DNA of 64,000 nucleotides from Melioribacteraceae bacterium. Its GTDB lineage: Bacteria; Bacteroidota; Ignavibacteria; Ignavibacteriales; Melioribacteraceae. The notes under the pieces are model-generated. The model was not told the DNA's origin and ran no database searches. It worked only from the letters and a program-made list of their open reading frames with translations. Positions within the stretch are counted from its first letter, which is position 1; each line of letters begins with the position of its first letter. This document shows, piece by piece, positions 1 to 64,000 of the stretch. The stretch spans positions 777,511-841,510 of the forward strand of contig CP129490.1 in assembly GCA_030584085.1 (NCBI GenBank), in the 5' to 3' direction. Made by a program: the position numbers and the translations under genes.

Positions 1-1293
1 GAATTTAGAAGAAGATATCGTGACGAATTATTTTTAAAAGTAACAGGAGTTTCGGGGGGATTCTCAGTTATCGATAAAAATAAATTTGCTAACGATCTAT
101 CTAAAAGTGCCATTCTAAGTGTCATCAGAACCGGTGATAACGAGTATGTCAAAAAACCATTTGCCCTGAAAGGCGAAACAAAACTGCGAGTCTATGCCAT
201 TGGTGAAGGTACTGGTGACAGAATTTTTGACTATGCATGGATTTATAATGCTTCCACTTACGAAAAAGTTTGGCAGATGAGTACTCGACGTTCCGATTAT
301 GCCGGCGGTGCGGATAAAAATATTATGGTTGATGACGATATAACTTTACCTGCCGGAAATTACATTGCTGTTTATGTGACAGATGATTCACATTCTTTTA
401 ATGAATGGAATCAAATGCCTCCGGATGATCCGCAGTTTTGGGGATTAACAATCTGGCCTGCGACAGATAAAGATGCAAAAAACATCACAGCTTTTGACCA
501 AAGTGAAATCAACAAACCCTTTATTGAAATTATAAGAGTACGAGATAATGAATTCCGAAAGGAGGGTTTTACTCTTAAAAAAGATATGGAAATAATTATC
601 CATGCTTTCGGTGAGGGATATGATAAAAGAAGACTTTCTGACTTTGGTTGGATTGTAAATGCTGAAACCGGTGAGAAAGTTTGGCATATGGAAAAAGCAA
701 GTATTGAATATGGCGGCGGTGCCGAAAAAAATCGTATGGTGCATGAAACAATCAAACTGAAAAAAGGAAATTACATTGTTTATTATTCAACCGACGGTTC
801 GCATTCTTATGAAAAATGGAATGCCGCACCTCCATTTGATCCCGAAAGATGGGGAATCTCACTTTGGACTGTAAATAAAACTGACGAAAATAGTATATCT
901 TTATTCGATCCGGAAAACTTTCAGAGTGAAAAAGTAATTTCACAAATAGTAAGGGTCGGTAATCGTGCTTATGAAACCAAATCCTTTAAAATCGACAAAA
1001 CACAACAAGTCAGGATTTTAGCAATTGGTGAAGGTTCAAGCGGAAGAATGTATGATTACGGCTGGATTGAAAACACGGATACAAAAACCATAATCTGGGA
1101 GATGACTTACCGGAAAACCGATAGTGCCGGGGGAGCATCCAAGAATAGAAAATTTGACGGCATAATAACATTATCACCCGGAAATTATAAACTAATCTAT
1201 GAATCCGATGACTCACACTCCTACAGAGGTTGGAACTCGACCCCACCTCACAATCAAGAAATGTATGGTATTACTCTGATGAGAGTTGAATAA
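1..1293 (+). CDS. Tandem-repeat secreted/surface protein, 5'-truncated by window edge
   Basis: The frame is open from base 1 to the TAA at 1291-1293, so this is the last 430 codons of a longer gene. The ATG at 277 lies inside a repeat and is not the start. Three units of about 115-140 residues follow each other (residues about 41-176, 177-315 and 316-430 of the visible part), and residues 1-40 look like the tail of a preceding unit. Each unit contains, in order, an IxRV/IxRT turn, a GEG loop, DYGWI or DFGWI, a VW/IW-x-M strand, a GGAxKN turn, a GNY strand, DxSHS and WNxxPP, and ends in a G(I/L)(T/S)(I/L) strand. The all-beta look with aromatic and Gly-rich turns suggests a carbohydrate- or ligand-binding beta-sandwich, but I do not recognise the family. 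No C-terminal sorting domain is evident. Function unknown. Confidence 0.85.
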   Translation, partial: EFRRRYRDELFLKVTGVSGGFSVIDKNKFANDLSKSAILSVIRTGDNEYVKKPFALKGETKLRVYAIGEGTGDRIFDYAWIYNASTYEKVWQMSTRRSDYAGGADKNIMVDDDITLPAGNYIAVYVTDDSHSFNEWNQMPPDDPQFWGLTIWPATDKDAKNITAFDQSEINKPFIEIIRVRDNEFRKEGFTLKKDMEIIIHAFGEGYDKRRLSDFGWIVNAETGEKVWHMEKASIEYGGGAEKNRMVHETIKLKKGNYIVYYSTDGSHSYEKWNAAPPFDPERWGISLWTVNKTDENSISLFDPENFQSEKVISQIVRVGNRAYETKSFKIDKTQQVRILAIGEGSSGRMYDYGWIENTDTKTIIWEMTYRKTDSAGGASKNRKFDGIITLSPGNYKLIYESDDSHSYRGWNSTPPHNQEMYGITLMRVE

Positions 1294-1308
1294 TTATATT
1301 ATTTCGGA

Positions 1309-1345
1309 AAATCCCGCATCATTTAAGATGTGGGATTTTTTATTA
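1309..1345 (+). terminator. Rho-independent terminator
   Basis: A 12-bp stem (AAATCCCGCATC with GATGTGGGATTT, one G-T pair) around a 6-base loop is followed by a T-rich tract. It lies just after the tandem-repeat gene and may also end transcription of the converging reverse-strand gene. Confidence 0.8.
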
Positions 1346-1375
1346 TTTAGTTTCTTCTTGAATTCGGATATTGTT

Positions 1376-1834
1376 TTATTGATGATAAGATCTGCGTTCC
1401 AAGGTTGTGTTTTTTAAGCTCGTCACAATCCGAATATTCGTAATTCTTGACTCGTTACATTTTTTATTATTAACAATGATGTATCTAATATTTTTGGGTT
1501 TATTAGCAGTGGGTGATAAATTCCTTGAACTTGTAACAGTCACATTATATTCCTTTGGTTGATCATGTTGCGCGGCTGTTTTGCGTGAGAAAGTTGGTGC
1601 TGAATAAGTGTGAACAATTACATTTTTATTTTTTGTTAAATTTTTTGAAGTCAGCTGTCGATTATGATTGTTTATGTATTCACGTATATGTTTTCTTTTT
1701 TCGTGTAAATTTTCATCTTCCGGTTTCCGATTTGAGTCAGAGAATCTGGCAAACAAATACGAAAAACAGATCACAATAATTAAAGCAATCAAAATATATA
1801 TGATTACTGTTGCTATCTGGGGTATTAAATCCAT
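1376..1834 (-). CDS. Small single-pass membrane protein, function unknown
   Basis: 152 residues. Residues about 7-29 form one very hydrophobic segment (rich in I, L, V), followed by a long Lys/Arg/Asn-rich tail with no domain I recognise. The membrane segment starts too close to the N-terminus, and lacks a cleavage motif, to be a clear cleaved signal, so an N-terminal anchor with a cytoplasmic basic tail is likely. An AGGAA Shine-Dalgarno sequence sits a few bases before the ATG, which supports the start. The opposite-strand frames here look like shadows. It converges on the preceding repeat gene across the terminator. The low-complexity tail leaves some doubt that it is a conserved gene. Confidence 0.6.
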   Translation of the reverse strand: MDLIPQIATVIIYILIALIIVICFSYLFARFSDSNRKPEDENLHEKRKHIREYINNHNRQLTSKNLTKNKNVIVHTYSAPTFSRKTAAQHDQPKEYNVTVTSSRNLSPTANKPKNIRYIIVNNKKCNESRITNIRIVTSLKNTTLERRSYHQ

Positions 1835-1917
1835 CGTTCCTATATGAGATTAACAAAGATATAATTCAATTAAAGTGCCAGTAAATTTGCGTTTTGGGGG
1901 AAATTTAGAATGATGAA

Positions 1918-2133
1918 TTAGTTGGATTGTGTCTCATTATTATTATTTAAACTTTTTTGAGACAAATTTTTGGAATGAATTTGACTGTTTTCTTGAATAC
2001 AAACTTCACCTTTGCAGCATTCTTCAATATTAGTTCCGCAAATTCTGCATTGCCCGTGACCATGAACCCATACAATTTCGGTGAATTGACCGCACCAATT
2101 GCAGATAGTTTTAGAAGTAAAATTGTCTTTCAT
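1918..2133 (-). CDS. Small zinc-ribbon-like protein, function unknown
   Basis: 71 residues. The first 45 carry two CxxC knuckles (CNWC near residue 12 and CRIC near residue 30) followed by a CC pair and another Cys, with a His-rich VHGHGQ stretch between them. This pattern fits a small treble-clef or zinc-ribbon fold binding one or two zinc ions. The C-terminal 25 residues are Asn/Ser/Gln-rich and probably disordered. The cysteine spacing makes this strand far more credible than the overlapping forward frame. The ribosome binding site is poor (an AGG directly abutting the ATG), so the start is uncertain. No partner gene can be inferred: the neighbour at 2239 is divergent. Confidence 0.55.
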   Translation of the reverse strand: MKDNFTSKTICNWCGQFTEIVWVHGHGQCRICGTNIEECCKGEVCIQENSQIHSKNLSQKSLNNNNETQSN

Positions 2134-2238
2134 CCTGAAACCGGAATTGTTTATAAGTGTATCAATAATACAATTAATTTTTTTTCAAATGACCAAATTT
2201 TGTTATGTTCCATGTCCTATAATAAATAGAAGAGGGAA

Positions 2239-2658
2239 ATGAAACTAAACGTTATTGACCGAAGTAATTATCTCAAAGGACTTCTAGTCCTAATAAGCAA
2301 AGATAAAAAAATCTCCGAAGATGAAAAGAATTTCATAATGAGTATCGGTAATAAATTAGGGTTTGATAAAGAATTTACCGAGGAAGCAATTGATACACTT
2401 TTAGATAATGAATACATCTCTCAAGAACCACCATTGTTTTCAGATCAAGAATTTGCTAGAAGTTTTATAGAAGATGGAATTTCAGTCGCAATAACAGACA
2501 ATCAGTTCAGTCAACTCGAAATCGGATATTTAACATCAATTGCAAAAAAGAATAAAGTTGACAATCAATGGTTGGTACAGCAGCTCTCAACAGCTGAGCA
2601 TGCTTCAAGTAATGAAAGTTTTTATATACCTCATTTATCAGTAGAAAAATATCTTTAA
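2239..2658 (+). CDS. TerB-like domain protein
   Basis: 139 residues, all-helical. Residues about 10-45 (LLVLISKDKKISEDEKNF) resemble the first metal-binding helix pair of the TerB/tellurite-resistance-associated fold, in which acidic residues in the D-x-x-I-x-x-x-E pattern bind a divalent metal. A second similar region (ITDNQFSQLEIGYL) follows. A GAGGG Shine-Dalgarno precedes the ATG. It is 19 bases upstream of the tricorn protease gene and may be cotranscribed, but no functional link is known. TerB-like proteins are usually cytoplasmic and linked to stress responses; the role here is unknown. Confidence 0.65.
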   Translation: MKLNVIDRSNYLKGLLVLISKDKKISEDEKNFIMSIGNKLGFDKEFTEEAIDTLLDNEYISQEPPLFSDQEFARSFIEDGISVAITDNQFSQLEIGYLTSIAKKNKVDNQWLVQQLSTAEHASSNESFYIPHLSVEKYL

Positions 2659-2677
2659 ATAAAATAAAGGAACCCAA

Positions 2678-5600
2678 ATGAAAAAGATGTTATTCGTCTT
2701 TCTTCTTTCTTTTTCTTTCATCTCGATTCTGTATGCGCAAGATGAAGGAAGAATTTTAAGATTCCCCACAATTCACAATGATCAAGTTGTGTTTACCTAT
2801 GCCGGTGATCTTTACACCATCAATGTTAATGGTGGAGTTGCAAGAAAACTAACAACCAGTGTTGGAGTCGAAATTTTCCCAAGATTTTCAAACGACGGTA
2901 AATGGATTGCATTCACCGGTCAATATGATGGCAATACAGAAGTTTATCTGATTCCATCAACAGGTGGAATTCCTGAAAGAATTACTTACACCGCAACTTT
3001 AGGAAGAGATGATGTATCCGATAGAATGGGTCCTAATAATTTAGTAATGGGATGGACTCCAGATGATAAAAATGTTTTATTCCGCTCAAGAATGTATGAG
3101 TTCAATGATTTTAAAGGACATCTTTTCTTAGCTCCCGTTGATGGCAGTCTTCACAAACAATTACCTTTACCCAGAGGCGGCTTTGCGTCTTATTCCCCGG
3201 ACGGAAAAAAGCTAGCATATAATAGAATATTTCGTGAATTCAGAACTTGGAAGAAATATCGTGGCGGTATGGCTGATGATATTTCTATTTATGATTTTGA
3301 AACTAAACAAACTAAGACAATTGCTGAATCACCTGCACAAGATATTATCCCAATGTGGCATGGTGATAATATTTACTTCTTATCCGACCGTGATGAGAAC
3401 GCAAGAATGAACTTATACGTTTATAATTTAACGAACGGTGATACAAGAAAACTCACAAACTATACAGAGTTTGATGTGAAATTTCCGTCGCTCGGCAACG
3501 ATGCAATCGTTTATGAAAATGCAGGTTACATTTACAGATTCGATCTAGCTTCCGAGACGAGTAAAAAAGTTGAAGTACAATTTGCTGAGGATTTTGCGAT
3601 AAGTCGTCCGACAATGAAAGATGTCAGCAAAGAAGTAAGTAATTACGAAATTTCACCCGATGGAAAAAGAGCATTGTTCGGTGCAAGAGGTGATGTATTT
3701 ACGGTTCCAGCTAAAGAAGGTATAACGAGAAATTTAACTGAAACTTCCGGAGTGCATGAAAGAGGTTCTAAATGGTCACCGGATGGAAAATATATTGCTT
3801 ACATTTCCGATAAATCAGGTGAAGATGAGATATATATAATTACGCAAGATGGAAGTAGTGATGAAATTCAAATCACAAATCAAGGCGGTGCATACAAATG
3901 GCAATTAAGCTGGTCGCCCGATAGCAAGAAAATATTATTCTCCGACAGAGAATTAAAACTCTATTATGTTGATGTTGACTCAAAAAATGTCACTGAAGTT
4001 GCTAAAGGTGAAACCGGTAGAGGCATGTTCGGTTCATGGTCACCGGACAGTAGATGGATAACTTATTCATTACCAGAACATAGAAAGATGAACAGAGTTT
4101 GGGTTTATTCTTTAGATGAAAATAAGAGTTATCCGATAACAGATGAATGGAATAATTCCAGTTCGCCGATATTTTCTGAAGACGGAAAATATATTTACTT
4201 CGTTTCCCAAAGAGATTTTAGTCCAACCTATAGTTGGACAGAGTGGAATCATGCTTATCAAGATATGAGCGGTATTTATTTAATTACACTCTCGAAGGAA
4301 ACCAAATCACCATTCGAACCGAAAAATGATGAAGTATCAATAAAATCCGATGAGAAAGATTCAAAGAAAGACGAGAAAAAAGATTCTAAAGAAGAATCAA
4401 AAGATGTTAAAATTGATTTTGATGGAATAACTGTTAGAACCGTAAAAATTCCAATTTCGCCATCAAATTATTTTAATCTAACTTCGGTTGGAAATAAAAT
4501 TTATTACATGCGTAACGGAAGTAAAGACAGCAAATCAGTTTTCTTATTATATGATTTAGAAAAAGAAAAAGAAACTGAACTTGGAAACATTAACGGTTAT
4601 GAAATATCAGCTGACGGAAAGAAAATGTTAGCCGGTGCCAACGGTTCATATTATATAATTGATTTACCAAACGGCAAACTAGATCTTTCGGAAAAACTGG
4701 ATCTTTCAGGTTTAACAGTAATGTTAAACAAACATGATGAATGGAATCAAATTTTTCATCAAACAGCTCGTGCTGTTAGAGATTTCTTCTATGTTGAAAA
4801 TTATCACGGACTAGATTGGAACGCCAATGTTAAGAAATATGAACCTCTCCTTGAAGATGTTAACCATAGAATTGATTTATCATACATTATGGGTGAAATG
4901 GTAGGCGAATTAAATGTCGGTCATGCTTATGTCGGTGGCGGCGATTATGATAAAGCTGATAGAATTAAAACCGGTTTACTAGGCGCTCAAGTTGAGTTGG
5001 ATAAATCAGGTTATTACAAAATTACTAAGATTCTTGACGGTGCAAATTGGGATAAGTCGCTTCGTTCACCTTTACAAGAAATTGGTGTTAATGTAAATGT
5101 CGGTGATTACATCATCGCAGTGGATGGAAAGCAATTAAATGAATCAACAAATTTATTTGCCGAACTTGTAGGCAAAGCAAATAAACAAGTTGTATTGACC
5201 GTGAACAGCAAAGCATCAAAAGACGGCGCAAAAGATTATACTGTAATTCCAACCGATAATGAACATGATCTTTATTATTACAACTGGGTAAAAGATAACA
5301 TCGAAAAAGTGAACAAAGCTACCGATGGAAAAGTTGGATATGTTCATATCCCGGATATGGGAGTTGGCGGTTTAAATGAATTTGTAAAACGATATTATCC
5401 TCAACTCGGTAAAGAAGCGTTAATAGTTGACGTTCGCGGAAACGGTGGAGGAAACGTTTCACCTATGATTATAGAAAGATTACGCCGCGAAGCTATTATG
5501 ATGGACAATGTTAGAAATAATAAACCATCACCCGATCCTGATGGAATGGTTGTAGGACCAAAAGTAATGTTAATTGATGAGTTCTCCGCTTCCGATGGAG

Positions 5601-5938
5601 ACATTGTAAATTACCGTTTCAAACAATATGGTCTCGGACCAATAATCGGTAAAAGAAGCTGGGGCGGAACGGTTGGAATTTGGGGTTCGCTGCCATATTT
5701 GGATGGCGGAACAGTTATGGTTCCCGAAGCCGGTCTATTTGATCTAAACGGAAAAGATTGGCTGATTGAAGGAACAGGTGTTCAACCTGATATAGTAGTT
5801 GATAACGATCCCGCAAAAGAATGGGAGGGAATTGATCAACAATTAAACAGAGCGATTGAAGAAATTCAAAAACTCATGAAAGAATATCCAACAAAACTCC
5901 CCGAAAAAGCACCCGATGGTGATATAAAAGTAAATTAA
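2678..5938 (+). CDS. Tricorn-type protease (S41 family), secreted
   Basis: 1086 residues. An N-terminal signal peptide ends near residue 20 (YAQ). Then come TolB/WD40-like beta-propeller repeats (residues about 25-540, with recurrent SPDGK, SNDGK and SPDSK blades), a Lys/Asp/Glu-rich linker (about 555-590), a second short propeller-like part, a helical core domain, a PDZ domain (about 770-860) and an S41 protease domain. Candidate catalytic residues match Thermoplasma tricorn in order and spacing: H749 (GHAYVGGGD), S972 (SASDGD) and E1031 (IEGTGVQPDI). The residue before the His is Gly where archaeal tricorn has Ser. Tricorn homologues degrade oligopeptides; with the signal peptide this one probably acts in the periplasm or outside. 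Length fits the family (about 1070-1100). Confidence 0.93.
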   Translation: MKKMLFVFLLSFSFISILYAQDEGRILRFPTIHNDQVVFTYAGDLYTINVNGGVARKLTTSVGVEIFPRFSNDGKWIAFTGQYDGNTEVYLIPSTGGIPERITYTATLGRDDVSDRMGPNNLVMGWTPDDKNVLFRSRMYEFNDFKGHLFLAPVDGSLHKQLPLPRGGFASYSPDGKKLAYNRIFREFRTWKKYRGGMADDISIYDFETKQTKTIAESPAQDIIPMWHGDNIYFLSDRDENARMNLYVYNLTNGDTRKLTNYTEFDVKFPSLGNDAIVYENAGYIYRFDLASETSKKVEVQFAEDFAISRPTMKDVSKEVSNYEISPDGKRALFGARGDVFTVPAKEGITRNLTETSGVHERGSKWSPDGKYIAYISDKSGEDEIYIITQDGSSDEIQITNQGGAYKWQLSWSPDSKKILFSDRELKLYYVDVDSKNVTEVAKGETGRGMFGSWSPDSRWITYSLPEHRKMNRVWVYSLDENKSYPITDEWNNSSSPIFSEDGKYIYFVSQRDFSPTYSWTEWNHAYQDMSGIYLITLSKETKSPFEPKNDEVSIKSDEKDSKKDEKKDSKEESKDVKIDFDGITVRTVKIPISPSNYFNLTSVGNKIYYMRNGSKDSKSVFLLYDLEKEKETELGNINGYEISADGKKMLAGANGSYYIIDLPNGKLDLSEKLDLSGLTVMLNKHDEWNQIFHQTARAVRDFFYVENYHGLDWNANVKKYEPLLEDVNHRIDLSYIMGEMVGELNVGHAYVGGGDYDKADRIKTGLLGAQVELDKSGYYKITKILDGANWDKSLRSPLQEIGVNVNVGDYIIAVDGKQLNESTNLFAELVGKANKQVVLTVNSKASKDGAKDYTVIPTDNEHDLYYYNWVKDNIEKVNKATDGKVGYVHIPDMGVGGLNEFVKRYYPQLGKEALIVDVRGNGGGNVSPMIIERLRREAIMMDNVRNNKPSPDPDGMVVGPKVMLIDEFSASDGDIVNYRFKQYGLGPIIGKRSWGGTVGIWGSLPYLDGGTVMVPEAGLFDLNGKDWLIEGTGVQPDIVVDNDPAKEWEGIDQQLNRAIEEIQKLMKEYPTKLPEKAPDGDIKVN

Positions 5939-5949
5939 TTTCATCTAGA

Positions 5950-5990
5950 GAGATTCCATCTTTCCACAAGATGGAATCTCTTTTTCTTTT
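5950..5990 (+). terminator. Rho-independent terminator after the tricorn gene
   Basis: A perfect 13-bp stem (GAGATTCCATCTT with AAGATGGAATCTC) with a 5-base loop, followed by TTTTTCTTTT. Confidence 0.9.
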
Positions 5991-6051
5991 TTCCATTTGA
6001 TACATATCTCATTTTAATTTATACTTACCATCCCAATAGATAAAATAATTA

Positions 6052-6864
6052 ATGAAAGACCCGGCATTGATTACAACTTACAATAATGTTGATGAAATAA
6101 TTGGTCACCACGAATTACTTCATGAATATTATAGTATTAATCTCAAAAACGAACGTGATATTATTATTTGGTTTCCGCCTTCTTATCAATCCAGTTCAAA
6201 AAGATATCCGGTGCTTTATATGCATGACGGGCAGAATTTATTTTCTCCTTCAACGGCTTTCATAGGTAAAGATTGGCGAGTTGATGAAACGGCTACTAAC
6301 CTTATCAATCAAAGAAAAATTGAAGAGTTTATTGTTGTTGGGATTTATAACAATTCGGAAAGATTGGAAGAATATAATCTTTGGACGGTTAAAGGTAAAA
6401 AGTACGCAAGTTTTATTATGCGCGAATTGAAACCGTACATTGATGAATCCTACCGCACGAAAAAAGATAGATTAAATACTTTTATAATGGGTTCATCACT
6501 TGGTGGATTATATTCATTTCAATTAATATGGAATTTCCCAAGCATATTTTCAAAAGCAGCGTGTCTATCAAGTTCGTTCTGGGTAGAAGAAAAAAAGATA
6601 TTTAAAGAAATTAAAAATGATAAAACTCCTTTAAAGGATATTTCTTTATACATCGATTGCGGCAGTGAAGAAGAAAAATTAATTGATGATTCAAAAAATA
6701 TGATGAAACTCTTAGAAAAAATAGGTTATGTGAAAAATCAAAACTTGTTCACTCATATTGAAAAAGGCGGGAAGCATACCGAAGAAGACTGGGCAAATAG
6801 ATTACATATTCCATTTACAAAACTATTCCCGAGGAAAAATGATTCCAGCATCTACATTGGTTGA
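6052..6864 (+). CDS. Alpha/beta-hydrolase, esterase D/enterochelin-esterase-like
   Basis: 270 residues, no signal peptide. YPVLYMHDGQNLF near residues 52-64 is the hallmark strand and oxyanion loop of the putative esterase family (COG2819/Fes-like). The nucleophile elbow is GSSLGG (about residues 147-152), with the second Ser as nucleophile. A late His in GGKHTEEDW (about 239-247) is the likely catalytic base. The family hydrolyses carboxylic or siderophore esters; the substrate cannot be read from sequence. No clear Shine-Dalgarno precedes the ATG. The 3' end overlaps the next gene by 26 bases, implying cotranscription. Confidence 0.85.
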   Translation: MKDPALITTYNNVDEIIGHHELLHEYYSINLKNERDIIIWFPPSYQSSSKRYPVLYMHDGQNLFSPSTAFIGKDWRVDETATNLINQRKIEEFIVVGIYNNSERLEEYNLWTVKGKKYASFIMRELKPYIDESYRTKKDRLNTFIMGSSLGGLYSFQLIWNFPSIFSKAACLSSSFWVEEKKIFKEIKNDKTPLKDISLYIDCGSEEEKLIDDSKNMMKLLEKIGYVKNQNLFTHIEKGGKHTEEDWANRLHIPFTKLFPRKNDSSIYIG

Positions 6865-7339
6865 AAAATTGGATTTGCAGCCGCATCCGGAAGGTGGATA
6901 TTTCAAAGAAGTTTACCGTTCCGATGAACTTATAAAAGTTGAGGGATTACCTGAACGTTATTCATCCGAAAGATGTTTTAGCACTTCAATTTATTACATG
7001 TTGGTAGGCGAACAGTTTTCCGCATTTCATAAATTACAATCGGATGAAACTTGGCATTTTTATTTAGGCTCACCGATTGTCTTACATTTAATTTCGTCGG
7101 AAGGGAATTATTCTAAAATTATTCTCGGACAGAATATTACTGAGGATGAAAATCTACAATACACAATTCCAAGAGAAACATGGTTTGCCGCGGAAGTAAA
7201 AGACAAAACTACTTATTCGCTTGTCGGATGTACAGTTTCACCCGGATTTGATTTTGCTGATTTTGAAATGGGAGATCGAAAAACACTTCTTGATAAGTTC
7301 CAGCAGCATCAAAATTTAATTAAACAATTTTCACAATAA
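6839..7339 (+). CDS. Cupin family protein (DUF985/YML079w-like)
   Basis: 166 residues from the ATG at 6839, chosen because GAGGAAAA lies immediately upstream and because homologues begin close to the LxLxPHPEGGYFKE motif. A longer in-frame start at 6758 would lie deep inside the esterase gene. Residues about 12-25 (LQPHPEGGYFKEVYRS), then STSIYYML, FHKLQSDETWHFYLG and WFAAEV are the conserved blocks of the cupin_5 fold. The His/Glu residues could bind a metal or sugar nucleotide, but the family's reaction is not established. The 26-base overlap with the esterase gene suggests translational coupling. Confidence 0.88.
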   Translation: MIPASTLVEKLDLQPHPEGGYFKEVYRSDELIKVEGLPERYSSERCFSTSIYYMLVGEQFSAFHKLQSDETWHFYLGSPIVLHLISSEGNYSKIILGQNITEDENLQYTIPRETWFAAEVKDKTTYSLVGCTVSPGFDFADFEMGDRKTLLDKFQQHQNLIKQFSQ

Positions 7340-7615
7340 TTATTTCGTGAGTTTTAGTCCTCGGATAGTTGTTATAAAAGATATTTGAGCTTCTAATCCT
7401 TTTTAATAATATACTCTTGTCTTGATTTATTTTATTCATTGAGCTAGTTTTCTAATACAATCAATTCCTTGCTAGAGACATTTTGATATAATCTATATTC
7501 AAATTTCTCTCCTCCTTTACAGCGCTTCTCCCAAGGACATATAATCATTTTTCAGGTTTGTTTAATCACCTTAAGTGTTTTTTTAAATAGTTCATCTAAA
7601 TTCCTTGGAGGTACC

Positions 7616-8236
7616 GTGCTTAAAAAAATTACACTATCAATTTGTTTAGTTCTTTTAGTAGTTATTTCAACGAGTGCTCAAAACTCAGGAAAGCATGAAC
7701 ATGATGGATTTTTTATGAGAATTTTGGTAGGTCCATCATACACAACTCAAGTTTATGATGGTGCCCCTTCAGAGATGGAAGTAAAGGGAGTTTCTGCATC
7801 TTTCGGTTTTCAAATTGGAGCTACAATTGCTGAGAATTTAATTGCTTTCGGCGAAGTAAGCGGGTCAACAATCACAAATCCGGATATTGAAATTAACGGT
7901 ACAGTTCACGAAACCGATGAAACTAAATCTTCAAGTTTCGGTTTCGGAGGTGGTATGACATATTATATCATGCCGCTAAATTTTTACTTTACCGCATCTG
8001 TGTTAGCTTCCAAAATGAAAATGGAGTACACAAAAGGTTCGGTTAAATATGAAGGTGAATCCGATATGGGAATTGGTGTTTTTGCCGGTGTAGGGAAAGA
8101 ATGGTGGATTGCTGATGATTGGGCTTTGGGAGCTTGTGCATTTTTCTCTTACGCTAATGTCCCGGATAAAGGTAGTTCCGATATTACTATTGCTTGCACA
8201 ACTTTTGGAATTGCTTTTTCAGCTACCTTCCAATAG
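7616..8236 (+). CDS. Outer membrane beta-barrel protein
   Basis: 206 residues starting at a GTG preceded by GGAGG. A cleavable signal peptide (hydrophobic core LSICLVLLVVIS, cleavage near SAQ, residues 20-22) leads into alternating beta-strand sequence rich in Gly and aromatics. The last residue is preceded by an aromatic strand (IAFSATFQ), consistent with a small 8-strand OmpA/OprF-type or outer-membrane-protein-beta-barrel fold. It stands alone after a 276-base spacer in which I see no gene. Function unknown. Confidence 0.75.
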   Translation: MLKKITLSICLVLLVVISTSAQNSGKHEHDGFFMRILVGPSYTTQVYDGAPSEMEVKGVSASFGFQIGATIAENLIAFGEVSGSTITNPDIEINGTVHETDETKSSSFGFGGGMTYYIMPLNFYFTASVLASKMKMEYTKGSVKYEGESDMGIGVFAGVGKEWWIADDWALGACAFFSYANVPDKGSSDITIACTTFGIAFSATFQ

Positions 8237-8256
8237 TTAACAAATTATCTATTCGA

Positions 8257-8313
8257 AAATGTAGTGAACGCAAATTTTGCGTTCACTACATAAATAATTT
8301 TTACAAATTAAAG
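8257..8313. repeat. Direct repeat copy 1, containing a 14-bp-arm palindrome
   Basis: 57 bases matching 9030-9086 at 55 positions, exactly 773 bases apart. It contains the palindrome at 8261-8289 (arms GTAGTGAACGCAAA and TTTGCGTTCACTAC, one central base). Its right end duplicates, in reverse orientation, the last codons and the stop of glnA. It flanks the toxin-antitoxin pair on the left. Confidence 0.9.
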
Positions 8314-8324
8314 AGAAAATCCAA

Positions 8325-8372
8325 TTGCTAATAAAAATAACTTGACGTATATTAATTACAAAATGTACGTCA
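8325..8372 (+). promoter_or_regulatory. Promoter and likely autoregulatory operator of the TA pair
   Basis: A candidate -35 TTGCTA (8325-8330) and -10 TATATT (8348-8353) are separated by 17 bases. The inverted repeat TGACGTA (8343-8349) and TACGTCA (8366-8372), 16 bases apart, overlaps the -10 and the expected transcription start. That is where an antitoxin would bind to repress its own operon. Operator role is inferred from position and symmetry. Confidence 0.55.
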
Positions 8373-8387
8373 GATTTAGGGAAATCT

Positions 8388-8630
8388 ATGCAAACAAAAT
8401 TAACTTTAAGAATAGACGAAAAAGTAATCGAAAAGGCTAAAAGAATTTCTCGTAAACGAGGAAAGTCCATTTCAAAAATGGTTTCGGATTTTATACAAAA
8501 TGAAGATCGCAAGGAGAATGAATCCGTAGAAGTTTATCCGCCAATAACCAAGAAATTAAAAGGACTAATTAAAGAGAAAGAATTTAAGAAGGATGATTAC
8601 TACAACTATCTTGAAGAAAAACATAAATGA
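8388..8630 (+). CDS. Antitoxin, DUF6364-like
   Basis: 80 residues. The N-terminal LTLRIDEKVIEKAK strand-helix followed by KRGKSISKMVSDFI is the ribbon-helix-helix-like pattern of DUF6364 antitoxins. The C-terminal half (PPITKKLKGLI, then DDYYNYLEEK) is the usual toxin-binding tail. It overlaps the PIN toxin gene by 4 bases (ATGA), typical of VapBC-like modules. An AGGGAAA motif precedes the ATG, and an inverted repeat lies upstream, consistent with autorepression. Confidence 0.88.
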   Translation: MQTKLTLRIDEKVIEKAKRISRKRGKSISKMVSDFIQNEDRKENESVEVYPPITKKLKGLIKEKEFKKDDYYNYLEEKHK

Positions 8631-9031
8631 GAATATTACTTGATACAAATATTGTTCTCGATCTGCTGCTTGATAGATATCCTCATGCAGAAAATGCTGC
8701 ACAATTATTTACACTTATCGAAAAAAAGAAGTATTCTGGATTCTTATGTGCTACTTCTATTACTACGATTAATTATTTTCTTCAAAAGTCTTTGGGTAAA
8801 AATAAAAGTCGAGAAATTATTAATGACGTATTGAATCTTTTTGGAATTGCCGAGGTCAATAAAAAAGTTTTGCAATCAGCTCAAAAATCTAAATTTAATG
8901 ATTTTGAAGATGCAGTAATTTACGAGGCAGCACTAGCAAGCAAAGTTGATGCAATTATTACAAGAAATACAAAGGATTTTTCACGCGCGAAAATAAATGT
9001 TTATTCACCAAAAGAATTTTTAGATGAGTAA
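8627..9031 (+). CDS. PIN-domain toxin (VapC-like ribonuclease)
   Basis: 134 residues, a normal length for PIN toxins. The fold begins with MRILLDTNIVLDLLL (D6 as first metal ligand, TN pair). The central acidic segment NDFEDAVIYEAAL (D92, D95) and the final ITRNTKDF (N114, D117) give the remaining conserved metal-site and substrate positions. PIN toxins cleave RNA with Mg2+; the target is not predictable. Translation is coupled to the antitoxin. The stop codon touches the second direct repeat. The pair sits alone between two copies of the glnA 3' region, so it is probably a recent insertion. Confidence 0.9.
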   Translation: MRILLDTNIVLDLLLDRYPHAENAAQLFTLIEKKKYSGFLCATSITTINYFLQKSLGKNKSREIINDVLNLFGIAEVNKKVLQSAQKSKFNDFEDAVIYEAALASKVDAIITRNTKDFSRAKINVYSPKEFLDE

Positions 9032-9086
9032 ACGTAGTGAACGCAAAGTTTGCGTTCACTACATAAATAATTTTTACAAATTAAAG
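9030..9086. repeat. Direct repeat copy 2, overlapping toxin stop and glnA 3' end
   Basis: 57 bases, 55 identical to 8257-8313. It contains the palindrome GTAGTGAACGCAAA-G-TTTGCGTTCACTAC (9034-9062). Its right end includes the last glnA codons and stop (9074-9086). Its left end overlaps the toxin TAA. The palindrome lies where a glnA terminator would be, but it lacks a strong U-tract. Confidence 0.9.
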
Positions 9087-10456
9087 TACATCTTATATTC
9101 GAACGGATGAGGCATCGTTCCGATTGCCTTTACTTCTTCATTCTTAATCTTAAACCACTGATCAAGTAACTCGTCCGTAAAGATATTTCCCCTCTTTAAA
9201 AATTCATTGTCAGCTTTAAGTGCTTCAAGCGCTTCGGTTAAGTTGCGAGGTAAGAAATGAATTTTGTCGATGTGTTCATCATTCAAGAAATTTTTGTCAT
9301 AAGGTCCGAATCCTTCCTTAACCGGATCAATTTTATTTACAACCCCATCAATTCCCGCAAGTAAAATTGATGATAAACATAAGTATGGATTTGCAGTTGC
9401 ATCGGAAGGTCGATATTCAAAACGAGTTTCATCCGGATTCGAAACATATTTTGGAATTCTGATTGCACTTGCTCTATTGCCTTGTCCGTATGTTAGCGCA
9501 ACCGGAGCTTCAAATCCCGGTACTAATCTCTTATATGAATTTGTGCTTGGATTTGTGAATGCAGTTAATGCCGGTCCATGTTTCAAAATACCGCCGATAA
9601 AATACAAACCGAGTTCGCTCATATTTCCATAAGCGCCTTTTTTATAGAAAAGATTTTTACCGTTCTTTGTTAAATATAGATGAACGTGCATTCCGTTTCC
9701 GGCTTGATGATACATTGGTTTAGGCATGAAGGTTACAAATAAATCACGCGATCTTGCAAAATTGAACAACGCGTATTTTGAAGTAACTATATTATCGGCT
9801 GTATCTAGTAATGTTGAAAAATATGTCTCAATTTCTTGCTGACCTCTTTCACCGACTTCATGATGATGATACTTAACATCTATTCCAAAGTTTTTTAAAA
9901 TTTTACATGCTTCATCTCTAAAGTCATCGTAAATATCAAAAGGATTTGCAGCGTGATAAGCTTTACCGTGAAATTCTTCTTCATGCTCGACTTTGTAATA
10001 TGATGTTGCTGTTCTTGTATCATACTCAACGTTTGAAAAAATATAAAATTCAAATTCCGGTCCCCACCATGATTGATCGGCGCCGGTTGTTTTCTTTAAT
10101 AATTGTTCTGCTTGTTTTGCAATGTGTCTGCCATCTTGTGAAAAAGGTGAACGCTTTTCATCGGTTAAAACTATGTGGGAATAAAAGCTCATTGTCGGTG
10201 CTTCTCTGAAAGGATCAACAACTGCTGTATCAAGATCGGGAATTAAAATCATATCACTGTTTTCAACTTTCCTAAATCCATAACTTGATCCGTCAAATCC
10301 AACACCTTCTCCCATTAATCTTTCCATAATATCATCCCGAACTGGTAAAGAGATGTGATGAAGTCTTCCTGCTAAATCGATCGCTTTTAAATCGATAACT
10401 TCAATTTTCTTTTTCTTTAATTCACTTTTAATTGATTCGATAGTTCTTTTAGCCAT
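9074..10456 (-). CDS. glnA: Glutamine synthetase type I (alpha-like)
   Basis: 460 residues. It condenses glutamate and ammonia with ATP to glutamine in the cytoplasm. GFDGSSYGF (54-62), the metal and glutamate site GPEFEFYIF (132-140), HHEVGERGQQEIE (198-210), the His site NGMHVHLYL (254-262) and NRASAIRIP (327-335) are all present. R62 matches the arginine used for feedback inhibition in GSI-alpha enzymes. The region where GSI-beta enzymes carry the adenylylated tyrosine (NLYDLPPEE) reads DKNFLNDEHID (388-398), with no tyrosine. GAGGAAGG precedes the ATG. It lies downstream of eno on the same strand, but a terminator hairpin separates them. The 3' end lies in a duplicated repeat. Confidence 0.96.
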   Translation of the reverse strand: MAKRTIESIKSELKKKKIEVIDLKAIDLAGRLHHISLPVRDDIMERLMGEGVGFDGSSYGFRKVENSDMILIPDLDTAVVDPFREAPTMSFYSHIVLTDEKRSPFSQDGRHIAKQAEQLLKKTTGADQSWWGPEFEFYIFSNVEYDTRTATSYYKVEHEEEFHGKAYHAANPFDIYDDFRDEACKILKNFGIDVKYHHHEVGERGQQEIETYFSTLLDTADNIVTSKYALFNFARSRDLFVTFMPKPMYHQAGNGMHVHLYLTKNGKNLFYKKGAYGNMSELGLYFIGGILKHGPALTAFTNPSTNSYKRLVPGFEAPVALTYGQGNRASAIRIPKYVSNPDETRFEYRPSDATANPYLCLSSILLAGIDGVVNKIDPVKEGFGPYDKNFLNDEHIDKIHFLPRNLTEALEALKADNEFLKRGNIFTDELLDQWFKIKNEEVKAIGTMPHPFEYKMYFNL

Positions 10457-10482
10457 ACCTTCCTCAGTGTTATTTATATAGA

Positions 10483-10523
10483 CAAAAATGGGCTGTCAAG
10501 AATTTATAAATTCCGGACAGCCC
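10483..10523 (-). terminator. Terminator between eno and glnA
   Basis: On the reverse strand GGGCTGTC pairs with GACAGCCC, with an inner AT-rich palindrome (GGAATTTATAAATTC) in the loop, followed by ATTTTTG. It follows the eno stop and precedes the glnA start, so it can end eno transcription or attenuate readthrough into glnA. Confidence 0.75.
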
Positions 10524-10545
10524 CAATTGTGGGTTCTATTAATAA

Positions 10546-11850
<1,305 letters not shown>

Positions 11851-11919
11851 TTAGTTAGTTTTCATCATCGAAAATTAGAAAAAAGGACATGCAAATTCAA
11901 TTTAAAGCGGATTAAGAAA

Positions 11920-11948
11920 TTGTCACGGCGTTCACTAATTTTTATATT
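11920..11948 (+). promoter_or_regulatory. Promoter for tRNA-Arg
   Basis: TTGTCA (11920-11925) and TATATT (11943-11948) with a 17-base spacer place the start about 18 bases before the tRNA. Confidence 0.5.
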
Positions 11949-11972
11949 TCAACTTTGATTTTTGATTTAATT

Positions 11973-12045
11973 GCCCACGTAGCTCAGGGGATAGAGCGAC
12001 GGTTTCCTAAACCGCAGGTCGCAGGTTCAATTCCTGCCGTGGGTA
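11973..12045 (+). tRNA. tRNA-Arg (anticodon CCT)
   Basis: A 73-base cloverleaf: acceptor GCCCACG with CGTGGGT (first pair G-U), D arm GCTC/GAGC, anticodon loop TTCCTAA giving anticodon CCT (reads AGG), T arm GCAGG-TTCAATT-CCTGC, and discriminator A. The first anticodon-stem pair is an A-C mismatch. CCA is not encoded. Confidence 0.93.
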
Positions 12046-12088
12046 CAAGGTATGATGTCGATGCTACAAATCTATTTTAACAAACAGA

Positions 12089-12367
12089 TTAAGATTTTGC
12101 TTTAACAGTTTCTTTTGCAAGTTCATGATTAAATAATCTTTCTTCCCCGTCAACCGCGGTTTGCATAATCGGTAAGTTTCCATAAGCATTATCTTTTACA
12201 ATAATTTGGCGTTTGCAGCGTTTACACTTCAGACCCCATGTAAGGGGGTTCAATTTCTCCATTTTGATACCATAATTATTGCACTCGAAATGGAATAATT
12301 CCAGTTCATCAAATTTCTTAACCGTAGATTGATGAACTTTTTTTACTGAAATTGTGAATTTTTGCAT
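12089..12367 (-). CDS. Conserved-looking small protein with a CxxC motif, function unknown
   Basis: 92 residues. An N-terminal beta-rich half (MQKFTISVKKVHQSTVKKFDE) leads to an FHFECNN Cys near residue 29 and a CKRC knuckle near residue 48, followed by a basic QIIVKDN strand. The C-terminus is Lys/Glu-rich. One Cys plus CxxC could bind zinc. GAGGCG lies 8-9 bases before the ATG and supports the start. There is no operon partner: it converges on the tRNA and diverges from the HEAT-repeat gene. Confidence 0.6.
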   Translation of the reverse strand: MQKFTISVKKVHQSTVKKFDELELFHFECNNYGIKMEKLNPLTWGLKCKRCKRQIIVKDNAYGNLPIMQTAVDGEERLFNHELAKETVKAKS

Positions 12368-12608
12368 AAAATCGCCTCTTTTCTGGATTCCATATTATCG
12401 AAAAAAACGAATAAATATTTATAAAAAAAACCATTGTAAATCGATTTGTTAATTTATGTTATAGAACGATTTCTTCAGATTATTGATGAAACTTTTTAGT
12501 ACAAACACTCGTCTTAAGTTATGAATCTGATAAAAGCAACATTACGGAGAAATAAGAGTCTAATATAAATAGGAACACAAACTTAAAGATCAATCTCTGG
12601 GGGGAGAA

Positions 12609-13040
12609 ATGAAACATAAAAAGATGTACCTTGTACTTACGGTTCTTACAGTTCTTTTAACGAGTATATATGCTGGTCCAAATGCAACACCGGCAGATGT
12701 AATTGAAGAAAATTACTTGGTTGGTGTTAGTTCAGAAAATCAAGGATTAAAAGTCAGTTCTGCTTATTTCCTTGGTGAAATCAAATCCTCAAAAGCTGTT
12801 ATTCCATTAATGAAAATTTTGCGTGAAGATGATTGTGACGGTGCTAGACTTGCTGCCGCACTCGCACTTGTTAAAATTGGTGATGCCAGAGGTGTTTTCA
12901 TGGTCAAGCGTACGGTTGATTTTAATGACTGTGAAAAAGTTCGTAGAATGGCAAAACATCTTTACTCAGCTTATTTGATTGGCGATGAGCAAACAGCGAT
13001 AAAGGATGTAGATTTTGTAATCGCAGCATTAAATAAATAA
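12609..13040 (+). CDS. Secreted HEAT-repeat protein
   Basis: 143 residues with a signal peptide (MYLVLTVLTVLLTSIYAG, cleavage near residue 22). Then come two to three alpha-alpha HEAT/PBS-lyase-type repeats: LKVSSAYFLGEIKSSKAVIPLMKIL, ARLAAALALVKIGDARGVFMV, VRRMAKHLYSAYL. This is a protein-protein interaction scaffold, probably periplasmic. A GGGGGGAG Shine-Dalgarno precedes the ATG. A terminator follows, so it is a single-gene unit. Partner unknown. Confidence 0.8.
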   Translation: MKHKKMYLVLTVLTVLLTSIYAGPNATPADVIEENYLVGVSSENQGLKVSSAYFLGEIKSSKAVIPLMKILREDDCDGARLAAALALVKIGDARGVFMVKRTVDFNDCEKVRRMAKHLYSAYLIGDEQTAIKDVDFVIAALNK

Positions 13041-13080
13041 TTACCCTATAAAACCCCTTCCATAAATTATAGGTGATAGG

Positions 13081-13110
13081 AAGTCCGCTTACCCGGCGGA
13101 CTTTTTCTTT
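13081..13110 (+). terminator. Rho-independent terminator
   Basis: AAGTCCGC and GCGGACTT form an 8-bp GC-rich stem with a 7-base loop, followed by TTTCTTT, after the HEAT-repeat gene. Confidence 0.88.
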
Positions 13111-13139
13111 AGTATCAAATCATTTCTAACTTTGGTTAT

Positions 13140-13181
13140 TGTGATTTAAATCACATATTTTTACGCCATATTTCTTACATT
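13140..13181 (+). promoter_or_regulatory. CRP/FNR-type binding site and promoter
   Basis: TGTGATTTAAATCACA (13140-13155) is a perfect 16-base palindrome of the TGTGA-N6-TCACA form bound by CRP/FNR-superfamily regulators (the HcpR type also uses TGTGA half sites). A possible -10, TACATT (13176-13181), puts the site centre near -41, the class II activator position. Which family member binds is unknown. Confidence 0.65.
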
Positions 13182-13216
13182 GTTTTCGGGCATTCATAAT
13201 TAAAGTGGGAGGCGCC

Positions 13217-13327
13217 ATGAACGGATTGTTTATTGTAGCCTTTCTGATCTTTTTAATACTTCTTCTTTCTAAACCGGCTTCTAAATTCTTCAAAGAAATA
13301 CTTACAAATCACGAACAACTTAAGTGA
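13217..13327 (+). CDS. 36-residue single-pass membrane peptide
   Basis: A short gene of 36 codons with a strong GGGAGG Shine-Dalgarno 4 bases before the ATG. Residues 3-18 are a pure hydrophobic helix (LFIVAFLIFLILLLS region), followed by a basic, amphipathic tail (KPASKFFKEIL). It has its own upstream CRP/FNR-type palindrome, its own -10-like element and its own terminator (13351), so it forms a complete single-gene unit. Small single-helix peptides like this often bind and regulate respiratory oxidases or transporters; that role here is only inference. I do not recognise the family. Confidence 0.7.
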   Translation: MNGLFIVAFLIFLILLLSKPASKFFKEILTNHEQLK

Positions 13328-13350
13328 TTTAGTTTTAATAAACGCCAATT

Positions 13351-13386
13351 AAGACCCAAAAACGCAACAATTTGGGTCTTTCTTCA
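13351..13386 (+). terminator. Terminator of the small membrane-peptide gene
   Basis: AAGACCCAAA and TTTGGGTCTT pair perfectly over 10 bp around a 10-base loop, followed by TCTTCATTTT. Confidence 0.85.
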
Positions 13387-13537
13387 TTTTATGTTATCTT
13401 TAAAAACAAATTTTGATGTAAATCTTCAGAAGTAGAAGCTCCTTTTAAATCTCGTCCTCAATGCTAATTATAATACATGATTGGTTTCCAGAGTTTTGGA
13501 GGAGGGATTATTTTGTTCAAAAAATTAAGGTTAAAAA

Positions 13538-13981
13538 ATGTTAGAAATTAAAAAACTGGTTAACGAATCCGATTTTGATGGAAGTTTAACTCGAGAGAAA
13601 TTTGTAGATTTTCTTTACCATCACTTAGATCAATTTGGTGATTCTAAAGATGCTATTAATAAATGTATTGATTTCGCATTTGGTAAGGACGGTAAACTCG
13701 GTGGATTTCTGCTCGCTGCTTATTATGAAAATAAATTAGTCGGAACTCTTATAATCAATAACACCGGAATGTCAGGCTATATTCCCGAACATATTTTAGT
13801 ATATATTGCAGTTGATGCTTCTTACCGAGGAAAAGGATTTGGAAAACAAATTGTTGAAAAAGCAATTTTAGATTGCCCGGGTGATGTAAAACTTCATGTT
13901 GAATATGAAAATCCCGCGAAAAGATTGTATGAAAGAATAGGCTTTACTACAAAGTATGCCGAAATGCGATTCAAAAAATAG
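13538..13981 (+). CDS. GNAT-family N-acetyltransferase
   Basis: 147 residues. The acetyl-CoA-binding motif A, YIAVDASYRGKGFGKQIV (about residues 88-105, RxxGxG type), is followed by the ENPAKRLYERIGF motif B end typical of GNATs. The family transfers acetyl groups from acetyl-CoA to amines; the substrate is unknown. It is the first gene of a five-gene operon, 9 bases before an Orr-type racemase, so acetylation of a free amino acid is a reasonable guess. The start is supported by AAGG about 8 bases upstream. Confidence 0.88.
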   Translation: MLEIKKLVNESDFDGSLTREKFVDFLYHHLDQFGDSKDAINKCIDFAFGKDGKLGGFLLAAYYENKLVGTLIINNTGMSGYIPEHILVYIAVDASYRGKGFGKQIVEKAILDCPGDVKLHVEYENPAKRLYERIGFTTKYAEMRFKK

Positions 13982-13990
13982 GATAACAAA

Positions 13991-15070
13991 ATGGCAACAC
14001 TACACATTCACTCCGACCGCATTATAGGCAACATTAAAAAACTCAATAAATTCCTTAAATCAAGAGGAATCGAGTGGACACTCGTAACTAAAATATTGAA
14101 CGGTTATAAACCTATTCTTGAAAAAATTCTTTCTGATCCGGCAATAAAGCAAGTTCACTCGATTGGGGATTCACGAATATCAAACCTTCGTGCTATTAAA
14201 GAAATCAAACCGGACATTGTTACAATTTATATTAAACCTCCGGCAGTTAACCAAGCTAAAAATGTAGTTCAATACGCAGACATCTCGCTTAATTCATCTT
14301 TTGAAACAATTAAGCAACTGGATATTGAGGCTAAAAAGCAAGGTAAGATCCACCGCATTATTGTAATGATTGAAATGGGTGAACTTAGAGAAGGTGTCGT
14401 TCGAGATCAGATACTTAATTTCTATGAAAAGATTTTCAAGATGAAGAATATCAATGTCATCGGAATCGGGACCAACCTCGGCTGCATGTACGGTGTTGAA
14501 CCAACTTATGATAAATTAATTCAACTTAGTTTGTATAGACAACTGATTGAAACTACTTTTAATGTAAAGTTAGAACTAGTCTCAAGCGGGAGTTCTATTA
14601 CATTGCCACTAGTAGCAATGAACAAAATTCCGAAAGGTGTTTCTCATTTCAGGATTGGTGAAGCTGCGTTTCTTGGAGTATCGCCCTATGATGGGAAAAA
14701 ATTTAAAAATCTTTCGACAAATGTTTTTACATTTTCCGCTGACATTGTTGAGCTCGAAAAAAAAGAAGTTGTTCCGGATGGAAAAATTGGCGACGCTGCA
14801 ATAGGTGAAACTGCTGATTTTAATAAATTAGAATACGATGAATCTTACCGTGCTATAGCAGACTTTGGCGAACTTGACGTTGATTATAGAAATTTAATTC
14901 CAAAAGATGATCAGTTAAATTTTGTTGGTACAACATCGGATATGACTGTTTATGATTTGGGATTGCGAAACGGAAAGTATAGAGTTGGTGATCAAGTTCA
15001 CTTTAATCCGAATTATATGGCGGTCGCAAGACTTACAAACTCAAAGTACATGACCAAAAAAGTTCTCTAA
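13991..15070 (+). CDS. PLP-dependent amino-acid racemase, Orr/COG3457 type
   Basis: 359 residues. The alanine-racemase N-terminal TIM barrel is recognisable: TLVTKILNGY with K34 as the Schiff-base lysine, SIGDSRISNL, IVMIEMGELREG (about 123-134), GIGTNLGCMYG, SSGSSITLPL and the phosphate-contact GEAAFLG. The C-terminal part is short and unlike classical Alr. This matches the family containing D-ornithine/lysine racemase and related broad racemases. It interconverts L- and D-amino acids in the cytoplasm; specificity is not readable. It lies between the acetyltransferase and a sodium symporter, with spacers of 9 and 15 bases. Confidence 0.87.
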   Translation: MATLHIHSDRIIGNIKKLNKFLKSRGIEWTLVTKILNGYKPILEKILSDPAIKQVHSIGDSRISNLRAIKEIKPDIVTIYIKPPAVNQAKNVVQYADISLNSSFETIKQLDIEAKKQGKIHRIIVMIEMGELREGVVRDQILNFYEKIFKMKNINVIGIGTNLGCMYGVEPTYDKLIQLSLYRQLIETTFNVKLELVSSGSSITLPLVAMNKIPKGVSHFRIGEAAFLGVSPYDGKKFKNLSTNVFTFSADIVELEKKEVVPDGKIGDAAIGETADFNKLEYDESYRAIADFGELDVDYRNLIPKDDQLNFVGTTSDMTVYDLGLRNGKYRVGDQVHFNPNYMAVARLTNSKYMTKKVL

Positions 15071-15085
15071 CAAAAATACTTTTTC

Positions 15086-16537
15086 ATGCATTGGATTGAC
15101 CTATCTATTTTTATTGCTTACATGATAATCGTTCTTGGTATCGGTTTTTATTTTCTGAGAAAGAATAAAAGTGCTGAAGATTATTATGTCGGCGGAAGGA
15201 AAATGGGAAGTCTTCATATCGGACTTTCAGTTGTAGCAACAGATGTTGGCGGTGGATTTTCAATCGGACTCGGCGGACTCGGTTTTGTTATGGGTCTTTC
15301 CGGTAGCTGGATGTTATTCACCGGATTAATCGGTGCATGGTTAAGTGCAATTTTTTTAATTCCAAAAGTTAGTAAGCTAGAACATTTCAAATCACTTTAT
15401 ACATTTCCGCAAATCTTCGAAAGTTTTTACAGTAAAAAAGTCGCAATAGCTGCCGGTCTGATTTCCGGCATTGGTTATATCGGGTTCACTGCATCTCAAA
15501 TTCTTGCAGGTGCAAAACTCGCTTCTGCGTCTTTCGTAAGTCTTGATATGAATACCGCACTAATTATTATGGGAACTATTGTAATTGTTTACACAGTTCT
15601 CGGTGGAATTAAAGCTGTTATTTACACCGACACTGTTCAGTGGATAATTTTGATGGCCGGATTAATTTTTATAGGTATACCTTTAGGTTATTATGCTGTA
15701 GGAGGTTATGAAGAAATTGTTTCGACTGTTAGATCAGAAATGTTAACACTTACTAATGTTAGCTGGCAAGAATTAGTTAAATGGGCTGTAACGATAATTC
15801 CAATCTGGTTTGTCGGGATGACATTATACCAGAGAATTTTTTCCTGTCCCGATGAAAAAACAGCAAAGAAAGCGTGGTATATTGCCGGAATATTTGAATA
15901 TCCATTAATGGCTTTTATGGGAGTATTGCTTGGATTATTCGCAAGAGTTGCGGCGGATCAAGGTATGTTCAACTATCTTGGTTTTGAAGCAATACAAGAT
16001 CTCGATCCCGAGATGGGATTGCCAGTTCTGCTTAGAACAATACTGCCGGTTGGCTTAATGGGGCTTATGATGTCCGCTTATTTTTCGGCAATTATGTCAA
16101 CAGCGGATAGCTGTTTGATGGCTGCGTCGGGTAATTTTGTAACGGATATACTCGATCGTTTTTTTAACATTAGCGGAAATCACAAAACATTTTTGAGAAC
16201 ATCACAAATTATGACTTTAGTATTAGGAATTTTCGCTTTACTTCTCGCTACTACTATGCAAAATGTATTGGAGTTAATGTTGTATTCTTATGCATTTATG
16301 GTTTCCGGACTATTCGTGCCGGTTATCGGCGCGTTTTATTGGGAACGAAGTAGTTCAATCGCGGCATTTTGGGCAATGTTGTTAGGTGGCGGAACAACAA
16401 TTACTCTTATTGTAATATCATCAAAACTACCTTTTAATCTAGATGCCAATATTTTCGGAATTACTACGTCGCTACTAGTATTTGTAGTTCTTTCATATAT
16501 TTTCCCATCAAAAGAATTTATTGAAAAGGAAACCTAA
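15086..16537 (+). CDS. Sodium:solute symporter (SSS family)
   Basis: 483 residues with about 13 hydrophobic segments. The N-terminal YYVGGRKMGSLHIGLSVVATDVGG (split over about residues 33-56) is the SSS signature region, and the unwound first helix and the later STADSCLMAASGNFVTDIL segment (about 341-359) supply conserved sodium-site serines and threonines. SSS carriers import amino acids, pantothenate, sugars or other solutes with Na+. Its place between two racemase/amidohydrolase genes argues for an amino acid or N-acyl amino acid as substrate. The stop is two bases before the amidohydrolase ATG. Confidence 0.92.
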   Translation: MHWIDLSIFIAYMIIVLGIGFYFLRKNKSAEDYYVGGRKMGSLHIGLSVVATDVGGGFSIGLGGLGFVMGLSGSWMLFTGLIGAWLSAIFLIPKVSKLEHFKSLYTFPQIFESFYSKKVAIAAGLISGIGYIGFTASQILAGAKLASASFVSLDMNTALIIMGTIVIVYTVLGGIKAVIYTDTVQWIILMAGLIFIGIPLGYYAVGGYEEIVSTVRSEMLTLTNVSWQELVKWAVTIIPIWFVGMTLYQRIFSCPDEKTAKKAWYIAGIFEYPLMAFMGVLLGLFARVAADQGMFNYLGFEAIQDLDPEMGLPVLLRTILPVGLMGLMMSAYFSAIMSTADSCLMAASGNFVTDILDRFFNISGNHKTFLRTSQIMTLVLGIFALLLATTMQNVLELMLYSYAFMVSGLFVPVIGAFYWERSSSIAAFWAMLLGGGTTITLIVISSKLPFNLDANIFGITTSLLVFVVLSYIFPSKEFIEKET

Positions 16538-16538
16538 A

Positions 16539-17684
16539 ATGAAATGGGAAGAAATTGAACATGAGTTAATTTTACTTAGAAGAGAACTTCACAAATATCC
16601 CGAATTATCCGGCAAAGAAAATAATACAGCTGGGAAAATTGTAAAGTTTGCGGAAAAATTTAATCCGGATGAAATTATTAAGAATATCGGCGGAAATGGT
16701 TTAGCAGTTGTATTCCAAGGTGATCATGAAGCGAAAACAATTTTAATAAGATGCGAATTAGATGCGCTTCCAATCGAAGAAGAAAATGAGTTTGATTACA
16801 AATCTCAAACCGAAGGAGTTTCGCATAAATGTGGTCATGACGGACACATGGCAATTGTCAGCGGATTGATTCCACTTTTAAGTGAAAAGAAAATTAAGAA
16901 CGGAAAAATAGTTCTTCTTTATCAACCCGCAGAAGAAACCGGAGAAGGTGCAGAAAAAATTTTAAATGACGATAAATTTAAGAATTTAAATCCCGATTAT
17001 GTTTTTGCATTACACAATTTACCGGGATTTGAAAAAAATAAAATTATTGTAAAAGAAAATGAATTCGCTTCGGCTTCAAAAGGATTGAAAATAAAATTAA
17101 TCGGCAAGACTTCACATGCAGCCGAACCGGAAAAAGGAATTACTCCTTCATTAGCTGTCGCTGAATTAATTCAAAGATTAGTAGAAATTCCGAACAAAGA
17201 AAAATTTGATGAATTTACTCTTGTTACAATAATCCATGCGAAAATTGGTGAGCGTGCTTTCGGTACAACCCCGGGATATGCTGAATTGATGGCCACTCTT
17301 CGTTCATTTAAAAATGAAAACATGGAAAAACTTCAAGCACAAGCTGAGAAAATTATTGATGAAGTAAGTGCAAAAAACAATCTAAAATTTAAACTTGAAT
17401 GGGTAGAAGAATTTCCATCGACGATCAATGATAAATTTTGCGTAGATGTTGTTCGAAAATCAGCCGAGGAAAATAATCTATCAATTGAAGAAATTAAAAA
17501 TCCATTTAGATGGTCTGAAGATTTTGGACACTTCACACAAAAGTATAATGGTGCGTTGTTTGGCTTGGGTTCCGGTGTTGATCAACCACAGCTTCATAAT
17601 CCCGATTATGATTTTCCGGATGATATAATATTAACCGGCACAAAAATGTTCTACTCAATAATTAAAAATATCGCGGAAGAATAA
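16539..17684 (+). CDS. M20-family amidohydrolase (hippurate/N-acyl-amino-acid type)
   Basis: 381 residues from the ATG at 16539; AAAAGGAAA lies about 8 bases upstream, so this start is preferred over an in-frame TTG at 16521 inside the symporter gene. RRELHKYPELSGKE (14-27), the metal-site HKCGHDGHMA (Cys and two His), QPAEETGEGA (two Glu), FALHNLPG and the final LHNPDYDFPDD are the M20D hallmarks. These enzymes remove acyl groups from N-acyl amino acids or small peptides. The alanine racemase gene begins on the very next base, so the two are likely cotranslated. Confidence 0.93.
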   Translation: MKWEEIEHELILLRRELHKYPELSGKENNTAGKIVKFAEKFNPDEIIKNIGGNGLAVVFQGDHEAKTILIRCELDALPIEEENEFDYKSQTEGVSHKCGHDGHMAIVSGLIPLLSEKKIKNGKIVLLYQPAEETGEGAEKILNDDKFKNLNPDYVFALHNLPGFEKNKIIVKENEFASASKGLKIKLIGKTSHAAEPEKGITPSLAVAELIQRLVEIPNKEKFDEFTLVTIIHAKIGERAFGTTPGYAELMATLRSFKNENMEKLQAQAEKIIDEVSAKNNLKFKLEWVEEFPSTINDKFCVDVVRKSAEENNLSIEEIKNPFRWSEDFGHFTQKYNGALFGLGSGVDQPQLHNPDYDFPDDIILTGTKMFYSIIKNIAEE

Positions 17685-18836
17685 ATGCTTCATACATCTC
17701 AAATAGAAATTAGTAAGTCGGCTTTAAAACAAAATGTAAAATTCATCAATGAATATCTGAATGAGGGTGTTAAGTTCTCTTCGGTAGTAAAAGGAAATGC
17801 TTACGGGCATACGATCGAAAAGTTTGTACCGATTGCTGAAGAAGCCGGAGTTGACCACTTTTCGGTATTCAGTGCTGAAGAAGCTGATCAAGTTCTCAAT
17901 GTTTGCGATGATTGTTCCGACATTATGATAATGGGAAACATTGATAGCGAAGACTTACAATGGGCGATTGAAAATGAAATTGAATTTTATGTCTTTGAAA
18001 TGGATAGATTGGAATCGGCATTGAGCTCTGCGAAAAAAAACAATAAGAAAGCTAGAATTCATCTCGAGGTTGAAACAGGAATGAATAGGACCGGTTTTGA
18101 TAATAGCGATTTAAGGAAAGCAATCAAACTCATTAAAGAAAATTCTGAGCAAATTTCATTTGAAGGAATGTGTACCCATTACGCCGGGGCCGAAAGTATT
18201 GCCAACTATTTACGAATCCAAAATCAGTTAAAGAAATTTAATCGAATCCGTACTGCAATTGAAAAGGAAGGTATAAGGCCAAAACGATATCACTCAGCCG
18301 GATCAGCTGCAACAATTACTTATCCAAAGACTCAAATGGATATGGTACGACTTGGAATTCTTCAATACGGTTATTGGCCTACTAGAGAAACTTATATTCA
18401 TTACATAAGCAAATACGGCGAACCTCGAGAACCATTGAAGAGAATACTTTCCTGGAAATCAAAAATTATGAATGTTAAAAAAGTTAAGACAGGTGAGTTC
18501 ATCGGTTATGGAACAACATACCTTGCTCAACATGAAATTAAAATAGCAAATGTTCCGATCGGTTATTCGCATGGCTTTTCACGCGGATTGAGTAATATCG
18601 GAAGAGTTTTAGTTAACGGACAGCGCGTGGGTGTTATCGGAATGGTGAATATGAATTTACTTACAATTGATGTAACCGGATGCTCTAATATTATGAAAGG
18701 TGATGAAGTTGTAATTATTGGAACACAAGGAGAACTCGAACTTTCGGTCGCTTCTTTTAGTGAGTTAAGTGCTCAAGTTAATTATGAAACTCTAACAAGA
18801 TTACCGGTAAGCATTCCCAGAAAAATTGTTGATTAA
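17685..18836 (+). CDS. alr: Alanine racemase-family enzyme
   Basis: 383 residues, normal Alr length, two domains. The barrel carries VVKGNAYGH with K36 as the PLP lysine, VETGMNRTGF (128-137) and SAGSAATITYP. The C-terminal domain supplies the second catalytic base Y294 in IGYSHGFSRG. The usual RVCMD segment is GMVNMN (N322, N324), so Cys and Asp at the active-site entrance are replaced by Asn. Classical Alr makes D-alanine for peptidoglycan; the operon context and the substitution allow broader specificity. It is the last gene of the five-gene operon, directly abutting the amidohydrolase. Confidence 0.92.
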   Translation: MLHTSQIEISKSALKQNVKFINEYLNEGVKFSSVVKGNAYGHTIEKFVPIAEEAGVDHFSVFSAEEADQVLNVCDDCSDIMIMGNIDSEDLQWAIENEIEFYVFEMDRLESALSSAKKNNKKARIHLEVETGMNRTGFDNSDLRKAIKLIKENSEQISFEGMCTHYAGAESIANYLRIQNQLKKFNRIRTAIEKEGIRPKRYHSAGSAATITYPKTQMDMVRLGILQYGYWPTRETYIHYISKYGEPREPLKRILSWKSKIMNVKKVKTGEFIGYGTTYLAQHEIKIANVPIGYSHGFSRGLSNIGRVLVNGQRVGVIGMVNMNLLTIDVTGCSNIMKGDEVVIIGTQGELELSVASFSELSAQVNYETLTRLPVSIPRKIVD

Positions 18837-18903
18837 TTAAACGAATTGTCGAATTATGTGAATTTACGGATTTAGCGAATTGAGTAATTCTATTTTTTAT
18901 AAT

Positions 18904-20052
18904 TTACTCAATCATCAAATCAATAAATCCTTCAATCAATTCTAGTGGTTTAAAAGAAGATTTACTTGATTGCCAGTTAGTTGTAAATACTAAAACAAGA
19001 TCAAACTTAGGAATTACAAAAATATATTGCCCGCCATATCCGGCTGCAAAATTTATAATTACACTTCTATAATTTTTTACCCACCATTGATAACCGTAAA
19101 ACTCACTATACTTTTCGCCGATACCGGCAGTTTTTATATGAGGGTATAACATTTCATTTACGTATGCTGAATCAAGAAGTTTTTTATCATACCAGAATCC
19201 TTTTTCTAAGACAAGCAAACCAATCTTTGTCATATCTCTTGAAGTTAAAAATAATTCGGAGTTTCCGAGATTATAACCGTTTCTATCTTTTGTCCATTTA
19301 TAATTTGTTATGCCTAAAGAATCGAATAAATACTTCTCGGCGAATTCATCGGTTGACATTCCGCTTTTTTCGGTAATTATACTTGAAAGCATATGAGATA
19401 AACCGGAATTATAATTAAAAACTTCGCCGGGTTCGTCTTCCATCACTGTTTGAGTAATCATATATTCATTTCGATTACCTTTGTACAAATCCCAACCTGA
19501 ACGATATTTCCCACCGAAGTTATTCCATTCAAATCCAGCGGACATTGTAAGTAAATGTTTGATTGTAATTTGTTGTTTAAGAGAATCATTTGCATTTTCA
19601 AAATAAACAGGAAAGAAATCGGAGATATTTTGATCAACACGGTTAATTAATTTTAATTCGATTGCTTTACCGACTAATAATGAGGCTATACTTTTTGTTA
19701 CGGACTTTATGCTGTGTAATTTTTCTTGGCTTCCGTTGCCGAAATATTTTTCATAAAGCAAGTATTGATCTTTGACGATAAGATAACTTGTAAAATCATT
19801 GGTTCTATTTTGATGCTCGATAAAAGAATTAATTAATGAATTTATGGCAAATGAATCGATTCCCGTTTCTTGAATTAATTTAATCTGCCAGTCATTTGCC
19901 GGATTATATTCCCAAACTATTTTTTCCTTTTGCTCCTTTTCTTCTATATGGACTTTTGGTTTCTCGTTATGGCAGGCAACGAAAATCAAAACGAGCAAAA
20001 CGCTATATAAACTAATTTTATTCATTTTATTTTGGTATTGAATTTTCTTCAT
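18904..20052 (-). CDS. Serine hydrolase lipoprotein, class C beta-lactamase fold
   Basis: 382 residues. The N-terminus has a lipoprotein signal (LLVLIFVAC lipobox, Cys near residue 27), so the protein is probably anchored in a membrane and faces the periplasm or outside. SIKSVTKSIAS holds the SxxK catalytic Ser and Lys, and NYNSGLSHML gives the YxN motif. HxG/KTG-like residues occur late (AAGYGGQYI). The family (COG1680) includes esterases, D-aminopeptidases and carboxypeptidases. It converges on the racemase operon. A second in-frame ATG nine codons in is equally possible; neither has a clear Shine-Dalgarno. Confidence 0.88.
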   Translation of the reverse strand: MKKIQYQNKMNKISLYSVLLVLIFVACHNEKPKVHIEEKEQKEKIVWEYNPANDWQIKLIQETGIDSFAINSLINSFIEHQNRTNDFTSYLIVKDQYLLYEKYFGNGSQEKLHSIKSVTKSIASLLVGKAIELKLINRVDQNISDFFPVYFENANDSLKQQITIKHLLTMSAGFEWNNFGGKYRSGWDLYKGNRNEYMITQTVMEDEPGEVFNYNSGLSHMLSSIITEKSGMSTDEFAEKYLFDSLGITNYKWTKDRNGYNLGNSELFLTSRDMTKIGLLVLEKGFWYDKKLLDSAYVNEMLYPHIKTAGIGEKYSEFYGYQWWVKNYRSVIINFAAGYGGQYIFVIPKFDLVLVFTTNWQSSKSSFKPLELIEGFIDLMIE

Positions 20053-20077
20053 TTTATGAAAAAATATATTGAATTAC

Positions 20078-20106
20078 AAAAAAAAACTCCCTCAAAAAGA
20101 GGGAGT
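20078..20106 (-). terminator. Rho-independent terminator of the BNR-repeat gene
   Basis: On the reverse strand ACTCCCTC, TTTTT loop, GAGGGAGT, then a run of about nine T. Confidence 0.92.
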
Positions 20107-20134
20107 AATTGAATTTGAATTTTTCCAGAAGTAG

Positions 20135-23100
20135 TTAATCTAAAACTCTTCCAGGTGTCCAAGGAGCTTTAAGTTTGTTTAGCTCTTCTTCGGCATCAAC
20201 AATATCGACATTCATTATCTCTCTTAATGAATTAATTATTTCCGGTAATTCACTCTCAAGCACATCATAAGCCACAGCTTGATTTTTTGTAATATCAGCA
20301 TGTGTATAAAGCGAAGGACTTGTCATATCATTCAACCGCCAATTTAGCGGTAGTATTGCCGGTGGAATTTCTTCAGAACTTGCTTTTGCCGGTTGACCGA
20401 TAAATTTGAACAGAACAGCTTCAATCTTTTCATTTATTGAGAAAAGTTTTTTCATAAATTCATGTGAAGCACTTGGAGTTTCATTAGCGGTCTGCAAAAG
20501 TGTTTGAACTTTCTTTTTAAGTTCTTGTGCTTGTTCTCTTGCTCCCACAACTTTGCGAGCTAGTTCTAAAGCATGTTGTTCAAATCTAATTTTCTCATCT
20601 GTTTTTGCAACGGGAATTGTATGTGTGTCCAATAAATCAACTTTGAATTTAACAGGCTCACCTATTTGCTTTTCTTCACCTCTGTAAATCATCGAAATCG
20701 AAACAATGTAATTCCCCGGGATGGCATATAAACTACCACTCGATTTTTTTGTCGCATCAAATTTATTATCTGAAGCAGTTATTGGGTTATAACTTGGTAA
20801 TTGTAAATCCCATGCGACTCGATTTAAACCGGCACTTGCTGCAGAATTAATTTTCTTTACAACCATACCGGTTTCATCGGTAATTGTAAAAATTAAATAC
20901 GGTGGAATTTCATCTTCTTCCGCTTTTAATTCTTCATAAGTCGGCTGTGGAATCGGTTTGCCTTCTTTAAATAATTCGGTTTCTTTTTTCTTTCTTTCGG
21001 ATTTTAAAGTTGTCGGAACTTCTTTTAAGTAATAAGTAAAAATTGCTCCGAATTCAGGATTAGGTGCACGATAATAAGTAGCGCCTTGCCCGTATCTCCC
21101 CATAAATGTTCTGAAAATTTTTGCATCTTTAACCGGGAATAAATGTGATTCTTCTTTTAATAACTCCGGAGTCAATTCTCTAAGAGGGGAATAGTTATCA
21201 ATTATATAAAATCCTCTACCGAATGTAGCTGCGACTAAATCATTTTCTCTTTCTTGAATAACAAGATCTGGGACTTTTACTTTTGGCATTCCATTTTTTA
21301 ATTGAACCCATTTTTGCCCACCGTCAATTGTGAAGTAAACACCCCACTCGGTTCCGACAAAAAGTAAATTTGGGTTTACCGGATCTTCAACCAAACAACT
21401 AACCGGGCCATTCGAAGGTAAGTTGCTTGCAATTGATGTCCATGATTTACCTTTATCGTTACTCTTTAATACGTAGGGTTTCATGTCATCACGTTTATGA
21501 TTATTGAAAACCGCATAAACAACATTAACATCATGACGAGAAGGAACAACATCGTGAACAGGAGTATATTGCGGAACACCGGGAAAATTTTCGGATTTTA
21601 TCCAAGTTGATAAATCTTCGGTATGTTGAATTAATCCGTCATCGGTTCCTACGTAGACTAAATTTTCTTGAAGTCTTGATTCATCAAGTGATATTATTAA
21701 TCCCCATTGTGAAATACTTACATCTTTTGAAACTGCATCGGTACTCCAATATTTATCCATTACTTTAAATGAATTACGATTTGTTTGAGTTGTAAGATCA
21801 CCGCTGATTTCTTTCCAGCTTAATCCTCTATCATCGCTTCTTAAAACTCTCTCGGCTCCGATATATAATCTGGTGTTGGAATGCGGACTAATTATAAAAG
21901 GAGTATCCCAATACCATTTATACATTTTTTGTCCTTTTGGTGGTTCGGGACGAATTAATAAAATTTCACCATTCTTTTTATCATATCTAACAATATTTCC
22001 GTATTGCCATTCAGAATAAACTATATCAGGATTTTCAGGATCAATTTGAGTAACAAAGCCATCGCCGAAAACAGTTACAATCCAATCAGCATTTGTTATG
22101 CCATCTTCACTTAAAGTTTGTGATGGTCCGCCTAATGTTGCATTGTCTTGAGTACCACCATATACATTATAAAATGGTTCGGCGTTATCAACGGCAACTC
22201 TATAAAACTGTGTGATTGGCATGTTAGGTAGAAAATCCCAATTTGCACCCATATCATATGATTCATAAACTCCGCCGTCACCACCGACAAGTAAATGGTT
22301 TGAGTTATCGGGATTAATCCAAAATGCATGATCATCAACATGTCTATCTTTAAATGGAAGATTTTTCCAAGTTTTACCACCGTCTTCAGTGTACTTTGAA
22401 ACCACATCCATCAAATAAACACGATCAACAAAATTAGGATCGGCAAATATTTCATTGAAGTATTGACCGGATGAATGTGTATCACTCATTTTTTGCCAAG
22501 AAGCTCCGCGATTTGTTGATCTAAAAAAACCGCCTTTATCTTCCGCAGCTTCAACGCTTAAATAGATTATATCGGGATTGGCGGGGGAAATATCAATTCC
22601 CATTCCTCCCAAATGAACACCGGGAAGTCCATTCATTATTTTATCCCATGTTTGACCTGCATCGGTTGATTTATAAACTGCGGTTTCAGGACCGCCGCCA
22701 ATTTTAGTAAATGCATGTCGTCTTCTTTGTTCTGATGTTGCATAAAGTACATCCGGATCTCTCGGATCCATGATGATATTATTAACGCCGGTATGTTCGC
22801 TTATTTCTAAAACTTTATTCCAAGTCTTGCCGCCGTCTTCGGTTTTGTAAAGACCTCTATCTCCGCCGGGTCCCCAAACCGATCCTTCAGCTGCAACATA
22901 AACTACATCGGAGTTTCTTGGATCAATAACTATTCCGCCGATTTGTCGCGATTCCTTCAATCCCATTCTTGCAAAGGATTCTCCGCCATCGGTGGATTTG
23001 TAAACCCCATCACCGTAACCAAGAGCACGTTGATGATTATTTTCACCGGTACCAACCCAAACGACATTTGGATTATTCGGATCAAGTTTTACTACACCAA

Positions 23101-23383
23101 GTGAATAGGGAAGTGTATCTGCAATAGCAGACCATGTAATTCCCCGGTTTGTTGTTTTCCATAAATGTCCGCTTGATACAGCAACATAATATTCATCAAT
23201 GTTATTCGGATTAACAGCAAAATCGGAAATTCTACCGGCAGTTCTTGCCGGACCGAGATTTCTCCATTTTAATCCGCTGAAAGTTGATGATTTTAAGTGA
23301 TCGGTTTCTTTCTTGTCATCCGAAAGAGTAGTGATAGTTGTAGCAATGAGTAAGATGAAAAGATAAGAGATAAGTTTACGCAT
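20135..23383 (-). CDS. Secreted sortilin/BNR-repeat beta-propeller protein
   Basis: 1082 residues from the ATG at 23383, preferred over a longer start 18 codons upstream because AGAGGTAATA precedes it and a signal peptide (LISYLFILLIATTITTLS) follows directly. The body consists of many Asp-box/BNR repeats of the form S-T-D-G-G-x-S/T-W (KTTNRGITW, KSTDGGESF, KTEDGGKTW, KSTDAGQTW, RSTNRGASW, KSNDKGKSW) forming two ten-bladed-like propellers as in Vps10/sortilin relatives. A C-terminal region (about 800-1080) carries an Ig-like part and a helical ending. It is often misnamed glycosyl hydrolase; no glycosidase acid pair is evident. Probably an extracellular binding protein. Confidence 0.85.
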   Translation of the reverse strand: MRKLISYLFILLIATTITTLSDDKKETDHLKSSTFSGLKWRNLGPARTAGRISDFAVNPNNIDEYYVAVSSGHLWKTTNRGITWSAIADTLPYSLGVVKLDPNNPNVVWVGTGENNHQRALGYGDGVYKSTDGGESFARMGLKESRQIGGIVIDPRNSDVVYVAAEGSVWGPGGDRGLYKTEDGGKTWNKVLEISEHTGVNNIIMDPRDPDVLYATSEQRRRHAFTKIGGGPETAVYKSTDAGQTWDKIMNGLPGVHLGGMGIDISPANPDIIYLSVEAAEDKGGFFRSTNRGASWQKMSDTHSSGQYFNEIFADPNFVDRVYLMDVVSKYTEDGGKTWKNLPFKDRHVDDHAFWINPDNSNHLLVGGDGGVYESYDMGANWDFLPNMPITQFYRVAVDNAEPFYNVYGGTQDNATLGGPSQTLSEDGITNADWIVTVFGDGFVTQIDPENPDIVYSEWQYGNIVRYDKKNGEILLIRPEPPKGQKMYKWYWDTPFIISPHSNTRLYIGAERVLRSDDRGLSWKEISGDLTTQTNRNSFKVMDKYWSTDAVSKDVSISQWGLIISLDESRLQENLVYVGTDDGLIQHTEDLSTWIKSENFPGVPQYTPVHDVVPSRHDVNVVYAVFNNHKRDDMKPYVLKSNDKGKSWTSIASNLPSNGPVSCLVEDPVNPNLLFVGTEWGVYFTIDGGQKWVQLKNGMPKVKVPDLVIQERENDLVAATFGRGFYIIDNYSPLRELTPELLKEESHLFPVKDAKIFRTFMGRYGQGATYYRAPNPEFGAIFTYYLKEVPTTLKSERKKKETELFKEGKPIPQPTYEELKAEEDEIPPYLIFTITDETGMVVKKINSAASAGLNRVAWDLQLPSYNPITASDNKFDATKKSSGSLYAIPGNYIVSISMIYRGEEKQIGEPVKFKVDLLDTHTIPVAKTDEKIRFEQHALELARKVVGAREQAQELKKKVQTLLQTANETPSASHEFMKKLFSINEKIEAVLFKFIGQPAKASSEEIPPAILPLNWRLNDMTSPSLYTHADITKNQAVAYDVLESELPEIINSLREIMNVDIVDAEEELNKLKAPWTPGRVLD

Positions 23384-23596
23384 TATTACCTCTGAATTTG
23401 TTTTTTGTGAGTTCAATTTGTGTTCCTTTTGACGCACTGAGTTTTTGGAAGTTATGTATGTGAAAATAAAAAGATTATCAGTAATTAATAGAAAGAATTA
23501 GAGATATGTTTAATAGAACACTATGTCTAAATATGCAGTCTTTTTTCGCTTGTCATACTATATTCATTTCTGTAGTTTAAATTTCACAAATTTCAT

Positions 23597-24121
23597 ATGA
23601 CATTTTTAATGAAAGGAAAATTCAGAAAGGCACTTATTATCATACTATTTTTCGTGACGGTTATTGGTTTTAGCAATTCTCCAACCCCGCCTCCATATCA
23701 CAGATTCAAAGTTTCCGGTGAAATTTTGTGTGACTCAATTATAAATAAATCGAATTATGCAATTACACTTTATGGTAAATCGCACCACACCAATAATAAA
23801 TTTATTAGAGCTTTCTGTCATGAAACTTGGAATAGTAATACTGCTTTGACCGACTCAATCGGTTTTTATTTACTTGTTGCGGATAATGATTTTGAATTTG
23901 ATTCTATAAAAACTGCAATCATGATTGCAGGACAAGAACCAATTTTTAGTGATGTATTTTATATTGATCCAACAAAAAGAAATGAGCACACAATTACTTA
24001 CACATATGACGACCACGGGGTAGGATGTTGTGAAAATACTGTTGAACCCCAGAACGCAAAATCAAGAATTGAAAGATATGAATATCATCTGGGCAATGTT
24101 GTCATTAAACTATGTGATTAA
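23597..24121 (+). CDS. Secreted protein of unknown function
   Basis: 174 residues. A basic start followed by ALIIILFFVTVIGFSNS is a signal peptide. The mature part begins YHRFKVSGEILCDSI and has a predicted transthyretin-like beta-sandwich feel (strand-turn repeats, LTDSIGFYLLV), as in carboxypeptidase-regulatory-like domains. It contains five cysteines, including an adjacent pair in GVGCCENT. The start could be the fifth-codon ATG at 23609. It is 21 bases upstream of the PorV-like gene and probably cotranscribed. Confidence 0.65.
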   Translation: MTFLMKGKFRKALIIILFFVTVIGFSNSPTPPPYHRFKVSGEILCDSIINKSNYAITLYGKSHHTNNKFIRAFCHETWNSNTALTDSIGFYLLVADNDFEFDSIKTAIMIAGQEPIFSDVFYIDPTKRNEHTITYTYDDHGVGCCENTVEPQNAKSRIERYEYHLGNVVIKLCD

Positions 24122-24142
24122 TAAAACGAATAGGTATAAAAA

Positions 24143-25396
24143 ATGAAAAATGGTTTTAAAGTAATTTTATTATCACTTACAATTTTAGTTAGCACAAATT
24201 TTTCACAAGGTGAAGCCGCAGTTCCGTTCTTAGTTTTACAACAATCTCCGCAGTTTACAGGTGCAGCGCAAGTTGGTGTTGCAATTCCGCCAATTGACCC
24301 GATGGGATTTTATCTCAATCCCGCAGTGCTTGGAGAAACTTCTAAAGAATTTAATTTTACTACACTCTTTCTTCCTTCAAAAGTTGATTGGCTGAATTTT
24401 GGTAGAATTGAATTTAGTACATTCGGAATGAGTTTGGGTTACAATTTTAAAAACTCATTTCTAAAAATTCCTTTGTCAATCGGAATCGGATATATAAAAA
24501 ATAGACTTGATTACGGAGAGTTTGTGCGTATGGGTCCGGAGTCTCCTGATCCAATTTCTTCTTTCGATAGCTATGATGAATTTTCAAGTTTAAGTTTTGG
24601 GGTGAGTTATGAATTCTATTTGAAATTCAGTGCAGGAATAACCACCAAATCATTTAAAAGTGTATTAAGCGATTCTCCTTCGGAATCTGAGCCCGGGAAA
24701 CGTAAAGCCGAGGGTAATGCATTTGATTACGGATTTTTAATCACCGCTCCAATTTCAAAATTGTTTTACGATGATGTGGTGTTTAATGTAAAAGATAATT
24801 GGAATATAAAACCGAAGACAAATATTTCACTCGGTTACTCGCTAACTAATATCGGTGATGAAATAAATTATATAGATCAAGCTCAAAGTGACCCAATTCC
24901 AAGAACTGCTCGCCTTGGCTATAACATAAATCTCGGTTTCGATTTAGTAAGTGATAATCTTAAATTCAATTTACTTGATTATTATTTTATTGCAGAAGCT
25001 GAAGATATACTTATTGAAAAAAATGAAGCCAATGACTACAAAACCGAATATCAAAGTGGTTTTGGAGATATAAGTTTTGGAGATAATGTAATCAGCTTAA
25101 AGGGTGATGAAAAAGTTGTTGTTCGTAAAGCTCATATGTTCCGTATTTTAGAAACTATATCTTTCTCAATCGGAAGATTTGACGGACGGGGTTATTACGA
25201 AATTAGGAAAACTGATGGTCTCATAATCAGTACAACCGGAATCTCAAAATACCTCAGCAGTAATTTCGATAATGATATACTTCAATTTATTGCCGATCAT
25301 ATTTCAATTGAATATTACCACTCAACTCTCTTCGTTGATTGGTGGGAAACCGAAATCGAAGGCATCGGAATAATTTTGAAGAATTTCAGTTTTTAG
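24143..25396 (+). CDS. PorV/FadL-like outer membrane beta-barrel protein
   Basis: 417 residues. A signal peptide (about 1-22) precedes an N-terminal segment, AAVPFLVLQQSPQFTGAAQ then MGFYLNPAVLG, that is the characteristic plug/hatch region of PorV/PorQ-like and FadL-type barrels of Bacteroidota (the NPA motif after a Gly-Ala region). Alternating beta strands continue to a C-terminal Phe (LKNFSF), typical of barrels recognised by the BAM complex. PorV is a type IX secretion component, but many paralogues are not, so I do not assign the symbol. Confidence 0.72.
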   Translation: MKNGFKVILLSLTILVSTNFSQGEAAVPFLVLQQSPQFTGAAQVGVAIPPIDPMGFYLNPAVLGETSKEFNFTTLFLPSKVDWLNFGRIEFSTFGMSLGYNFKNSFLKIPLSIGIGYIKNRLDYGEFVRMGPESPDPISSFDSYDEFSSLSFGVSYEFYLKFSAGITTKSFKSVLSDSPSESEPGKRKAEGNAFDYGFLITAPISKLFYDDVVFNVKDNWNIKPKTNISLGYSLTNIGDEINYIDQAQSDPIPRTARLGYNINLGFDLVSDNLKFNLLDYYFIAEAEDILIEKNEANDYKTEYQSGFGDISFGDNVISLKGDEKVVVRKAHMFRILETISFSIGRFDGRGYYEIRKTDGLIISTTGISKYLSSNFDNDILQFIADHISIEYYHSTLFVDWWETEIEGIGIILKNFSF

Positions 25397-25409
25397 ATAC
25401 ATTAGTTTC

Positions 25410-25784
25410 ATGAATAGTGATGCCTTACTTATACTCGGAGGAATTTTCAATTTAGTGTTTGCCGTTTTTCATCTTTCGTTTTGGCGAATATTTAATTGGC
25501 AGCAGGACTTAAAACCTCTTCGTTATGTTAACCGTGCACTAATGCAGATACTTAATCTTTGTCTCACATTTGTGTTTTTTATTTTTGCTTACATCTCCTT
25601 CAGTTACACGTATGATTTATTGATTACTAGGCTTGGACACTCAATAATTGCGAGTATTTCTGTATTCTGGTTTCTTAGAGCTTTTATGCAAGTTGCTTTC
25701 TTCGGATTGAAAAATAAAACTTCAATTCTATTTTTCGTTCTCTTCTTAATCGGTGGTGTTTTATATATTTATCCATTGGTATAG
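25410..25784 (+). CDS. Small four-helix integral membrane protein
   Basis: 124 residues with about four transmembrane helices (about 7-25, 47-66, 77-97 and 103-121). The short loops carry conserved-looking Trp/Arg/Asn residues (FHLSFWRIFNWQ, RYVNRALMQILN). The layout resembles small DUF-type membrane proteins of Bacteroidota; I do not know a function. It follows the PorV-like gene by 13 bases and may be in the same transcript. Confidence 0.7.
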   Translation: MNSDALLILGGIFNLVFAVFHLSFWRIFNWQQDLKPLRYVNRALMQILNLCLTFVFFIFAYISFSYTYDLLITRLGHSIIASISVFWFLRAFMQVAFFGLKNKTSILFFVLFLIGGVLYIYPLV

Positions 25785-25875
25785 ATTCTTCTGCTAATAA
25801 CTTCAATAAAATCAAAATACGATTTATCTCCTTTTTAATTATTTTTGGAACCATCGTTAATAATAGAGGTGTATT

Positions 25876-26529
25876 ATGTTTATAGGGCATTTTGGCGTTG
25901 GGCTCGGAGCCAAAAAGATTGATTCAAAACCATCGCTTGGTACATTATTTTTTGCATCACAGTTTATCGATTTACTTTGGCCAATATTTTTATTGCTGGG
26001 TATTGAACAAGTAATAATTGAACCTGGCAATACTGTTTTTACTCCACTTAATTTTATCTATTATCCGTTTACACATAGTTTAGCTGGTGTGGTAATATGG
26101 GGATTAATATTTGGTGTGGTTTATTTCTTAATAAAGAAAAATTATAAAACGGCAATCTTACTTGGATTGTTAGTTATAAGTCATTGGATTCTTGATTTTA
26201 TTACACATGCACCGGATTTACCTTTAATTCCGGGATTAGAATTAAAAGTCGGGCTTGGTTTGTGGAACTCTTTGATATTCACACTTCTGTTCGAGGTTGC
26301 TATTTTTTCTGTCGGTTTATTTTATTATCTAAAAGTTACAAAAGCAAAAAACAAACAAGGTAATTACGGATTTTGGGGATTGATAATTTTTCTATTAGTT
26401 ATTTACATCATGAATGTATTTGGCTCAACACCTCCAAACGAAGAAGCAATTGCTTGGGCTGGAAACTTGCAATGGTTATTTATTATTTGGGCTTATTGGG
26501 TTGATAGGAATAGGGATTCAAAAATTTAG
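25876..26529 (+). CDS. YdjM/DUF457-like membrane protein
   Basis: 217 residues with about five hydrophobic segments. The N-terminal MFIGHFGVGLGAKK, an acidic residue in FIDLLWP (about 31-37), the YPFTHSLAG His (about 62-70) and SHWILDFITH (about 106-115) form the spaced His/Asp pattern of the inner-membrane, metal-dependent-hydrolase-like family (YdjM, PF04307). The histidines could bind a metal near the membrane; activity is not established. AGAGG precedes the start by about 10 bases. It converges on the dehydrogenase gene. Confidence 0.75.
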   Translation: MFIGHFGVGLGAKKIDSKPSLGTLFFASQFIDLLWPIFLLLGIEQVIIEPGNTVFTPLNFIYYPFTHSLAGVVIWGLIFGVVYFLIKKNYKTAILLGLLVISHWILDFITHAPDLPLIPGLELKVGLGLWNSLIFTLLFEVAIFSVGLFYYLKVTKAKNKQGNYGFWGLIIFLLVIYIMNVFGSTPPNEEAIAWAGNLQWLFIIWAYWVDRNRDSKI

Positions 26530-26558
26530 GTAGTGTATTTTTTGTTACATTTTTTTTG

Positions 26559-26634
26559 ATAAAAAAATTGCCGCATGGTTTAATTGTCTAATCGTTTTGT
26601 TAAACTCTTCACAACAATTTAGCCATGCAGCAAT
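26559..26634 (-). terminator. Long imperfect hairpin terminator between convergent genes
   Basis: ATTGCCGCATGG and CCATGCAGCAAT (11 of 12 pairs) enclose about 40 bases. On the reverse strand the stem is followed by a run of seven T, so it mainly ends the dehydrogenase transcript. Confidence 0.7.
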
Positions 26635-26648
26635 TAAGCAATAAACTC

Positions 26649-28349
26649 TTACGCTTTCATTCTTTCGCCTTTTTCTTCTTTTATGAAGATCCAGCCGACA
26701 ACTTTACCTATATCAATCTTTTCAAAGTTATTCCAATATTTTTTAGTTCTTACATGCATTGAGCTTGTATCCATCGGATTAATTGATTCGGCTTCTTTGA
26801 TAATAGTTTTGATTCTTTCTATCCATACTTTCATATTTTTTTCGCGAAGATCAACCCAACCATCGAATGCCCAACTGTCAATATTTTCCGGAGTAAGGTC
26901 TAATTCATTCTTTCCTCTGAAAGGTGGAATTTTTATGTCATTACCGCGTATTAAGTTTTTGCCATCCGGTAATAATATCGGAATTCCAATAGACACAATT
27001 TCATTTCGCAGTTTTCTATTTTCATTAATGTATTGATGAACTTTCTCGGAGAGTTTAGCAGGATTCTGTTCAATAATTGATTTCATTCCGCCGCCGACTT
27101 TCTTGATCAAGTTTATTTCATGGAGAAGTTTTGAAAGTCTAGGTGGTCCTAATAATTCGAATGCAACACTTTCAGAGCCATATTCTTTTTCAAGTTCATC
27201 AAGTTTATCAACGGCCGCGTGCTGCATAAATCCGGCTCGGTATGTCGGTTCTAAAGTAGCATTGTCTAAAGCGTTAATTATATCATGCCCGGTATTGCCG
27301 CCACGGATTTCATAAATTGCATCAACTGCAATCTCTTCGGGTGTAACGTATTCCATTTGACCTTGAGCTGTAATTGTTTCGAACTCACCTCGAGAGAAGG
27401 TTCCGTTCTCACCTGTATCAATGAATACAGATTTTAAAGTCTCGCCGCTTGATTTAAATTCTTTATCTAATTTTAATTGTAATCTATCTTTTAGCGGAAT
27501 TGCTTCTGTTGGATCAACTTCAATTATTTCAATCGGTTTACCTTTTTTCTTAATCTCACCATAAGTTATCTTCTTCCATGCGATGGCAGCCGTAGGTTTA
27601 ATTTCTTTAATAATTGTTCCGTCCGGAGTTCTTCCCATCAAAAATAGAAGCAAAGTATGTGCACCGGCAACTGATGATTTACTCAGCAATACTCTGGATG
27701 GTTTTTCTTCACTATGAGTGTACGGAATATTCAATCCCATTCCACCCGTACCGCTTGTACCAATCTTAACATATATTTTTGTTCCGGCAGCTTGCATTGA
27801 ATTATATAAAATTTGAATGTGACGAATCAATTGCGGGATATAAACAGTGCACAATAATTTTTCTGTTTCTTCGGCAAGCAATTCTACACTCGGGTTACTT
27901 TCAAGAACAGTTTTGATGCGGTGATATGTCGTATATATATCTTGATAAGCAATACCGGTTGCCGAATTGATTGAATCAATTATAATCTCCGGTTTGTACT
28001 TCATTAAAAGCTGATAAATTGAAGAATCATGAAGAACATTATCGGTAAGTTCTTCCATTATATCGGCCATCAATACTTTTCTTTTTTTGCTGTCATTTAA
28101 AATTTCAAATCTGTTTTCGTCTTTAAATTCATTACGCACAAAAATATTTCCCCACCAAGGTTCAAAATAACCTTTCGGCATTTCTGGGAATTCTTCAAAA
28201 AGTCTCTTACATTCATCTTCAGCTTCATGTTTAAAAAGCGATGTTACAATAATTTTTTTTGGTTTTTCGGGTACAATTTTTCTAATAATTGCGTTACCAA
28301 CTAATCCATAACCGCCAAGAACTAACACGGTTTTGTTTAAGATATCCAT
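26649..28349 (-). CDS. Rossmann-fold NAD(P)-dependent dehydrogenase/epimerase-like protein
   Basis: 566 residues. The N-terminus is a clear dinucleotide-binding fold: TVLVLGGYGLVGNAI (about 8-22) with the GxxGxxG pattern, followed by an extended SDR-like core (IIIDSINSATGIAYQDIY around 122-139). A YTHSEEKPSR segment near residue 212 contains Tyr, but the classic YxxxK pair is not plain. The C-terminal 250 residues are helical and not typical of short SDRs. It is probably a saccharopine-dehydrogenase-like or extended SDR protein of unknown substrate. It is monocistronic. Confidence 0.7.
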   Translation of the reverse strand: MDILNKTVLVLGGYGLVGNAIIRKIVPEKPKKIIVTSLFKHEAEDECKRLFEEFPEMPKGYFEPWWGNIFVRNEFKDENRFEILNDSKKRKVLMADIMEELTDNVLHDSSIYQLLMKYKPEIIIDSINSATGIAYQDIYTTYHRIKTVLESNPSVELLAEETEKLLCTVYIPQLIRHIQILYNSMQAAGTKIYVKIGTSGTGGMGLNIPYTHSEEKPSRVLLSKSSVAGAHTLLLFLMGRTPDGTIIKEIKPTAAIAWKKITYGEIKKKGKPIEIIEVDPTEAIPLKDRLQLKLDKEFKSSGETLKSVFIDTGENGTFSRGEFETITAQGQMEYVTPEEIAVDAIYEIRGGNTGHDIINALDNATLEPTYRAGFMQHAAVDKLDELEKEYGSESVAFELLGPPRLSKLLHEINLIKKVGGGMKSIIEQNPAKLSEKVHQYINENRKLRNEIVSIGIPILLPDGKNLIRGNDIKIPPFRGKNELDLTPENIDSWAFDGWVDLREKNMKVWIERIKTIIKEAESINPMDTSSMHVRTKKYWNNFEKIDIGKVVGWIFIKEEKGERMKA

Positions 28350-28523
28350 AAGATTTCCTCATCTCAATATTCTAAAAAAATGATGTTTCCAAATTAAAGT
28401 TTATGATTCAGCGAAACAAGAAAAATAGGATAAAAGAATGCAATTTTTTAATTTTGATTGCAAAATTGCTATAAGGTTTTCCCTTTGTTAAATTAATTTT
28501 TCCAATAAAAGTGAATCTATAAA

Positions 28524-28997
28524 ATGAGAATTTGTGATATACTTCCGGTTAAGCATATAAAAGCAGAAATTGCCGGAATTGATAAAAATCAGGTAATTGA
28601 AGAAATGATCGATCTTTTGAGTGATGAATTCAGCGTTGAAGTGATTGATGAATTAAAAAAAGCTGTTATTGAGAGAGAAAAGATTATGTCCACCGGAGTC
28701 GGTAAAGGATTTGCAATTCCACATGCAAAAACTTCTTCAATTGAGGGAATTGTGGCGGCATTTGGTAAATCATCAAATAAAATAGATTTTCAATCTCTTG
28801 ATGGTGAACCAGTCCATTTGGTTTTTGTATTAATCGGAAAAGATAATTTGGTTGGGCCGCATATAAAATTATTGAGCAGAATTTCACGCATGATGAACAA
28901 AGATGAATTTAGGACTTCTCTCTTAAATGCTAAAACCGAAGAAGAAATTTATTCCATCTTTGATGAAGAAGAAAAGAAGTATTTTGAAATAAGCTAA
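28524..28997 (+). CDS. PTS EIIA domain protein (PtsN/fructose type)
   Basis: 157 residues, a single EIIA-2 domain. The phosphorylated histidine is H67 in GVGKGFAIPHAKT, the family signature, and VHLVFVLIGKDNLVGPHIKLLSRISRMM follows as the second conserved block. No EIIB or EIIC transport gene is nearby, so it is more likely a PtsN-like regulatory phosphoprotein than a sugar transporter part. The hisS gene starts 34 bases downstream and is probably cotranscribed. Confidence 0.92.
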   Translation: MRICDILPVKHIKAEIAGIDKNQVIEEMIDLLSDEFSVEVIDELKKAVIEREKIMSTGVGKGFAIPHAKTSSIEGIVAAFGKSSNKIDFQSLDGEPVHLVFVLIGKDNLVGPHIKLLSRISRMMNKDEFRTSLLNAKTEEEIYSIFDEEEKKYFEIS

Positions 28998-29031
28998 TCC
29001 ACTTTTTATTACAAACTATATATTCTACACT

Positions 29032-30294
29032 ATGATTAAAGCAATAACCGGGACAAAAGATATTCTTCCTTCTGATATTATCAAATGGCGATTTTTGGAA
29101 GAACTTGTACGTAAACAATTTTCGATTTTCGGATACAAAGAAATCAGAACTCCCATTTTTGAAGAGACCGCTTTATTTGCCAGAGGTATTGGTGAAGCGA
29201 CTGATATCGTAAGTAAAGAGATGTACACTTTTATTGATAGAAGCGAGACAAGTTTAACTCTCAAACCCGAAATGACTGCGTGTGTCGTAAGATCATTTCT
29301 TGAACATTCCTTAGGCAAGCAGCAAGTTTTAAATAAACTTTTTTACATTTCTCCGATGTTCAGACAAGAAAGACCTCAAGCCGGAAGATTCCGACAATTT
29401 CACCAATTTGGTGCGGAAGCGATAGGAAGTAACGATCCTGCTCTTGATGCTGAAATGATAATAATGTCATACGATATTTTGCGTGGACTTGGTCTAAAGA
29501 ATTTAATTGTTAAAATAAATTCTCTCGGTGTTCCTAAATCGAGAGAAAGTTATAAAAAGATTTTACGTGAATACTTTGCTGATAAACTAGATCAACTTTC
29601 GGAAGAAAGTAAAAAGAGAGTTGAAACTAATATTATGCGTGTGTTAGACAGTAAAGATGAACGTGATATTAAAGTAGTTGAAAATGCTCCGATGTTGATC
29701 GAACATTTGGATGACGAAAGTCTGCAACATTTTGAAAAAGTAAAAGGATTACTTTTAGCCGCGGGAATTTCTTTTGAGCTAGATCCAAAACTTGTTAGAG
29801 GTTTGGATTACTATACTCACACAACATTTGAAGTTGTAAGCGGGAGCGTAGGTGCACAATCCGCGTTACTCGGCGGCGGTAGATATGATAATCTTATTGA
29901 AGAATTAGGCGGAAAATCTACGCCTGGTGTTGGTTTTGCTGCGGGAATGGAAAGAATTTTACTCGCTTGTGAAAATGAGGGAAGTCTAACTCTTCCCGAA
30001 GAAAGTATTGATGCATATTTTGTTTCACTTGATAAAGAAATATCACATAAAGTTTATGAACTTTCTTTGCTGTTCAGAAGAAAAGGTTTGGCAATTGAAC
30101 TCGATTATGCAAGCAGAAGTGTGAAAGCACAAATGCGTGAAGCAAATAAAATGAATGCAAGGTTTGTTCTGTTTATCGGTGGTGAAGAATTTAACCAGGA
30201 TCAAATTCGTATAAAAAATATGCAGACCGGTGATGAACAAAATGTATCAATTACAAATGTAGAACAAATAACAAATATGCTAAGAGGTAATTGA
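29032..30294 (+). CDS. hisS: Histidyl-tRNA synthetase
   Basis: 420 residues, normal size. Charges tRNA-His. Class II motif 1 region (GTKDILPSDIIKWRFLEEL), motif 2 FRQERPQAGRFRQFHQFGAE (about 112-131), histidine A/B signatures LVRGLDYYTHTTFE (about 257-270) and GGGRYDNLIEELGG, and motif 3 GVGFAAGMERILL (about 303-315) are all intact. The C-terminal anticodon domain ends with FVLFIGGEEF. The stop overlaps the ATG of the next gene by one base (TGATG). Confidence 0.98.
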   Translation: MIKAITGTKDILPSDIIKWRFLEELVRKQFSIFGYKEIRTPIFEETALFARGIGEATDIVSKEMYTFIDRSETSLTLKPEMTACVVRSFLEHSLGKQQVLNKLFYISPMFRQERPQAGRFRQFHQFGAEAIGSNDPALDAEMIIMSYDILRGLGLKNLIVKINSLGVPKSRESYKKILREYFADKLDQLSEESKKRVETNIMRVLDSKDERDIKVVENAPMLIEHLDDESLQHFEKVKGLLLAAGISFELDPKLVRGLDYYTHTTFEVVSGSVGAQSALLGGGRYDNLIEELGGKSTPGVGFAAGMERILLACENEGSLTLPEESIDAYFVSLDKEISHKVYELSLLFRRKGLAIELDYASRSVKAQMREANKMNARFVLFIGGEEFNQDQIRIKNMQTGDEQNVSITNVEQITNMLRGN

Positions 30295-30806
30295 TGCCTC
30301 TTAAAAAGCCAAAAGATCTACCAAAGATTCCGAAGTCTCGTCAGAAAAAAGCCGAAAATGCACTTAAAGCAATTCCCGAACCCAAACCTGATAAACTTGA
30401 ATATATCTGCAAAGCATTTTATGGATATGATGATGTTGAGAAAAAGCAATACTGTGTTTTTGCTATTGAAACAGTTGCTGAGTTTACAAGTTTTGTGTAT
30501 GAAGTTTCGGTTGATGTAATAAAGGAAAAACGTGAAATTATTATTGTGATATTGGGATTGAAAGCATTAACAAATTTAGCCCCGCAAGTTAAGCCGGCAA
30601 GGACTGAAATTCCTTTTGAAGATTTAATCGGTGAGTACGAGGTTAAAGTTGTTAAACAGGACGGCGCAATTAATGCCGCAGAATATTCTTTCAATATTTT
30701 TAAAAAAGAAATTAAACTTCTAAAAGAGTATAAACCAAAAAAGAAAAACAACAGACTCTTCTGCAAGTTCGAAGTAGCGGAGGCTGAGTTTAGTTTTGGG
30801 GAATAG
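30294..30806 (+). CDS. Protein of unknown function coupled to hisS
   Basis: 170 residues from the ATG at 30294, which overlaps the hisS stop; AGAGG lies about 8 bases upstream. The first 30 residues are Lys/Pro-rich (KKPKDLPKIPKSRQKK) and probably disordered or nucleic-acid-binding. The rest is a compact alpha/beta domain (EYICKAFYGYDDVEKKQYCVFAIETV; REIIIVILGLKALTN), without a signal peptide. The basic tail and coupling to a tRNA synthetase suggest an RNA-related role, but that is inference. Confidence 0.7.
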   Translation: MPLKKPKDLPKIPKSRQKKAENALKAIPEPKPDKLEYICKAFYGYDDVEKKQYCVFAIETVAEFTSFVYEVSVDVIKEKREIIIVILGLKALTNLAPQVKPARTEIPFEDLIGEYEVKVVKQDGAINAAEYSFNIFKKEIKLLKEYKPKKKNNRLFCKFEVAEAEFSFGE

Positions 30807-30807
30807 T

Positions 30808-30930
30808 GTTTTTCTCTGTGTTTCTTTGTGTTACAGTCCAATATCTATTTGGTCACAAAGTAGCACAAAGTACACACCGAGTAACACAAAGTTTTTACTT
30901 CGTGTGACTTTGAGAATAACTTTGAGGAAC
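30808..30930. repeat. Degenerate intergenic repeat with CACAAAG/CTTTGTG arms
   Basis: CTTTGTGTTAC (30824-30834) and GTAACACAAAG (30881-30891) are perfect 11-base inverted arms. Between and beside them are further CACAAAG, GCACAAAG and CTTTGAG copies. No reading frame has a start and Shine-Dalgarno. It looks like a decayed palindromic element between the hisS unit and rlmB. Confidence 0.55.
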
Positions 30931-30992
30931 ATTGTGATACTAAAAGTAATTTTATTAAATAACCCAACATCCTTCCTTAACATTAATTCATA

Positions 30993-31718
30993 ATGAAAAA
31001 AATCTACGGAAGAAAACCTGTTCTTGAAGCAATAAAATCCGGACAAGAAATTGAACAGATCCTGATTCCATTCGGTGCTAAAGGGAATTTCTATAACGAA
31101 CTTAAAGCCGAAGCAAAAAAAAATAAAATTAAGATAGCAGAGTTACCAACCCACAAATTCCAGCAGCTCGAGAAAGGAAACAACACTCAAGGTGTAATTG
31201 CAAACATTCCCGAATTTAATTTTTCGTCCGTTGAAGAAATCATTTCGAAATCAAAACAAAAACAATTTCCATTAATACTCTTATTAGATTCAATCCAAGA
31301 TCCGCAAAACGTAGGCGCAATTTTACGAAGTGCCGAATGTTTTGGCGTTGACGGAGTTTTATTAACAACACATCAAAGCTCACCGATTACAGAAACTGTA
31401 GAAAAAACATCTGCGGGTGCAATAAATCATCTAAAGATTGCAAAAGTCACAAATCTGGTTCAAGAGATAAAATTTTTGAAAGACAACGGATTTTGGATTA
31501 TCGGTTCTACACTTTCCGATACATCACAGGACTATACAACTATAGATTACAAAATGCCCGTCGCACTAATAATGGGAAACGAAGAAAAAGGAATTCGTGA
31601 TCTTGTGGCAAAAAACTGCGATTTTCTAGTTTACATCCCAATGAAAGGTAAAATTCAATCGCTAAATGTATCCGTTGCTGCGGGGATTTTGATGGCGGAA
31701 ATTAGCAAGCAACAATAG
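30993..31718 (+). CDS. rlmB: SpoU-family 23S rRNA 2'-O-ribose methyltransferase
   Basis: 241 residues. An N-terminal substrate-binding domain (IYGRKPVLEAIKSGQEIEQI, then HKFQQLEKGNNTQGVIA) precedes the SPOUT knot domain: LLLDSIQDPQNVGAILRSAECFGVDG (about 92-117, motif 1 with catalytic Asn and Arg), VALIMGNEEKGIRDLV (motif 2) and IPMKGKIQSLNVSVAAGILM (motif 3). This matches RlmB, which methylates G2251 of 23S rRNA; a paralogous TrmH-type target cannot be excluded. Confidence 0.93.
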   Translation: MKKIYGRKPVLEAIKSGQEIEQILIPFGAKGNFYNELKAEAKKNKIKIAELPTHKFQQLEKGNNTQGVIANIPEFNFSSVEEIISKSKQKQFPLILLLDSIQDPQNVGAILRSAECFGVDGVLLTTHQSSPITETVEKTSAGAINHLKIAKVTNLVQEIKFLKDNGFWIIGSTLSDTSQDYTTIDYKMPVALIMGNEEKGIRDLVAKNCDFLVYIPMKGKIQSLNVSVAAGILMAEISKQQ

Positions 31719-31777
31719 ACTTTTATACTTTTTGGGTTTTAATTAAAGTAAAATTAAGAATTTTAAAATCTCCATCG

Positions 31778-31803
31778 TAGGGACAACTCATAAGTTGTCC
31801 TTC
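31778..31803. repeat. Palindromic intergenic element
   Basis: GTAGGGACAACT-cata-AGTTGTCCT: perfect inner arms GGACAACT (31781-31788) and AGTTGTCC (31793-31800). It lies between the convergent rlmB and ywbE genes. It has no U-tract, so it is more like a dispersed palindromic repeat than a simple terminator. Confidence 0.6.
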
Positions 31804-31806
31804 GTG

Positions 31807-32001
31807 TTAATCGAAAATTTCTTTTACTCGTCCTACATCGCCTGACTCAAGTCTGACTTTTATACCATGAGGATGGCTTGGAGAATTGGTAAGAATTTCT
31901 TTGACCACACCTTCGGTTAATTTATTACTGCGTTGGTCTTCCTTCAATACAATTGCAACATGCAATCCTATTTTAACACTATCACGTTTATGAAAATCCA
32001 A
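31807..32001 (-). CDS. ywbE: YwbE family protein
   Basis: 64 residues, the full length of the YwbE (DUF2196) family. KIGLHVAIVLKEDQRSNKLTEG and then KEILTNSPSHPHGIKVRLESGDVGRV are the family's signature blocks. It is a small beta-barrel-like fold without a known reaction. It lies 11 bases downstream of the DEAD-box helicase gene in the same direction, so an RNA-related partner role is plausible but unproven. Confidence 0.93.
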   Translation of the reverse strand: MDFHKRDSVKIGLHVAIVLKEDQRSNKLTEGVVKEILTNSPSHPHGIKVRLESGDVGRVKEIFD

Positions 32002-32012
32002 TGATTACCTCT

Positions 32013-33287
32013 CTACCAATTAGTCCAAACTTTTGTTTTCCAATATGTGGATTTAGTCTTTTTCGATTCACCCGTTTTTTTAGATTTAGCTTTTACATAG
32101 CTTTTCTTTTTTACAGATGGAGAAGTTTTTTCAGTTTCGTTTGTGATATTGTTAAGAGCAAACGGATGATCTGAAACTATCGGAATCGGTTTTGAAATCA
32201 GTTTGTTAATATCCTTTAAAAAAGATCTTTCTTCTGTGTCACAAAGTGAAAGTGCAACGCCGCCTAATCCCGCTCTGCCGGTTCGTCCAATACGATGAAT
32301 GTATGTCTCGGGAATATTCGGAATTTCAAAATTTATTACATGAGAAAGCTCGTCGATGTCAATTCCTCGTGCTGCGATATCTGTTGCTACCAAAACTCTT
32401 GTTTGCTTAGCTTTAAAATTATTCAATGCACGCTGTCGGGCATTTTGAGATTTATTACCATGAATTGCTTCGGCAAGTATTTTTGCTTTATTCAAGTTCC
32501 TCGCGACAACGTCTGCACCATGTTTGGTTCTAGTAAAAACGAGAGCAGATTCTATTGCCGGATCTTTTAATAAGTGAATCAGAAGAGCTTTCTTATCGGA
32601 TTTAGCTACATAAAAGACGCTTTGTTTAATTGCTTCAACTGTTGGTGATTCCGGTGTAACTTCTACTTTAACTGGATCGACTAAAATTGTATTTGCAAGC
32701 TTTACAATTTCAGGCGGCATTGTTGCCGAGAAAAATAATGATTGTCTCTTTGTGGGAAGTTTTGAGATTATTTTTTTTACATCATTAATAAATCCCATAT
32801 CAAGCATACGATCTGCTTCATCGAGTACAAATAGTTTAATATCCCGCAAACTGATATAGTTTTGATTTATTAAATCGAGCAATCTTCCGGGAGTTGCAAT
32901 CAAAATATCAACACCGGTTCTAAGCTTGTCGGTTTGTGATCTCTGAGGAACTCCACCAAAAACTACAACATTTTTAAGTCCGGTATGTTTACCGTAAGCA
33001 TCAAAACTTTCTCCGATTTGAACCGCGAGTTCTCTTGTCGGAGTAACAATCAGCGAATGAATAATCCTTCTCTTATTTGTTTTTGATTTTTCAAGATGAA
33101 GAATCTGTAAAATCGGGACGGCGAATGCCGCAGTTTTTCCTGTACCAGTTTGCGCACATCCCAGCAAATCTTTTCGTTCAAGAATTACGGGAATTGCTTG
33201 CTGCTGTATGGGAGTCGGTATCGTGTAACCTTCTTCGGCAAGAGCTTTTTTTATAGGTTGAATAAGGTTTATTTTTTCAAATGACAT
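32013..33287 (-). CDS. DEAD-box RNA helicase (RhlE-like)
   Basis: 424 residues. Q motif [10 protein letters not shown] (about 20-29), motif I AQTGTGKT (about 43-50), Ia [10 protein letters not shown], Ib TPGRLLDL, motif [39 protein letters not shown] and [12 protein letters not shown] are all intact. The C-terminal tail (about 385-424) is Lys/Ser/Thr-rich and likely binds RNA. It remodels RNA, probably rRNA or cold-shock mRNA structures. AGGAAA lies upstream of the ATG. It is followed by ywbE. Confidence 0.95.
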
Positions 33288-33547
33288 TTGTTTCTATTTC
33301 CTTTTATAACGGTTTGTTAAATTTTATTTTGTTTTGATCAGCAGTGAAATGAATGAATTTCTTAGAAAAGAATTACAAACAGGGCATGTTACTGAAGCAG
33401 TACAAATAATTTCAATGTAAAATTAGCTTAAATATTTGCCATCTCAAAGTTATAATATTTTTATGGAAGGATTAAAAGACACAATAGCTTCTTATAAAAT
33501 ATTTTTTATATTCCCACACTAATCTGAAAATAATTATGGAGCATCCG

Positions 33548-34327
33548 ATGAAAAAGCTATTCATAACGTTATTTCTATTGATTACCACGTTATTTGTAAC
33601 AGCTCAAGAAAATAGAAAGATCATTGATCTAACTTATGCTTTTGATGAAAACACAATCTTTTGGCCGACTCAGGAAGGTTTTCAATTAATTGAAGATTTT
33701 CACGGGATGACCGAGAAAGGTTATTTTTATTCATCATACGGTTTTAAAACTGCTGAACATGGAGGAACACATCTAGATGCTCCGATTCACTTTTATGAAG
33801 GAAGATATACTTCTGACGAAATTCCACTCGAGAAATTTATCGGTCAAGCAATTGTAATTGATGCATCTGACGAGTGCGCAGAGAATCGAGACTATCTTTT
33901 CGGTATTACAGATTTTGAAAAATGGGAAAATGAACACGGAAGAATTCCCGATGAATCAATTATCCTATTAAAAAGTGGTTATGGTAAATATTGGCCAGAC
34001 AGAGAAAAGTATATGGGAACAGCAGAACGTGGAGAAGAAGCTGTTGCTAAACTTCACTTTCCCGGTCTAAGTGAAGAAGGTGCCAAATGGTTAGTGAACG
34101 AAAGAAAAATAAAAGCTGTCGGAATAGACACACCAAGCATAGATTACGGACAGTCAAAATATTTTAAAGCGCATGTTGTTCTGTGTGAAGCAAACACACC
34201 GATTATTGAAAACGTTGCAAATCTTGACCAACTTCCGCCGAAAGGATTTGAAGTTATCGCTCTTCCGATAAAAATTAAGGGTGGCAGTGGTGGTCCGACA
34301 AGAATAATTGCACTGATTAGTAATTAG
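33548..34327 (+). CDS. Secreted cyclase-family metal hydrolase (kynurenine formamidase-like fold)
   Basis: 259 residues from the ATG at 33548: GGAG lies 6 bases upstream, and the longer ATG at 33536 would contain that site. A signal peptide (LFITLFLLITTLFVTAQ) leads to LTYAFDENTIFWP, then HGGTHLDAPIHF (about 72-83), the metal-binding signature of the cyclase family PF04199, and AVGIDTPSIDYG. Kynurenine formamidase is cytoplasmic, so the export signal indicates a different substrate. It is a single-gene unit after a 260-base spacer with no other gene. Confidence 0.9.
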   Translation: MKKLFITLFLLITTLFVTAQENRKIIDLTYAFDENTIFWPTQEGFQLIEDFHGMTEKGYFYSSYGFKTAEHGGTHLDAPIHFYEGRYTSDEIPLEKFIGQAIVIDASDECAENRDYLFGITDFEKWENEHGRIPDESIILLKSGYGKYWPDREKYMGTAERGEEAVAKLHFPGLSEEGAKWLVNERKIKAVGIDTPSIDYGQSKYFKAHVVLCEANTPIIENVANLDQLPPKGFEVIALPIKIKGGSGGPTRIIALISN

Positions 34328-34359
34328 AAAAGATAAAAAATGATTGAGAAACAGTTGGT

Positions 34360-36039
34360 TTAGTCAGTCCCAATAATCATGACTGCATCATCAACGCTTT
34401 CAGATAAGCAAAGCTCATTAGTAAGTTCATCAGTCTCGAATAGAGAAGCAATTTCGGCAAGTAGTTTTAGTTGAATTTCATTTTCGGTTCTGGGGGTTAA
34501 CAGCATCACTATAATATTCGCCGGTTTGTTGTCAAAGGATGAAAAATCAATCCCGTTCTTCGAGATTGCGATTGCAACAACTGAATTTTTAATATTGAGC
34601 TTTGTATGTGGTATAGCAAGACCGTTAGCGATTCCTGTTGGTTGAGTTACTTCTCGTTTTAAGATTTCACTGAATATTAGTTCAGAATCCAATGTTTGTA
34701 TAGCCGCAATTTTTTCTGATAATTCTTTTATAACTTCAGTCTTACTTTTAGATTTTGTAAAATAAATTAAATCTTTTCTGATTAACTTTTTGAAGGAGAT
34801 AAAATGAACACTCTTTCTTAAAAAGATATTCATTAACGGTGCACTTGAAATAGAAGTAAACAACGCCATTATAACCAGAGCAACAAAAACTTTTTCTTGA
34901 ATCAAACCAAATTGCAATGCTAGTGTACCGAGGACAATTTCCATTGCTCCTCTTGAGTTCATACCAAAACCGATAATCATTGAATCATTTCTAGAAAATC
35001 CACTAATTTTTGATCCTAAATAACCGCCAACAACCTTACCTACAAAAGCAAGTATTAGAAAAATAAGTACAAGTAAGAGATCGAAATTTGCCAAAAAGTT
35101 CACCCGCAATCCGATTGAGACAAAAAATAAAGGAGCAAAAATATTCGTAACAAATTCATGAATAATATTTCGTGTTTTTTCGTCGAGATGTGCTGAGTCA
35201 CCGATTGCTATTCCAATTATAAAAGCACCAAAGATTGCATGAATTCCGATATATTCCGTGAATGCTGAACCTAAAAATCCGGTAATCAAAACTAGATTTA
35301 TAATTCCACCGGGAACTATGGTATGTTTTTTTAATTTCGGAAGTATTATATCAAAAATTTTCTTTCCAATTGTTAAGAAGAAAATAATGAAAACAAAAGT
35401 GATAATTATTACATTTCCTAAACCGAGACCATGCCCATCTGTACCAATCATACTCAGAATAATTGAAAATATGATCCAGCCAATTAAATCGTTTACCATT
35501 GCGGATGATATTATAATCGAACCGATTTTGGATCTAAAAATATTTAAATCCATCAATGTTTTTACAACAACAGGTAATGCAGTTATTGAAAGAGCTGTAC
35601 CAATAAACAGAGCAAACACTAGAACTGAACTACTATCTTCAATACCTAGGAATTGAGGTGCAAGAAATGCAAAACCGAAACCAACTGCAAAAGGAATTAT
35701 TATACTTGCTAAACTAGTTTTTACAGCAGCTGGCCCTTGTTTTAAAACTAGTGCTAGATCAATTTCAAGTCCTGAAACCAAAAGTAAAAGTATTACTGAT
35801 ATCTGGATCAATCCGTCTTGAGCTATTTGAACATTTTCTGATGCAACAAAAAGAGAATTAAAAAATTCAGGGAAGAGTGTTCCTAGGAGAGTAGGCCCCA
35901 AAATTATTCCGGCAATTATCTCACCTATAACAAATGGTTGATTTAGCTTGCGAACAATCTCTCCGAAAACTCTTGCAAACAAAAGCATTACCGCAATACC
36001 AATAAGAAAGAATGTTATTTCGTTTGCTGTTAATTTCAT
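34360..36039 (-). CDS. CPA2 cation/proton antiporter with C-terminal PTS EIIA domain
   Basis: 559 residues. Residues about 1-390 hold 12-13 transmembrane helices with GEIIAGIILGPTLLG (helix 2 region) and SSAMVNDLIGWIIF (the ND pair for ion exchange), as in KefB/NapA-type carriers. A short linker leads to an EIIA-2 domain (about 415-559) with the signature GIANGLAIPHTKL; H478 is the phosphorylatable residue. It exchanges Na+ or K+ for H+ at the inner membrane, and the EIIA domain suggests control by PTS phosphorylation. The Usp gene ends 1 base upstream, so the two form an operon. Confidence 0.93.
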   Translation of the reverse strand: MKLTANEITFFLIGIAVMLLFARVFGEIVRKLNQPFVIGEIIAGIILGPTLLGTLFPEFFNSLFVASENVQIAQDGLIQISVILLLLVSGLEIDLALVLKQGPAAVKTSLASIIIPFAVGFGFAFLAPQFLGIEDSSSVLVFALFIGTALSITALPVVVKTLMDLNIFRSKIGSIIISSAMVNDLIGWIIFSIILSMIGTDGHGLGLGNVIIITFVFIIFFLTIGKKIFDIILPKLKKHTIVPGGIINLVLITGFLGSAFTEYIGIHAIFGAFIIGIAIGDSAHLDEKTRNIIHEFVTNIFAPLFFVSIGLRVNFLANFDLLLVLIFLILAFVGKVVGGYLGSKISGFSRNDSMIIGFGMNSRGAMEIVLGTLALQFGLIQEKVFVALVIMALFTSISSAPLMNIFLRKSVHFISFKKLIRKDLIYFTKSKSKTEVIKELSEKIAAIQTLDSELIFSEILKREVTQPTGIANGLAIPHTKLNIKNSVVAIAISKNGIDFSSFDNKPANIIVMLLTPRTENEIQLKLLAEIASLFETDELTNELCLSESVDDAVMIIGTD

Positions 36040-36040
36040 T

Positions 36041-36883
36041 TTATTTGGATGAATTCTTTATAATTAATAAATCACAGGGAATGTCCACAAAGATATATTC
36101 CAAATCATGTTGAAAAACTCTATCAAAAAAACCCAATCTTCTTGCTGGTGCGCTAACAATAAAAAGATCGATACCTTCCTTTCTTAAAAACTGTCTAACT
36201 GCCCATCCTTCTTTTCCGGGTAAACAAATTTTACTAATATCGACGCCCCTAAGATTAAGTTCATTGACTAGAATGCTTAATTTGATCGATTCTTCATTAA
36301 TTATTTTCTCTATATAATTATCCATTTCATTTGCACTGTTTCCGGTAACTGCTGAAGCCGAGATCCCTGTCGTATCAATTTCTCTAATTAAAATCAATTG
36401 ATCGGATTTTTCCATCATTGCAAACTGATTTGCTTTTTGGATTGTATTTTCATTTTCGGGACTAAAATCGACCAACACGCCTAATTTTTTAAATTCTTTA
36501 TCAGAGTTCATTGCAGAAGTCAAAATCAATAATGAGCATGGGACTTTTCGCATTAACTTTCTGGCAACAGATCCGAAGTAATATTTAATAGTTTTTTCCT
36601 TTTCCAATGCTCCGGCAATTAGTAAGTCAATGCTATTTTTTTTAATCGAGTCTATGATTACATCAGCCGGATTTCCCGAACCCCAAATAAAATTAATTTC
36701 TTCCGGTTTAAGGTTACTTTCTAGAACTAGTTTTCTAAGTCGTTCTTCCGTTTCCGAATTTCTTTCCCCCACATGGATCAAATACAGCTCTGAATTAAAT
36801 AATAATTTGAGTCGTCTAGTCTCCGCTAATAATGCTTTCCCGGTAGGTGAGAATGTTATCGCTAATCCAAGTTTTTTAAACAT
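36041..36883 (-). CDS. Tandem universal stress protein
   Basis: 280 residues from the internal ATG at 36883; an upstream in-frame ATG at 36934 would add 17 residues not typical of Usp, which normally begins with the first beta strand (KKLGLAITFSPTGKALLAE). Two Usp halves are visible: the first ends in IDLLIAGALEKEKTIKYYFGSVARKLMRKVPCSLLIL (G-2x-G-9x-G-S/T type), the second in DLFIVSAPARRLGFFDR then CDLLII with a weaker ATP loop. It precedes the antiporter with one base between them and may bind nucleotide to regulate it. Confidence 0.82.
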   Translation of the reverse strand: MFKKLGLAITFSPTGKALLAETRRLKLLFNSELYLIHVGERNSETEERLRKLVLESNLKPEEINFIWGSGNPADVIIDSIKKNSIDLLIAGALEKEKTIKYYFGSVARKLMRKVPCSLLILTSAMNSDKEFKKLGVLVDFSPENENTIQKANQFAMMEKSDQLILIREIDTTGISASAVTGNSANEMDNYIEKIINEESIKLSILVNELNLRGVDISKICLPGKEGWAVRQFLRKEGIDLFIVSAPARRLGFFDRVFQHDLEYIFVDIPCDLLIIKNSSK

Positions 36884-36934
36884 GATTCTAATTTTCCATT
36901 TATTAGAGATGTGTACCATAAATATATAAGACAT

Positions 36935-37373
36935 TTTTGAAAGAAAAAATTAAATAGGGATAGTGAATAAAAATAAGTAGTTAGATCGATATTATGTCTA
37001 ATAATAGTTTGACGTAAAAGTTTAATGGATCTTTTTTTGCTCTGATTTTTTTTTGAATTTTACAAAACTTTTATTTCGCTATTACGAAAGAGTGAATAAA
37101 GGGGATATGATTTTCACATTATTCAAAAAACCAGTCATTTGATTTTATAATCTGAATTTTTACTACAATATTCAAATTTGATTCTTTATTTATAGATTTT
37201 AATAAATATTTATTTCTCTTCTTTTTTTTGCCAAGAAAATCAAGATTAGGAACTAATTCTCCTCAAATCCAGTTTTTCTTCTAAATTTTGGGAAAATAAG
37301 GGCTTATAATCTTGACTTTTTTTTCCAGATTGAATAGTTTTACAAGAAGAAAATTGAAATAAAAGGAGAATTA
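36935..37373 (+). other. AT-rich divergent intergenic region upstream of the suf operon
   Basis: About 440 bases, very AT-rich, without a credible coding frame, between the divergent usp and sufB genes. It carries the sufB promoter at its right end. I see no convincing Rrf2-type palindrome or riboswitch. An 11-codon frame near 37107 after AAAGGGG is too short to call. Confidence 0.6.
37312..37340 (+). promoter_or_regulatory. Promoter of the suf operon
   Basis: TTGACT (37312-37317) and TAGTTT (37335-37340) are separated by 17 bases. The expected start is about 27 bases before the sufB ATG, and AAGGAGAA supplies the ribosome site. Confidence 0.55.
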
Positions 37374-38855
37374 ATGTCTGATACGAAAGTAAGAATAGAG
37401 GACTTTGGGAGCGAGGAACAGGCCAAAGCGATTGAAGATCTTACAAAATCCGAATATAAATGGGGATGGATAACCAATATTGAATCCGATACGGCTCCAA
37501 AAGGATTAAATGAAGATGCGATTAAATTTATCTCTGCAAAAAAAGAAGAACCTGAATGGATGCTAGAGTGGAGATTAAAAGCTTATCGAAATTTCTTGAA
37601 GATGAAAGAACCGCATTGGTTGAATGCTAAATATCCACCGGTTGATTTGCAGAATATTAGTTATTACTCAGCCCCGAAGAAAAAACCCACTTTAGATAGC
37701 CTTGATGAAGCTGATCCTGAATTACTCGAAACTTTTGAAAAGTTGGGTATTCCGCTAGACGAGCAGAAAAGATTAGCCGGTGTTGCTGTTGATGCTGTAT
37801 TTGATTCCGTTTCGGTTGCGACAACTTTTAGAGAAGCCCTCGCTGAAAAAGGAGTAATTTTTTGTTCGATATCTGAAGCGATAAGAGAACACCCAGAATT
37901 AATAAAAAAGTATTTAGGTTCTGTTGTTCCGCAAGGTGATAATTATTATGCTGCTCTTAACTCCGCAGTATTTACCGATGGTTCGTTTGTTTACATTCCT
38001 AAAGGTGTTCGCTGCCCGATGGAACTTTCAACCTATTTTAGAATTAATGCTCAAGAAACCGGACAGTTTGAAAGAACGTTAATCATTGCCGACGAAGGAG
38101 CTTACGTAAGCTATCTCGAAGGATGTACAGCGCCTATGAGAGATGAAAATCAATTGCATGCCGCCGTTGTTGAGCTTATAGCACTTGATGATGCTGAAAT
38201 AAAATATTCTACGGTTCAGAATTGGTATCCGGGAAGTAAAGATGGTAAAGGCGGTATCTATAACTTCGTTACTAAAAGAGGAGCGTGTAGAGGAAAAAAT
38301 TCCAAAATAAGCTGGACACAAGTTGAAACCGGTTCTGCAATTACATGGAAATATCCAAGCTGTATTTTACAAGGTGACAATTCGGTAGGTGAGTTTTATT
38401 CAATTGCTGTAACTAATAATTATCAGCAAGCCGATACCGGAACAAAGATGATTCATCTCGGGAAGAATACAAAAAGCACTATCATTTCAAAAGGTATTTC
38501 TGCCGGAAGAAGCAATAATACTTATAGGGGATTAGTAAAGGTTAGTAAGAATGCCGAGAACGCAAGAAACTTTTCTCAATGCGATTCTATGTTGATGGGA
38601 GATAAATGTGGAGCACACACCTTCCCTTACATAGAAATAGATAATAAAACCGCACAAGTTGAACACGAAGCAACAACATCAAAAGTTGGTGAAGATCAAA
38701 TATTTTACTTGAACCAAAGAGGAATAGATGAAGAGGATGCCATCAACTTGATTGTAAATGGTTTCTGTAAAGAAGTGTTTAATGAATTACCGATGGAATT
38801 TGCAGTCGAAGCACAAAAACTTCTCGCAATTTCACTTGAAGGTAGTGTCGGTTAA
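37374..38855 (+). CDS. sufB: Fe-S cluster assembly scaffold SufB
   Basis: 493 residues, normal for SufB. The core of the SufBCD scaffold that builds Fe-S clusters in the cytoplasm. [24 protein letters not shown] (about 194-217), the beta-helix with [10 protein letters not shown] (Cys near 250), and C-terminal [21 protein letters not shown] and [21 protein letters not shown] are diagnostic and contain the Cys, His and Glu positions used in sulfur transfer and cluster assembly. First gene of a seven-gene operon; a 144-base gap holding a palindromic element separates it from sufC. Confidence 0.98.
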
Positions 38856-38868
38856 TAATTTGTTTGGG

Positions 38869-38947
38869 GAGTAAGATTAAGAATTAAGATTATGATTAAG
38901 ATGGGGAAATGAGAGCAGTATTCTTGATCGTAATCTTAATCTTACTC
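38869..38947. repeat. Palindromic insertion-like element between sufB and sufC
   Basis: A left arm (38869-38901) starts GAGTAAGATTAAGA and ends TTATGATTAAGA; the right arm (38922-38947) is its reverse complement with two mismatches and a 7-base insertion in the left arm. The loop is about 20 bases. It has no U-tract and lies inside an operon, so it is more likely a palindromic mobile repeat or an mRNA processing/stability structure than a terminator. Confidence 0.75.
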
Positions 38948-38999
38948 TAAAATATTTGCAAAGATTTTTAAAAGAAAATATAAAAAGGAAAAATAAATA

Positions 39000-39758
39000 A
39001 TGATTAAGATCAAAAACTTACATGCAACCGTTGAAGGAAAAGAAATTCTTCGCGGCATTGATTTGGAAGTTAAAGCGGGGGAAGTCCACGCAATTATGGG
39101 TCCTAATGGGTCCGGAAAATCTACGTTAGCCAATGTAATTGCCGGTAACGAAGGTTATGAAGTAACAAAAGGTGAAATAATTTTTGAAGGTGAAGAACTT
39201 TTAGATATGGCGCCTGAAGAGAGAGCAAGAGCCGGTGTATTTTTAGCATTCCAATACCCGATTGAAATTCCGGGAATAAGTAATGCAACATTTTTAAAAA
39301 CCGCAATTAATGAAATTAGAAAAGCTCATGATAAAGAAGAAATTACAGCTAAAGAATTTATGCAGAGAACAAGAGAGTTTGCAAAAATTTTGAGTATGCC
39401 TGATGATTTGATTAGTCGTTCCGTAAATGCCGGTTTTTCCGGCGGTGAAAAAAAGAAAAATGAAATCTTCCAAATGTTAATGCTTAATCCAAAATTAGCT
39501 TTGCTTGATGAAACTGATTCAGGTTTAGATATTGACGCGTTAAAAGTTGTATCACAAGGAGTGAATCATTTTAGAGGTAAGGATAACGCTGTTCTTCTCG
39601 TTACTCATTATCAAAGACTTCTTAATTATATTGTCCCGGATTTTGTTCACGTTTTGTCAAACGGAAAAATAATTAAATCTGGTGGAAAAGAACTCGCTTT
39701 AGAGTTAGAAGAAAAAGGTTATGATTGGATTGTAAACCCAGAATTGGAAACAGCATAA
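39000..39758 (+). CDS. sufC: Fe-S cluster assembly ATPase SufC
   Basis: 252 residues. ABC-type ATPase that drives SufBD rearrangement. Walker A GPNGSGKST (34-42), Q loop LAFQYPIEIPG, signature FSGGEKKKNEI (about 143-153), Walker B LALLDETDSGLDIDAL and the switch His LLVTHYQRLL are intact; the DETDSGLD sequence is typical of SufC. It lies 15 bases upstream of sufD. Confidence 0.98.
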   Translation: MIKIKNLHATVEGKEILRGIDLEVKAGEVHAIMGPNGSGKSTLANVIAGNEGYEVTKGEIIFEGEELLDMAPEERARAGVFLAFQYPIEIPGISNATFLKTAINEIRKAHDKEEITAKEFMQRTREFAKILSMPDDLISRSVNAGFSGGEKKKNEIFQMLMLNPKLALLDETDSGLDIDALKVVSQGVNHFRGKDNAVLLVTHYQRLLNYIVPDFVHVLSNGKIIKSGGKELALELEEKGYDWIVNPELETA

Positions 39759-39773
39759 GAGAGGGAAACTAGA

Positions 39774-41111
39774 ATGTCAGAATTGAATAAATACGATGCA
39801 ATAAGAGATTGGTACATTTCCAATTTTCAAGATTTTGAAAGCAAACTAAACGGTCAATCCAAAACTTTTTTGCATGATATTAGAAAAGATGCGTTAACCA
39901 AGTTAAAAGATTTACACTTCCCGACAATTAAAGATGAAGAATGGAAATACACAAATATTGCACCTTTAATGAAGGAAAATTTTGTACTTCCGGAAAAAGT
40001 TGAAGCCACAAAAATCGATGAAGAATTTATTTATAAAAATTCTTTCACTGATTTTGACTATGATCGAATTGTATTCATAAATGGAAAATTTAGTCCGCAA
40101 TTTTCAATAATTGGTGAATTGCCCAAAGGCGCTGTTATCGGATCACTTGCAAAAGCCATAACAGAGAACACGGAGATTGTAAAAAAGTATATCGGAAAAT
40201 ATTCTAAAGTTGAACACGCCTTCACGGCAATGAACCAAACATATTCAACCGACGGATTATTCGTTTATCTTCCCGAAGGAAAAATGCTTGAAAGACCGCT
40301 TCAAGTATTCTTTGTAAATGGGAATGAAAATGAAAAAATTCTTTCCATCCCAAGAAATTTAGTAATTGCGGAATCCGGTTCGTCGGGAAAAATTATTGTG
40401 AATTATGTAGGCGTTAATAATAACTCATACTTTACAAATACACTTTCGGAAATTCACGTTGATGTAAATGCAAACTTAGATTATATAAAAATCCAAAGTG
40501 AAAAGAAGAATGCTTTTCATATAGATAAAACAGATATTTATCAAGATAAGGGAAGTATATTTAATCATTACTCCTTTGCATTCGGTGCTTCGTTATCAAG
40601 AACAGATATAAACTCCGTTCTCGATAATGAAAATATAGAATGTCATTTCTACGGAATTTATCTGGGTAAAGATAAACAGCATCTTGATCACCATACCTTT
40701 GTTGATCATGCAAAACCAAATTGTATGAGCAATGAAGTTTACAAAGGAATTTTGGATGATGAATCTCGAGGTGTATTCAACGGGCAAATATTAGTAAGAC
40801 CCGATGCACAAAAAACAAATGCTTATCAATCTAATAAGACTGTTTTGCTATCTGATAAAGCAACAATTGATACTAAACCGCAACTTGAAATTTTTGCTAA
40901 TGATGTTAAATGCTCTCACGGGGCAACGATTGGTAAACTTGATGAAGAAGCATATTTTTACATTCGTTCAAGAGGTGTTGAGGATAAAATCGCTCAATCA
41001 ATGTTGATTCACGCGTTTGCTGCTGATGTAATTGAAGCGGTGAACATTGAACAACTTAGAGATCAACTCAATCATAAATTGTTCGAAACCTTAAACAGAA
41101 TAGAGATATAA
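39774..41111 (+). CDS. sufD: Fe-S cluster assembly protein SufD
   Basis: 445 residues. Pairs with SufB in the SufBC2D complex. The N-terminal helical part has the family's EEWKYTNIAPL (about 60-70) motif, then a beta-helix core, and the C-terminal VDHAKPNCMSNEVYKGILDD, KCSHGATIGKLDEEAYFYIRSRG (His near 383) and DVIEAV match SufD. GAGGGAAA precedes the start. Five bases separate it from sufS. Confidence 0.96.
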   Translation: MSELNKYDAIRDWYISNFQDFESKLNGQSKTFLHDIRKDALTKLKDLHFPTIKDEEWKYTNIAPLMKENFVLPEKVEATKIDEEFIYKNSFTDFDYDRIVFINGKFSPQFSIIGELPKGAVIGSLAKAITENTEIVKKYIGKYSKVEHAFTAMNQTYSTDGLFVYLPEGKMLERPLQVFFVNGNENEKILSIPRNLVIAESGSSGKIIVNYVGVNNNSYFTNTLSEIHVDVNANLDYIKIQSEKKNAFHIDKTDIYQDKGSIFNHYSFAFGASLSRTDINSVLDNENIECHFYGIYLGKDKQHLDHHTFVDHAKPNCMSNEVYKGILDDESRGVFNGQILVRPDAQKTNAYQSNKTVLLSDKATIDTKPQLEIFANDVKCSHGATIGKLDEEAYFYIRSRGVEDKIAQSMLIHAFAADVIEAVNIEQLRDQLNHKLFETLNRIEI

Positions 41112-41116
41112 TTTTA

Positions 41117-42391
41117 ATGAAAGATGAGATAGACATAATTACGGCAAGCACTAAAAGTAAAAAACGAATCTTTGATGTTTACGATGTTCGAAAAGATTTT
41201 CCGATTTTACAAAGATTGGTAAACGGAAGACCTTTAGTCTATCTCGATAATGCCGCAACAACTCAAAAACCAAAGTCGGTAATTCAAAATCTGGTTAATT
41301 ATTACGAAAGTGATAATGCCAACATTCATAGAGGATTATATTTTCTAAGTGAAGTCGCTACCGAAGCATATGAAACTGCTCGACTTAAAGTAAAAGAATT
41401 CCTCAATGCAATGAGTGCGTCGGAAGTAATTTTTACAAAAGGCACAACTGAAGGAATAAACTTAGTAGCTACTTCATTATGCAGAGCCGGTCATTTTAAG
41501 GAAGGTGATGAAATCATTTTAACACAAATGGAACATCACGCAAATATTGTTCCTTGGCAATTAATCTGTAATCAAAAACAGATGAAAATAAAAGTAATCC
41601 CGATTAATGATGCAGGTGAATTAGAACTTGATAAACTTGATGAACTCATGACCGAAAAAACAAAAATGATTTCGGTTGTTTATGTTTCAAATTCATTGGG
41701 CTCGATAAATCCTATAAAAGAAATAATATCTAAAGCTCACACAAATAATATTCCCGTATTGATTGATGGAGCACAAGCCGCACCGCATCTTAATATTGAT
41801 GTTCAAGACTTAGACTGTGATTTCTTTGTTATGTCGGGACATAAAGCTTACGGACCAACGGGAATAGGTGTGCTTTATGGTAAAACGGAATATTTAAATA
41901 TGATGCCGCCATATCAAGGTGGTGGTGATATGATTAGAGAAGTAACATTCGAAAAAACAACTTTCGAAGATATACCAAATAAGTTTGAAGCCGGTACTCC
42001 TAACATTTCAGGCGGAATTGGATTCGGTGCTGCAATTGATTATCTGAACGAATTTAATTTTGAAGACTTAGCTGATTATGAAAATGAATTACTTCTTTAT
42101 GGAACGGAAAAGTTGAAAGAAGTTGATGGGATTAAAATTATCGGTACTGCAAAAAATAAAGCATCGGTAATCTCGTTTATTATTGAAGGAATTCATCCGT
42201 ACGATATCGGTACAATTGTCGATACACATGGTATTGCCATCAGAACGGGACATCACTGTACACAACCGATAATGCAAAGATATAATTTACCCGCGACCGC
42301 AAGAGCATCATTTTCATTTTATAATACAAAAGAAGAGATTGATAAATTAGCCGAAGGATTGCGAAAAGTAATTAAGATGTTTAAACAATAA
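41117..42391 (+). CDS. sufS: Cysteine desulfurase SufS
   Basis: 424 residues. Releases sulfur from cysteine as a persulfide. The PLP lysine is K243 in MSGHKAYGPTGIG, and the persulfide Cys is C381 in RTGHHCTQP. VYLDNAATTQKP, ANIHRGLYFLSEVAT, GTTEGINLVA and MEHHANIVPWQ are further group II (SufS/CsdA) marks. No sufE or sufU gene follows, so the sulfur acceptor is either elsewhere or the downstream bacilliredoxin/DUF59 proteins assist; that is inference. Confidence 0.97.
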   Translation: MKDEIDIITASTKSKKRIFDVYDVRKDFPILQRLVNGRPLVYLDNAATTQKPKSVIQNLVNYYESDNANIHRGLYFLSEVATEAYETARLKVKEFLNAMSASEVIFTKGTTEGINLVATSLCRAGHFKEGDEIILTQMEHHANIVPWQLICNQKQMKIKVIPINDAGELELDKLDELMTEKTKMISVVYVSNSLGSINPIKEIISKAHTNNIPVLIDGAQAAPHLNIDVQDLDCDFFVMSGHKAYGPTGIGVLYGKTEYLNMMPPYQGGGDMIREVTFEKTTFEDIPNKFEAGTPNISGGIGFGAAIDYLNEFNFEDLADYENELLLYGTEKLKEVDGIKIIGTAKNKASVISFIIEGIHPYDIGTIVDTHGIAIRTGHHCTQPIMQRYNLPATARASFSFYNTKEEIDKLAEGLRKVIKMFKQ

Positions 42392-42400
42392 GTGAACAAA

Positions 42401-42712
42401 ATGGATATTGGAAAATTAGAACAAGATATAATTCATCAACTTAAAACCGTGTTTGATCCGGAAATTCCGGTTGATATATATGAACTTGGATTAATCTATG
42501 AAATAAAGATTGATGAAGAATCAAATGTTTATTTAAAGATGACTCTTACTTCACCGGGATGCCCGGTTGCCGGAAGTCTTCCCGGAGAAGTTAAAGATAG
42601 AGTTAAAGCACTCAAAGATGTAAACGATGTTTACGTCGATCTTGTTTGGGATCCGCCATGGGATAAAGATATGATGTCGGAAGAAGCCAAACTTGAACTT
42701 GGATTTTTATAA
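42401..42712 (+). CDS. DUF59/MIP18 family Fe-S assembly protein (SufT-like)
   Basis: 103 residues from the ATG at 42401; a GTG at 42392 directly after the sufS stop is the alternative, and neither has a strong Shine-Dalgarno. FDPEIPVDIYELGLIYEIKIDE (start of the domain) and LTSPGCPVAGSLP with the conserved Cys near residue 52, then LVWDPPWDKDMMSEEAKLELG, are hallmarks of the DUF59 family. Such proteins assist Fe-S maturation and often sit in suf operons. Confidence 0.94.
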   Translation: MDIGKLEQDIIHQLKTVFDPEIPVDIYELGLIYEIKIDEESNVYLKMTLTSPGCPVAGSLPGEVKDRVKALKDVNDVYVDLVWDPPWDKDMMSEEAKLELGFL

Positions 42713-42747
42713 TTAATTAATGTAGCACAAAAGTAAAGGATTCAGTT

Positions 42748-43290
42748 ATGCATAATATAAATCTAAAACCACCTATGTATGATCCCGAAGCAGTTCAACC
42801 TATGCGTGATGAACTTATATATGTAGGATTTCAAGAATTACAAACTCCTGATAAAGTTGAAGAAGTTCTTTCGCAAAAGGATGATAAAATTACTTTGTTA
42901 ATGATAAATTCGGTTTGTGGTTGTGCTGCCGGAAGTGCAAGACCGGGTGTTACTCATTCTGTTATGCACGATAAAATTCCGGATCGATTGGTAACCGTAT
43001 TTGCCGGACAAGATAGAGACTCAACTGAGTATGTAAGGGAAAAATATTTGAAAGATATTCCGCCTTCTTCTCCATTTGTTGCGATGTTTAAAAACGGTGA
43101 ACCACTTGCTGTTTTACCACGCCATCATATTGAAGGAAGAACTCCCCAAGAAGTTGCCGAAGCATTAATGGATGTTTATGATAAACATTGTTCAAAGCAA
43201 GGTCCGGCTATTTCCGAAGAAGCTTATGGTAAATTAGTTCATGCAAGAGCATGCGGTTCAACAATTCCATTAAACCCAGACACAAATTAA
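42748..43290 (+). CDS. Bacilliredoxin BrxA/BrxB family protein
   Basis: 180 residues. The conserved VCGCAAG motif (C57, C59) is the CGC active site of the YphP/YqiW family (DUF1094); the family removes bacillithiol or similar low-molecular thiols from proteins. TVFAGQDRDST and MFKNGEPLAVLPRHHIEGRTP match the thioredoxin-like fold, and a Cys near residue 138 and one near 168 are extra. Its position in the suf operon suggests protection or repair of cysteines during cluster assembly. Confidence 0.93.
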   Translation: MHNINLKPPMYDPEAVQPMRDELIYVGFQELQTPDKVEEVLSQKDDKITLLMINSVCGCAAGSARPGVTHSVMHDKIPDRLVTVFAGQDRDSTEYVREKYLKDIPPSSPFVAMFKNGEPLAVLPRHHIEGRTPQEVAEALMDVYDKHCSKQGPAISEEAYGKLVHARACGSTIPLNPDTN

Positions 43291-43291
43291 A

Positions 43292-43774
43292 ATGAAATTT
43301 AGTTCAACAGAAGAATATGGTATTCGCTGCTTAATTAGAATTGCTAAGTTTCATGAAATCGGAAAAACACTTACGATTCCTGAAATTAGCAAAGCTGAAG
43401 GATTATCACAGCATAATACAGCTAAGATTTTAAGGCAATTACGTTTGGGTGGATTTCTGGAAAGCGAACGCGGTCAGACCGGTGGATACTCTTTAACTAG
43501 AGAACCCGAAGACATTAAAATCAATGAAGTGATGAATGTTCTCGGTGGAAGATTATTCGATTCATCATTTTGTGATTCGCACTCCGGTTCAAAAGATATT
43601 TGTACACATACAATTGATTGTTCGGTTCGATCATTATGGAAAGTTATTCAAGATGCGGTTGACACTGTTGTAAAAGACATGACGCTTAAAGATTTGGTCG
43701 GTTCCGAAAATGAAACATTTGAAAGGTTTAACGAAAATCTTGAATTTGTAAACGGGTTTGAAAATAGCAACTAA
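43292..43774 (+). CDS. Rrf2/IscR-like transcription regulator
   Basis: 160 residues. An N-terminal winged helix (MKFSSTEEYGIRCLIRIA; IPEISKAEGLSQHNTAKILRQLRLGGFLESERGQTGGYSL) is the Rrf2 DNA-binding domain. C94, C104 and C110 (spacing 9 and 5) can ligate an Fe-S cluster, as in IscR. It probably senses cluster status and regulates the suf operon. It is the last gene, one base after the bacilliredoxin, instead of the first as in many suf operons. Confidence 0.93.
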   Translation: MKFSSTEEYGIRCLIRIAKFHEIGKTLTIPEISKAEGLSQHNTAKILRQLRLGGFLESERGQTGGYSLTREPEDIKINEVMNVLGGRLFDSSFCDSHSGSKDICTHTIDCSVRSLWKVIQDAVDTVVKDMTLKDLVGSENETFERFNENLEFVNGFENSN

Positions 43775-43776
43775 AA

Positions 43777-43804
43777 TGTAGAGGCGTTGTAAAACGTCTC
43801 TACA
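43777..43804. repeat. Palindromic intergenic element overlapping a stop codon
   Basis: TGTAGAGGCGTT (43777-43788) and AACGTCTCTACA (43793-43804) pair at 11 of 12 positions around GTAA. Its right end supplies the TAG stop codon of the reverse-strand gene that ends at 43800. No U-tract is present. It resembles the kind of short palindrome dispersed in related genomes. Confidence 0.75.
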
Positions 43805-44261
43805 AATGCTTATTTGCTAATAACATCTCCAAAGTTTTAATCAGTCTTTTTTCGCGTGTTTCTGGTTTCTTTGCTTCATTTATCCAGTTTGAGTATTCTT
43901 TTCGGTGTGTGTAAGACATTCTATCAAAAACTTCTTTTGCTTTTTTATTCTCCTTTAAAATCTCTTGAAGATCATTGGGAATGATTACAACTCTCTCTTC
44001 GGTATCTTGTTTAATCTCAATTTTAATTTCATCGTTTTCTTTTAAACCAAGTTTAGCTCTTATATCTTTTAACACAATCAACATGTGATTACTTCCACCC
44101 ATCGGAGTTAGTGATCCGCGATAATTAATTCCTCCAATTTTAGCTTTCGCTTTTACCATACCGCCGGTTCCAAATTCAGTTCTAGCATCGTAGGGAAATT
44201 CAACTCCGTAACCACCGCGTTTTGTTTTAATAAGCTTCGCAGTAAACTTGTAGGTCTTCAT
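43800..44261 (-). CDS. DUF1905 plus YdeI/OmdA-type domain protein
   Basis: 153 residues. Residues 1-85 have the DUF1905 beta-barrel pattern (FTAKLIKTKRGGYGVEFPYD, then KIGGINYRGSLTPMGGSNHMLIVLKDIRAKLG). Residues about 95-150 form the OmdA/YdeI helical tail (LKENKKAKEVFDRMSYTHRKEYSNWINEAK, then REKRLIKTLEML). Function is unclear. The last codons and stop lie in a palindrome. It overlaps the upstream DUF2461 gene by 4 bases and is the last of three overlapping genes. Confidence 0.9.
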   Translation of the reverse strand: MKTYKFTAKLIKTKRGGYGVEFPYDARTEFGTGGMVKAKAKIGGINYRGSLTPMGGSNHMLIVLKDIRAKLGLKENDEIKIEIKQDTEERVVIIPNDLQEILKENKKAKEVFDRMSYTHRKEYSNWINEAKKPETREKRLIKTLEMLLANKHL

Positions 44262-44986
44262 TTAATAATCCCAAAAGATTCTTTAAATTTTTCAATCTCT
44301 TTTAACGGATCCGGGAAGTATGCAAAACAAAGTAAGGGATATAAATTTGAAAAAACTTTTACACAAAGAGGAAGGAGATTATCTGTCGCGACTTGGTTCT
44401 TGTCAAATTTATTTAGCTGAAGTAGGATGTATTTATAATCCGTAAGTAACGATAAATGTTTTTCTGCATTAAAACTTTTTAACACTTCGGTCGGCTCTTT
44501 GGAATCCATATGATGAAGTGATAGCTTGTTATTTAGTCTATATTCTTTAAATATTTCACGGATTTCATTTTTATACTTATTAAAATTCTGACTGAAATAA
44601 AGATTTTCATCATTTGATTTATTCAAAAAAATACCAAGATCAGTTCCGTTGGGATCAAAATAAAGAAAGTATTCACTATCCAACTTAAATCTACCGAAAT
44701 GAATTAAGAAGTAATTTTTATAGGGAGCACCTTTTGCAAACCGCATATCTTTGTTAAGGCGCATTAATGTTTGATTGAATTTTGGTTCTGTTCGGATCGC
44801 TGGATTCAATCTATTAAATAACTGGGCCATTTCTGTAACAAATAATCTTGCCGGTTTAACCAAAACATTTTGGTATCGATCTTTGTTTTTATGAAACCAT
44901 TCTAAGTTATTATTCTTTTCAAGGTCTCTCAGAAAATTAAAAATCTCATCGCCAAATCCCTTAAAAATCGGCTGGTCTTTGCTCAA
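44258..44986 (-). CDS. DUF2461 family protein
   Basis: 242 residues. NNLEWFHKNKDRYQNVLVKPARLFVTEM (about 24-51), then RLNKDMRFAKGAPYKNYFLIHF (about 88-109) and YLYFDPNG-type strand are the family blocks (TIGR02453). No enzyme activity is known for the family. ATGA overlaps join it to genes on both sides, so all three are probably translated from one mRNA. Confidence 0.92.
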   Translation of the reverse strand: MSKDQPIFKGFGDEIFNFLRDLEKNNNLEWFHKNKDRYQNVLVKPARLFVTEMAQLFNRLNPAIRTEPKFNQTLMRLNKDMRFAKGAPYKNYFLIHFGRFKLDSEYFLYFDPNGTDLGIFLNKSNDENLYFSQNFNKYKNEIREIFKEYRLNNKLSLHHMDSKEPTEVLKSFNAEKHLSLLTDYKYILLQLNKFDKNQVATDNLLPLCVKVFSNLYPLLCFAYFPDPLKEIEKFKESFGIIK

Positions 44987-45630
44987 TACATTATTCCAAT
45001 ATTTATTGTTAAATAAAAATGAGCGATATCTTTTCTAAATCGATCTCGTAAGTTTTCAACTCCCTCGTCGAATAGGTGCATGTAATAATATCTTAGATTA
45101 ATTCCAATTAAATTTGATTTACTCGATCCAAAATTAGCACCGAACCCTACATAACCGCCGACAGCAAATTTTGTTTCGGCATCACCAAATGCGCTGAAAA
45201 ATTCTTGTTCATAAGGTGTAGATAAAATTAATGTAGGACCAACACCAAAATTTACATATGGTCTTAGGTTTGAAGTCAATTCAGTAGAAAACAATCTGTA
45301 TTGCAATCCAATATTAACGGGAATAAGAAATACCCTATTAATTTTTCCTACAGTAAAAGTATTACCCCAATAATCTATATATTGAAATTCTCTCTCGTCT
45401 TTCGATTCGGAAAAAGAAAGATCAATAAACCCGGTCATTTCCGTATTAAACTCTTTTCTAAAAAAAGTACCTATCCCAAATCCACCTTCACCGAACATCA
45501 AATCGACGCCCCACGAGTTTGGCGGAAATTCTTCGGGCGGTTTTTCCGGAGCAAGTTTCCCTATTTCTTGACTGTATGCAAGAGTACTTAAAAATATTAG
45601 CAAAATGAGAATAATTTTAATTCTCTTCAT
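44983..45630 (-). CDS. Outer membrane beta-barrel protein
   Basis: 215 residues. Signal peptide (IKIILILLIFLSTLAYSQ, cleavage near residue 21), then alternating strands with Gly/Asn turns (LMFGEGGFGIGTFFRKEF; VNIGLQYRLFSTELTSNLRPYVNFGVGPTLI) and a C-terminal strand YLTINIGIMY, as in 8-12-strand barrels. First gene of the three-gene reverse operon. Function unknown. Confidence 0.78.
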   Translation of the reverse strand: MKRIKIILILLIFLSTLAYSQEIGKLAPEKPPEEFPPNSWGVDLMFGEGGFGIGTFFRKEFNTEMTGFIDLSFSESKDEREFQYIDYWGNTFTVGKINRVFLIPVNIGLQYRLFSTELTSNLRPYVNFGVGPTLILSTPYEQEFFSAFGDAETKFAVGGYVGFGANFGSSKSNLIGINLRYYYMHLFDEGVENLRDRFRKDIAHFYLTINIGIMY

Positions 45631-45727
45631 TCTTAATTCCTTTTCTCTTTGTTTTATGCTAAAATTAGATATTATATTTCAAAAATCAATGCAATGTTTC
45701 ATATATATTTTTAGGGTAGGCTAAACT

Positions 45728-46228
45728 ATGGCACAAAATATAGAATTAAAACTAAAAGTAGAAAATTTTAGTTCGATTCTTCTATTAATTAAAGAAAACA
45801 ACATCACATTTCAAAAAATGATCCCACAAAGAGATATTTACTACAAATGTAATTCTGGTTTACTTAAACTTCGAATTTTTGATGGTAAGGGAGAATTAAT
45901 TTATTATGTACGGAATGAAAATACTTCCAACCGAATAAGTTATTATGAAATCCTAAATGTGAACCCGGTCGAAGCAGAAAAATTTTTCAGCAATCTTTTT
46001 GAAATTGAAACGGAGGTTGTGAAAAAGAGAAATTTATATATTCATAAAAACACTCGAATTCATTTAGATGAAGTTGAAAAACTCGGTAATTTCATAGAAC
46101 TTGAAACGGTTGTAAATGAAGGAGTTGAAGCCGGTAAAAAAGAATTCGCTGAAGTTGTGAAACTTCTGGAATTGGATTCATCGGATCAAATAAAATCTTC
46201 TTACCGAAATTTATTGCTTAACAAATGA
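45728..46228 (+). CDS. CYTH-domain protein (class IV adenylate cyclase-like)
   Basis: 166 residues. NIELKLKV at residues 4-11 is the first strand of the CYTH fold, which usually carries ExExK; here the first Glu is Asn (N4), a variant known in class IV cyclase-like members. LLKLRIFDG, LIYYVRNEN, RNLYIHKNTRIHLDEVEKLGNFIELE complete the tunnel strands with Arg, Lys and Glu residues that bind phosphates and metal. It could be a cyclase, a thiamine triphosphatase or a polyphosphate enzyme. It overlaps the next gene by 4 bases (ATGA). Confidence 0.85.
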   Translation: MAQNIELKLKVENFSSILLLIKENNITFQKMIPQRDIYYKCNSGLLKLRIFDGKGELIYYVRNENTSNRISYYEILNVNPVEAEKFFSNLFEIETEVVKKRNLYIHKNTRIHLDEVEKLGNFIELETVVNEGVEAGKKEFAEVVKLLELDSSDQIKSSYRNLLLNK

Positions 46229-49200
46229 TTCTTACAAAAGATAAAATAAAATCAATCGATCTGATGGGAGAAATTGATAACCGAATTACTCAAGGATTGG
46301 TTAATAAATTATTGATCGTTGTTCCCACAAATAGAAAACTTCGATCAGTCAAAAAAGATATAATAAATAGATCACCGAACAAATCAGTAACCAAAATAAA
46401 TATCGAAACGATAAGTACACTTGCTACAAAATTGCTTCAAGAGGTTAAACCGTTTGAACAATTGAGTGAAGCCGCTGCCTCTGTATTTATTAAACAAAGT
46501 GCGGAAAGCACTAAACTCAATTATTTTATTAATTATAAGTCCGGAATTCCAAACGGTACACTCGATAGAATCAAAAATGTGATTTCGGAATATAAAAAAC
46601 ATAACATAACACCCGAGAAGCTCTTTAATGAAAGTATAACTCTTGAAGGTTCGGAGAAATTAAAAGCACAAGATATTTCGGCTATATATAAAAAATTTAA
46701 AAGCCTTACCGAAGAAGTTAATGCTTACGAAATTGGTGATGTTTACGAATATCTAATCAATGTTGACAAAGAAAAGTTCAATGCGATATTCAGTAAACTT
46801 TTTAATCAAGTTGAATTAGTCGCGTTGTTGGGATTTGATCAATTCACGGTTCCTGAAGTAAAAATTATCAGTTCAATTTCGGAATTTGTGAATAATAAAC
46901 TTTATATAGACTTTGACTATAATCAATACAATCCACTAATATTTAGTCACTTAGAGGATACAAGTAAACTTTTGGAATCATTTGATTTTCATGGAGTTGA
47001 AGATAAATCATTATATGAGTTTACTGAGTTCACTCAAGCAGTTAGAGAAAAACTATTTTTGCAAATCGAGAAGCGAAAAATTTCAAAATATAAAAACAGA
47101 ATAAAAATAATAAGCGGAAGAAATACAGAAGAAGAAATTGAGTTAATAGCAAAACAAATAAAAACACTGATCGTTGATGATAATGTCGCTCCGCATAACA
47201 TAGCTGTAGTCTTTAATTTGATATCGGAGTACTCTCCAATAGTTAAAGATATTTTTGAAAAGTATGGTATCCCATTTAATTTAACGGACAGAACATCGTT
47301 AGATCAATCCATTCCTGTTACTTCATTTATAAATGTTTTGGAGATAGGCGAGAATGATTTTTATTATAAAAATATTTTTAGAGCATTCAGTGGTAGATTT
47401 TTAAAGCATTATGAAATTGATGTGGTTAACCTAAATTATGTCGCTTCAAAATTAAAAATTATTTCTGGTTACAGAAATTGGATAAACACAATTGAAAATG
47501 AATTACATAACCAATCCAACGACGACGAAAAAATATCAGCCGGAAGATTAGAAAAGGCGTTACAAGATATTGCTAAAATTCACGAGCTTATTCAACCATT
47601 CAATAAAAAATTGACACCTATTGAGTTCTATAATTTATTAATAAAATTTCTAACCGAATCTCAAATTACTATTACAGTTTTAAAAGGTGATGAAAATTAT
47701 CGTGAAGAAGATATCGCAGCTCTTATAACTTTCATCGAAACCATTGAAGAACTTTTACACCTAATTGAAAAACAGAGTAAAGATGATGAAAAATATTCTC
47801 CCACCTTTTATCTTGATCAAATAAAAACGGCATGCAGTTGGGCGCGATTCAATATTAAAGGAAGATCTGATTTTGGAGTTTTAGTGACTTCGGTTAACGA
47901 AATTCGTGGATTAACTTCTGACTATTTATTTATTGCCGGATTGAATGACGGAATTTTCCCGACAAGATATAATCCAGAAATATTTTTCTCTGGTTCATTT
48001 GCAAAAAAGGAAATTACACATCAAACCGAGGAACGTTTTCATTTCTATCAATCGCTTTGTACTTGGCGAAAAAGTTTATATTTATCAACTTCTTCTTTTA
48101 ATGGAGACCGCGAACTTATCCATTCAATTTTTTTAAAGGATTTTGTTAAACTTTTTGAAGCAGAAGAAATTACTCATGAGAATTTTAAAGATTCCGCATT
48201 TACATTAGAAGAAGTACAAATTAATTATGGAAGTTTAATCGGCGTTAATTCGACAATTAATGAAGATGCGGCAACTGATTTAATTGATCTCAATGATTTG
48301 AATAAAAAAATTGCGGCACAAAAAGTTAGAACCTCAACACCGCATATTGAAAATTCAATAAATGGATTTGTTTCGCTCAATAATGATAGTATCATTACCT
48401 TAGCCTTGGACGAATTTAAAGATCGAGAATATTCTATTTCACAACTTGAAACCTATGCAAAATGTCCATTTAAATATTTTCTGCAATATGTTCTTAAACT
48501 TTCGGACATAGGTGAACCGACCGAAGAAGTTGAACCGATCGAATTAGGAAGTATCCTTCATAAAATACTTTATGAATTCTATTCAGAGTTACGTAATCAG
48601 AAAATTTCTTTAAAAAATTGTACGGAGAGTGAATTTCAAAAAGCTCAAAAAATTATTTTTTCTATAGGTGAAAGAAATTTGGATTCACCACTGTTTACAT
48701 CGGAAATTTCATTTTATGAGAGAGAAAAAATTCTTGGTATTGATGGGAATCAGAAAGATTCTATTCTATATCAATTTCTCAAAAACGAAAGGGAAAATAG
48801 TGACAATTCAATCCCATCATATTTTGAAGTCGCTTTCGGTTCAATCGAATCAAGAATAAAGGATCCCACTTTATCCTCATCTCAATCAATAATCGGAGGT
48901 AATGTAAAATTTAAGGGAAAGATAGACCGGATCGATGTAAATGAATCCGACTCAACATTTGATATAGTTGATTATAAACTCAGTTTGAATAGTAAACCAA
49001 CAAAGTCTGATATTTCTGATGGAATTTCTCTTCAACTGCCACTATATATGTTTGCCGCAAAACAGTTATTTGAGCGAAAAGAAATCCAATTTTCGCCCTC
49101 GGAAGTCTATCTTTATTCACTTAAATTCAATGAAAATGAACTGAAAAGGCATAAAATTTCTATTATCCCAACAAAAAGTGAGAACAGAGATAGAGAGATA

Positions 49201-49359
49201 GAAAATTTAATGAATGAGACAATTACTAAAATCGAATTGTATATTGAAAGTATTGTTAAAGGCGAGTTTCCATTGACTTCATTACCAGACCGGGAAAGGA
49301 AAGTCTGCAATTTTTGCAATTTCGGAAAGATATGCAGGGTTGAAGAAACCGATTTATAA
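46225..49359 (+). CDS. AddB-like PD-(D/E)XK nuclease/helicase-related protein with Fe-S staple
   Basis: 1044 residues. The N-terminus (KLLIVVPTNRKLRSVKKDI) is helicase-like without a clear Walker A. The middle shows UvrD-like remnants (TSVNEIRGLTSDYLFIAGLNDGIFPTRYN, about 553-581). The C-terminal nuclease has SISQLETYAKCPFKYFLQY (C747), GKIDRIDV and DIVDYKLS (PD-(D/E)XK catalytic Asp and Lys), and CNFCNFGKIC (C1028, C1031, C1037), the four-Cys iron-sulfur staple of AddB/Cas4-type nucleases. It probably takes part in double-strand break end processing. No AddA-like helicase gene is adjacent in the window. Confidence 0.88.
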   Translation: MILTKDKIKSIDLMGEIDNRITQGLVNKLLIVVPTNRKLRSVKKDIINRSPNKSVTKINIETISTLATKLLQEVKPFEQLSEAAASVFIKQSAESTKLNYFINYKSGIPNGTLDRIKNVISEYKKHNITPEKLFNESITLEGSEKLKAQDISAIYKKFKSLTEEVNAYEIGDVYEYLINVDKEKFNAIFSKLFNQVELVALLGFDQFTVPEVKIISSISEFVNNKLYIDFDYNQYNPLIFSHLEDTSKLLESFDFHGVEDKSLYEFTEFTQAVREKLFLQIEKRKISKYKNRIKIISGRNTEEEIELIAKQIKTLIVDDNVAPHNIAVVFNLISEYSPIVKDIFEKYGIPFNLTDRTSLDQSIPVTSFINVLEIGENDFYYKNIFRAFSGRFLKHYEIDVVNLNYVASKLKIISGYRNWINTIENELHNQSNDDEKISAGRLEKALQDIAKIHELIQPFNKKLTPIEFYNLLIKFLTESQITITVLKGDENYREEDIAALITFIETIEELLHLIEKQSKDDEKYSPTFYLDQIKTACSWARFNIKGRSDFGVLVTSVNEIRGLTSDYLFIAGLNDGIFPTRYNPEIFFSGSFAKKEITHQTEERFHFYQSLCTWRKSLYLSTSSFNGDRELIHSIFLKDFVKLFEAEEITHENFKDSAFTLEEVQINYGSLIGVNSTINEDAATDLIDLNDLNKKIAAQKVRTSTPHIENSINGFVSLNNDSIITLALDEFKDREYSISQLETYAKCPFKYFLQYVLKLSDIGEPTEEVEPIELGSILHKILYEFYSELRNQKISLKNCTESEFQKAQKIIFSIGERNLDSPLFTSEISFYEREKILGIDGNQKDSILYQFLKNERENSDNSIPSYFEVAFGSIESRIKDPTLSSSQSIIGGNVKFKGKIDRIDVNESDSTFDIVDYKLSLNSKPTKSDISDGISLQLPLYMFAAKQLFERKEIQFSPSEVYLYSLKFNENELKRHKISIIPTKSENRDREIENLMNETITKIELYIESIVKGEFPLTSLPDRERKVCNFCNFGKICRVEETDL

Positions 49360-49405
49360 CACAAGAATTATTGAAAGGATAAACTTAATTTCTTATTTTT
49401 GAATC

Positions 49406-49435
49406 GCCACTGCAAAAGCAGTGGCAATTTTTTTT
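49406..49435 (+). terminator. Rho-independent terminator after the AddB-like gene
   Basis: GCCACTGC, AAAA loop, GCAGTGGC, then AATTTTTTTT. Perfect 8-bp GC-rich stem. Confidence 0.95.
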
Positions 49436-49458
49436 GTTAAACGTAAAAGGTGAGTAAC

Positions 49459-49929
49459 GTGGCCAATTTCATTTACTTGAGTAAAGAGCGGTTAAGACAA
49501 ATAGAACTGGAACTTAACGAATTAAAAACGAACGGTCGTAAAGGAATGGCTGAAAGAATTGCCGAAGCAAGATCACATGGTGATTTGTCAGAAAATGCCG
49601 AATATGATGCGGCAAAAGAAGAACAAGGTTTGTTGGAACTTAAGATCAGTAAACTGGAGGAACTTCTTAGTAAAGCACAAATTATAGATACTAGTTCTAT
49701 GCCTAAGGATAAAGTTCACATCCTGGCAAAAGTTAAAGTGAAAAATTTAAAAGTGAATAAGGAGTTTACTTATACTCTTGTTTCTGCCGAAGAAGCAGAT
49801 TTACAACAGCAGAAAATTGCTTATACTTCTCCAGTTGGTCAAGCTCTTATGGGTTCAAAAGTTGGCGATACTGTTACTGCAAATGTTCCTGCCGGCGAAA
49901 TCAAATTCCAAATTTTATCGATTGATTAG
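49459..49929 (+). CDS. greA: Transcription elongation factor GreA
   Basis: 156 residues from the GTG at 49459, placed 4-5 bases after AAGGTGAG; an in-frame GTG at 49450 would sit inside that ribosome site. The N-terminal coiled coil has KERLRQIELELNELK and GRKGMAERIAEARSHGDLSENAEYDAAKEEQGLLE, the tip holding the acidic pair that stimulates transcript cleavage. The C-terminal FKBP-like domain ends SPVGQALMGSKVGDTVTANVPAGEIKFQIL. It rescues backtracked RNA polymerase. It is a single-gene unit between two terminators. Confidence 0.97.
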   Translation: MANFIYLSKERLRQIELELNELKTNGRKGMAERIAEARSHGDLSENAEYDAAKEEQGLLELKISKLEELLSKAQIIDTSSMPKDKVHILAKVKVKNLKVNKEFTYTLVSAEEADLQQQKIAYTSPVGQALMGSKVGDTVTANVPAGEIKFQILSID

Positions 49930-49954
49930 ATTTAACTAGTTTTTTCTTTTTTTG

Positions 49955-49990
49955 AAAAGGGGAGTACGAATTATACGTTTCCCCTTTTAT
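49955..49990 (+). terminator. Terminator after greA
   Basis: AAAAGGGGA (49955-49963) and TCCCCTTTT (49980-49988) pair over 9 bp with a 16-base loop, ending in TTTTAT just before tilS. Confidence 0.8.
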
Positions 49991-50005
49991 TCGTTATGAA
50001 GGGCA

Positions 50006-51373
50006 ATGAATAAAACAATCGAACAAAAAGTAATTAATTTCATCGATACTCATAAGCTAATAAGTGAGGGAGATAAACTTTTAGTTGGTTTAAGTGGTGG
50101 ATCTGATTCGGTTTTTTTAATTCATTTTCTTAAAAAGTTTCAAAGAAAATATAAAATCGAAATCTCAGCAGCACATCTGAATCATAAATTACGAGGAAAT
50201 GATTCCGAGAAAGATGAAGAGTTTTGTAAGAATTTGTGCATGAAGTTAAATGTGGAGTTTGTAACTACTCATTCAGATATTAAAAAACTAAAATCAACCA
50301 GTAAAAAATCTATTGAGGAACTTGCAAGAATTGAACGTTATAAATTTTTTGAATACACTGCGGCAAAAATTCATGCGGATAAAATTGTCACGGCACACAA
50401 CTTAAATGATAATACTGAAACTATTTTGCTCAATCTCTTTAAAGGTACGGGTATCAAGGGGATTGCTGGGATCCCGATTCAACGTAATAAAATAATACGC
50501 CCGGTTTTAAGTATTTCAAAAAAAGAGATTGTGGATTATCTAAGAAAGTCAAAACTCAAATACAGAAAAGATAAATCTAATGAAGAAAATAATTATCAAA
50601 GAAATATTATAAGAAATAAAATTGTTCCGATCATTGAATCTGAGTTAAACCCGGGATTTTCAGAAGCAATATTCCGTACATCGCTAAATATGAGACTAAT
50701 TGCCAAAATTATCTCAACTCAAACACAATCATATTTTAAGAAATATGTTGATCAGCAAGAAAATAAAGTTTTTATAAAACTCAATTTATTCACTGAGGTT
50801 GATGAACTTTTTATTGATGAGGTATTAAAATTAAGTTTAGTAATATTTCTTCATTCGGAAGTTACCTCAAAAGATATCTTAAAACTTCGAAAACTTGCCG
50901 AATCGCAAGTTGGCTCGGAAGTTAAATTCAAGAATAACTTTTCTGCGTTAAGAGAACGTGAATTGTTGCTCTTAAAAAGATCAACTAAGTTTGAATCAAC
51001 CGAAAGCAAAATTAGAGTTGGACAATCACTACGAATAGAAGATTGTGAAATCTCAATTTACAATGTGAAGAACTCACGTTTTATAATGAACCAAAGCGGT
51101 TGTGAACATGTTTCTTTAGATGTGGAACATCCAACTTTTACAATACGAAAATGGAAAGACGGTGACAAATTCATTCCTCTTGGAATGAAAAATTTTAAAA
51201 AAGTTTCGGATTTTTTGACAGATCAAAAAATTTCTTCGTCTAATAAAAAAAATCAATTAGTTCTTACATACAGGAACCAAATTATTTGGTTGGTTGGGTT
51301 GAGAATCGACGAAAGATTTAAAATTACTACAAACACAAAACGGGCGTTTAAACTATGTCTGAAAATGAATTAA
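50006..51373 (+). CDS. tilS: tRNA(Ile)-lysidine synthase
   Basis: 455 residues. Converts C34 of the tRNA-Ile CAU anticodon to lysidine. The PP-loop LVGLSGGSDSVFL (about 26-38) binds ATP; HLNHKLRG, the VTAHNLNDNTETILLNLFKGTGIKGIAGIP block (split over about 129-159) and RPVLSISKKEIVDYL are TilS signatures. A C-terminal domain (about 380-450, WKDGDKFIPLGMKNFKKVSDFL) recognises the tRNA. Its 3' end overlaps hpt by 19 bases, and the pair is followed by ftsH, a common gene order. Confidence 0.96.
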   Translation: MNKTIEQKVINFIDTHKLISEGDKLLVGLSGGSDSVFLIHFLKKFQRKYKIEISAAHLNHKLRGNDSEKDEEFCKNLCMKLNVEFVTTHSDIKKLKSTSKKSIEELARIERYKFFEYTAAKIHADKIVTAHNLNDNTETILLNLFKGTGIKGIAGIPIQRNKIIRPVLSISKKEIVDYLRKSKLKYRKDKSNEENNYQRNIIRNKIVPIIESELNPGFSEAIFRTSLNMRLIAKIISTQTQSYFKKYVDQQENKVFIKLNLFTEVDELFIDEVLKLSLVIFLHSEVTSKDILKLRKLAESQVGSEVKFKNNFSALRERELLLLKRSTKFESTESKIRVGQSLRIEDCEISIYNVKNSRFIMNQSGCEHVSLDVEHPTFTIRKWKDGDKFIPLGMKNFKKVSDFLTDQKISSSNKKNQLVLTYRNQIIWLVGLRIDERFKITTNTKRAFKLCLKMN

Positions 51374-51915
51374 CAAAAGATATTATCCAAGTTGGGAATG
51401 AAAAATTTGTTCCATTTCTTACCGAGGCTCAAATTCAAAAACGAATTGACGAGCTTGGATCTGAAATTTCAGCCGAGTATAAAACCAAACTTCCGATTTT
51501 TATCGGTGTTCTGAACGGATCTTTTATGTTCATGTCCGATCTTCTAAAACGAATTGATATAAATTGTGAAGTAGATTTTTTCAAACTATCTAGTTACGGC
51601 GATGAAAAAATTTCCTCGGGGAAAGTTAAACTTTTAAAAGAATTAAATGCTGACGTAACTGACAGACATCTAATTATAGTTGAAGATATTGTTGATTCAG
51701 GATTGTCAATCAAATTTATCGAGGAAATTTTCCGCGATCATAACCCGGCAAGCATGAAAGTTGTTTCACTTCTTTCAAAGCCGGAAAGCATCAAATATGA
51801 CGTTAAAATTGATTATATTGGGTTCGAAATTCCGAACAAATTTGTAATCGGGTATGGATTGGACTATGCCCAAAAATATCGGAACTTAAAGTCAATTTTT
51901 GTGTTAAGTGAATAA
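51355..51915 (+). CDS. hpt: Hypoxanthine phosphoribosyltransferase
   Basis: 186 residues. Salvages hypoxanthine and guanine with PRPP. The PRPP-binding motif [16 protein letters not shown] (about 103-118), the [18 protein letters not shown] strand-loop and [16 protein letters not shown] (about 163-178) match HGPRT. It overlaps tilS by 19 bases and lies in the widespread tilS-hpt-ftsH order. Confidence 0.96.
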
Positions 51916-51934
51916 AGAAATAAGGCTACAAATA

Positions 51935-54070
51935 ATGGATAACGAAATTAAGAAAGACAATATGGCAGACGAGAATAAAAAGAGACCAAACAACTCAAAA
52001 AATCCAAAAGGTAAAAAACCTTTGGGTGGCGGTTCAAATAAACCAAATGGTGATTTCGATTGGTCGAAAGTAATTAAAACTGTTTTTAGCTGGGGCGCTG
52101 TAATTATTGCCGCAGTAATTTTTATGCAGTTTATGAGAACAGGTTCAAATACAGGTACAGAAATAACCTATGACCTCTATGAAAAATTATTAAATGATGA
52201 TAAAATCACTGAATTAAAAGTGGTAAAAACCGATATAAATGATTATCGGATTGAAGGGCAACTTACTTCAGAAGAAAGAATTCTCATTAATAACAATTAC
52301 ATTCGTGTTCAGAATTTTACGGTTACATTTGTTGAACCTGTGCTTCAAGCTCAAATTCAAAAATGGGATGATAAAGAAATTAAATATACCTTCGTTAAAG
52401 AATCTAATGAATGGCTTACTGTAATTCTAGGACTGTTACCTTGGATATTAATCATCGCTGTTTGGATTTTGATTATGCGAAGAATGCAAGCCGGTGGAGG
52501 TGGTTCAAGGGGAATATTTAACTTCGGTAAAAGTAAAGCTAAACTTATTTCCGAATCATCCGCAAAAGTAACATTCAAAGATGTTGCCGGTGCCGATGAA
52601 GCAAAACAAGAGTTAGAAGAAATAATTGAATTTCTGAAAGAACCTTCAAAATTCCAAAGACTTGGCGGAAAAATTCCTCGTGGTGTTTTGTTATTGGGAC
52701 CTCCCGGAACGGGTAAAACTTTATTAGCAAGAGCTGTTGCCGGTGAAGCAGGAGTTCCGTTCTTTACAATTTCCGGTGCGGATTTCGTAGAAATGTTTGT
52801 CGGTGTTGGTGCCAGTCGTGTTCGTGATCTTTTTGAACAAGGAAAGAAAAATGCACCATGCATAATTTTCATCGATGAAATTGATGCTGTCGGTCGGCAC
52901 AGAGGTGCGGGTTTAGGCGGCGGTCATGATGAACGTGAACAAACATTAAATGCCCTCTTGGTTGAGATGGATGGTTTTGAACAAAATAGCGGTGTAATCA
53001 TCATTGCTGCTACAAACAGACCTGATGTACTTGATCCGGCATTACTTCGCCCTGGTAGGTTTGACAGACAAGTTGTTGTCGATAGACCGGATGTTAAAGG
53101 AAGAGAAGGTGTGTTAAAAGTTCATACTAGAAAAATTCCTTTAGAGCCTGAAGTTGACTTAAAAGTACTTGCGAAAGGAACACCGGGCTTAGCGGGAGCT
53201 GAATTGGCAAACCTTGTTAATGAAGCCGCTCTGCTTGCCGCACGTAAGAATAAAAAAAGCGTTGGTATGATTGACTTTGAAGAAGCAAAAGACAAAGTAA
53301 TGATGGGTACCGAAAGAAAAAGTATGATAATTTCGGATGAAGAAAAGAAAACAACAGCTTATCATGAAATTGGTCACGTTCTGGTCGCAAGAAAAATTCC
53401 CGAGGCAGATCCGGTTCATAAAGTAACAATCATTCCTCGGGGAAGAGCATTAGGTGTTACAACTTATTTACCGGTTGATGAGAAGCACACTTATTCGCTT
53501 GAATACTTAAATGCGATGATCACCTACGCACTTGGAGGACGAGCTGCCGAGAAATTGGTTTTCAATCGATACACAACTGGTGCCGGAAACGATATTGAAA
53601 AGGCGACCAAAATTGCTCGCAAAATGGTTTGCGAATGGGGTATGAGTGAAAAACTCGGTCCTTTGGCATATGGTCAAAATGAAGAAGAAATTTTTCTCGG
53701 AAGAGAAATTACTCGTCATCAAGACTACAGTCAAAAAACTGCGGAAGAGATTGACTCTGAAGTTAAGCGTATAATTTTAGATGCCGAACAAAGAGCGTTA
53801 CAAATTCTTAATGATAATCTTGATATGCTTCATAAGTTATCTAAAGAATTACTTGAAAGAGAGATATTAGATTCTGAAGAAATAGACAAAATTATGGCTG
53901 GTGAAAATTTACCACCACTTCGCAAAGAGCCTAATGGCGAAAAATCGGTTGATAAGAATGCAGAAGATGAAATTCCTGATCATGTTCAAAAAATGATGAA
54001 CGAGCGAAAGAAACGAGACACCGATTCATCTGATGAAAATAATGAAACAAAAGATGACGGCACTCGATAA
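51935..54070 (+). CDS. ftsH: ATP-dependent zinc metalloprotease FtsH
   Basis: 711 residues from the ATG at 51935; a GTG at 51908 inside hpt is a less likely start, and the ATG at 51962 is possible too. A Lys/Asn/Pro-rich start, two transmembrane segments (about 40-60 and 160-180) with a periplasmic domain between, then the AAA+ module: GPPGTGKT (from residue 255), [12 protein letters not shown], and [22 protein letters not shown]. The zinc site is TAYHEIGH (H477, E478, H481). It degrades membrane and regulatory proteins. The C-terminus is charged and disordered. Confidence 0.97.
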
Positions 54071-54722
54071 AGGTTCGATTGACTATAAATATGAGATATT
54101 AAGAAAAGGGATTCATCTTGTCTCGCTTTCAATCCCTGTTATTTATTATTTTATAACAAGGGAACTTGCATTAACTATACTGGTTCCCTTAGTTATATTC
54201 TCCATTGCGCTAGATTTACTCAGATATCAGAACCCTTCAATTGGAAAAGTATTCTATAAGCTATTCGGATTTTTACTTCGTGAACATGAAAAGGATCACG
54301 AGAAAAGAAATCTCAGCGGCGCAACATATGTTTTGATTGCAGCCGTTCTTACAGTTTTAATCTTCCCAAAAGTAATCACCGTTTCGGCTTTTACAATCCT
54401 TATTATTAGTGACATTTCCGCGGCATTGATTGGTAGACGATTCGGGAGAATCAAATTTTTATCAAAAAGTTTAGAAGGAACAGCGGCATTTTTTATAAGC
54501 GCGTGTATTGTCATTATTTTAGCTCCGAAAGTTGATGGACTTCAACTTGAATATATAATCGGCTTTATTGCGGCTTTCGTTGGAGCTATAGCTGAAAATA
54601 TTTCCTATGGTTACGCCGATGATAATCTTACAATCCCGCTTTCAATTGGATTTACGATGTGGGCTCTTTATGCATTGTTCTTACCAAATATGAATCTTGT
54701 TTTAAGCGGTGTTCCTAATTGA
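54054..54722 (+). CDS. Dolichol kinase/CDP-diglyceride synthase-like membrane protein
   Basis: 222 residues from the ATG at 54054; an ATG at 54033 adds seven residues, and the choice is not decided by any ribosome site. The gene overlaps the ftsH 3' end. About six to seven transmembrane helices. [20 protein letters not shown] at the start and the later [29 protein letters not shown] block (about 110-140) are the cytidylyltransferase/DGK1-SEC59 motifs (D and the RFG, K, SxEG residues bind CTP). It probably phosphorylates a lipid alcohol with CTP, such as a polyprenol, phytol or diacylglycerol. Confidence 0.88.
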
Positions 54723-54777
54723 GAAACTTTCTCAATTGTCCGATGTATAATTTTGCACAATAAACTTAGAAACCAAA

Positions 54778-55866
54778 ATGAAACTTAAATACTTTTTAAT
54801 TCCAGCAATTTTTATTTCTGCGTTATTTATTCAATCATGTGATTCAAAGAAACCTGCGGTCGGAGAAGAAGATTTGATATATGTAGTTGCCGATTCGTCA
54901 GAATTTTATGAATTAGAGGCTTCCTTGCTTCAGGTATTCGGTAAAATAATTTATACACCTCAACCGGAAAATATCTTTGAATTAAAAAGACATAGTGTTA
55001 ATCGCCTAGATGAAATAAAGAACAAGAAAAATGTAATTATTATTGCTCCACTTAATTCGGGCTCATACACTTCCCAATATATTAATTCGATTTTGGATTC
55101 ATCAGTTACTGAGCTTGTAAAAAATGAAACAGAGTATGTGTTTAATAAATATGATCTTTGGGCTAGGGATCAGTTAGTTAGCATTATTACTGCTCCAACT
55201 TTAGAAAAGCTAAACTCCAGAATACTTAGTGATCATGATAATTTGATTTATTATTTCCAAAAAATTTCCGATAAAAGATTATTCCAAAGCCTTTACAACG
55301 AAAAATATGAACAGAAAGAAATTGAAGCTAAATTGCTCGATAAATATGGTTGGATAATTTATGTGCAGGCAGATTTCCAATTAGCAAAAGAAGATGAAAA
55401 TGAAAATTTTGTTTGGTTTAGAAGAGCACCCGGAACCGATATGGAAAGATGGATTTTTGTACATTGGATTGAGAATGCATCACCAAATATGTTGGAAAAA
55501 GATTCAATCTATGCCGTAAGAAATCTTTTAACCGATAAATTCTATGTTACATCAGACTTATCTTCTTCTGTTGAAATTGCCGATAGTTATATAAGCACCA
55601 GTGAAGTAAATTTCTTAGGCAGATACGCATTGATGACTCAAGGTTTGTGGCGAATGAAGGATAAATCAATGGGTGGACCATTTGTTAATTATACTTTTTA
55701 CGATGAAGATACGAAACGGATTTATATGCTCGATGGGTCAATCTATGCACCAAAATATTACAAGAAACGTTTGCTGCAGCAAGTAGATGTTTTATTGCAA
55801 TCGTTTACCACAAAGGCGGATCTATCACAAGATAAGATCGATGATTTATTAAGTCACTTGAAGTAA
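54778..55866 (+). CDS. DUF4837 family lipoprotein
   Basis: 362 residues. The signal peptide ends in a lipobox (ALFIQSC, Cys near residue 21), so it is an envelope lipoprotein. IYVVADSSEFYELEASLLQVFGKIIYTPQPENIFELK and later the WFRRAPGTDMERWIFVHW and GRYALMTQGLWRMKDKSMGGPFVNY blocks match DUF4837, a Bacteroidota-specific family without a known function. It is monocistronic and followed by a terminator. Confidence 0.88.
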   Translation: MKLKYFLIPAIFISALFIQSCDSKKPAVGEEDLIYVVADSSEFYELEASLLQVFGKIIYTPQPENIFELKRHSVNRLDEIKNKKNVIIIAPLNSGSYTSQYINSILDSSVTELVKNETEYVFNKYDLWARDQLVSIITAPTLEKLNSRILSDHDNLIYYFQKISDKRLFQSLYNEKYEQKEIEAKLLDKYGWIIYVQADFQLAKEDENENFVWFRRAPGTDMERWIFVHWIENASPNMLEKDSIYAVRNLLTDKFYVTSDLSSSVEIADSYISTSEVNFLGRYALMTQGLWRMKDKSMGGPFVNYTFYDEDTKRIYMLDGSIYAPKYYKKRLLQQVDVLLQSFTTKADLSQDKIDDLLSHLK

Positions 55867-55886
55867 TAACTTTTAAACGAGGAATT

Positions 55887-55916
55887 AATTGCCCAGTCAT
55901 TCGATTGGGCAATTTT
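55887..55916 (+). terminator. Terminator between convergent genes
   Basis: AATTGCCCA (55887-55895) and TGGGCAATT (55906-55914) form a 9-bp stem followed by TTG and TTTT. It lies just before the stop of the converging reverse gene, so it may serve both. Confidence 0.82.
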
Positions 55917-55919
55917 GTT

Positions 55920-56348
55920 TTAAAATCTATATCCAATTCCAATCGAATACGATTTTTCCGGTAACATTACACTTGGATTTTTAATTGCAAAAAATAAATC
56001 AACTGGAATTTTTTCTTTATACTCTTGGTGTTGATTTGCAAACGATGCCTTCTCAATTTCCAATAATCTGTTTAACGAAGAGGTCGAACTGGTTGTGGTG
56101 TCTTTCTCTTCTACTTTTGTAATTTTTTTATAAAGAGTATAACCGACAATTGCCGCGACGATTACTCCGGCTGCTATATAAATTCCTTCATTTCCACTAC
56201 TTTCTCCAGAAGAAGATCCATTCCCGGGCTGTTCATCTGCACTTATTTTGAATAAAGATTGTGCTTGTAAACTTGGTGCCGCCGATTGATAAAATCCGAA
56301 AGCCAAAAGGATTGTTGAAATAGTAAGAAGTCTCTTAATACAATTCAT
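55920..56348 (-). CDS. Small membrane protein with signal peptide, function unknown
   Basis: 142 residues. A signal peptide (LLTISTILLAFGFYQSAAPSLQ, cleavage near residue 30, LQAQ) is followed by a Gly/Ser-rich linker, one transmembrane segment (about 55-72, IYIAAGVIVAAIVGYTLY), and a charged region. The tail ends in an aromatic strand (YSIGIGYRF), as in outer-membrane proteins. No family recognised. It stands alone between convergent and codirectional neighbours. Confidence 0.65.
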   Translation of the reverse strand: MNCIKRLLTISTILLAFGFYQSAAPSLQAQSLFKISADEQPGNGSSSGESSGNEGIYIAAGVIVAAIVGYTLYKKITKVEEKDTTTSSTSSLNRLLEIEKASFANQHQEYKEKIPVDLFFAIKNPSVMLPEKSYSIGIGYRF

Positions 56349-56412
56349 CTAAAGCCTCAAATTTTTTGTGTAATATATTAAAAAAGATAATGCTTTCAAG
56401 TGCAAAATATAA

Positions 56413-58287
56413 TCAACGAATTTTTTCCAATTCTCTTAGTACTGCCGGTGGAATGTTGTATTCCGGAAAATCATGCTTAATTTTATTGTGAATAACTTTT
56501 GCATTCTCAAACATTCCAAATTGTATTTCATAAAGCAAACGATAGATCATTACATTTACAATTAAGTTGCGGATGGTTATTTCGTAATGATTAAGATTAT
56601 TGTCAAACCGAATGACTGATTGCTTATAATTGATGGGAATATAGTCCGCTCCGACTTTTGCTACTTTGAATGTATATTCCATAGGAACTAATTCATATCC
56701 CTTGGGCAGAGTAAGTTCACCACTTTTAATTTCATTTAAAAATAATTCCGGTGTTATATAAAAATCTCTCTCTTCTATATTATTTGATATAAAAGAAGTA
56801 AGCAGGTTTCTAAATCGTTCTTCCAACAATCGACTATCATAAGCTTCATCCTTTTCAAAAGGTTCTAATGCTTTTAAAAACGAAATTGATTGCGTCGAAA
56901 CATTAGCCATTACTTCAGGATAGAGATTGCTTAATTGGCTAAAATACCATGAACGTCTCAATAATTCTTTGTCAACGATTACAACATCATCACGATAATT
57001 TTCAACAAATTGGTAGTAATAACTTGGTGAAATAAAATAATCCCACAAATAGCTCATCACAATACTATTCTCGGTAGAGTTTTCTAAAATAGATTTTGTG
57101 TAGTCTTCGAACGCATATTTATTGCTCTGATCGACATTATTAAAGTTAATTACAACCATAACAAGAGGAATAGCAAAGAATAAGTAAATGAATTTCTTAC
57201 TAAGTCTTTGTATAAACTTTATAAATAAAGCAGATGAAAAAATTATTAAGGAAATAAAAGCAAGTAAAAAGTAAGCATCGATATCTGCAATATCATAATT
57301 AATAGAATAAAAAAGTGTGCTGAAAAAGTTTATTAAAAAAAATATTCCAAGGATTTTTGTATACTTAAGTAAAATCGGAATGCCGATCATCGATATAATC
57401 AACCCTATGTAGCCTAATTCTATTGGAAGTGAGTTGACAAAATATTCAAATTGCTTTTTTGCTGCTTCGGTCGAAGAGAAAATCCAAACCTGATATTGTT
57501 TACCGGTAATATGTCGTATGATTCGTTCAAAATCTATTGGATTTCCCCAGTTCAAGATTGGTTCTTGTAATGCACGAATTGGTAAGTAAGAATATATGAC
57601 AACGAGTAGGGGGACAAATATTGCAATCATCTTTGTAATTTTTAAGAATGATTCTTTTTTTAATCCATTTTGATTAAAGAAGAGTAATGCAATTCCAGGT
57701 AACAAGAGCAAAGTGGTCATGTGATTAGAGAACGCAAATGCTAAAAATATCGCAACAAAATACCAATCATATTTACCTATGTTATAATAAGCGCGTACTG
57801 CAAAAAATAAAATTAAACTTATCAAAAGTAAGTGAAGTGAATAAACTTCGACAGAAGTACTCTGAAACCAAAAGGTTTTTGAAAAGCCAACCATTAATCC
57901 TACAACCGAAGCAATTACTCCTTTTGAATCGATCGGAATATCAATTAAATGCTGCTGAAATTTTTTCCCAATTTTAACTTTTTCGGAAAAGTTGCTCAAT
58001 AGTAAAAATGTAAGTTTTGCTAAAATATAAACCGAACCGGCACAATAAATAGAAACCAATAGATTTAAGACGAGTACAGTATCAACAAAAAGGAATAACT
58101 TGGAAACAAAGTATCCTAAAATTGTAAAAAGAGGATAGCCGGTTGGATGTGCAATCCCGAGAGTTGCTTGAACAGCAGTCAATTCACCGGCATCTAAATG
58201 AATTATTGTCGGGGCAAGAGTAAATGTATAAATTATAAAAACGACTAAAGCTGTAATTTCAGCATAGAATTTTGAAAAAATCTTCAC
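56413..58287 (-). CDS. DUF2723 family multi-pass membrane protein
   Basis: 624 residues. About 11-12 transmembrane helices in the first 400 residues. The N-terminal LAPTIIHLDAGELTAVQATLGIAHPTGYPLF region (about 24-54) is the hallmark of DUF2723: DxGE and HPTGYPLF lie in the first periplasmic loop, as in protein-O-mannosyltransferase-like GT-C enzymes, where an acidic residue there is catalytic. Possibly a glycosyltransferase using a lipid-linked sugar. It overlaps glnE by 4 bases, which is probably coincidental operon coupling. Confidence 0.88.
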   Translation of the reverse strand: MKIFSKFYAEITALVVFIIYTFTLAPTIIHLDAGELTAVQATLGIAHPTGYPLFTILGYFVSKLFLFVDTVLVLNLLVSIYCAGSVYILAKLTFLLLSNFSEKVKIGKKFQQHLIDIPIDSKGVIASVVGLMVGFSKTFWFQSTSVEVYSLHLLLISLILFFAVRAYYNIGKYDWYFVAIFLAFAFSNHMTTLLLLPGIALLFFNQNGLKKESFLKITKMIAIFVPLLVVIYSYLPIRALQEPILNWGNPIDFERIIRHITGKQYQVWIFSSTEAAKKQFEYFVNSLPIELGYIGLIISMIGIPILLKYTKILGIFFLINFFSTLFYSINYDIADIDAYFLLAFISLIIFSSALFIKFIQRLSKKFIYLFFAIPLVMVVINFNNVDQSNKYAFEDYTKSILENSTENSIVMSYLWDYFISPSYYYQFVENYRDDVVIVDKELLRRSWYFSQLSNLYPEVMANVSTQSISFLKALEPFEKDEAYDSRLLEERFRNLLTSFISNNIEERDFYITPELFLNEIKSGELTLPKGYELVPMEYTFKVAKVGADYIPINYKQSVIRFDNNLNHYEITIRNLIVNVMIYRLLYEIQFGMFENAKVIHNKIKHDFPEYNIPPAVLRELEKIR

Positions 58288-61076
58288 AGAAAATTTCTCG
58301 TCTTATTTAATAGATCAATATTTTCTTTAAATATTTTTTGCAGCGACTCAATAAAAGATTTAGAATCATCAAATCCTAAAACATGGGCTAATTGTTGAAT
58401 TTTATTTTTATCGTTTGGAATTACTGATTTATTCATAACAAATAAGTTTTGCATTGTAATTTGACACTTTTTCAAAAATAAAAAGTTTTGTTTAATTCTT
58501 TCACTTTCCTCGAGAGTGAAAAAATCATTGAGCAATCTAAGTTTGTCTGAATGACTACAATTAACGAATTCCCTATAATATTTGGAATTTCTTAATTGAA
58601 GTGATCCCAATATAGTATCAATTGTAATTAAAGCACCATGACTATTCTTAACATCCAACTTGGTTTGATTTGTATGTGAAAAACTCAGCTTAGATTTATA
58701 CATTTTGTTAACTTCTTCAATGATAAAATCATTTGAATAATCATTAAGTTTTTTGGATACGGAATTAATAAGTGAATCAAAAATATTCTCAGAACCGTAT
58801 AAAAATTTAGCTTTTGATAAAGCCTGAAACTCCCAAATCCTCATACGGGAATTAATATATTTTGAATAACCTTCTAAATCCCAAACGAGTGGTGAATTGT
58901 TTCCTTCAGGGCGCAAACGAAAATCCACCTCAATGGGATTTAATGTCTTTCGTAATTCAACAAGTAATTCTTGAAAATCATTTTGAGCCGAAGGACTGGT
59001 ATTTAAATCTTCAACAACAACAATTAAATCGACATCGGAACCGAAACTCATTTCCGAAGTCGCAAAACTTCCCAAACCGGCTACAAAAAATGGGTAACTG
59101 ATTTTTTTTTCTTCAATATGTAAAATGACTTTTTTTGTTATGAAGCTCGATAAAGTATCGGAGAAACACTTGTTATCAATTAATCCAATAGTAAATTGAA
59201 CGGACAGGATAAACAAAACTGTTTCTAATGATTCTATGTTCCTGACATCAACTTCATTAAAAACTTTTTTACTTAGGAAAAGATCACGTAGTTTTTTTGA
59301 ACTAAACATATAGTCAATACTTCGTTGACCAAATTCACAAATGGTTAAAAAAGTTTTAAAGAATGAGGTATCCTTAAATGAACTATACCATACCGAAGGA
59401 ATGCTTGAATTGCGGATTACTTTTATAAAATTTTCTAACACTAAATCCGGTGAATTCGAACTCTGTAAATAACCAACTAACTCAGGTTCAATTTCATGAA
59501 ATAACTTGATTGTTGTTATATCAAATTGTTTTTCTCCCAATAAACTCAAACCTGAGGATAAAAATTTAACATTGGATTTAGCTTTATGAATGTCTCGGAA
59601 ATTTATATCTGCATAATTGCTTTTACTTTCACCGGATTTTATTTCAACTATACTTGTATAAATTTCTTTTACAGATCTTCTATAATCATTAATTGTGTTA
59701 TTTAATTCATCTGCTGTTTTATAATTTAAAAATTTTGATAATTTATTTGAAAGGTCTTCATCTTGAGGAAGTGAATGTGTCTGTTTATCATTCATCAATT
59801 GAACAAAATGTTCAAGTTTTCTGTAAAGAATGTAAGCATCCTTTAGAACTTTATATTCTGTTAGAGTTATTAGATCTGTTCTTAATAATTCGTTCAATGC
59901 TTCAAGAGTATTTCCGGTTTTTAATTTAGGAAATCTTCCGCCGTTCATAAGTTGCAAAGCTTGAACTGAAAATTCTATATCACGAATCCCACCTGGAATA
60001 AGTTTAATATTTGTCTCATCTATTAATCCGGCTTCTATCGATCTTTTCATTTTGGTAATCGTTTCTGTGATCGAATTGTGAAAAGATTTAGGATATATAA
60101 AGCCATCAATATAATTTTTGAAGTGAAGGAATAGATTCTTATCTCCAGCAACAAAGCCGAGTTTAATTAACATCTGGCGTTCCCAATCTTCACCGCGGGT
60201 CTCATAGTAACGTAGATAATCCGAAATTGTTCTGCAGAGTAAAGAATTTCTGCCATCCGGACGAAGTCTGAAGTCAACTCTATACAAATAACTACTCGAA
60301 GTTATTGAAGTTGCTTCTCTGATGAATACTTGCAGAGCTTCGGAAATTAATTCGTGGTAATCTCTATTTACTTTTTCGATTTCAAAATTTTCTTTATAGA
60401 GTAAGATCAAATCAATATCTGAACTATAATTTAATTCGTTGCCACCAAGTTTTCCGAGCGAACATAAAGCATAATCCTTAGGTAATTCAATGGCGTACTT
60501 TTTACCAATTTCTTCATAGCAAATCTCAAATAATTTTGAGGAAAGTAAGTTTGCCAGTTTTGATAAATCTGCGGTAGTCTGTTTTAAATCTTTAAAAGCA
60601 AGAATATCGCAAACACCAATTTTAAGCAGATACTTTCTTTTCAAGTTACGAAGCATTTTTGTTTTTGAAGCAAGGGTTTTGAAGTTATCGACTGAATTAT
60701 CAATTTCCGTAAAGAGAATTTCATCTTCAATGCTTGATGATAAATAGTCTTGATCAAAAATCTTATAGAGATATTCCGGATTTCGCACAATAATATCAGT
60801 TAAATAATTGCTTAGCGAACTGATTGCACAAATGATTTCCAAATGGTGATGGTACTTTAATGAATCAATTAGAAAGGTTTTTTTATCAAATATTGAAGAG
60901 AGTATTCTTATTAGATTTGACTCTGATGAGTTATCAAAAAAATACTTGATTGCATTTTCGTTGAGCTTTTCTATTACTAGATCATATTGCTCACCGGTAA
61001 TAATTCCTTCTGAAACATTTACCAAGAAATTCTTGAATGCTTCGGACAAAGAATATTTTATTTCTTCATTACTCAA
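58284..61076 (-). CDS. glnE: Glutamine synthetase adenylyltransferase/deadenylylase
   Basis: 930 residues, close to the 946 of E. coli GlnE. Two nucleotidyltransferase domains: the first has SLGKLGGNELNYSSDIDLILLY (metal Asp D220, D222) and VDFRLRPDGRNSLL; the second has GLGSFATSEMSFGSDVDLIVV (D681, D683) and VDFRLRPEGNNSPL. GGIRDIEFSVQ (362-372) is a GlnE mark. In E. coli the N-terminal domain removes AMP from glutamine synthetase and the C-terminal one adds it. In the second domain the usual KLGG loop is SFATS, but both metal-binding Asp pairs are intact. Its target in this genome is unclear because the glnA in this window lacks the tyrosine. Confidence 0.92.
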   Translation of the reverse strand: MSNEEIKYSLSEAFKNFLVNVSEGIITGEQYDLVIEKLNENAIKYFFDNSSESNLIRILSSIFDKKTFLIDSLKYHHHLEIICAISSLSNYLTDIIVRNPEYLYKIFDQDYLSSSIEDEILFTEIDNSVDNFKTLASKTKMLRNLKRKYLLKIGVCDILAFKDLKQTTADLSKLANLLSSKLFEICYEEIGKKYAIELPKDYALCSLGKLGGNELNYSSDIDLILLYKENFEIEKVNRDYHELISEALQVFIREATSITSSSYLYRVDFRLRPDGRNSLLCRTISDYLRYYETRGEDWERQMLIKLGFVAGDKNLFLHFKNYIDGFIYPKSFHNSITETITKMKRSIEAGLIDETNIKLIPGGIRDIEFSVQALQLMNGGRFPKLKTGNTLEALNELLRTDLITLTEYKVLKDAYILYRKLEHFVQLMNDKQTHSLPQDEDLSNKLSKFLNYKTADELNNTINDYRRSVKEIYTSIVEIKSGESKSNYADINFRDIHKAKSNVKFLSSGLSLLGEKQFDITTIKLFHEIEPELVGYLQSSNSPDLVLENFIKVIRNSSIPSVWYSSFKDTSFFKTFLTICEFGQRSIDYMFSSKKLRDLFLSKKVFNEVDVRNIESLETVLFILSVQFTIGLIDNKCFSDTLSSFITKKVILHIEEKKISYPFFVAGLGSFATSEMSFGSDVDLIVVVEDLNTSPSAQNDFQELLVELRKTLNPIEVDFRLRPEGNNSPLVWDLEGYSKYINSRMRIWEFQALSKAKFLYGSENIFDSLINSVSKKLNDYSNDFIIEEVNKMYKSKLSFSHTNQTKLDVKNSHGALITIDTILGSLQLRNSKYYREFVNCSHSDKLRLLNDFFTLEESERIKQNFLFLKKCQITMQNLFVMNKSVIPNDKNKIQQLAHVLGFDDSKSFIESLQKIFKENIDLLNKTRNFL

Positions 61077-61260
61077 ATATTTTCCTCAAAACATCCCAAA
61101 TTTATACATTGTTAAACTCGTATATATCCGATAATTTGACGAAACAAATTTCACAAAATAATTTATAAGGTTGGTACTTAATTTACTCTAATATGAGCCA
61201 AATTGCATTTCGCAAGCCCTTTATTTAACTTTACTTTTTGGATACAAAACGGAGATTTGG

Positions 61261-64000
61261 ATGGTTTCAGGCTTGATAAAAAAGTTGTTCGGGGACAAAA
61301 ATACTCGTTCAATTAAAGAAATTTCACCAATTGTTGATCAAATAAATCAAGAGTACGAAAAACTAATAGATTTAACGGATGAGCAATTAAAAGAAAAAAC
61401 AGAAGAATTCCGAAAACGCATTGAAGAACACGTCGGCGAATCTAAAAAGCACATCGAAGAACTAAAAGTTAAGCTTCAAGATGACGAACTCGAGGATAAA
61501 AATCCAATCTATGACGAACTTGAAGCTCTTGAAGATGAATTGCATGAAGAATATCAAACCATTTTAAATGAAATACTTCCCGAAGCATTCGCGGTTGTAA
61601 AAGATACTTGCAGAAGATTAGTTGGTAAAGAATGGATGGCTGCCGGAAATAAAATCCATTGGGATATGATACCATATGATGTTCAACTTATTGGCGGTAT
61701 TGTTCTTCATCAAGGTAAAATTGCTGAAATGGCTACCGGCGAAGGTAAAACATTAGTTGCTACAATGCCAATCTACCTAAATGCGCTAAGCGGACAAGGT
61801 GTACATGTTGTTACCGTCAACGATTATCTTGCTCAACGAGATAGTGAATGGATGGGTGAAGTTTTTAAATTTCATGGATTGACAGTTGGGTGCATACTTA
61901 ACACAATGTCACCCGAGCAACGAAAAGAAATTTATAAATGTGACATCACTTACGGAACAAACAACGAATTTGGTTTCGATTATTTGCGCGATAATATGGC
62001 AATCTCAAAAGAGAATTGTGTGCAACGAGGTCATAATTACGCAATTGTTGATGAGGTTGATTCTGTTCTTATTGATGAAGCAAGAACTCCGTTAATAATT
62101 TCTGGTCCAGTCGAAGTTGATGATCATAAGTTTCATGAAATGAAACCGCTGATTGAAAGGTTATTTAAAAAACAGTCTTCACTAGTGGCGTCGTTGGTAC
62201 AGGAAGCTGAAGAACTACTTAAAAATAACAATGATAAATCTAATATTGAAAAGGCGGGAATAGCATTATTAAGGGCATACCGCGGATATCCGAAACATAA
62301 GAGATTAATGAAGGTTTTATCCGATCCGGATTATAAGAAATTGTTGCAAAGTACCGAGCTTGAATTTTTGCGTGAAAAAGGAAAGCGCATGCCAGAAATT
62401 GATGCTGAACTCTATTTCGCAATTGAAGAAAAACAAAACACTATTGATCTATCGGAAAAAGGTAGGGAAGAACTTTCTCGCGGTTCATCCGAGGGTAAAG
62501 ATTATTTCGTTTTACCAGATCTTGGTACCGAAATCAGTAAACTCGAAAATGATCCTTCCTTAAGCGAAGAAGATCTCAAAGTAAAGAAGGATGAACTTTA
62601 TCAAGTTTATAGTGAAAGAAGTGATAGAATTCATACGATAAACCAATTGTTAAAAGCATATTCACTATTTGAGAAAGATGATGAATACGTAATTACTGAA
62701 GACGGCAAAATTGCAATTGTTGATACTTTTACCGGTCGTGTTCTACCGGGAAGAAGATATTCCGACGGTCTTCATCAAGCAATTGAAGCAAAAGAGAATG
62801 TAAAAGTTGAACGTGATACACAGACATTAGCTACTATTACTCTTCAAAACTATTTCAGACTTTACAACAAACTTGCCGGTATGACAGGAACTGCAGAAAC
62901 AGAAGAAGGCGAGTTTTTCGAAATTTACAAACTGGAAGTCGTTGTAATTCCGACAAACAAACCGGTAGTTAGAGAAGATGAAGACGATGCCATCTTTAGA
63001 ACCAAACGAGAGAAGTATAATGCTGTAATTGAGAAGATAAAAGAACTGCGTGATGAACAGCGTCCGATACTAGTTGGTACTACAAGTGTTGAAGTTTCTG
63101 AAACCATAAGCAGAATGTTGAAACGTCAAGGCGTTCCTCACAATGTATTGAATGCTAAACAACATAAAAGAGAATCTGAAATTGTTGCACATGCAGGTCA
63201 ACCGGGCGCAGTTACAATTGCAACTAACATGGCCGGTCGAGGAACCGATATAAAGCTTGGTGCAGGTGTCAGAGAACGCGGCGGACTATTTATCCTTGGT
63301 ACTGAACGTCATGAATCCCGCAGAATTGATAGACAGTTGCGAGGTCGTTCGGGAAGACAAGGCGATCCCGGTACAACTAAATTCTATATCTCGCTTGAAG
63401 ATGATTTGATGAGATTATTCGGAAGTGACAGAGCCGCATCCGTTATGGGTAAAATCGGTTTGGAAGAAGGTGAAGTAATTCAACATCCGCTTATCACCAG
63501 ATCGGTTGAACGTGCACAGAAAAAAGTCGAAGAAAATAATTTTGCAATTCGTAAAAGACTTCTTGAATACGATAACGTTATGAATCAACAACGTGAAGTT
63601 ATTTATTCAAAACGACGTCAAGCTCTTGAGGGTGAAAGATTGAAAGGTGAAGTCTTTGCATATCTTGAAGAGTATGTTGAAGACTTGCTAAATGAACATT
63701 ATGAGAACGCTGAAACCGAAGCTATAAGAGAAGCGTTACTTCAAAATCTTTTAGTCGATTATAAAATAAATCCTGAGAATTATGAATCAATCGGTAAAGA
63801 TGGTCTTAAGGAAAAAATTCTTGAAGAAGCGAAGAGTTTCTATAAACGAAAAGAAGAAATGCTTGGCCACGAACTTATGGCCCGCTTAGAAAGATATGCA
63901 GTCCTATCTGTAATTGACGATAAATGGAAAGAACATCTTCGTGAAATGGATGATCTTAAAGAAGGAATTGGTCTTCGAGCTTATGGTCAGAAAGATCCTC
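61261..64000 (+). CDS. secA: Preprotein translocase ATPase SecA, 3'-truncated by window edge
   Basis: 913 codons are visible and no stop is reached. The ATG at 61261 follows GGAG by 6 bases. Drives Sec-dependent export through SecYEG. NBD1 has [11 protein letters not shown] (Walker A, residues 158-164) and [13 protein letters not shown] (from 264), then a preprotein-binding region enlarged by an acidic/Lys-rich insert (about 280-440) typical of Bacteroidota SecA. NBD2 has [13 protein letters not shown] and [14 protein letters not shown], and the helical scaffold begins near 760. The C-terminal zinc-binding tail lies outside the window. Confidence 0.97.

Follow-up and report, generated by a model that had tools for sequence, protein, structure and literature searches.

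CRP-dependent promoters of class II carry a TGTGA-N6-TCACA operator centred near -41. The CRP of E. coli binds TGTGA through a recognition helix that reads RETVGR, and the preference of FNR is TTGAT. Small single-helix subunits of oxidases and transporters also exist. AzuCR of E. coli and VcdRP of V. cholerae are small single-gene transcripts under CRP control that encode small proteins, AzuC and VcdP, the latter with 29 residues; both are repressed by CRP and act by base-pairing, and CyaR is a regulatory RNA that CRP activates (PMC8672173). In TisB/IstR-1 and TimP/TimR, a small membrane peptide has its ribosome site sequestered by mRNA structure, and TisB is induced by stress (PMC7708055 and PMC11228461). 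Small size, a hydrophobic helix, a lysine-bearing tail and a locked ribosome site are features reported for type I toxins (PMC8309996, PMC7708055, PMC11228461).

We describe herein a locus that resembles each of these systems in part. It lies in a window (the whole stretch of DNA analyzed) of 64,000 nucleotides from a Melioribacteraceae bacterium, and was compared between the window's own genome (G000; 3.74 Mb, single contig) and two genomes of the same genus (G001 and G002). The best reading is a full single-gene transcription unit, with a predicted mRNA of ~190 nucleotides, for a genus-specific inner-membrane peptide of 33 to 36 residues (Table 1). As in class II promoters, the operator appears to be centred near -41, with the regulator and its ligand being predicted. 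The likeness to AzuCR and VcdRP, drawn by description and not by sequence comparison, lies in a small single-gene transcript that encodes a small protein and appears to be under CRP-type control; the promoter of the small gene, however, looks activated, and its peptide looks like an integral-membrane helix. The likeness to TisB/IstR-1 and TimP/TimR lies in a small membrane peptide with a predicted sequestered ribosome site, but no antitoxin RNA was detected in the cis stretch scanned, and control appears to be CRP-type and not by DNA damage. Among the literature matches listed for small proteins in Ignavibacteria or Melioribacter, nothing relevant was found, and a gene this short is normally skipped by annotation.

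Table 1. Features of the small-gene locus, in positions of the window
Feature	Position	Strand	Basis or remark
Terminator-like hairpin of upstream HEAT-repeat gene	13078..13106	+	Hairpin scan, alignment; sets the small gene apart
CRP-type operator TGTGATTTAAATCACA	13140..13155	none	Conserved form TTGTG-N8-CACAT at 13139-13156
-10-like TACATT	13176..13181	+	Putative position, from sequence
Shine-Dalgarno GGAGG	13208..13212	+	4 bases ahead of ATG at 13217
mRNA hairpin pairing Shine-Dalgarno and AUG with codons 4-9	13207..13244	+	Predicted fold
Small gene, 36 codons, peptide MNGLFIVAFLIFLILLLSKPASKFFKEILTNHEQLK	13217..13327	+	Coding signature, codon comparison
Hairpin over stop codon (AAATCAC/GTGATTT)	13306..13330	+	Predicted fold
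Terminator-like stem AAGACCCAAA/TTTGGGTCTT, 10-base loop	13351..13380 (13351-13360/13371-13380)	+	Predicted fold

The palindrome, the TACATT, the GGAGG and the 36-codon frame were all found where the original prediction had placed them, and its reading was upheld in that a small single-pass membrane peptide has a gene to itself, with a CRP/FNR-family site that is conserved and suitably placed for activation. Its terminator fared less well: the stem is present, but the T-tract behind it is interrupted, and a terminator there is plausible and not clear-cut. All 10 pairs of this stem are possible in G002, and one of the 10 is broken in G001. The stem is missing from our hairpin scan, which admits loops of 3 to 8 bases, probably because its loop of 10 exceeds that limit.

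The pattern of codon change indicates that the 36-codon frame is almost certainly a real gene. Both relatives encode MNGLFIVAFLILIILLLSRPASKILKEILTNHE at the same gene position, ending after residue 33, and the window form is three residues longer. Over the 33 codons compared in three genome pairs, G001 and G002 differ by nine synonymous and no amino-acid-changing codons, and the window differs from either relative by 10 synonymously changed and five amino-acid-changed codons, with base differences falling mostly at third codon positions. When the same base changes were relocated at random 5000 times for each of the three pairs, no relocation left as few amino-acid-changed codons as the genomes show. 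Among the other five frames, four are interrupted by stops in one or more of the genomes. The remaining one (minus strand, from 13326) stays open over the greater part of the gene in each genome; G001 and G002 differ in it at four residues and in the sense frame at none. Such a comparison with close relatives had been proposed with the original prediction, and both the frame and the palindrome were found to be retained.

Convincing homologues were confined, among 58 genomes searched, to the window's genome and the two same-genus genomes (E 3e-18, 4e-14 and 1e-13), the next-best match having an E of 0.03. A profile search of 395 genomes of the phylum gave 20 with E <= 0.05, two of which belong to the genus; the other 18 (best E from 4e-4 to 0.05) matched through short hydrophobic stretches and were taken as chance for a search of that size. 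A scan of genome contigs recovered only the two relatives already known, and no relative was found in the viral contigs, plasmids and phages searched. By these searches, the peptide looks confined to the genus.

The palindrome by itself is weak evidence, since genome-wide motif counts are near those of the controls, and it is conservation that carries the argument. The exact 16-mer TGTGATTTAAATCACA has one copy in the 3.74-Mb genome (control 0), and with two mismatches allowed there are five sites genome-wide versus four in the control. TGTGA-N6-TCACA with at most one mismatch occurs 79 times in G000 versus 51 in the control, and 45 versus 37 and 57 versus 50 times in the two relatives; the exact form is contained in two of 300 random 400-base stretches of the window. 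The exact 16-mer was also met in three other genomes of the family (L025-L027), where it adjoins other genes with no similar peptide, and these were set aside. When the three genomes are aligned (TTGTGATTTAAATCACAT, TTGTGTTTTCTATCACAT and TTGTGCTTTCTATCACAT), TTGTG-N8-CACAT is retained in all of them, and the site is identical to the window at 15 of 18 positions in each relative, the relatives' palindromes being one base short of TGTGA-N6-TCACA. Outside the site the promoter has drifted to about 50% identity with the window (upstream flank, 15/32 in G001 and 17/32 in G002; downstream flank, 27/55 and 24/54, respectively). No alignment gap separates the site from the -10 region, and both relatives have an A/T-rich, TTAAAT-like stretch at the position of TACATT in gap-free register. 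A putative transcription start at ~13188 would put the operator centre at about -41, the class II position; a promoter scan listed no sigma-70-type promoter at the small gene. GGAGGCG is unchanged across all three genomes. As far as three genomes only can tell, the joint conservation of site and frame appears to be in excess of chance.

Two further exact intergenic sites of G000 were checked for conservation. The first, TTGTGATTAAGATCACAA, is kept as TTGTGATACATATCACAA upstream of orthologous genes in G002, the only relative available for comparison, as the contig of G001 ends before this locus. The conserved form, TTGTG-N8-CACAA (L085 1500-1517 in G000, L082 1500-1517 in G002), is flanked on one side by a gene identified by eye as glycosyltransferase-like and on the other by a divergent gene that encodes a protein of ~100 residues and starts ~100 bases from the site. 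The regulator of the small gene probably acts here too, and the presence of a second conserved site suggests that the genus has a CRP-type regulon. For the other (L088), G002 has no counterpart, and the associated gene could not be found in G001. The remaining exact site of G000 is inside a response-regulator-like gene. Beyond the window, six one-mismatch CRP-like motifs, four of them TATGACANNNTTCACA, occur within 4 kb (G000:C1:2099607-2103404); they may together form a repeat array and not be operators. A further one-mismatch CRP-like site (L091 ~1501; G000:C1:135149) precedes by ~60 bases a gene that, named by eye from its sequence, is molybdopterin oxidoreductase-like with a twin-arginine signal.

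The Crp HTH family had five matches in G000, four in G001 and three in G002, nine of the 12 being above the curated cut-off. Only one Crp/Fnr protein common to all three genomes was found (L096, L095 and L097; 227 residues, 90-99% identical). Its recognition helix, GTSRETISRTL, contains a CRP-like RETISR. By sequence the protein is a relative of CRP/FNR-family members with solved structures, among them the cAMP-dependent Vfr and CAP. Another Crp/Fnr protein (L101/L102, 86% identical) is present in G001 and G002 only, and the remaining matches have no close counterpart within the three-genome set. At least two more proteins of G000, L098 and L100, are clearly of the Crp/Fnr family, and either could bind the operator in place of L096. 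A class III cyclase domain is encoded in all three genomes. The 300 bases upstream of the regulator gene contain no match to the site patterns used in any of the three. Control of the small gene by a member of the CRP/FNR family is likely, and this control is probably CRP-type rather than FNR-type, with ligand and binding predicted; the CRP type is favored because of the helix of the shared regulator, its relation to Vfr and CAP, and the cyclase in each genome. The site that had been called CRP/FNR-type is real and conserved, but its FNR side became less likely, and the same helix and cyclase leave the suggested oxygen or nitrosative control unsupported.

The Shine-Dalgarno sequence had been called strong. 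It is present, but in all three genomes it is predicted to be locked in a hairpin, with the Shine-Dalgarno and AUG together unpaired at 37 C with model values of 0.012, 0.010 and 0.008, i.e., ~1% of the time. Within 13208-13243 every pair of the window is possible in both relatives, one of them through a C-G to U-G change, and the outermost pair (13207/13244) is absent in both. Only 3.7, 2.4 and 2.0% of 1000 synonymous recodings per genome were equally closed; by folding energy alone, 13, 6 and 7% were as stable. Accessibility of the Shine-Dalgarno and AUG is the lowest of 19 window genes tested, the 18 others with a ribosome site having a lowest value of 0.16 and a median of 0.45. Third codon positions varied at none of five sites in the stem versus 16 of 27 elsewhere (Fisher one-sided p 0.02), and these hairpin statistics are modest, as they come from three related species in which conservation is partly forced by the genetic code. 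Stability of the whole transcript is ordinary (z -1.7; 10 of 200 shuffles as stable), and Rfam at the gathering threshold gave only tRNA over 7000-20000. An RNA thermometer acting by simple melting was considered and is disfavored, as the model at 65 C keeps the Shine-Dalgarno and AUG 86-92% paired. On balance, the fold predictions incline us to regard the hairpin as a working translation gate.

An AlphaFold model of the peptide (mean pLDDT 83) has helices at residues 2-17 and 19-35, the first hydrophobic throughout and the second a charged, amphipathic tail (hydrophobic moment ~0.5); this hydrophilic tail is almost perfectly conserved. With E values up to 1 allowed, Pfam gave nothing for the 36-residue form, and neither form matched an NCBIfam or PHROG family. 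The 33-residue form matched Pfam Hol_Tox (PF16935) with an E of 0.038 and 14.3 bits, below the cut-off of 23.3, and neither form can be assigned to that family. The peptide did not match a Pfam or NCBIfam model of CydX, CcoQ, CcoS or KdpF, models that these libraries presumably include. A Foldseek search of the PDB with the two-helix model found no match, which is uninformative at such a size.

Taken together, these features suggest a genus-specific, monocistronic membrane peptide that would be activated by a CRP-type protein, gated by a hairpin and directed at a membrane partner, a scheme to which we give slightly less than even credence as a whole. The activator with the RETISR helix, probably responsive to a cyclic nucleotide, would bind TGTGA-N6-TCACA near -41 and recruit RNA polymerase to a promoter that is seemingly weak alone, as judged from site, spacing and regulator. 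The resulting mRNA of ~190 nucleotides is predicted, in a form kept in three genomes, to begin with its Shine-Dalgarno and AUG locked, so that little translation would take place until the hairpin was opened, whether by an RNA or protein acting in trans, by processing or by an alternative RNA conformation. The product is predicted to insert as a single helix, probably N-out/C-in, with the lysine-bearing amphipathic tail inside. In the last and weakest step, tail and helix may bind a membrane partner, in the manner of other regulatory small proteins, and adjust it while the CRP-type signal is on. The peptide might then be a modulator of a membrane partner or a TisB/TimP-like membrane peptide; that it is a partner modulator, rather than a toxin or a small RNA, is a tentative preference. 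It is doubtful that the two controls form an AND gate, in which the peptide would be made only if a CRP-type carbon/energy signal and a second, hairpin-opening signal were both present; if they do, the locus would parallel the SOS-controlled TisB with a link to cAMP instead, and would be a lineage-specific invention of Ignavibacteria. A site, a frame and a predicted translation-blocking structure kept together in three genomes make the gene a concrete small-protein candidate in Ignavibacteria.

The strongest rival is a type-I-toxin-like peptide, stress-induced and depolarizing or growth-slowing, whose mRNA would be silenced by the hairpin over the ribosome site and whose activator would be CRP-type in place of LexA. 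It ranks first because locked ribosome sites have been described for type I toxins, and the size, the single predicted hydrophobic membrane helix, the lysine-bearing tail and the predicted sequestration of the ribosome site in the mRNA all match such toxins; the narrow distribution is compatible, and the sub-threshold Hol_Tox match of the 33-residue form points the same way. Nevertheless, we consider a toxin unlikely. Over the aligned stretch, an exact TANNTTTG on the minus strand is absent from the window and G001 and occurs twice in G002, and no minus-strand promoter-like motif common to the three genomes was seen. Relatives on plasmids, phages or viral contigs were not found, the window's own form lacks any Pfam match, and near-perfect conservation of the hydrophilic tail suits a binding surface at least equally.

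A small regulatory RNA of the AzuCR or VcdRP kind, under CRP-type control and also bearing a short frame, would suit the length of the predicted transcript and the retention of its 3' hairpin and terminator stem (the stop-codon hairpin has seven of seven pairs possible in all three genomes, one being G-U in G002), and CRP-controlled dual-function RNAs are known (PMC8672173). Such an RNA is rather improbable in our estimation. Between the stop codon and the terminator stem, the relatives match the window at 13/25 and 14/25 positions, and no conserved pairing segment was seen in this drifted stretch. The dual-function RNAs given as examples in PMC8672173 are CRP-repressed, whereas the spacing here suggests activation.

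The original prediction had likened the peptide to small proteins that tune respiratory oxidases or transporters under oxygen or nitrosative stress. On that view it would be an accessory subunit of such a complex, like CydX or KdpF, under FNR-type control by oxygen. The site is indeed of a type used by the CRP/FNR superfamily, and subunits of such a size have precedents, but the idea of a respiratory oxidase found no backing in a 36-residue peptide without any Pfam or NCBIfam family match. In addition, the helix of the shared regulator is CRP-like and not FNR-like, and no oxidase gene is present among the neighbor genes scanned. A symporter gene (15086-16537) does sit nearby, behind a GNAT-racemase gene pair, but six other genomes of the family keep this pair with no detected peptide. 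An accessory subunit is thus quite improbable. That both the ORF and the palindrome ahead of it arose by chance, as the near-control motif counts would allow, is scarcely credible against the synonymous pattern and the start, site and ribosome site conserved across three genomes, and had already been contradicted by the codon comparison (0/5000 relocations in three pairs).

The surroundings of the gene were also surveyed. The GNAT gene is present in nine of 39 genomes; in the stretches fetched from six family genomes outside the genus that have it (L109-L114), there is no relative of the peptide, and the few small hydrophobic ORFs are unlike it. No partner gene co-travelling with the peptide was seen in these stretches around the GNAT gene. 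In the surroundings of HEAT-gene relatives (L031-L057, best matches only), no ATG-started small hydrophobic ORF was found that combines a ribosome site with a TGTG-N8-CACA-like site.

Several minor observations concern the neighboring genes. At 13538-18836, genes for a GNAT protein, a racemase-like protein, a sodium:solute symporter, an M20 peptidase and an alanine racemase follow in succession. Since the GNAT and racemase-like genes are adjacent in six further genomes of the family, this row suggests an operon for amino-acid racemization and uptake. Ahead of it, at 13498-13551, a strong GGAGGAGGG is followed by a TTG-started frame of 12 codons, LFKKLRLKNVRN, that overlaps the GNAT start; the frame is open in all three genomes, the leader is 60/69 and 62/69 identical, and the product is possibly a coupling leader peptide. 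At 8388-9031, a DUF6364 gene with weak ribbon-helix-helix and VapB matches is followed by a PIN_3-domain gene, and the pair looks like a type II toxin-antitoxin system.
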